Part shown: positions 1 through 23,096 of the stretch, in pieces
Layout of the letters: every line of letters starts with the position of its first letter
Numbering within the stretch: the stretch's first letter is position 1
NCBI GenBank assembly: GCA_026710565.1
Contig: JAPOQV010000566.1
Coordinates: 1-23,096, forward strand
Length of the DNA stretch: 23,096 nt
Source of the DNA: Spirochaetaceae bacterium
GTDB lineage: Bacteria > Spirochaetota > Spirochaetia > SZUA-6 > Bin103
Direction of reading: 5' to 3'
Position numbers and translations under genes: made by a program
The notes under the pieces: model-generated
Databases searched by the model: none
Seen by the model: only the letters and a program-made list of their open reading frames with translations
What the model was told of the DNA's origin: nothing

Positions 1-1038
1 CACCACCTGCCCAGTCTCACCGCCCTGCACGAGCACTTCGAGGTGTTCGTGGTGTGCGACGTGCCCCCCTCGGCCGCCGCTGCGGCCGCGCGCCGCTTCC
101 ATGTGCCCGAGCACGTCACCGACTACCGGCGCGTGCTCGACAGCGACGTGGACGCGGTGGTGCTGTGCCACACCGATCCCAAGACGGAGGCGGCCGTCGC
201 CACCCTGCAGGCCGGCAAGCACCTGTTCATCGAGAAGCCGGTCTGCTTCTCCCTGCAGGAGATGGACGCCATGCTCGCCGCCCACGGCTCGGGGCTGGTG
301 GCCCAGGCGGCCTACGTGAAGGTGTACGAGCCCGGCTTCGAACTGGCGCAGCAGGCTGTGGGGCGCATGGACGACATACGGTTCGTGCAGATCAATCACC
401 TGCATCCCGACAACCGGCTGCATCTTCAGCAGTTCGACCTGGAACGTTTCGACGACCATCCGCCCGGCAGCCTGGAGGCGGCCACGGAGGCGCGCCGCGC
501 CGCCTTTGGGCAGGCGATCGGCGAGGTGGACAAGGAGCTGGAGCGTGCCTTCGGCCTGCTGACCGGCAGCATGATCCACGACCTGTACACGCTGCGCGTG
601 ATGGTCGGCCGGCCGAATTCGGTGATCGGCGTCGAGATCTGGCGCGAAGGCCGCGCCGTCACCTGCACGCTCGGGTTCCCGAACGGCGCCCGGTGCGTCG
701 CCACCTGGGTCGACCTGCCCGACCTGTGGGATTTCTACGAAACCCTGGAGATCTACGGCGACGCGCAGCGCGTCCTGCTCTCCTATCCGACCGGGTTCGC
801 GCGCGGTATCCCCTGCACGCTGACGGTGCAGGGCGTCGACGAGACGGGCAGGGCCTACCGCAGCGAGCCGGCCGTCGACTGGGAGAGCGCCTTCGCCCGC
901 GAGCTGCGCCACTTTCACGCGAGCGTGGTCGACGGCGTCCCCAACCGCACGCCGCTGGCCGACGCCCGCCACGACGTGAGCCTGATCATCGACATCGTCC
1001 GCCGTTACCAGGCGGGCACCGGAGCCGACACATGCTGA
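1..1038 (+). CDS. Gfo/Idh/MocA-family NAD(P)-dependent oxidoreductase (5' end cut by window)
   Basis: The frame is open from base 1, so the gene starts upstream. The missing part is the first Rossmann strand with the GxGxxG loop. What remains begins in the second beta-strand (EVFVVCD), runs through the strand DAVVLCHTDP and reaches the family hallmark EKP (GKHLFIEKPV, about residues 78-80 of the open frame). The C-terminal half has the alpha/beta substrate domain with GSMIHDLYTLRVMVG, where the His-Asp pair matches the usual active-site position. Such enzymes oxidise or epimerise cyclic sugars, inositols and similar polyols in the cytoplasm. The stop overlaps the next start by 7 bases, so it is in one operon with the mutarotase and lactonase. 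The sugar is not determined by the sequence; a fucose-like aldose is inferred from the neighbours. Confidence 0.9.
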   Translation, partial: HHLPSLTALHEHFEVFVVCDVPPSAAAAAARRFHVPEHVTDYRRVLDSDVDAVVLCHTDPKTEAAVATLQAGKHLFIEKPVCFSLQEMDAMLAAHGSGLVAQAAYVKVYEPGFELAQQAVGRMDDIRFVQINHLHPDNRLHLQQFDLERFDDHPPGSLEAATEARRAAFGQAIGEVDKELERAFGLLTGSMIHDLYTLRVMVGRPNSVIGVEIWREGRAVTCTLGFPNGARCVATWVDLPDLWDFYETLEIYGDAQRVLLSYPTGFARGIPCTLTVQGVDETGRAYRSEPAVDWESAFARELRHFHASVVDGVPNRTPLADARHDVSLIIDIVRRYQAGTGADTC

Positions 1039-1481
1039 AGACCTCGCTGCTCCACCCCGGCATCCTGCGCGCGCTCGGCCGCGCCGGCCACGGGTCGCAG
1101 ATCCTCGTCGCCGACGGCAACTACCCCGCCGGCACCACCCTGGGCCCCAACGCGGAGCTCGTGAGCCTGAATCTGGCGCCCGGCATCGTCACCGCCACCC
1201 AGGTGCTGGAGGCGGTGGCCTCGGCCGTCCCGATCGAGGCGGCCGCGGTGATGCAGACCCTCAAGGAAGGCCCGTACGCGCTGTCCGAGCCGCCGCCGAT
1301 CTGGGCGGAGTTCGATGCCATCCTGACCCAGGCGGGCTTCACCGGCAGGCTCGAGGAGATCGAGCGCTTCGCGTTCTACCAGGCGGGGCGCGGCCCCGAC
1401 GTGGCCTTGACCATCGCCACGGCCGAGCAGCGGATCTACGCCAACATCCTGCTGACCATCGGCGTGGTCCAGCCGGACTGA
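1032..1481 (+). CDS. fucU: RbsD/FucU-family sugar mutarotase
   Basis: A 149-residue protein, the normal length for the family. It begins MLKTSLLHPGIL and carries the conserved GHGxxIxxADxNYP block (residues 19-32; His20 is the expected catalytic base) and the C-terminal ERFAFYQ...TAEQRIYANILL block (about 111-141). These enzymes interconvert anomers of L-fucose or D-ribose in the cytoplasm and form decamers. The usual GHGD is GHGS here, a change next to the catalytic His. The ATG lies inside the end of the preceding dehydrogenase gene (7-base overlap) and the lactonase follows 7 bases after the stop, so the three are very likely translated from one mRNA. FucU rather than RbsD is inferred from the ERFAFYQ...YANI C-terminus and from the neighbouring dehydrogenase and lactonase genes; D-ribose remains possible. 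Confidence 0.85.
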   Translation: MLKTSLLHPGILRALGRAGHGSQILVADGNYPAGTTLGPNAELVSLNLAPGIVTATQVLEAVASAVPIEAAAVMQTLKEGPYALSEPPPIWAEFDAILTQAGFTGRLEEIERFAFYQAGRGPDVALTIATAEQRIYANILLTIGVVQPD

Positions 1482-1488
1482 GCGCGCC

Positions 1489-2469
1489 ATGGCCACCACC
1501 GAATCACCCATCGCCGGCCGCGATTGGAGCATGCCGGGCCCGTATCCGGACCCGGCGGTCGATGTGCTCGATCCCCGCTTCGCCGCCATGAAGCTCAACA
1601 ACGCCGCCGTCGAGCGGCTGTTCACCGGCGCGCGCTGGGCCGAGGGGCCGGTCTGGTTCGGGGACCACGGCTGCCTGCTGTTCAGCGACATCCCCAACAA
1701 CCGGATCCTGCGCTACGACGCGGCCGCCGGAGGCATGAGCGAGTTCCGCCGCCCGTCCAACAACACGAACGGGCACTACCGCGACGCGCAGGGCCGGCTG
1801 CTGTCCTGCGAGCATGACACCCGCCGCGTGACCCGCACCGAGCACGACGGCACGGTCACCGTGCTGATGGACCGCTTCGACGGCAAGCCGCTGAACGCCC
1901 CCAACGACCTCTGCACCCATCCGGACGGGTCGATCTGGTTCACCGATCCCGGCTACGGGACGCTGTACCAGTACGAGGGCCACTGGGCCGACCACGAGCT
2001 GCCGGCCCGCGTCTACCGCCTCGACCCCGAGACCGGGCGCGCGACGGTGGCGGTGGACGACATGGTGATGCCAAACGGCCTGTGTTTCGCCCCCGATCAC
2101 ACCCGCCTGTACGTGGTGGAGACCGGCGTCTCCCATCACGCCGGCTGTCCGCGCGTGATCTATGCCTACGACATGGAGGGCGGCCGGCCGCGGCGGCAGC
2201 GGGTGTTTGCCGACATGCAGCCGGGCAGCTCCGACGGGGTGCGCACCGACATCCACGGCAACCTGTGGGCAGCCGCGGGCTGGGCCGGCCCCGGCTACGA
2301 CGGCGTGCGCTGCTTCTCGCCGGAAGGCGAGCCGATCGGCCGCATCCACCTGCCGGAACCGTGCGCCAACCTGTGCTTCGGCGGCGCGAAGAAGAACCGC
2401 CTGTTCATGACCGCCAGCCAGTCCCTGTACGCCGTCTACCTGGAAACCGTCGGGGCGCAGACCCCGTAG
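1489..2469 (+). CDS. SMP-30/gluconolactonase/LRE-family sugar lactonase
   Basis: A 326-residue six-bladed beta-propeller enzyme. The four divalent-metal ligands known from SMP-30/regucalcin can be placed: Glu52 (RWAEGPVW), Asn139 (NAPND), Asn196 (MPNG) and Asp249 (SSDG). Blade repeats such as DGSIWFTDPGYG and HGNLWAAAGW are clear. It hydrolyses aldonolactones to aldonic acids. There is no signal peptide, and the first 40 residues form a polar extension before the first blade. It follows the mutarotase after 7 bases. In an oxidative aldose pathway it would act on the lactone made by the sugar dehydrogenase (either the upstream Gfo/Idh enzyme or the aldo/keto reductase at 4645). The exact lactone is inference. 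Base composition falls sharply just past the stop. Confidence 0.9.
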   Translation: MATTESPIAGRDWSMPGPYPDPAVDVLDPRFAAMKLNNAAVERLFTGARWAEGPVWFGDHGCLLFSDIPNNRILRYDAAAGGMSEFRRPSNNTNGHYRDAQGRLLSCEHDTRRVTRTEHDGTVTVLMDRFDGKPLNAPNDLCTHPDGSIWFTDPGYGTLYQYEGHWADHELPARVYRLDPETGRATVAVDDMVMPNGLCFAPDHTRLYVVETGVSHHAGCPRVIYAYDMEGGRPRRQRVFADMQPGSSDGVRTDIHGNLWAAAGWAGPGYDGVRCFSPEGEPIGRIHLPEPCANLCFGGAKKNRLFMTASQSLYAVYLETVGAQTP

Positions 2470-2541
2470 CCGTATCTTGAGATTCTGTGCAATGTCGGCA
2501 AAAGCGGATGCGGTGTATGATTTCGATTCGCGAGGCAATGA

Positions 2542-3111
2542 TTGAATTCAGTTACTCATAGGGGACATTCCTACGATCTCGTTCCGGAGACGTTCTACCA
2601 CCTGCCTCCTCACCAATGGTTTTCCTATCTGAATGATTCCGCTAATCTTGGCGAAGGAATAGTGCTTTCGAAGTCGGCATTCGAGCGGGTAGAGCTTCCG
2701 AGCACAGATACTCCATACTTTCTTCATCAAGGAGGCACATGGAAAGAACGATTGTGGGAAGAGATACGGATAACAGGATTTTGTCACCTGCCCGCACGTT
2801 CGAGAGCTCTGTTCCTATTTGAGGATTATGCTACAGCGAAAAAGGTTAGCGACGAATGGTTCAAGGATGAGCAAAGGCACATTTTGCCGGTTCGTGTCTT
2901 GAGCGGACCATACGCGTTGATCCACAGAGCTGATTCCGAGTGGCTCAAGACAGAGGAACGTCAATGGGGCTCATCTGCCCGTAACTACTGGATAGGTGAC
3001 AAGACCCATCATCCGGTTATGGAGGTTGTTGTGCAAGGGTGGGTTTACTTTCCGGAATGGAACGCACCGCCCTTCTATGCCATGCCCGAACCGCGGAAGA
3101 TCTTTCAGTAA
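2542..3111 (+). CDS. DUF2441/ADP-ribosyltransferase-like fold protein, low GC (tentative)
   Basis: A 189-residue ORF at roughly 49% GC amid 70% GC DNA, with different codon use, so it is probably horizontally acquired. The start is TTG: the codon just before it is an in-frame stop, no internal ATG occurs before residue 160, and GAGG stands 6 bases upstream. A TATGAT hexamer at 2516-2521 could be a -10 box but has no good -35. FYHLPP (18-23), PARSRALFLFEDYATAKK (84-101), PYALIHRADSEWL (123-135) and MEVVVQGWVYF (160-170) resemble the ordered blocks of DUF2441/RES-like ART folds: an aromatic/His start, an SR..lF segment, then Glu before a terminal strand. If so, it may modify a host or phage target, possibly as a toxin. 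That is inference; no antitoxin gene is evident. The frame stays open for 46 codons after the TAA. Confidence 0.45.
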   Translation: MNSVTHRGHSYDLVPETFYHLPPHQWFSYLNDSANLGEGIVLSKSAFERVELPSTDTPYFLHQGGTWKERLWEEIRITGFCHLPARSRALFLFEDYATAKKVSDEWFKDEQRHILPVRVLSGPYALIHRADSEWLKTEERQWGSSARNYWIGDKTHHPVMEVVVQGWVYFPEWNAPPFYAMPEPRKIFQ

Positions 3112-3252
3112 TGCACAATACTCAGCGAGGGTCTTACTGATGACGCGGAGACTAAGACCGACCTGCTCTTTGCATACGAAGACGTTATGAGATCATTGGG
3201 AGGCTCCTCTCCCTCCGCGAAACCACCTGTCAGGGCGACCCTCTGCCGATGA
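3112..3252 (+). other. In-frame open continuation after the 2542-3111 stop codon
   Basis: After the TAA at 3109-3111 the same frame stays open for 46 codons, reading in part LTDDAETKTDLLFAYEDV, and ends in TGA at 3250-3252. That TGA overlaps the ATG of the SGNH hydrolase gene (ATGA). The acidic/hydrophobic pattern looks protein-like up to about 3200, where composition changes back to high GC. Possible readings are a short separate coupling ORF without a good start, a decayed C-terminus, or chance. No start codon with a convincing ribosome site is visible. Confidence 0.3.
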
Positions 3253-4010
3253 GACTTGCACCGTCCGAGCGGGATCCGACCGATCGGCACCCCGAGCCGT
3301 TCCGCGTGCTGGTGACGCTGGGCGAGAGCACCACGGCCGGCGGCTGGAGCTCAACCAGGGAGCGTTGCTGGGCCTCCGTCCTGGCCGCGTTGATCAGCGA
3401 CCTCCAGGACGAGCCGGTGACGCTGATCAACGCCGGCATCGGCGCCAACGTGATCTCCGACCGGGTCCCCGTCTATCCCCACTCCGGCAAGCCGGCCGCC
3501 AGCGAGCGGATCGGCAAGCACGTGATCGCCCACGCGCCCGACCTGCTGGTGGTTTCCTACGGCCTCAACGACGCGCGCGGCGGCACGCCGGCGGAGCTGT
3601 TCCGCGCCGAGCTGCGGTCGCTGATCGCCGCGGTCAGGCAGGGCTGCGACCCGCTCATCGTCCTGCTCGGCCCCTACTTCATGACCGCGTTTCGCGGCCA
3701 CGCCCACTTCGACCACGCGGACCTGCAGGTGTTCGAGTGCTTCAACCTGGTCACGGAACAGGTCGCGCGCGAGACCGGCTGCCTGTTCTGCGACGTCCTG
3801 CACGCCTACGGCGGATCGCCCTGGATGGTCCATGACGACGGCGTGCACGCCAACGACCTCGGCCACCGGCTGGTCGCCCACCGGGTCTTCGAGACCTTGG
3901 CGCAGCACTGCTCCGGCCTGGCGGTTCGCACCAAGCGCCTGGAGCGCGAGAGCGAGCGCTGGCGGGACGAGTCGACGCTCAGGGCGGACTACGGGTACGG
4001 ACCTGGTTGA
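3249..4010 (+). CDS. SGNH/GDSL-family hydrolase (esterase/lipase-like)
   Basis: A 253-residue protein with all SGNH blocks. Block I is VLVTLGESTTAGG (Ser27; GES replaces GDS). Block II is NAGIGANV with the oxyanion glycine. Block III is SYGLNDAR (Asn107). Block V is DDGVHAND (Asp197 and His200). The family deacylates sugars, lipids and cell-wall polymers. There is no signal peptide, so a cytoplasmic substrate such as an acetylated sugar is likelier than a secreted role. The ATG is the first start after the open stretch at 3112-3252 and overlaps its stop as ATGA. The C-terminal 30 residues (KRLERESERWRDES) are charged and helical. The gene has returned to high GC, so the left composition boundary of the low-GC block lies at about 3200. 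Confidence 0.85.
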   Translation: MRLAPSERDPTDRHPEPFRVLVTLGESTTAGGWSSTRERCWASVLAALISDLQDEPVTLINAGIGANVISDRVPVYPHSGKPAASERIGKHVIAHAPDLLVVSYGLNDARGGTPAELFRAELRSLIAAVRQGCDPLIVLLGPYFMTAFRGHAHFDHADLQVFECFNLVTEQVARETGCLFCDVLHAYGGSPWMVHDDGVHANDLGHRLVAHRVFETLAQHCSGLAVRTKRLERESERWRDESTLRADYGYGPG

Positions 4011-4028
4011 GCAGATCAAGGGGTAGCA

Positions 4029-4571
4029 GTGTCGAACAAGAACGCCACGAGGAAGCGGCTCGTCGGGGGTCGGGATCGAAGGCCGCGCATGGTGATCGAT
4101 GGTCGCCCTGTCGCGAGGAACGATCGGGGACTGCTGGTTGCGAATCCGCGGCACCTGTTCCTGCGGGACTGCGAGTACAACGTGGACCTGCTGGAGGTGA
4201 GTGTCGAGCACCCCGGGATCGGCGAGAGTTTTCCGGTACGGATGAGAGTGGGCTCGAAGCACGGCATGGTAGCCGAGTTGCCCCTCCCCGCGCGTGGCGC
4301 TTTCGGAATGGCACGTGTCGCGGTGCACCCTCGGTATCATCCGGAGGAGCCTGTCGCCAGATGCAGATTCTGGTATTGGCCCGGTCTTCGAGGGTTGCGT
4401 CCATGGATCCTGGAGGCGGAGGCTATTCCGTCAAACTTGGTGGAGGCACGCTCCGAGCACATCGAGATATCGGAGGGGAAGGTGCGTCTGCGATCGGAGT
4501 TGGGACGCGGTTGCCGACTTGCCTTCGAGGTGGGGGGTGAGATCGTTACGTTGGCTGTAGGAAAGGAGTAG
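4029..4571 (+). CDS. Hypothetical protein, 180 residues, not recognised
   Basis: A GTG start with AAGGGG 5 bases upstream, 18 bases after the SGNH gene, so the two are probably cotranscribed. The N-terminus is very basic (MSNKNATRKRLVGGRDRRPR). The rest alternates short hydrophobic strands and turns (LLEVSVEHPGIGESFPVRMRV, RCRFWYWPGLRGLRPW, CRLAFEVGGEIVTLAV), which suggests an all-beta fold with Trp/Tyr-rich loops. There is no signal peptide, membrane helix or catalytic motif I can name. GC is lower than in the flanking metabolic genes. I prefer this frame to the overlapping alternatives because only this one gives a balanced composition and strand pattern. The function is unknown; a small nucleic-acid- or carbohydrate-binding protein is only a guess. 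Confidence 0.6.
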   Translation: MSNKNATRKRLVGGRDRRPRMVIDGRPVARNDRGLLVANPRHLFLRDCEYNVDLLEVSVEHPGIGESFPVRMRVGSKHGMVAELPLPARGAFGMARVAVHPRYHPEEPVARCRFWYWPGLRGLRPWILEAEAIPSNLVEARSEHIEISEGKVRLRSELGRGCRLAFEVGGEIVTLAVGKE

Positions 4572-4644
4572 ATGCGGTGATGGGCGAACCTGGACATCTC
4601 GGCTTCCTGGCAGCAATCTGAGCGAGAACGACGAGGAGGAGCGA

Positions 4645-5655
4645 ATGGATCCGCTGCAGCGCGTACGGCTTGGAACGACGGACCTGGAGGTGACCAGGGT
4701 GAGCCTGGGCTGCGCGCCGATCGGCGGCCTCTACAGCAACATTCCCGACGAGCAGGCGACGCAGGTCGTGCGCACCGCCCTGGAGGCCGGCATCAACTTC
4801 GTGGATACCGCCGCGCTGTACGGGGCGGGCACCAGCGAGCGGCGGGTCGGCGCCGCGCTGCGCGGCGTGCCGCGCGACAGCTACGTGCTGGCGACCAAGG
4901 TCGGCTGGCGGTTCGAGCACGTGCCGGGGCCCAGCGGATTCTCCGAGTACTGGGACAGCCCCGGCGCCTGGATGGTCGAGTGTCACAACGACTACAGCGC
5001 CGACTGGGTCGAGCGGTCGCTGGAGAACAGCCTGACGCGGCTGGGCATCGACCGCCTGGACGTCGTGCACCTCCATGATCCGGACGAGGACGAGCACTTC
5101 GCGGAAGTGATGGACGGCGCCTACCCGGTGCTGGACCGGCTGCGCTCGCAGGGCGTGATCGGCGCGGTCGGCGCCGGCATGAACCAGAGCGAGATGCTCT
5201 CGCGCCTGGCGCGCGCCGGCGACTTCGACTGCTTCCTGCTGGCGGGCCGCTACACGATCCTGGAGCAGGGGGCGCTGGACGAGCTGCTGCCGCTGTGCCT
5301 GGAGAAGGACATCAGCATCATCGCCGGCGGGACGTACAACAGCGGCATCCTGGCGACCGGCTCGCAGGGCGGCCCCGACGGCGCGCGCTACGACTACATG
5401 GAGGCGCCGCCCGAGATCGTCGCCAAGGTGCGGGGCCTGGAAGAGGCTGCGGCCAGGCACGCGGTCGCCCTGCGCGCCGCCGCCAGCCAGTTCGCGCTGG
5501 CCCACCCGGCGGTCGCCTGCATCGTGCCGGGCACGCGCCGGCCGGAACGGGTGCTGGACAACCTGGAACTGGTGCGCGTGGAGATCCCGTCCGCGTTCTG
5601 GGACGAGCTGCGCGACCGAGAGCTGATCCGGGCCGACGCGCCGGTTCCGGATTGA
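4645..5655 (+). CDS. Aldo/keto reductase, probable L-fucose/D-threo-aldose 1-dehydrogenase type
   Basis: A 336-residue TIM-barrel oxidoreductase. The AKR catalytic tetrad is visible: Asp54 (NFVDTA), Tyr59 (ALYG), Lys85 (TKVGW) and His144 (VVHLHDPD). The C-terminal cofactor-binding segment ACIVPGTRRPERVLDNL (about 292-308) is also present. The start is supported by GAGGAGGA just upstream. The extra loop after TKVG (about 88-118) and the sequence PIGGLYSNIPDEQA are typical of the D-threo-aldose 1-dehydrogenase branch, which oxidises L-fucose to L-fuconolactone with NAD(P). That branch assignment is from memory. The mutarotase and lactonase 2-3.5 kb upstream would supply the preceding and following steps. 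Its stop lies 16 bases from the stop of ftsH, which converges on it. Confidence 0.85.
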   Translation: MDPLQRVRLGTTDLEVTRVSLGCAPIGGLYSNIPDEQATQVVRTALEAGINFVDTAALYGAGTSERRVGAALRGVPRDSYVLATKVGWRFEHVPGPSGFSEYWDSPGAWMVECHNDYSADWVERSLENSLTRLGIDRLDVVHLHDPDEDEHFAEVMDGAYPVLDRLRSQGVIGAVGAGMNQSEMLSRLARAGDFDCFLLAGRYTILEQGALDELLPLCLEKDISIIAGGTYNSGILATGSQGGPDGARYDYMEAPPEIVAKVRGLEEAAARHAVALRAAASQFALAHPAVACIVPGTRRPERVLDNLELVRVEIPSAFWDELRDRELIRADAPVPD

Positions 5656-5662
5656 CGGAGTT

Positions 5663-5677
5663 GCCTGACGCTCAGGC
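5663..5677. terminator. Short convergent hairpin between aldo/keto reductase and ftsH
   Basis: GCCTGA-CGC-TCAGGC forms a perfect 6-bp stem overlapping the ftsH stop codon. It sits in the only gap between two converging genes, where a bidirectional terminator would be expected. No T-run follows on either strand, so the call is weak. Confidence 0.3.
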
Positions 5678-7663
5678 GGAGCCGGTGCCGTTGCGGGCGG
5701 CCGAGCCCACCAGCTCCGCGAACTCGGCGGCCTCCACCACCTCGGTTTCCAGCAGGCGGGCGGCGACGGCCTCGAGCGCCGGGCGCTGCTCGCGCAGCAG
5801 GTTCAGCACCGTCTGGTAGCGCTCGGAGATGATGCGGGCGGTCTCCTCGTCGATGTACTGCTGCGTGGACTCGGAGTACTCGCGGTTGATCACGTAGCCG
5901 GCCTGGCCGAGCAGTGGGCTCTCCTGGCGATAGGGCAGGCGGACGTTGGCGAACTTCTCGCTCATGCCGTAGTCGGTGACCATCCGCTTGGCCATGTCGG
6001 TCGCCCGGTCCAGGTCGTTGGCGGCGCCGGTGGAGATCTCGGCGAACACGACCTGCTCGGCCCCGCGCCCGCCGAGCAGCACGTCGATCCGGCCCAGGAT
6101 GTCGCGCTCGGTGAGCAGGAAGCGGTCCTCGGCCGGGGTCTGCATGGTGTAGCCGAGCGCGCCAATGCCGCGCGGCACGATCGAGATCTTGCGCACCGGA
6201 TCGGCGTCCGGCGTGTGACAGGCGATCAGCGCGTGCCCGGCCTCGTGGTAGGCGACGATCCGCTTCTCCTTGGGGTTGAGCACCCGGCTGCGCTTCTCCA
6301 GCCCGGCGACGACCTTGTCGATCGCTTCGCTGAAGTCGCTCTGGGCGACCGTCTTGCGGCGCGCGCGCACCGCCAGCAGCGCCGCCTCGTTGACGATGTT
6401 GGCCAGGTCGGCGCCGGCGAACCCGGGCGTGGCGCGCGCCACTTCCAGCAGGTCGACCTCCGGCGCCAGCTTCACCTCCGCGCTGTGGATCTTCAGGATC
6501 GCCTCGCGGCCTGACAGGTCGGGCTTGTCCACCAGCACTTGGCGGTCGAAGCGCCCGGGACGCAGCAGCGCGGCGTCCAGCACCTCCGGCCGGTTGGTGG
6601 CGCCTAGGATGATCACCCCGGAGCGCGCGTCGAAGCCGTCCATCTCCACCAGGAGCTGGTTGAGGGTCTGCTCGCGCTCGTCGTTGCCGCCCGCGATGGT
6701 CACGCCGCGGCTCTTGCCGATGGCGTCCAGCTCGTCGATGAAGATGATGCAAGGCGACTTCTCGCGCGCCTGCTTGAACAGGTCGCGCACGCGCGCGGCG
6801 CCCACGCCGACGAACATCTCCACGAAGTCGGCGCCGTTGAGGCGGAAGAAGGTGACCTCGGCCTCGCCGGCCACCGCCCGCGCCAGCAGCGTCTTGCCGG
6901 TGCCCGGCGCCCCGACCAGCAGCACGCCCTTGGGGATCTTGCCGCCGATCTCCACGTAGCGATCCGGGTTCTTGAGGAAGTCGACCACCTCCTCCAGCTC
7001 GGCCTTGGCCTCGTCCGCGCCGGCGACGTCCGCGAAGCGCACGCCGGTCTCTCCCTCGGCCACCACCTGGGCGCGCGACTTCCCGAAGGCCATCACGTTG
7101 GAGCCCATCGACCCGAGCCGCTTGAACATGAAGCGCCACACCAGGAACATCAGCCCGAGCGGGATCACCCATTGCAGCACCAGCCCCAGCAGCGGCCGGT
7201 TGCCCTGCGGTACGGCGTAGTACTGGACGCCCTGCTGGTCGAGCAGCTCCACGAACCCGGGGTCGTCGACCCGCACGGCGCGCCACTCCAGAATGTTCGA
7301 GGGGCTCGCGGCACCCGAGTCCTGCAGGCGCGTCAATTCCTGTTCGGTGACGTTGTAGCCGATGTACTGGTCCTCGGTGATGCGCACGCGCTTGATCTGC
7401 CCGTTGCTGACGAGCGCCTTGAACGTGCTGTATTCCACCATCGACGCGTCCTGCTGGCTGGAGAACAGCGAGTTGAACAGGAGCAGGAGCGCGGCGGCGA
7501 TGACGATGTACCACAGCGAGAAGCGGAACTGGCCGCGGCTCGGCGGCTTGATGAGGGGCGGCTCCTCCTGTCGACCGCCGTCGGACTTCGGGGGCTGCCC
7601 GAAACGCCACTGGCCGTTGCTGCCGGCCGGCGTCGGGCGACCGCGGTCATCGGGGTCGGTCAT
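5672..7663 (-). CDS. ftsH: FtsH, ATP-dependent zinc metalloprotease of the inner membrane
   Basis: A 663-residue AAA+ protease that extracts and degrades membrane and regulatory proteins as a hexamer. A polar 47-residue leader precedes membrane helix 1 (about 49-67). A periplasmic domain (about 70-156) and membrane helix 2 (about 158-178) follow. The AAA domain has Walker A GAPGTGKT (251-258), pore-loop MFVG (283-286), Walker B IIFIDELD (306-313) and arginine fingers in LLRPGRFDR. The Zn site is HEAGH (473-477), with the third ligand Asp in AANDLDRAT (about 550). In place of the usual SISGSDF there is RLNGADF. The ATG has GGAGG 6 bases upstream. It is transcribed alone and converges on the aldo/keto reductase. 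The upstream 314-base gap holds the structured element described below. Confidence 0.98.
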
Positions 7664-7715
7664 GATGCGCCTCCACCTTCAAGGTAGTAACGCCCGCGAT
7701 GGGCGGTCCAGGCGA

Positions 7716-7745
7716 TTGACAGGTGCGGCGACCATCGGGTAGACA
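7716..7745 (+). promoter_or_regulatory. Candidate sigma70-type promoter for the 7774-7953 transcript
   Basis: A perfect TTGACA at 7716-7721 is followed after 18 bases by TAGACA at 7740-7745 (3 of 6 consensus bases). It points into the hairpin-rich stretch and away from ftsH. The weak -10 keeps confidence low. Confidence 0.35.
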
Positions 7746-7773
7746 GGGAGGCGAGTCGGTTCGGGTATGGTGC

Positions 7774-7851
7774 CGTTGGCGACCGCCCGGGCCAGGCGGC
7801 TCGGATGGGGCCCCATCCGAGCAGGGCATCGTCCGGACGCCCGTGCCAACG
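7774..7851 (+). ncRNA. Candidate structured RNA, nested helices
   Basis: Three nested pairings can be drawn. CGTTGGC (7774-7780) pairs with GCCAACG (7845-7851). Inside it CGGGC (7788-7792) pairs with GCCCG (7839-7843). Inside that is a perfect 24-base palindrome at 7799-7822, a 10-bp stem with a GGCC loop. A 10-base palindrome CGTCCGGACG (7830-7839) is an alternative pairing. No open frame with a coding look crosses it. The strand is chosen because the mini-ORF and terminator-like hairpin downstream read on +. The palindrome could instead be a DNA operator for ftsH, whose start is 136 bases away on the other strand. I do not recognise a known RNA family. Confidence 0.4.
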
Positions 7852-7881
7852 AAACTCTGGTAAGAAGGAGGTAGTTGAGCG

Positions 7882-7923
7882 ATGGACAATTTTCGCGGCC
7901 GTGTGAGGTTTCACACGGCCTAA
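7882..7923 (+). CDS. Possible 13-residue leader peptide / mini-ORF
   Basis: ATG with an unusually good Shine-Dalgarno, AAGGAGG at 7865-7871, 10 bases upstream. It encodes MDNFRGRVRFHTA and ends in TAA. The second half of the ORF is itself a perfect hairpin (7897-7920). A strong ribosome site, a tiny ORF, a hairpin and then a terminator-like hairpin is the layout of attenuator leaders, but no gene follows on this strand for 1.5 kb. A stand-alone small RNA or microprotein is therefore as likely. The peptide matches nothing I recognise. Confidence 0.35.
   Translation: MDNFRGRVRFHTA
7897..7920 (+). other. Perfect 10-bp hairpin inside the mini-ORF
   Basis: GGCCGTGTGA (7897-7906), GGTT loop, TCACACGGCC (7911-7920). 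The right arm shares CGGCC with the complement of the next hairpin's left arm (GGCCG, 7930-7934), so the two hairpins could be mutually exclusive. Confidence 0.6.
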
Positions 7924-7928
7924 CCACG

Positions 7929-7953
7929 GGGCCGCCCTTAGGGGCGGCCCTTT
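7929..7953 (+). terminator. Intrinsic terminator-like hairpin
   Basis: GGGCCGCCC (7929-7937), loop TTAG, GGGCGGCCC (7942-7950), then TTT and an AT-rich tail. A 9-bp all-GC stem with a tetraloop. The T-run is short but lies on the + side only, so it best ends a + transcript. It also lies between the amidase stop (7978, minus strand) and the gap, and may serve both directions. Confidence 0.55.
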
Positions 7954-7977
7954 CCAATTAAGGGGGCGTCATCGCGG

Positions 7978-9468
7978 TCAGGAGCGGGCGTCGGTCGCCG
8001 GCGGGCTGATGCGGCCGCGGGTGAGAAGCTCGAAGGCGTGGGCGATGCGCACCAGGGTGGGCTCGCTGAAGGCCGTGCCGGTGAACATGACCCCGCGCGG
8101 CTCGATCGGCGCGGGGCTGCCGGGGGCGGCCGGCACGAATCCGAGCGGCACCGCCACCGACGGGTAACCGGCGCGGGCCGCAACCGACGAGCCCGAGCCG
8201 TTCGGGAACACCAGGGCGTCCAGTCCGTCCCGCTCCAGGGTGGCGTCGATGCCTTCGGTCCGACACAGGCGCAGATCCTCCGCGCGGGCGTTGAGGTATT
8301 CCGCTTCGTCCATGCGGCCGGAGGTTTCATGCTCGGCGCGCAGCAGCCACACCTGCCCGTAGCGGAGCGCGCGGTCGGCATGGGCGGCGTTGAAGGCGAT
8401 CAGGTCGGCGAGCGTCCGGCACGGGGCGCCCGGGCCGAGCCGGCGCAGGTAGGCGTTCATGGCCGCCTTGAACTCGTACAGCAGCACCGGCGACCACGCA
8501 ATCCCGTCTCGGGTGGCGATGTCGGCCGGATCGACCACCTCGGCGCCGCCCTCGACGAGTGCGGCGCGGACCTGCTCCAGCGTGTCCTGCCACCCTGAGC
8601 CCTGCTCGTCCCAGAACCCGGCCCGCGGGATGCCGATGCGGGCGCCGCGCAGGCCATCACGCCGCAGGTGCGGACGGAAGTCGAAGGCCGGCGCGCCGTG
8701 CGTGGCCGCGTCCTCGGGGTCCGGGCCGGCGATCACGGCGAGCACGCGGGCGGCGTCCTCCACGCTGCGCGCGAACGGCCCGGCGGTGTCCTGGCTGAAG
8801 GAGATCGGCACGATCCCGGTCCGGGACACCAGCCCGACGGTCGGCTTGATGCCGACGATGCCGTTGGCGAAGGCGGGCACCAGGATCGAGCCCGCGGTTT
8901 CGGTACCGATCGCCACCGGGCACAGGCCGGCGGCCACGGCGGCCGCCGATCCTGAGCTGGAGGTGGACACCGGCAGCGCGGGGTGATGGGGGTTGAGAAC
9001 CTGTCCGCCGAGCGAGCTGTAGCCGCCGGGCATGCCGGTCGACAGGTAGTTGGCAAGCTCGGTCATGTTGGTCTTGCCGACGATCAACGCCCCGGCCGCG
9101 CGCAGGCGCTGCACCAGGGGCGCGTCGGCCGGCGCGAAGGAGTCGGCCAGGGCCAGCGCGCCGGCGCTGGTGGCCATCGAGCCGCCGCCGGGGCCGCCGG
9201 TGTCGACGTTGTCCTTGAGCAGCACCGGCACCCCGTGCAGGGGGCCGACGGCGGCGCCGGCGCGCCGCTCGGCATCGAGCCGCCGGGCCGTCCACTGCGC
9301 GTCGGGGTCGACGCGCAGCACCGTGTTGAGCTTCGCGCCGGCACGGTCGACGGCCGCGATGCGCGCGAAGGCGCGGGCGAGCTCGTCCTGGACCGTGGTG
9401 CCGCCGGCACGGTAGGCGTCGAGCAGCCGGCGGATCGCGCCGTCGGGGCCCGCGGCGTTCATCATCAT
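7978..9468 (-). CDS. Amidase signature-family amidohydrolase
   Basis: A 496-residue enzyme with the Ser-cisSer-Lys triad: Lys85 (VLLKDNVDT), the cis-Ser at about 171 in the STSSSGSAAAVAAG block and the nucleophile Ser193 in GTETAGSI. The Gly-Ser-rich loop reads SSSGS where most members have SSGGS. The family hydrolyses amides, from aryl and fatty amides to Gln-tRNA intermediates. No gatB or gatC lies nearby, so a stand-alone catabolic amidase is likely. The start is one of three successive ATG codons (9468, 9465, 9462). An in-frame GTG at 9489 is possible, and none has a strong ribosome site. The gene is divergent from the cupin gene, with only about 51 bases between them, so the two promoters must overlap. 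Confidence 0.92.
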   Translation of the reverse strand: MMMNAAGPDGAIRRLLDAYRAGGTTVQDELARAFARIAAVDRAGAKLNTVLRVDPDAQWTARRLDAERRAGAAVGPLHGVPVLLKDNVDTGGPGGGSMATSAGALALADSFAPADAPLVQRLRAAGALIVGKTNMTELANYLSTGMPGGYSSLGGQVLNPHHPALPVSTSSSGSAAAVAAGLCPVAIGTETAGSILVPAFANGIVGIKPTVGLVSRTGIVPISFSQDTAGPFARSVEDAARVLAVIAGPDPEDAATHGAPAFDFRPHLRRDGLRGARIGIPRAGFWDEQGSGWQDTLEQVRAALVEGGAEVVDPADIATRDGIAWSPVLLYEFKAAMNAYLRRLGPGAPCRTLADLIAFNAAHADRALRYGQVWLLRAEHETSGRMDEAEYLNARAEDLRLCRTEGIDATLERDGLDALVFPNGSGSSVAARAGYPSVAVPLGFVPAAPGSPAPIEPRGVMFTGTAFSEPTLVRIAHAFELLTRGRISPPATDARS

Positions 9469-9519
9469 CGGACCAGCGTACTCTGGCACACTCGTGGCGT
9501 CGCACGGAGGTTGAAGAAG

Positions 9520-9936
9520 ATGGCGAAGGTCGAGGCGTTCAAGGGGTATGGGGGAGACCCGCACGGGGCGAAGCCGGACGTGCCGCCGGCGGCCAACGTG
9601 GTGACGCCCCGCGACGGCGCGCCGGTCCGCTACCCGGGCTGTGACGGCATCGGCGTGCGGGTCGTGCACCCGTCCAACCCGCGCGCGCCGGCGCAGGCGA
9701 TGGGGCTGGTGATGTTCTACCTGCCCCCGCACGCGAAGATGGAGCCGCGCGGCCACCTCCCCGAGGAGTGCTACGTGATCCTGCGCGGGCGCGGCGTGAT
9801 GACCCTGAACGGGGAGGAGCGCGAGGTGGCGGCCGGCACCTTCATACACCTGCCGCCGTGGTGCGAGCACGGCATCGAGAACAGCGGCGACGAGACGCTG
9901 GAGGTACTGATCTGCACCGCGCCGCCGAATCGGTAG
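9520..9936 (+). CDS. Single-domain cupin protein
   Basis: A 138-residue protein with one cupin barrel. Motif 1 lies in HAKMEPRGHLPEECYVILRGRG (His71, His79, Glu83; the His-His-Glu spacing is slightly unusual). Motif 2 lies in AGTFIHLPPWCEHGIEN (His117). These side chains normally bind one Fe, Mn or Zn ion. Small cupins of this kind act as isomerases, dioxygenases or ligand-binding proteins, and the sequence does not decide which. The N-terminal 45 residues are polar and mostly loop. GGAGG stands 9 bases before the ATG. The gene is divergent from the amidase, which suggests but does not prove a shared pathway. Confidence 0.85.
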   Translation: MAKVEAFKGYGGDPHGAKPDVPPAANVVTPRDGAPVRYPGCDGIGVRVVHPSNPRAPAQAMGLVMFYLPPHAKMEPRGHLPEECYVILRGRGVMTLNGEEREVAAGTFIHLPPWCEHGIENSGDETLEVLICTAPPNR

Positions 9937-9955
9937 CGGCCGGGCGCGAACCCGG

Positions 9956-10276
9956 CTAGCCGATGTCCATCTTGTAGCAGTACGAGCCCAGGAGCAGGTT
10001 GTTCGGAATCAGCGCGTCCGAGCCGGTCCCGCCGGCGTCATCCCACCACTCGTATCCGCCCACCCCGCACAGGCCGAGACGGGTCTGGTCCCGGTCCACT
10101 TCGTAGATCGCCGAGGCTCCCGCCCTGAACGTGGAAGTGCCGGCCGGATCGACCCGTACCGGTGAGTGCAGGTAGGTCAGCTCTGCCGTTGTGGTCGTCG
10201 TCGTCGAGCAGCCCACGAGCATCGCCAGCCCCAATAAGCCTGCCGCCAGCGCACGTACCACTCCCTGATTGCCCAT
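9956..10276 (-). CDS. Small predicted lipoprotein, unknown function
   Basis: A 106-residue protein with a signal peptide (basic start, hydrophobic AAGLLGLAML) and a lipobox L20-V21-G22-C23, so it is probably lipid-anchored after Cys23. A run of six Thr follows the anchor as a linker. The mature part has a short beta-rich stretch (TSTFRAGASAIYEVD) and two more Cys residues (LGLCGVGGYEWW and LGSYCYKMDIG) that could form a disulfide. GGGAGG lies 8 bases before the ATG. It converges on the cupin gene and is divergent from fic. I do not recognise the family. Confidence 0.7.
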   Translation of the reverse strand: MGNQGVVRALAAGLLGLAMLVGCSTTTTTTAELTYLHSPVRVDPAGTSTFRAGASAIYEVDRDQTRLGLCGVGGYEWWDDAGGTGSDALIPNNLLLGSYCYKMDIG

Positions 10277-10389
10277 ACTGTTTCCCTCCCAGCACGCATG
10301 GGTGCCGGGTCACTCTGGACCAGCCGGCACGACCGCGCAACCGGGAAGGCGCGCCTGCAGCACCTCCGGATCGGAAGGTAGCTCGGGAG

Positions 10390-10403
10390 GAAGCGATCGC
10401 TTC
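10390..10403. promoter_or_regulatory. 14-bp perfect palindrome upstream of fic
   Basis: GAAGCGATCGCTTC lies 8 bases before a candidate -35 box of the fic gene and in the lipoprotein-fic divergent gap. It could be an operator for a dimeric regulator. The core GCGATCGC is a self-complementary octamer that can also arise by chance at high GC. Confidence 0.35.
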
Positions 10404-10411
10404 TTAGTGCC

Positions 10412-10440
10412 TTGAAAAAGAAACGAACGCTTTCCAAGAT
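10412..10440 (+). promoter_or_regulatory. Candidate fic promoter
   Basis: TTGAAA (10412-10417), 17-base spacer, CAAGAT (10435-10440). The -10 matches consensus in 3 of 6 positions. A start point near 10447 would leave a leader of about 20 bases before the preferred ATG at 10469. Confidence 0.35.
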
Positions 10441-10468
10441 GCGGGCAGAGGAAGGAGCGTTCCGAACG

Positions 10469-11626
10469 ATGCCTCGCCAGACCGGTCGCTACCGCATCAC
10501 CAGCACCCTTGAGGAGCAGGTCCGGGCGTTCGTCCCGTATCCGCTGCCCCCGACGGATCCCCCGCTGGCCATGGATGCAGCGGCCGCACAGCTCCACGCC
10601 GACGCGCTGGCCGCTCTCTCCCGCCTCGCGGTGGCGGGTGCCATGGTGCCGGATACCGACTGGTTCCTCTACGGGTTCGTCCGCAAGGAGGCGGTGATCA
10701 CCTCGCAGATCGAGGGGACGCAGGCGACGCTGCCCGACATCGTCACCTACGAAGCGACCGATCGCGCAGAACGCCCCGAGGATGTCAAGGAGGTCTGCAA
10801 CTACGTGGATGCCCTCGCGCATGCGCGCCGGCGGCTTGCGGATCCGAGCGGGCTGCCGCTCAGCGTGCGCCTGCTGCGCGACGCGCACCGGATTCTCATG
10901 AGCGGCGCCCGCGGTGCGGACAAGCTGCCCGGTGAATTGCGCCGCTCGCAGAATTGGATCGGTGGCAGCCGGCCGGGCAACGCCCGCTTCGTCCCCCCGC
11001 CGCCCGAGGATGTCCCGGACACGCTGTCGGTGCTGGAGCGATGGTGGCATGCCGAGTGCGACCTGCCGCCGCTGGTGCGGGCCGGCCTCGCGCACGTGCA
11101 GTTCGAGACCATCCACCCGTTCCTGGACGGCAACGGCCGCATCGGCCGGCTGCTGATCGCGCTGCTCATCGAGCACTGGGGGCTGCTCGACCAGCCGCTG
11201 CTGTACCTCAGCGTGGCGTTCCGGCGGGCGCAACCGGAGTACTACGCGCGGCTGGGGGCGGTCCGCACCGACGGCGACTGGGAGGGCTGGACCCGGTTCT
11301 TCCTGGAATGCGTGCGTGAGGCTGCCCACGACGGCGTGCGCGTTGCCCGCGAGCTCCACGCCATCGTCGGACGCGACCGCGGCCGTCTCCTGTCCCACGA
11401 CCGATCGTCCGTTGCCGCCGTTCGGTTGCTCGAACACCTGCCCTCCAACCCGGTCGTCACCGTTCCCCGGGCAGCCGGCCTGCTGCGCCTGACAGCCCCG
11501 CCGGCCCGCAAGGCGATCGAACTGCTGGAGAGCCTGGGCGTGCTGCGCGAGATCAGCGGCAAGCGCCGCGGTCGCGCCTACGCCTACCACGGGTACCTGA
11601 AAGCCCTGATCGGCCCGGATGGGTGA
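10469..11626 (+). CDS. Fic-domain AMP-transferase, class II (N-terminal inhibitory motif) with C-terminal winged helix
   Basis: A 385-residue protein. The catalytic Fic motif HPFLDGNGRIGR spans residues 216-227 and is complete: His216, Asp220, Asn222, Arg224, Arg227. The inhibitory helix motif [ST]xxxE[GN] appears as TSQIEG (78-83), with Glu82 placed to block ATP, so the enzyme should be auto-inhibited (class II). The C-terminal 90 residues contain a winged-helix-like segment (PARKAIELLESLGVLREISG). Such proteins AMPylate protein targets and act in stress responses, sometimes as toxins. Earlier in-frame starts (TTG 10412, ATG 10439) exist. ATG 10469 is preferred because homologues start with a short GRY-x-T-x-T leader. 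It converges on the TIGR04255 cassette with 45 bases between the stops. Confidence 0.93.
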   Translation: MPRQTGRYRITSTLEEQVRAFVPYPLPPTDPPLAMDAAAAQLHADALAALSRLAVAGAMVPDTDWFLYGFVRKEAVITSQIEGTQATLPDIVTYEATDRAERPEDVKEVCNYVDALAHARRRLADPSGLPLSVRLLRDAHRILMSGARGADKLPGELRRSQNWIGGSRPGNARFVPPPPEDVPDTLSVLERWWHAECDLPPLVRAGLAHVQFETIHPFLDGNGRIGRLLIALLIEHWGLLDQPLLYLSVAFRRAQPEYYARLGAVRTDGDWEGWTRFFLECVREAAHDGVRVARELHAIVGRDRGRLLSHDRSSVAAVRLLEHLPSNPVVTVPRAAGLLRLTAPPARKAIELLESLGVLREISGKRRGRAYAYHGYLKALIGPDG

Positions 11627-11671
11627 TGCGGTGTATACGGTCACGAGAGTGCACCGGTCGCTTCCCGACCC

Positions 11672-12211
11672 TCACTTGAACGGTGGGATGTCCACTGGCA
11701 AGCCAACCCTCATGAAGTAGCGAGCAAACGCTTGGGAGAGGTGTTCCCGATAGGGCGGAAGGAGGCGAATACGACGAGCGGAGGCGGCGTGTCTTCGAAC
11801 AAAGTCGATCGGAAGCGGATAGATGCGTCGAAAGTCGACTATCCTAACTTCCCGCGCAGCCGTGGGCAGATTGCACTCGGAAAGGACGTGGTATGCCGGG
11901 AGATTACCTCGGCGGGCGTCTTCCCATCCTCGCGGAGTCGAGAGATGGCCCTCGGTACACTCCGACCTTCGCCACAGAGCACAGAGAAGGACCTCAGTGA
12001 GCTTGTTTCGACCCTTGACCAAGTCACAGCTTTGCGACATTACGATGACGTCGCGCTCCGTGTATCCGAACGTCGCATGTTCTGCTCGGCTATCGTCCGC
12101 AAGGTCGGCGGGAGGCGAAAAGACCCGACATGACTCCAGGATGTCACCTTGCTCCAGGTCATCTCCTTCCGCGAGGGAGTACCAAGGGTATTGTTGTTCA
12201 GCAGCGATCAT
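11672..12211 (-). CDS. Unknown 179-residue protein, third gene of the TIGR04255 cassette; possible PemK/MazF-like core
   Basis: The start is an ATG 13 bases after the preceding gene's stop, with no clear ribosome site, so translation is probably coupled. GC is about 53-55%. The N-terminal half reads LEQGDILESCRVFSPP, later RDVIVMSQSCDLVKGR, then TEVLLC. A GDI strand, a VIVMSQSxDL strand and a VLLCxV strand in this order recall the SH3-like barrel of PemK/MazF (RGDIxxv...rPvlVvSnd...vxvaPi), with Cys-rich variants. This is inference by eye. The C-terminus (YREHLSQAFARYFMRVGLPVDIPPF) is strikingly ordered and I believe it recurs in unnamed bacterial proteins. There is no signal peptide or membrane helix. 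It may be the effector or the partner of the TIGR04255 protein; the function is not known. Confidence 0.75.
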   Translation of the reverse strand: MIAAEQQYPWYSLAEGDDLEQGDILESCRVFSPPADLADDSRAEHATFGYTERDVIVMSQSCDLVKGRNKLTEVLLCALWRRSECTEGHLSTPRGWEDARRGNLPAYHVLSECNLPTAAREVRIVDFRRIYPLPIDFVRRHAASARRIRLLPPYREHLSQAFARYFMRVGLPVDIPPFK

Positions 12212-12224
12212 CGACAACGTGCGT

Positions 12225-12671
12225 TCAGGTCGCCCACGGATCCTCTTCCGGAAGTGGCTTGTCGCGGCCTGCGAACTGCAGTGTGACCGTAATCGTTCCT
12301 TTAGGCCGCTTTGGTTCAGCTTCGATCGCGAAGTCCCAATCCAGTACCTGCTCCAGTTCCTCAGACGTGGGTTGGTTGAGGCTTGCGAGGAAAACCTTCC
12401 ACTGAGTCGCCAAGTAAGGTTCATCCTCGGGCGAGTAGATGCGCGCATCGTCGATCCAGTCCGACACCGTGAGTCTGGAAGAACTCCCAAAATCGCGCCA
12501 GATTGCTGCCGCCCTCGCGGCTAACCACCTCAATATGGCGCCGTCGCCGAGAACCGGATCGGATCTAGGCTGATATTGAACGCCGGTGGAGGCGACAGGA
12601 CCGTGGAAATGCGAACGTGCGTGAGCAAATTCAGGAACAGTGGTAGCAACCTGGGCTTCTGCGGCAATCAT
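12225..12671 (-). CDS. Unknown 148-residue protein, second gene of the TIGR04255 cassette
   Basis: The ATG overlaps the stop of the TIGR04255 gene as ATGA (12668-12671), a classic coupling arrangement. An upstream TTG at 12686 is less likely. The N-terminus is polar and probably disordered up to about residue 40. A helical Ala/Trp-rich segment follows (ILRWLAARAAAIWRDF), then a mixed segment (WIDDARIYSPEDEPYLATQWKVFLASLNQPTSEELEQVL). Near the C-terminus is a short strand (GTITVTLQFAGRDKPLP). It is acidic overall. There is no catalytic motif, signal or membrane segment. Size and position suggest a regulator or antitoxin-like partner, but nothing in the sequence proves it. Confidence 0.7.
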   Translation of the reverse strand: MIAAEAQVATTVPEFAHARSHFHGPVASTGVQYQPRSDPVLGDGAILRWLAARAAAIWRDFGSSSRLTVSDWIDDARIYSPEDEPYLATQWKVFLASLNQPTSEELEQVLDWDFAIEAEPKRPKGTITVTLQFAGRDKPLPEEDPWAT

Positions 12672-13516
12672 TTGGATCTCCCCCAAGTGTCATGTTGCAC
12701 TCGTTCGTTAGTCAAGTCGACGAACCCTTTGACGATCCAATGGCGAGCAGTATCGAACCATGTCCACATGGCTTCGTGAGAGTCGCTCGGAGGCATGCCT
12801 CGTGCGGAAAGCTCACAGATCATGAGGTGTTTCTGGTCGTAAGCGCGCGTTCCGCTGCGGATGGTGACGTGCAGGCGCGCCGTCCGATCAGGAAGGTCGA
12901 AGCTCAGTTGGAGGTTGGTCCCGGATGGTGGCGGGAGAAATTGCTTGTGACGGGTATTCCAGCGGAAATCAGGAAACACGCTGCCGATGTCTTCAAGCCC
13001 GCCCCATCCCTCACCTTCCGGGATGTGGTTGACGTAAGTCATCTCATATTGAACTGGGTTGATATCGCCCAGGTCGTGCTCGTCAACAAAGCGTGAGAAG
13101 GTGGCATAGTGCGCGTGGAACATGCGCTTTAGTTGGTGATAGCGAGGGTATTGGTGGTCCGGGTGTGTTCGTTTCCAATTGTGAAGGAAACGGTCCCGTT
13201 GGACTTGGACGATACCGGTTCCGTCGCGGTGAACGAACCACACGCGGGGCAATAGGGGGTCGGGAAGCGTGGGCGGCTCGGCTGGCCCGCGAGAGTCGAA
13301 CCGTTCGATCGCGGGAAACAACGGACTCGTGTCCTGGGAGATGTCGTAGCCGCTGGTCTTGAAGGGCTCCCAGAGCTGGCCGAAATGAGCGACGGTGAAT
13401 CGGGTCACGGGTTTGAACTGGATCCCGAAGACAACTTCGGTAAGCGGCGGACTGGCAAATGTGAACAGAGGTTCGTCCTCGGGGTACACCCCTTCGTAAC
13501 TCACGGGGGAGATCAC
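12668..13516 (-). CDS. TIGR04255-family protein (function unknown)
   Basis: A 282-residue protein with the family's recurring blocks: PPLTEVVFGIQF (23-34), GIVQVQRDRFLHNWKR (101-116), YEMTYVNHI (157-165) and the C-terminal HWIVKGFVDLTNERVQHDTWG (259-279). TIGR04255 proteins are scattered sporadically among bacteria and have no known activity; I recognise the family from memory. The GTG start overlaps the stop of the upstream alpha/alpha-barrel gene as GTGA (13513-13516). A GTG at 13504 is an alternative, and neither has a strong ribosome site. GC drops from about 70% to about 55% exactly at this junction, which marks the cassette as foreign to the gene it is coupled to. No membrane or export signals are seen. 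Confidence 0.85.
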   Translation of the reverse strand: MISPVSYEGVYPEDEPLFTFASPPLTEVVFGIQFKPVTRFTVAHFGQLWEPFKTSGYDISQDTSPLFPAIERFDSRGPAEPPTLPDPLLPRVWFVHRDGTGIVQVQRDRFLHNWKRTHPDHQYPRYHQLKRMFHAHYATFSRFVDEHDLGDINPVQYEMTYVNHIPEGEGWGGLEDIGSVFPDFRWNTRHKQFLPPPSGTNLQLSFDLPDRTARLHVTIRSGTRAYDQKHLMICELSARGMPPSDSHEAMWTWFDTARHWIVKGFVDLTNERVQHDTWGRSK

Positions 13517-15306
13517 GTCGGCCAGGGGAAGGCGACCGTCGGCTGGTTGACGAAGCGCCCGACGCGGAGCAGCAACCGCGCGCCGGCGCCCGGCTCCAGG
13601 CGCACGTGCATGGCGTTGTTGCCCACCTCGGTGCGCTCGCCGTCGATGGCGACGCTGTCGATCGTGTGCTCGGCGAAGGCGCCCGACTGCAGGACGAGGT
13701 GCTTCGCGTGCACGGGGTCCAGGTTGACGAGTTGCACCCCCACCTCGTCTGCGCTCATGTGGTCGACCAGCGATGCGACGCCCGGCGGGATGCCGGCACG
13801 CCGCCGTTCGGCGTCGAAGTAGCGCACCGCGCAGTGCCACGGCACGCCCACGTGGCGGGTGGGCAGGCCGCCGAGCATGAGCTGCACCAGGCCCCACACC
13901 TCGGCCGGATTGATGCCGTTCGGGTCCTCGGAGAGCAGCATGTCGGCCGGCCGGGTGTCCTGCTCGCGCTTGGCCACCTTTTGGCGCACCTGCTCCAGGT
14001 CGGCCTGCAGCTTCTCCACCGGATAGTCGTCGTTGCCGCCATCCAGGAACCGCACCCAGGGGTCGGCGGCCACCAGCGCATGGTCGCGCTCGCGGTCCTG
14101 AGACCAGACGTAGACCTCCAGCGCGCCGCGGTCGAATGGCTCCGGCTGGAAGTCGTACCAGCCGTCCTCGTTGTACATGCGCGGATAGAGGGTCACGCCG
14201 TCCTCGGTCTTGCCGTGCCTGTTGACCGACTCCATGACGGTGCGCCAGACGTCCACGTACTTGCGGTCGCCTGACACCAGCAGGGCGTTGCCGAACGCGT
14301 ACGGCGTGCGGTGCTGGAAGTTGGGGCGGTGGTGGGGGATCGGCTTGCCGTGCTCGTCCAGGCCGTAGAAGCCGCCGGTGTGGCCCCAGCCGTACACGCC
14401 GCGCCACCAGGCGCCGCCGTGCAGGCCGCCGCCGACCTTCCCGTCCAGCCCGACGTTGCCGGGAATCAGGCCGTCGTTCGCGTGCGTGCGCTCGATCCAG
14501 GCGTCCGAGTACTCCTCGATCCACTCCTTGTACTTGGGGTCCCCGGTGGCCGCGTAGGCATAGAAGGCCATGGCGGTGGCGGCCAGGTTCAGGGGGATGT
14601 CGCCCTCCACGTCGCGGTAGCTTTCGAAGTGGAACAGGTAGTCGTCGAAGTCGCGGTGGCCGCGCCCCGGCTTGAAGCGCCCCTCGATCTCGAACGGGTC
14701 GCCGGCCCAGTCGACCGGCTCCGCCCTGCCCAGCACCGGACCTCGGCTGCCGTTCAGGACGCTGCGGATGATGCGGTGCTCGGGGTCGTAGTTGGGCTCG
14801 GCCGGCTCGTCGGGGTCGCCCGGCAGGTAGAAGCCGGCGAATCGGCAGATGCGCTGCCGCCAGGTGAGGTTCCACGGCTCGCAGAGCCCCTCCTGGAACA
14901 GGCAGTGGTAGCCCTCGCCGTTGTGCACCCAGTCGAAGGCGGTCGGGAACTCCTTGTAGTACATGCCGTCGGCGCCGAGCTTCGTGACGGTCGTCCTCGC
15001 CTCCGTGTACTGCCGGATGTGGCCCTCCATGCCGCGCCGGTACAGCGCCAGCACCCGCTCGGAGCCGCCCAGCGCGTAGAAGTCCGTCCAGTTGGTCACG
15101 TTCTCGGCGGCGTCGTCCGGGCCGTCCAGCGCCCCCCAGCGCGCGAAGCACTTGAGGTAGCCGCGCTCGTCGAAGTAGCGGTCGAAGAACGGCGGGATCG
15201 CTGCCTCGATCGCGCGCATCAGCTCGCGTTCCAGGAGCGCCCAGTGCGGGGGCGCGGTGGGCGTGGCGATGGTCACGGCGGCGGTCGGCGGGGTTCGGGT
15301 GAGCAT
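13513..15306 (-). CDS. Six-hairpin (alpha/alpha-barrel)-type protein, copy 1
   Basis: A 597-residue cytoplasmic-looking protein of unknown function. Residues about 20-500 alternate helices with conserved acidic/aromatic loops (DGMYYKEFPTAFDW, HNGEGYHCLF, NYDPEHRIIRS, WWRGVYGWGH, LYPRMYNEDGWYDF, FLDGGNDDYP, LSEDPNGINPAEVW). This is the architecture of alpha/alpha-barrel glycosidases, lyases and isomerases. About 80 residues at the C-terminus (VQLVNLD...HVRLEPGAGARL) form a beta-sandwich as in many such enzymes. A close paralogue lies at 20221-22002. AGGAGGA stands 7 bases before the ATG. The C-terminus is about 8 residues shorter than in the paralogue, at the exact border with the lower-GC cassette. 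A carbohydrate enzyme is likely; a dehydratase/isomerase is possible. Confidence 0.8.
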   Translation of the reverse strand: MLTRTPPTAAVTIATPTAPPHWALLERELMRAIEAAIPPFFDRYFDERGYLKCFARWGALDGPDDAAENVTNWTDFYALGGSERVLALYRRGMEGHIRQYTEARTTVTKLGADGMYYKEFPTAFDWVHNGEGYHCLFQEGLCEPWNLTWRQRICRFAGFYLPGDPDEPAEPNYDPEHRIIRSVLNGSRGPVLGRAEPVDWAGDPFEIEGRFKPGRGHRDFDDYLFHFESYRDVEGDIPLNLAATAMAFYAYAATGDPKYKEWIEEYSDAWIERTHANDGLIPGNVGLDGKVGGGLHGGAWWRGVYGWGHTGGFYGLDEHGKPIPHHRPNFQHRTPYAFGNALLVSGDRKYVDVWRTVMESVNRHGKTEDGVTLYPRMYNEDGWYDFQPEPFDRGALEVYVWSQDRERDHALVAADPWVRFLDGGNDDYPVEKLQADLEQVRQKVAKREQDTRPADMLLSEDPNGINPAEVWGLVQLMLGGLPTRHVGVPWHCAVRYFDAERRRAGIPPGVASLVDHMSADEVGVQLVNLDPVHAKHLVLQSGAFAEHTIDSVAIDGERTEVGNNAMHVRLEPGAGARLLLRVGRFVNQPTVAFPWPT

Positions 15307-15363
15307 GCGGGCGTCCTCCTGAGACCTGCGGGCCTGCTGGCTTGGCTGGCCGCAAGGGTAGCA

Positions 15364-15379
15364 GAGCGGCCGGCCGCTC
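15364..15379 (-). terminator. 16-bp palindrome after the ABC operon
   Basis: GAGCGGCCGGCCGCTC, a perfect palindrome 3 bases past the stop of the second ABC gene and 57 bases before the next start. It can fold as a 6-bp stem with a CCGG loop. It lacks a T-run, so it could weaken or end transcription before the alpha/alpha-barrel gene, or be chance in GC-rich DNA. Confidence 0.3.
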
Positions 15380-15382
15380 CGC

Positions 15383-17263
15383 TCAGCCGGAGGGGGTGCC
15401 CGCCGCGCTGGCGTCCGCGTGCTCGAACTGGCTGCTGTAGATGCGCGCGTAGGTGCCGTTCGCCTCGATCAGCTCGTCGTGGGTGCCGCGCTCGGCGACG
15501 CGGCCCGCGTCTATCACGTAGATCACGTCGGCGCGCCGGACGGTGCTCAGACGGTGGGCGATGACGAAGCTGGTGCGCCCCTTCAGGAGCTCGCCCAGGG
15601 CCTCCTGGATCAGCAGCTCGGTGCGCGTGTCGACGTTGGAGGTGGCCTCGTCCAGCACCAGGATGCGCGGGTCCTTGAGCAGCGCGCGGGCGATGGCCAG
15701 CAACTGCCGCTGGCCGCGGCTCAGGTTGACGGCGCCTTCCTGCAGCACGGTGTCGTAGCCGTCGGGAAGCCGGGAGATGAACTCGTGCGCACGCGCGCGG
15801 CGCGCCGCCGCCTCGACCGCGGCGTCGTCGGCGTCCGGCCGGCCGTAGCGGATGTTGTGGCCGATGGTGTCCGCGAACAGGAAGGTGTCCTGCAGGACGA
15901 TGCCGATGCTCTGCCGCAGGCTTTCCTGGGTCACGGCGCGGACGTCCTGGCCGTCGATGGTCACCGCGCCCGCCTGCACGTCGTAGAAGCGTTCCAGCAG
16001 GCTGATGATGGTCGTCTTGCCGGCGCCGGTCGGGCCGACCAGCGCCACGGTCTGACCCGGCTCGGCGACCAGGTCCACGCCCTGCAGCACCGGGGTCTCG
16101 GGCTCGTAGGCGAAGCTCACCCCGGACAGCTCGACGCGGCCGGCGGTGACCGCCAGCGGCCCGGCGTCGTCGCCGTCGCGCACCCGCGGCTCCTCGTCCA
16201 GAAGCTCGAAGATGCGCTCGGCGCCAGCGATCGCCGACTGCACCTGCGCCCACATCATGGAGATGGACTGCACCGGCTCGAAGAAGCGGCGGACGTACTG
16301 CAGGAAGGCGACGATCACGCCGATGCTGACCAGATCCCTGCTCGCCAGCACGCCGCCGTAGGCCAGCACCACGGCGATGCCGACGGCGCTGATGATGTCC
16401 ATGGTCGGCGCAAACGCGGCGGTCAGCGACTCCGCGCCGACGTTGGCGTCGCGATTGGCGCGGTTGAGCTGCCGGAAACTCGACGAGTTCCAACCCTGAC
16501 GATTGAACGCCTGCGCCACGCGGGCGCCGGAGATGTTCTGCTCCAGCTCGGAGCTGACGCCGCTGATGGTCTTGCGGGTCTTGCGGAAGGCGATGCGGGC
16601 ACGCCGGGAGAACACCGCCGTCGACAGGTACATCAGCGGCAGCAGCGCGAGGCTGGTCAGGGCGAGCCGCCAGTTGAGGGCAAACATCCCGATCAGGATC
16701 GCGACCAGCAGCAGGACGCTGGAGGCCAGCCGCGAAAGGCTCATGCCCACCGCGCGGTTGATCACGTCGGTGTCGTTGGACAGCCGCGACACCAGGTCGC
16801 CCGCCTGGTGGTGGTCGAAGTAGCCGAGCGACAGCGCATGCACCTTGGCCATGATCTGGCTGCGTATCCGCAGCAGCAGCCGCTGCCCCACCGCCGCCAG
16901 GGCGATGCGGCTGACGGCGCCGGTGAGCCAGCCGGCGATGTAGCACGCCAGCACCAGCAGCATCGCGATGACCAGCACCCGTGCCGCCTCCGGCGCTTCC
17001 GACTGACCGTCGACGAACGCCTTCAGACCGTCCACCGCCCGCGCGATGAACAGCGGCCCGAGCGCCTGTGCGCCCGCGGACGCCGCCGCGGTCACCACCA
17101 CCAGGAACAGCGTCAGGCGCATGTCGCCCAAGTAGCGGAGCAACCTCAGCAGCGTCTGCCCGACCTTCTCGGCCTGCCGCTCTTCGCCGGTGCCGAACGG
17201 CATCATGCCCATGCGCATCCGGTTCGCCGCGGGCTGCTGCCGGTGACTTGAGGAATCGCTCAC
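15383..17263 (-). CDS. ABC exporter half-transporter (canonical ATPase subunit of a heterodimer)
   Basis: A 626-residue half exporter with an N-terminal six-helix membrane domain (about 45-335) and a nucleotide-binding domain (about 375-612). Walker A is GPTGAGKTT (410-418), the Q-loop is Gln458 in IGIVLQDT, Walker B is LVLDEA with catalytic Glu539, and the H-loop is His570 in VIAHRLSTV. The signature is LSRGQ (514-518) instead of LSGGQ. Only its own Walker A/B and His are complete, which fits the catalytic half of an asymmetric pair with the upstream gene. The GTG start overlaps the upstream stop as GTGA and has GGGGAGG 7 bases before it. It is probably a drug or lipid-like exporter regulated by the MarR protein. 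Confidence 0.93.
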   Translation of the reverse strand: MSDSSSHRQQPAANRMRMGMMPFGTGEERQAEKVGQTLLRLLRYLGDMRLTLFLVVVTAAASAGAQALGPLFIARAVDGLKAFVDGQSEAPEAARVLVIAMLLVLACYIAGWLTGAVSRIALAAVGQRLLLRIRSQIMAKVHALSLGYFDHHQAGDLVSRLSNDTDVINRAVGMSLSRLASSVLLLVAILIGMFALNWRLALTSLALLPLMYLSTAVFSRRARIAFRKTRKTISGVSSELEQNISGARVAQAFNRQGWNSSSFRQLNRANRDANVGAESLTAAFAPTMDIISAVGIAVVLAYGGVLASRDLVSIGVIVAFLQYVRRFFEPVQSISMMWAQVQSAIAGAERIFELLDEEPRVRDGDDAGPLAVTAGRVELSGVSFAYEPETPVLQGVDLVAEPGQTVALVGPTGAGKTTIISLLERFYDVQAGAVTIDGQDVRAVTQESLRQSIGIVLQDTFLFADTIGHNIRYGRPDADDAAVEAAARRARAHEFISRLPDGYDTVLQEGAVNLSRGQRQLLAIARALLKDPRILVLDEATSNVDTRTELLIQEALGELLKGRTSFVIAHRLSTVRRADVIYVIDAGRVAERGTHDELIEANGTYARIYSSQFEHADASAAGTPSG

Positions 17264-19275
17264 GATCGCGCCTCCCCGATCCCGGCCGGCCCGATCCCGG
17301 CCGGCTCCGACTCGGCCTGCTGCGCGGAGAGCTCGCCGTAGAAGACCTCCGCGTACAGCGCATTCTCGTGCAGCAGCCGTTCGTGCTCGTCCAGCCCGGC
17401 CACCGTTCCTTCATGCAGCAGCAGCACGCGGTCGGCGGCCAGCACCGTGTTCATGCGGCTGGCGATGACGAAGGACAGCCGGTCCTGTCTGAGCTCGTCC
17501 ACGGCGGCGCGGATGCGCCGCTCGGTCTCGTAGTCGACGCTGCTGGTGCTGTCGTCCAGGATCAGGATGCGCGGCTCGATCAAGAGCGCGCGGGCGATCG
17601 CCACCCGCTGCTTCTGCCCGCCCGACAGTGTCCCGCCGCGCTCGCCGACGTGCGAGTCGTAGCCGTCGGGGAACTCCGCGATGAACGGGTGCGCCGCCGC
17701 GGCGCGGGCGGCCGCCTCCACGTCGGCGTCGGTGGCGTCCGGCCGGCCGTAGGCGATGTTCTCGCGGATGGTGCCGCCGAACAGGGTGGTCTCCTCCAGC
17801 ACGATGCCGATCTGCCGCCGCAGCGACTCCAGCGTGACGCCGCGGATGTCGGCGCCGTCGATGGTGATGCGGCCGGCGGTGACGTCATAGAAGCGCGGGA
17901 TCAGGTTGATGATCGTGCTCTTGCCGGACCCGGTCGCGCCGACGATGGCCAGGGTCTCGGCGGCTCCGGTGCGGAAGCTCACCTCCCGAAGCACCGGGGC
18001 GCCGACCCCGAAGTAGCTGAACGACACCCGCTCGAACGCCAGTCCATCGCGCAGCGGCGCCAGCGTGGCGGCGCCGGGCTTCTCCTTCACCTCCGACTGG
18101 GCGTCCAGGATCTCGAAGATCCGCTCGGCGCTGGCGGCTGCCTGGGAGATCGACATCATGATCATCCCCAGCATCGTGATCGGGAACATGGCGACGATCA
18201 GGTAGCCCTGGAACGCCACCAGCTCGCCGATGGTCAGGCGCTCCGCCAGGATCTGGATGCCGCCGCCCCAGGTGACCACCACGGTGCCGATGTTGGCCAT
18301 CGCGAACACCAGCGGGATGGCCAGCGAGAACAGGCGCGCCACCTGCATCATCTGGTCGTAGAGGCCGCGGCTCTCGGTCTCGAACCGCTCCTGCTCGCGC
18401 CGCGCGCCGGTGAACGCCTTGACCGTGCGGACGCCGACGATGTTCTGCTCCAGGCGGGTGTTGAGCGCCGCGATCTTCTCCTGGACGGCGCGGAACCGAG
18501 GCCGGCCCACCTTCGCCATGTAGGTGAAGAGCGCGAACACCACGACCATCAGCGGGATCACGTGCAGGGCAAGCCGCCAGTTGGTCGCGAACAGCAGCGC
18601 GAAGCTGCCGATCAGCAGCACCATCGTGGTGATGATCTGGATCACGCCGGTGCTGATGAAGGTGCGCACCATGTCCACGTCGCTGGTGGCGCGGGTGAGG
18701 AGCTGGCCGGTCTGCGCGCGGTCGTGGTAGCTGAACGAGAGGCTCTGGATGTGGTCGTAGAGCCTGTTGCGCAGGTCGTAGGCGACGCCCTGCGACACGC
18801 GCGCGGCCAGCGCGCCCTGCACGTAGGTGAACAGCGAGCGCAGCGCCGTGACCGCGACGATCAGCAGCGCGCCCACCAGGATGGCCTGCATGCGTCCGAC
18901 CAGGATGCCCGAGTCGATGACCTGCTGGGTGATGCGCGGCACGGCCAGGTTGCCGGCGGAGCCGGCCAGCAGGCAGGCCAGGCTGACCAGGACGCGCCCG
19001 CGGTACGGGCGCATGTAGCTCAGGCTGCGCAGCAGGGCGCGCATCGCGGGGCGCCCGGGCCGCCCACCGCGGAAACCCGGGCCACCGGGTCCGCCAGGGC
19101 CGCGCCCGCCGGGACCGCTCCACGGAGGCGGGCCGCCCCCCCGGCTCTGTGCGCCGGGCTTGGCTTGGCCCATGCCCGCGCGACCGTCGCCGGGGCGCCC
19201 AGATCCGGGATGGCTGCCGCGGCTCCGGGGGCCGCGATTACCCGGCTGCTGCGGTGATCGACTCGACAACCTCAT
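17260..19275 (-). CDS. ABC exporter half-transporter (degenerate ATPase subunit), Gly/Pro-rich N-terminus
   Basis: A 671-residue half exporter. Residues 10-77 are a low-complexity Gly/Pro/Arg tail, then a six-helix domain (about 90-380) and an NBD (about 410-650). Walker A GATGSGKST (446-454) and signature LSGGQ (550-554) are normal. The other ATPase residues are changed: the Q-loop glutamine is Glu494 (IVLEET), the catalytic Glu is Asp575 (LILDDS), and the switch His is Ser606 (VIASRMNTV). This is the non-catalytic partner pattern of BmrCD/LmrCD/TM287-288-like heterodimers. The ATG at 19275 overlaps the marR 3' end by 38 bases and has GGAGG directly abutting it, too close to work well. ATG 19173 (residue 35) is an alternative, so the length of the tail is uncertain. 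Confidence 0.92.
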   Translation of the reverse strand: MRLSSRSPQQPGNRGPRSRGSHPGSGRPGDGRAGMGQAKPGAQSRGGGPPPWSGPGGRGPGGPGGPGFRGGRPGRPAMRALLRSLSYMRPYRGRVLVSLACLLAGSAGNLAVPRITQQVIDSGILVGRMQAILVGALLIVAVTALRSLFTYVQGALAARVSQGVAYDLRNRLYDHIQSLSFSYHDRAQTGQLLTRATSDVDMVRTFISTGVIQIITTMVLLIGSFALLFATNWRLALHVIPLMVVVFALFTYMAKVGRPRFRAVQEKIAALNTRLEQNIVGVRTVKAFTGARREQERFETESRGLYDQMMQVARLFSLAIPLVFAMANIGTVVVTWGGGIQILAERLTIGELVAFQGYLIVAMFPITMLGMIMMSISQAAASAERIFEILDAQSEVKEKPGAATLAPLRDGLAFERVSFSYFGVGAPVLREVSFRTGAAETLAIVGATGSGKSTIINLIPRFYDVTAGRITIDGADIRGVTLESLRRQIGIVLEETTLFGGTIRENIAYGRPDATDADVEAAARAAAAHPFIAEFPDGYDSHVGERGGTLSGGQKQRVAIARALLIEPRILILDDSTSSVDYETERRIRAAVDELRQDRLSFVIASRMNTVLAADRVLLLHEGTVAGLDEHERLLHENALYAEVFYGELSAQQAESEPAGIGPAGIGEARS

Positions 19276-19711
19276 CCTCCCGACCGGCCAGTCGTTCCAG
19301 CAACTCGTTCAGGTGTGCCTGTTCCTCCGCGTTCAGGGGCTCCATGATGCGGTGGATCCCGCTTACGTAATCCGGCCACAGCCGGCTGACCACGGAGCGG
19401 CCGGCCGGGGTCGCGTGCACGAGCACCACACGCCGATCGTGAGGCGCCGCCCGGCGCTCGACCAGTCCGTCGCGTTCCAGGCGGTCCACCACCCCGGAAG
19501 CGTTGCCTGGGTCGGCCCATGACCGGGCGGCCAGCCGGGTCAGCGGGATGCCTTCGTCGGGGATCCGCACCAGGGTGTGGAACTGCGCGCCGGTGAGGCC
19601 GGCCTCGGCGAACAACGCGCCGATCGCCCGCTTCATGGACAGGGTGGTGCGCAGCAGGCGCCGGAACGTGGCGACGGTCGGATCGGCGGAATCGTCACGG
19701 CGGTGATCCAT
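19238..19711 (-). CDS. MarR-family transcriptional regulator
   Basis: A 157-residue winged-helix repressor. It has an N-terminal dimerisation helix (about 12-36), a recognition helix region DPGNASGVVDRLERDGLVER (67-86) and the wing signature PHDRRVVLVHATPAG (90-104), which matches the MarR DxRxxxvxLTxxG pattern. MarR proteins bind palindromic sites as dimers and let go on binding phenolic or oxidant ligands. It is the first gene of an operon with the two ABC genes and overlaps the first of them. A good sigma70-like promoter and a palindrome lie just upstream (19722-19763), so autoregulation together with the exporter is expected. The inducer is unknown. Confidence 0.92.
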   Translation of the reverse strand: MDHRRDDSADPTVATFRRLLRTTLSMKRAIGALFAEAGLTGAQFHTLVRIPDEGIPLTRLAARSWADPGNASGVVDRLERDGLVERRAAPHDRRVVLVHATPAGRSVVSRLWPDYVSGIHRIMEPLNAEEQAHLNELLERLAGREDEVVESITAAAG

Positions 19712-19721
19712 ACCCGGAAAA

Positions 19722-19750
19722 CTTGAGATGACAAATGTTATGATCGCAAG
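19722..19750. promoter_or_regulatory. Imperfect palindrome, probable MarR operator
   Basis: CTTGAGATGACA (19722-19733), 5-base centre, TATGATCGCAAG (19739-19750). The arms match at 9 of 12 positions. It covers the -10 box of the marR promoter and the transcription start region, as expected for a MarR-type autorepressor site. Confidence 0.55.
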
Positions 19751-19763
19751 GACTGACCGTCAA
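19735..19763 (-). promoter_or_regulatory. Promoter of the marR-ABC-ABC operon
   Basis: On the minus strand: TTGACG (19763-19758), a 17-base spacer, TAACAT (19740-19735). It has 5 of 6 and 4 of 6 consensus bases. It lies 24 bases before the marR ATG, which would give a leader of about 16-17 bases. Confidence 0.6.
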
Positions 19764-19858
19764 GGGTGCGCCCGCGCCCCGGCGTGACAACAGGACACCG
19801 GGATGCGGGCGTGTTGTACGATCGGCGATCACGGTAGCGGAGAGGAGACCTCAGAGCG

Positions 19859-20287
19859 ATGGAGATCGGTGCGTTTTCGGTGAGTCTGGCGGTGAAGGAC
19901 CTGCAAGCCGCGAAGGCGTTCTATGAGAAGCTCGGCTTCAGCCGCACCGGCGGCGACGGAAGCGGCTACCTGATCATGGTCAACGGAGGCGCGACGATCG
20001 GCCTTTTTCAGGGGATGTTCGAGGGCAACATCCTTACCTTCAATCCCGGGTTGCGGCAGGACGGGTCGCAACGCACGGACTTCACGGATGTCAGGGAGAT
20101 ACGGGAGTCCCTGGTTGCGAGCGGTATCGAGATGACGACGGACACGGATCCCGCGGGCAGCGGTCCGGCCCACATCGTCTTCCACGATCCGGATGGGAAT
20201 ACGATTCTGATCGACCAGTTCTACCCCAAGCCCGGCGGTGAGGCCGACGCAGCCGCAGGGAATGCAAGCGTCGGCTGCTCGACGTAG
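19859..20287 (+). CDS. VOC-superfamily (glyoxalase/bleomycin-resistance fold) protein
   Basis: A 142-residue protein with one VOC module pair. It starts FSVSLAVKDLQAAKAFYEKLGF (about 6-27) and ends with the hallmark HIVFHDPDGNTILIDQ (105-120). The Glu and His metal ligands seen in true glyoxalases are not all clear, so it may be a binding protein rather than an enzyme. GAGGAG lies about 12 bases before the ATG. It is divergent from marR. The last 22 codons overlap the end of the convergent alpha/alpha-barrel gene. The VOC fold is complete by about residue 123, so the overlap affects only a non-conserved tail. Confidence 0.85.
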   Translation: MEIGAFSVSLAVKDLQAAKAFYEKLGFSRTGGDGSGYLIMVNGGATIGLFQGMFEGNILTFNPGLRQDGSQRTDFTDVREIRESLVASGIEMTTDTDPAGSGPAHIVFHDPDGNTILIDQFYPKPGGEADAAAGNASVGCST

Positions 20288-22002
20288 CGCTCGATCGCCA
20301 GCGTGAGTTGCGCGCCGGCGCCGGGGCGCAGGTGCACGACGGTCGCGCGGTCGTCCACCGGGGTGCGCGTGCCGCCGGCGGTGACGGAGCGGATGCGGCT
20401 CTCGCCGTAGGCGCCGGCCTGCAGCACCAAGGTGCGCGGCCGCACCGTATCCAGGTTGACCAAAGTTACCTCGACCGTGTCGGCGCCATCTTCTCCCGGC
20501 GCGAACCCGGTCACCAGCGACGCCACCTGCTCGGGGATGCCGGAGCGGCCGCGTTCGGGGTCGAAGTAGCGCACGCGGGTGTGCCACGGCACGCCGATGT
20601 GGCGGCTCGGCAGTCCGCCGAGCATGAGCTGCACCAGCGGCCAGACCATCTCCGCAGGGTTGAGTCCGTTGGGGTCCTCGGACAGGCGCGTGTCCCGCGT
20701 CGAAGTGTCGGCGCGCACGCGGGCAATCCGCTCGCGGACCGTGGCCAGCGCCCACTCCAGGCGCTGGACCGGGAACTCCGGATTGCCGCCGTCCAGGAAG
20801 GCGATCCACGGGTGGTCGCTGACACGCTCGCGGTCGCGCGGGTCGAGCGTCCAGTAGAACAGCTCCAGCGCGCCGCGGTTCCACGGCGTCGGTTCGAACG
20901 CGTACCAGCCGTCATCGCCGCGCATGCGCGGATAGAGGGTCAGGCCGCGGTCCTGCCTGGCGTGGGAGTTCACGGCGTCGATCACGTCGCGCCACACCTC
21001 GACGTAGGCGCGGTCGCCGGTCAGGTAGAGCGCGTTGGCCCAGCCGTAGGTCACGCGATCGGGGAACGCGCAGTTGTGGCGGAAGTAGGGCCGCTCGCAG
21101 GTGTGCGCCCAGCCGAAGACTCCTCGCCACCAGCGGCCGCCGTAGGAGCCGCCGAGGGTGCCGTCCAGGCCGACGTTGGCCGGCACGATGTTGTCGTTGG
21201 CGCGGGTCCGCTCCAGCCACCCGTCGGCGTACTCCAGCAGCCAGTCGCGGTACTTCGATTCGCCGTCGAGCATGTAGGCGTGCAGCGCCCAGACGTTCAG
21301 CGCCAGGTTCATCGGCCCGTCGCCGACGACGTCCGGATAGTGCTGTTCGTAGTGGATGACGTAGTCGTCGTAGTCGCGGTGGCCGCGGCCGGGGTGGAAC
21401 CGGGCCGGGGTCTCGAAGGGGTCGCCGCACCAGTCGGCGGCGGTCGCCGTGCGCAGCAACGGGCCGCGGCTGCCGGTCATGGTGCTGCGGATGATGCGGT
21501 GCTCGGGGTCGTAGTTGGGCTCCGGCGGCTCGTCCGGGTCGCCCGGCAGGTAGAATCCGGCGAAGCGCTTCATGCGCTTGCGGTAGACGGGGTCCCACGG
21601 CTCGCACAGCCCCTGCTGGAACAGGCAATGGTATCCCTCGCCGTTGTGCAGCGGGTCGAAGCAGGTCGGGTACTCCTTGTAGTACATGCCGTCCCGGCCC
21701 AGCTCGGTGACGGTCGTCTTCGCCTCCGTGTACTGGCGGATGTGGCCCTCGATGCCCTGCCGGAACAGGTCGTACACGTCGCGCGGCCCGCCCAGCGCGT
21801 AGAGATCGGGAAAGGCGGCGACGTTCTCCGCCGCATCGTCGGCGCCGTCCAGCCCGCCCCAGCGCGGCACGCACTCCAGGTAGCCCTGCTCGTCGAAGTA
21901 ACGGTCGTAGAAGACCCGGCACGCCTCGGCGATGGAGTCGATCAGGTGCCGCTCCAGCAGCGCCCAGCGCGGCGGCGCCATCGGTTCGCTGACGGTGATC
22001 AT
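20221..22002 (-). CDS. Six-hairpin (alpha/alpha-barrel)-type protein, copy 2
   Basis: A 593-residue paralogue of the protein at 13513-15306. The first 170 residues are roughly two-thirds identical by eye, and the same ordered blocks appear (GMYYKEYPTCFDPLHNGEGYHCLF, NYDPEHRIIRS, GHRDYDDY, WWRGVFGWAH, LYPRMRGDDGWYAF, LSEDPNGLNPAEMVW). The C-terminal beta-sandwich ends QPTLAFP plus an Ala/Ser/Pro tail. The start is ATG 22002, with AGG 6 bases upstream and TATAGG at about -12, so an almost leaderless mRNA is possible. There is no signal peptide. Its 3' end overlaps the VOC gene by 67 bases on the opposite strand. The substrate is unknown; duplicated copies suggest related substrates or different induction. 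Confidence 0.8.
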   Translation of the reverse strand: MITVSEPMAPPRWALLERHLIDSIAEACRVFYDRYFDEQGYLECVPRWGGLDGADDAAENVAAFPDLYALGGPRDVYDLFRQGIEGHIRQYTEAKTTVTELGRDGMYYKEYPTCFDPLHNGEGYHCLFQQGLCEPWDPVYRKRMKRFAGFYLPGDPDEPPEPNYDPEHRIIRSTMTGSRGPLLRTATAADWCGDPFETPARFHPGRGHRDYDDYVIHYEQHYPDVVGDGPMNLALNVWALHAYMLDGESKYRDWLLEYADGWLERTRANDNIVPANVGLDGTLGGSYGGRWWRGVFGWAHTCERPYFRHNCAFPDRVTYGWANALYLTGDRAYVEVWRDVIDAVNSHARQDRGLTLYPRMRGDDGWYAFEPTPWNRGALELFYWTLDPRDRERVSDHPWIAFLDGGNPEFPVQRLEWALATVRERIARVRADTSTRDTRLSEDPNGLNPAEMVWPLVQLMLGGLPSRHIGVPWHTRVRYFDPERGRSGIPEQVASLVTGFAPGEDGADTVEVTLVNLDTVRPRTLVLQAGAYGESRIRSVTAGGTRTPVDDRATVVHLRPGAGAQLTLAIERYVEQPTLAFPAAASASPPGLG

Positions 22003-22083
22003 CGGACACCTATACACCGGTGCGCGTCCGGTGCGCAAAGCGACGATGCGGTGAACGCGGGCGGCAGGTGCTACGATGGGGCG

Positions 22084-22482
22084 ATGACGAACCGAGGGAA
22101 GGCCGCTCCGTGGCACATCTCGCAGGTCGCGCTGAACGTGGGTGACTTGGACGCGGCCGTGGCGTTCTATCGCAACACCCTGGGGATCCCGTTCATCGCT
22201 CGGGCGACTCCAGGGCTGGCGTTCTTCGACTGCGATGGCGTGCGCCTCATGCTGACGGCGAACGCGGGCGCGGGGACGGCCGGATGCGCCCTCTACTTCA
22301 AGGTGCCCGACATCGAGCGCCGCTACGGCGAGCTCCAGGGATGCGGCGTCACGTTCGACGGCCCGCCTCAGGTCATGCACGCCGCGGACGACTACGAGCT
22401 GCGGATGGCGTTCTTCCGCGACCCGGCCGGCAACCTTCTGGCGATCATGGCCGAGAACGGCGTCTACGAACGCCAGGGCTGA
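22084..22482 (+). CDS. VOC-superfamily protein
   Basis: A 132-residue protein: WHISQVALNVGDLDAAVAFYRNTLGI (10-35), then a central strand set, KVPDIERRYGELQGCGV (73-89) and the closing AFFRDPAGNLLAIMAENG (109-126) with Glu at the usual metal position. The His at residue 11 could be the first ligand. It differs from the VOC gene at 19859 and is not a recent duplicate. It is divergent from the alpha/alpha-barrel gene, with 81 bases between the starts, which contain a CACCGGTG palindrome (22015-22022). Typical roles are glyoxalase, extradiol dioxygenase or antibiotic binding; none can be chosen here. Confidence 0.87.
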   Translation: MTNRGKAAPWHISQVALNVGDLDAAVAFYRNTLGIPFIARATPGLAFFDCDGVRLMLTANAGAGTAGCALYFKVPDIERRYGELQGCGVTFDGPPQVMHAADDYELRMAFFRDPAGNLLAIMAENGVYERQG

Positions 22483-22560
22483 AGGGATCGGTCGAGCGCC
22501 GGGCTGTACCTCCGGCGGACGCTGCATGGTGGACGCGGCTCTGCCGGGCTCTGGAGCAGA

Positions 22561-22837
22561 CCGCAGCAGCCACCAACCGGTCCAGTCCTCCGTCGGCGTC
22601 GCGGCCGTGGTCAGGAGGAGTGCCGCGCCGACACGGTCGCCGAGATTGAGGGGTACCCCCGCGCCATCGCCCGCGCCGGCGACGATCTGGTGAAGATCCA
22701 CGGCGCCCACGGCTACGTGCTCAGCCAGTTCCTGTCGTCGCCGGTCGACCGCCGCGACGAACGCTACGGCGGTGACCGCGAGCGCCGCTTGGCGCTGCCG
22801 TGTGCGGTGCGTGCCGCGATCGGGCCCGACCTACTGG
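22561..22837 (+). pseudogene. Fragment of an Old Yellow Enzyme-type NADH:flavin oxidoreductase
   Basis: A frame open since the VOC stop at 22482 reads TVAEIEGYPRAIARAGDDLVKIHGAHGYVLSQF and then SSPVDRRDERYGGDRERR, ending AVRAAIGPD. This is the central barrel segment of OYE/2,4-dienoyl-CoA-reductase-like enzymes (HGAHGYLLSQFLSP-x-NRR-x-D-x-YGG). The first roughly 140 residues of the domain, with the FMN site, and everything after AVRAAIGPD are absent. The flanking translation (Arg/Pro-rich before, random after) has no resemblance. It is therefore a decayed or rearranged remnant, not a functional gene. The break after GPD coincides with a drop in GC. Confidence 0.75.
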
Positions 22838-23096
22838 GTCCAGTCCGCAGTCGGAGAGATCAAGCGGTCCCCGTCACCACTAGAACCCGAACGGAAAAAT
22901 CAGGTGTAGAGTGGCTGTTCTCTAGGTCAGACACGATACCAGCCGGGTTCGCGATTAACCCGGCATATTCACGCTGGGGTTGGAAGTTGGCTGAATTGAG
23001 GCTTCGAGGCGGTTCGAGGGTCGGATCGGCAACCGGCAGGGACCGCGGTTGATGCTGGTGATCGCAGGAGAGGCTCGGAGGGCGATCCGTGGGGCG
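22838..23096. other. Non-coding right end, lower GC, with one hairpin
   Basis: No credible gene. Composition falls relative to the left neighbour after about 22840. A perfect 8-bp stem with 7-base loop, GCCGGGTT/AACCCGGC, lies at 22942-22964 and is followed by ATATTC. The abrupt end of the oxidoreductase fragment nearby suggests a rearrangement or insertion-element border. A short frame at 23052-23096 (MLVIAGEARR...) could be the start of a gene continuing outside the window, but it is too short to judge. Confidence 0.4.

Follow-up and report, generated by a model that had tools for sequence, protein, structure and literature searches.

Within a 23,096-nucleotide stretch of Spirochaetaceae DNA (hereafter the window), three tightly coupled genes stand apart from their neighbours in base composition, and the question they raise is whether they form a functional unit and of what kind. 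The original prediction took them for a possible toxin-like or phage-defence system. Our analysis indicates that the cassette is one of a widespread and apparently undescribed group of three-gene operons, in which the first gene is shared and the toxin-type genes are many.

Organization and composition of the cassette

All three genes lie on the minus strand. Gene A (12668..13516) starts with GTG and encodes a protein of 282 amino acids; gene B (12225..12671) encodes 148 amino acids and is a putative antitoxin or adaptor, and gene C (11672..12211) encodes 179 amino acids and is a putative toxin. The GTG start of A shares the bases GTGA (13513..13516, minus strand) with the stop of an upstream ORF of 597 amino acids (15306-13513), the stop of A and the start of B share ATGA (12668..12671, minus strand), and a gap of 13 bases (12212..12224, minus strand) separates B from C, which confirms the gene lengths and junctions described earlier. 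No sigma-70-like promoter was found in 11500-14000, and a search for flanking repeats marking an insertion returned short imperfect pairs only.

The GC content is 57.6% for A, 57.7% for B and 57.8% for C and for the cassette as a whole, between genes of 70% (70.0% in the Fic gene, 70.2% in the 597-amino-acid ORF). The low composition relative to 70% GC DNA that had been reported for the cassette therefore holds, but not the value of about 55%. No stretch of the same size, sampled in steps of 50 bases, has a lower GC than the cassette anywhere in the window, and the GC3 of the cassette genes (0.60-0.68) contrasts with 0.86-0.96 for four genes nearby. At about 2401-3300, the window dips a second time, to 51-53% GC (600-base windows) within DNA of about 70%. 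Elsewhere, cassettes with A were below their flanks in 34 of the 38 loci having enough flank, with means of 42.7% and 48.4%, respectively. Since homologues in the same order occur in other phyla and GC is below that of the flanks in 34/38 loci, we regard the cassette as more than a chance assembly.

A Fic gene on the plus strand (10412-11626), in which Pfam recognizes Fic_N and Fic domains and PADLOC gives a strong SoFic match of 357 bits, had been proposed as part of the unit. It is convergent with the cassette, ending at 11626 where C ends at 11672, and thus belongs to another transcription unit; we do not count it as a component.

Protein A was rightly assigned to TIGR04255: it matches the NCBIfam model at 53 bits (cut-off 30, E 4.2e-14), its residues 20-274 aligning to positions 2-248 of the 252 in the profile. 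It is predicted from its structural model to be a duplicated alpha/beta protein; the structural matches of the model are weak, and SecB is absent among those listed. We found no literature on TIGR04255 in open-licence PMC, a scope that does not prove the family unpublished, and titles and abstract beginnings of the three-gene toxin literature in the same source held nothing on it.

A predicted MazF-like fold with its own conserved residues

The structural model of C matches MazF, with 105 of 106 residues aligned, and its predicted barrel is of the PemK/MazF type (a MazF/CcdB fold). At the sequence level, C (P0003) had no match in Pfam at E up to 1, hence none to PF02452, and PF02452 did not match any of 32 rows of alignment A1 at E up to 0.1; neither B nor C reached a family cut-off in Pfam or NCBIfam. 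The resemblance to PemK/MazF barrels that had been suspected is therefore borne out for the predicted fold but not for membership of PF02452, and C as a canonical MazF was rejected, the fold agreeing and the sequence model of the family not.

In the alignment of 80 rows, Q60, C62 and D63 of the QSCD motif (12023..12034, minus strand) are invariant, while C77 is kept in 78 rows and C28 in 73. The C-terminal helix and tail (PYREHLSQAFARYFMRVGLPVDIP, residues 153-176; 11684..11755, minus strand) is likewise conserved, with P153, Y154, E156, Q160, A163, R164, F166, M167, R168, G170, L171 and P172 identical in all 80 rows; few parts of the family are as well conserved as the REHLSQAFARYFMRVGLP stretch. 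The impression that this C-terminus is too ordered for a neutral hypothetical protein was well founded. The other 79 rows are at least 39% identical to P0003; even for rows found by similarity, this is high for a toxin that occurs across so many phyla.

These residues bear on whether C could be an ordinary MazF-type mRNA interferase, with A an accessory of no special importance. The match of the predicted fold to MazF speaks for it, as do the PemK/MazF genes that occupy the same place in 4 of the 141 loci surveyed below. Against it stand the missing PF02452 match and the catalytic columns, the MazF pair being R25/T48 in B. subtilis MazF. These columns are placed by a short, weak alignment of 28 columns; the position aligned with the catalytic Arg holds Y in 32, R in 31 and Q in 6 of 80 rows, and that aligned with the Thr holds W in 70 of 80, so that neither is conserved. 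We consider such an identity for C distinctly unlikely; C probably has its own conserved site, formed by QxCD and the C-terminal helix and tail, rather than that of a standard MazF ribonuclease.

The cassette shares with MazEF/PemIK (PF02452) the predicted fold of C, the position of the toxin gene after its partner and the PemK genes found in the place of C, yet it differs in the absence of a sequence match, in about 60-70 extra residues, in the residues conserved, in its partners and in having a third gene. It differs from CcdAB in that no sequence relation was detected and in its extra parts and third gene.

Partners and spread of C

Of 4597 candidates, 4534 are relatives of C (E up to 0.001). 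When each species was represented by one genome, a relative of C was encoded at 298 of 316 pattern matches, and the best 80 of these 298 form our set of C loci, whose titles include Planctomycetes, Acidobacteria, Poribacteria, cyanobacteria, Chloroflexi, methanogens, Asgard archaea and others. Genes A, B and C follow in this order in 30 of the best 80, which substantiates the expected co-occurrence of the two partner genes with TIGR04255; in 9 more, A is present without a detected B. A tree of C with 76 rows, in which 35 of 73 inner branches are weak, distributes 20 phylum groups with 32 label changes where 19 are the minimum, and on the best tree the kind of gene at the A position changes at least 14 times. 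One metagenome-assembled genome titled Klebsiella pneumoniae (L031) also carries C; its C groups with rows from Dormiibacterota and Planctomycetes, and the bin name may therefore be wrong.

The A position is held, among the best 80 of 298, by an A homologue at most 1.7 kb upstream in 39 loci, by a family of about 220 amino acids (A2) in 10 (L010, L014, L021, L024, L025, L026, L032, L033, L034 and L052, in each case before B and C) and by a cyanobacterial family in 2; no such gene was detected in 29. Homology of A with A2 or with the cyanobacterial family was rejected at hhalign probabilities of 0.48% and 0.99%, respectively, and the three are accordingly treated as separate families. By eye only, the order of strands in A is similar to that in the other two, with hhalign below 1%.

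Gene B codes for a short and variable protein, with only 8 relatives among 120 candidates. A B-like gene lies beside C in 59 of the best 80 of 298 loci, and the ends of the two genes mostly overlap or almost touch. What the B homologues have in common is for the most part a module of some 40 residues at the C-terminus (residues 110-148, LDWDF...PKRPKGTITVTLQFAGRDKPLPEEDPWAT; 12228..12344, minus strand), the N-terminal part being variable, and short homologues hold little else. B is at most 100 amino acids long in none of 40 loci with an A-position gene and in 10 of 19 without one (Fisher 1.5e-6, the sequences being related), while it is long in the other 9 of the 19. On the tree of C, supported branches give two independent pairs (on average 0.7 agreeing, none opposing), and with two independent comparisons only, the link with B length cannot reach significance. 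In one locus (L027), A and a tail that by eye resembles the module of B are joined in a single reading frame of 364 amino acids. We infer that the tail of B would contact C and its front A. Short B and C without A also occur 15-20 nt after related genes in L003, L015, L018 and L019, the preceding gene in L018 having an AMP-binding match that stays below the cut-off.

C was found on six viral contigs (L118-L123). In five, the cassette is near head, tail, lysis or antirepressor genes, and in the sixth (L118) an integrase is near it. A phage head gene lies about 3 kb upstream of A in L119; L121 has an antirepressor, and a head-morphogenesis match adjoins A. In L120, L122 and L123, endolysin or amidase genes are followed by a cassette with another first gene, a prophage gene that matches phrog_5881 in both cases tested (L120:5038-5484 and L123:5042-5458), with the middle gene and C next. 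C (P0003) had no match in 50,697 phage and 72,556 plasmid records, nor did the L123 protein or TIGR04255 (L105 protein) match phage records; phage carriage of C is thus rare or too distant to be seen. PHROG matches for A, B and C were at chance level only. In PADLOC 2023, A, B and C had no match at E up to 1, and 32 rows of alignment A1 gave one weak match (E 0.039).

Toxin-type genes behind TIGR04255 and a possible mechanism

To see TIGR04255 loci beyond those with C, we surveyed seven phyla, chosen because C had been seen there, and found the family in 139 of 1534 genomes (132 over the family cut-off). The matches listed, at most 30 per search, gave 143 loci, several further matches having none; two (L112 and L209) lack a reading frame for A, which leaves 141 usable loci. 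Five positive genomes served as search centres, and their loci and all of L081-L088 are excluded from the 141; the overlapping L156 and L157 are two pieces of one broken gene, counted twice and both unclassified. Genes were called mechanically, and a gene was taken as coupled if its start lay no more than 70 nt upstream or 120 nt downstream of the previous stop. At least two coupled genes follow A in 125 of the 141 loci, and both downstream gaps are at most 30 nt in 105 of 141, compared with 22 of 142 controls of similar size (Fisher 1.3e-24).

The toxin-type genes among genes 2 to 4 behind A were sorted by iterated HMMs into QxCD C-like (41), W-type of unknown kind (26), HEPN-type (12), PIN (6), PemK/MazF (4), HicA-like (4) and DUF7689 (3), with 45 unclassified; two of the six PIN genes stand in second place and three of the QxCD calls in fourth, and the names HicA-like and HicB-like were given by eye. 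Among 123 third genes of at least 60 amino acids, Pfam recognized PIN in 5, PemK, HEPN and DUF7689 in 3 each and HNH in 1, besides unrelated enzymes, mostly once each; its HEPN matches cover at most 3 of the 12 HEPN-type proteins. Second genes (127 of 129) gave HTH_3 in 8 and PIN in 2. In PADLOC, 25 of the 48 families matched by the 123 third genes were listed; one of these has two members and every other a single one. Upstream of A, 137 stretches contained DNA methylase (4), DDE transposase (3) and Fic_N (2), and no toxin family was among the 25 of 130 families listed, where single matches are possible. TIGR04255 was found in one plasmid record by P0001 and in two by the L105 protein; in three plasmid records annotated by others, two genes on its strand come after it, and in one of these, a Vibrio parahaemolyticus plasmid (L260:158-2105), the first of the two is hypothetical and the last is annotated as a zeta toxin.

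Each toxin-type family keeps to its own middle family, with no crossing (HEPN 12 of 12, HicA-like 4 of 4), and an HTH-type middle gene, present in 25 loci, goes with QxCD in 21 and with unclassified genes in 4. This is the pattern that antitoxin-toxin pairs would produce, and, as in type II toxin-antitoxin systems, a coupled, toxin-specific gene precedes the toxin-type gene. A middle family with a WNGYG motif (29 genes) and a family of third genes also follow TIGR04255 (L088, L096, L100, L106, L107 and others) and are possibly an undescribed toxin pair.

One could suppose that A itself is the direct antitoxin, a promiscuous neutralizer of many toxin folds, and B a minor regulator or stabilizer. 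A is indeed shared while toxin types differ, in loci that were chosen by A, and L108 lacks a middle gene, its PIN gene overlapping the end of A. However, the middle-gene families track the toxin-type families while A stays the same, and 19 loci have B beside C with no detected A-position gene, so that we hold a direct role of A to be unlikely. We hold it to be about as unlikely that the unit is a small signalling, assembly or biosynthetic complex with C as a Cys-dependent enzyme or binding protein. That idea gains from the strong conservation of C and of its Q60, C62, D63, C77 and C28, and from short B and C found behind or near AMP-binding-like and bPH-like genes (both under the Pfam cut-off), VTT/rhodanese and kinase genes, but PIN, HEPN-type, PemK and zeta genes replace C behind A, the spread is patchy and GC is low relative to the flanks.

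We favour, with a little better than even confidence, a modular three-gene toxin system resembling the toxin-antitoxin-chaperone (TAC) systems, in which C is the toxin, B its antitoxin or adaptor and A a shared third component. We base this on gene order, coupling, spread, the predicted fold of C, the change of toxin types and the A/B-like fusion; the 45 unclassified loci of 141 and the short-B and C pairs that follow unrelated genes count against it, as do the high conservation of C, the few independent pairs behind the link with B length, the lack of a middle gene in L108, the weak structural matches of A and the missing C in the phage and plasmid records searched. C would be toxic, and the short C-terminal module of B, acting as a toxin-specific antitoxin or adaptor, would hold and neutralize it, while the variable N-terminal part of B would engage A. 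A could keep B competent, as a holder or sensor, and the withdrawal or alteration of A, through a phage product or stress for instance, would release C, a step that might serve in phage defence. A wider version, in which TIGR04255 is the common sensor or holder of swappable antitoxin-adaptors and toxins (MazF-fold QxCD, PemK, PIN, HEPN, zeta, HNH and unknown ones) in bacteria and archaea, its position in C-type cassettes being replaceable by A2, the cyanobacterial family or phrog_5881, in a TAC-like, anti-phage arrangement, seems to us possible at somewhat less than an even chance.

The chaperone in TAC binds an antitoxin extension that independent antitoxins lack, and the two form a pair that can be transferred from one family to another (PMC5105189). 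In CmdTAC, the toxin is set free when a phage capsid protein captures the chaperone (PMC11618068). TAC, including CmdTAC, is like the cassette in having three genes, one kind of partner protein for several antitoxin families and an antitoxin segment absent from partner-independent antitoxins (PMC5105189 and PMC11618068). It differs in that its partner is a SecB-like chaperone, where A is a protein of 250-280 amino acids for which SecB is not among the matches listed, and in that the natural TAC extension is C-terminal whereas the extra part of B is N-terminal. Three-component variants were foreseen by an older survey (PMC2701414). NetFlax, which maps two-gene toxin-antitoxin systems, describes a comparable mix-and-match of toxins with partner domains; its operons have two genes, and the terms three-gene, tripartite, third gene and TIGR do not occur in the available portion of its main text (PMC10440598).

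The cassette is a real, conserved and apparently undescribed modular system and not an ordinary one. Three-gene TIGR04255 operons would probably escape searches designed for two-gene systems. Gene C provides a candidate MazF-fold toxin with over 4,500 relatives, and the operons may offer a second case, this time without SecB, in which antitoxins are bound up with a third protein. Finally, TIGR04255 is a family with a name but no assigned function, and its place as the gene common to these coupled toxin-type operons offers many hypothetical genes a role that can be tested.
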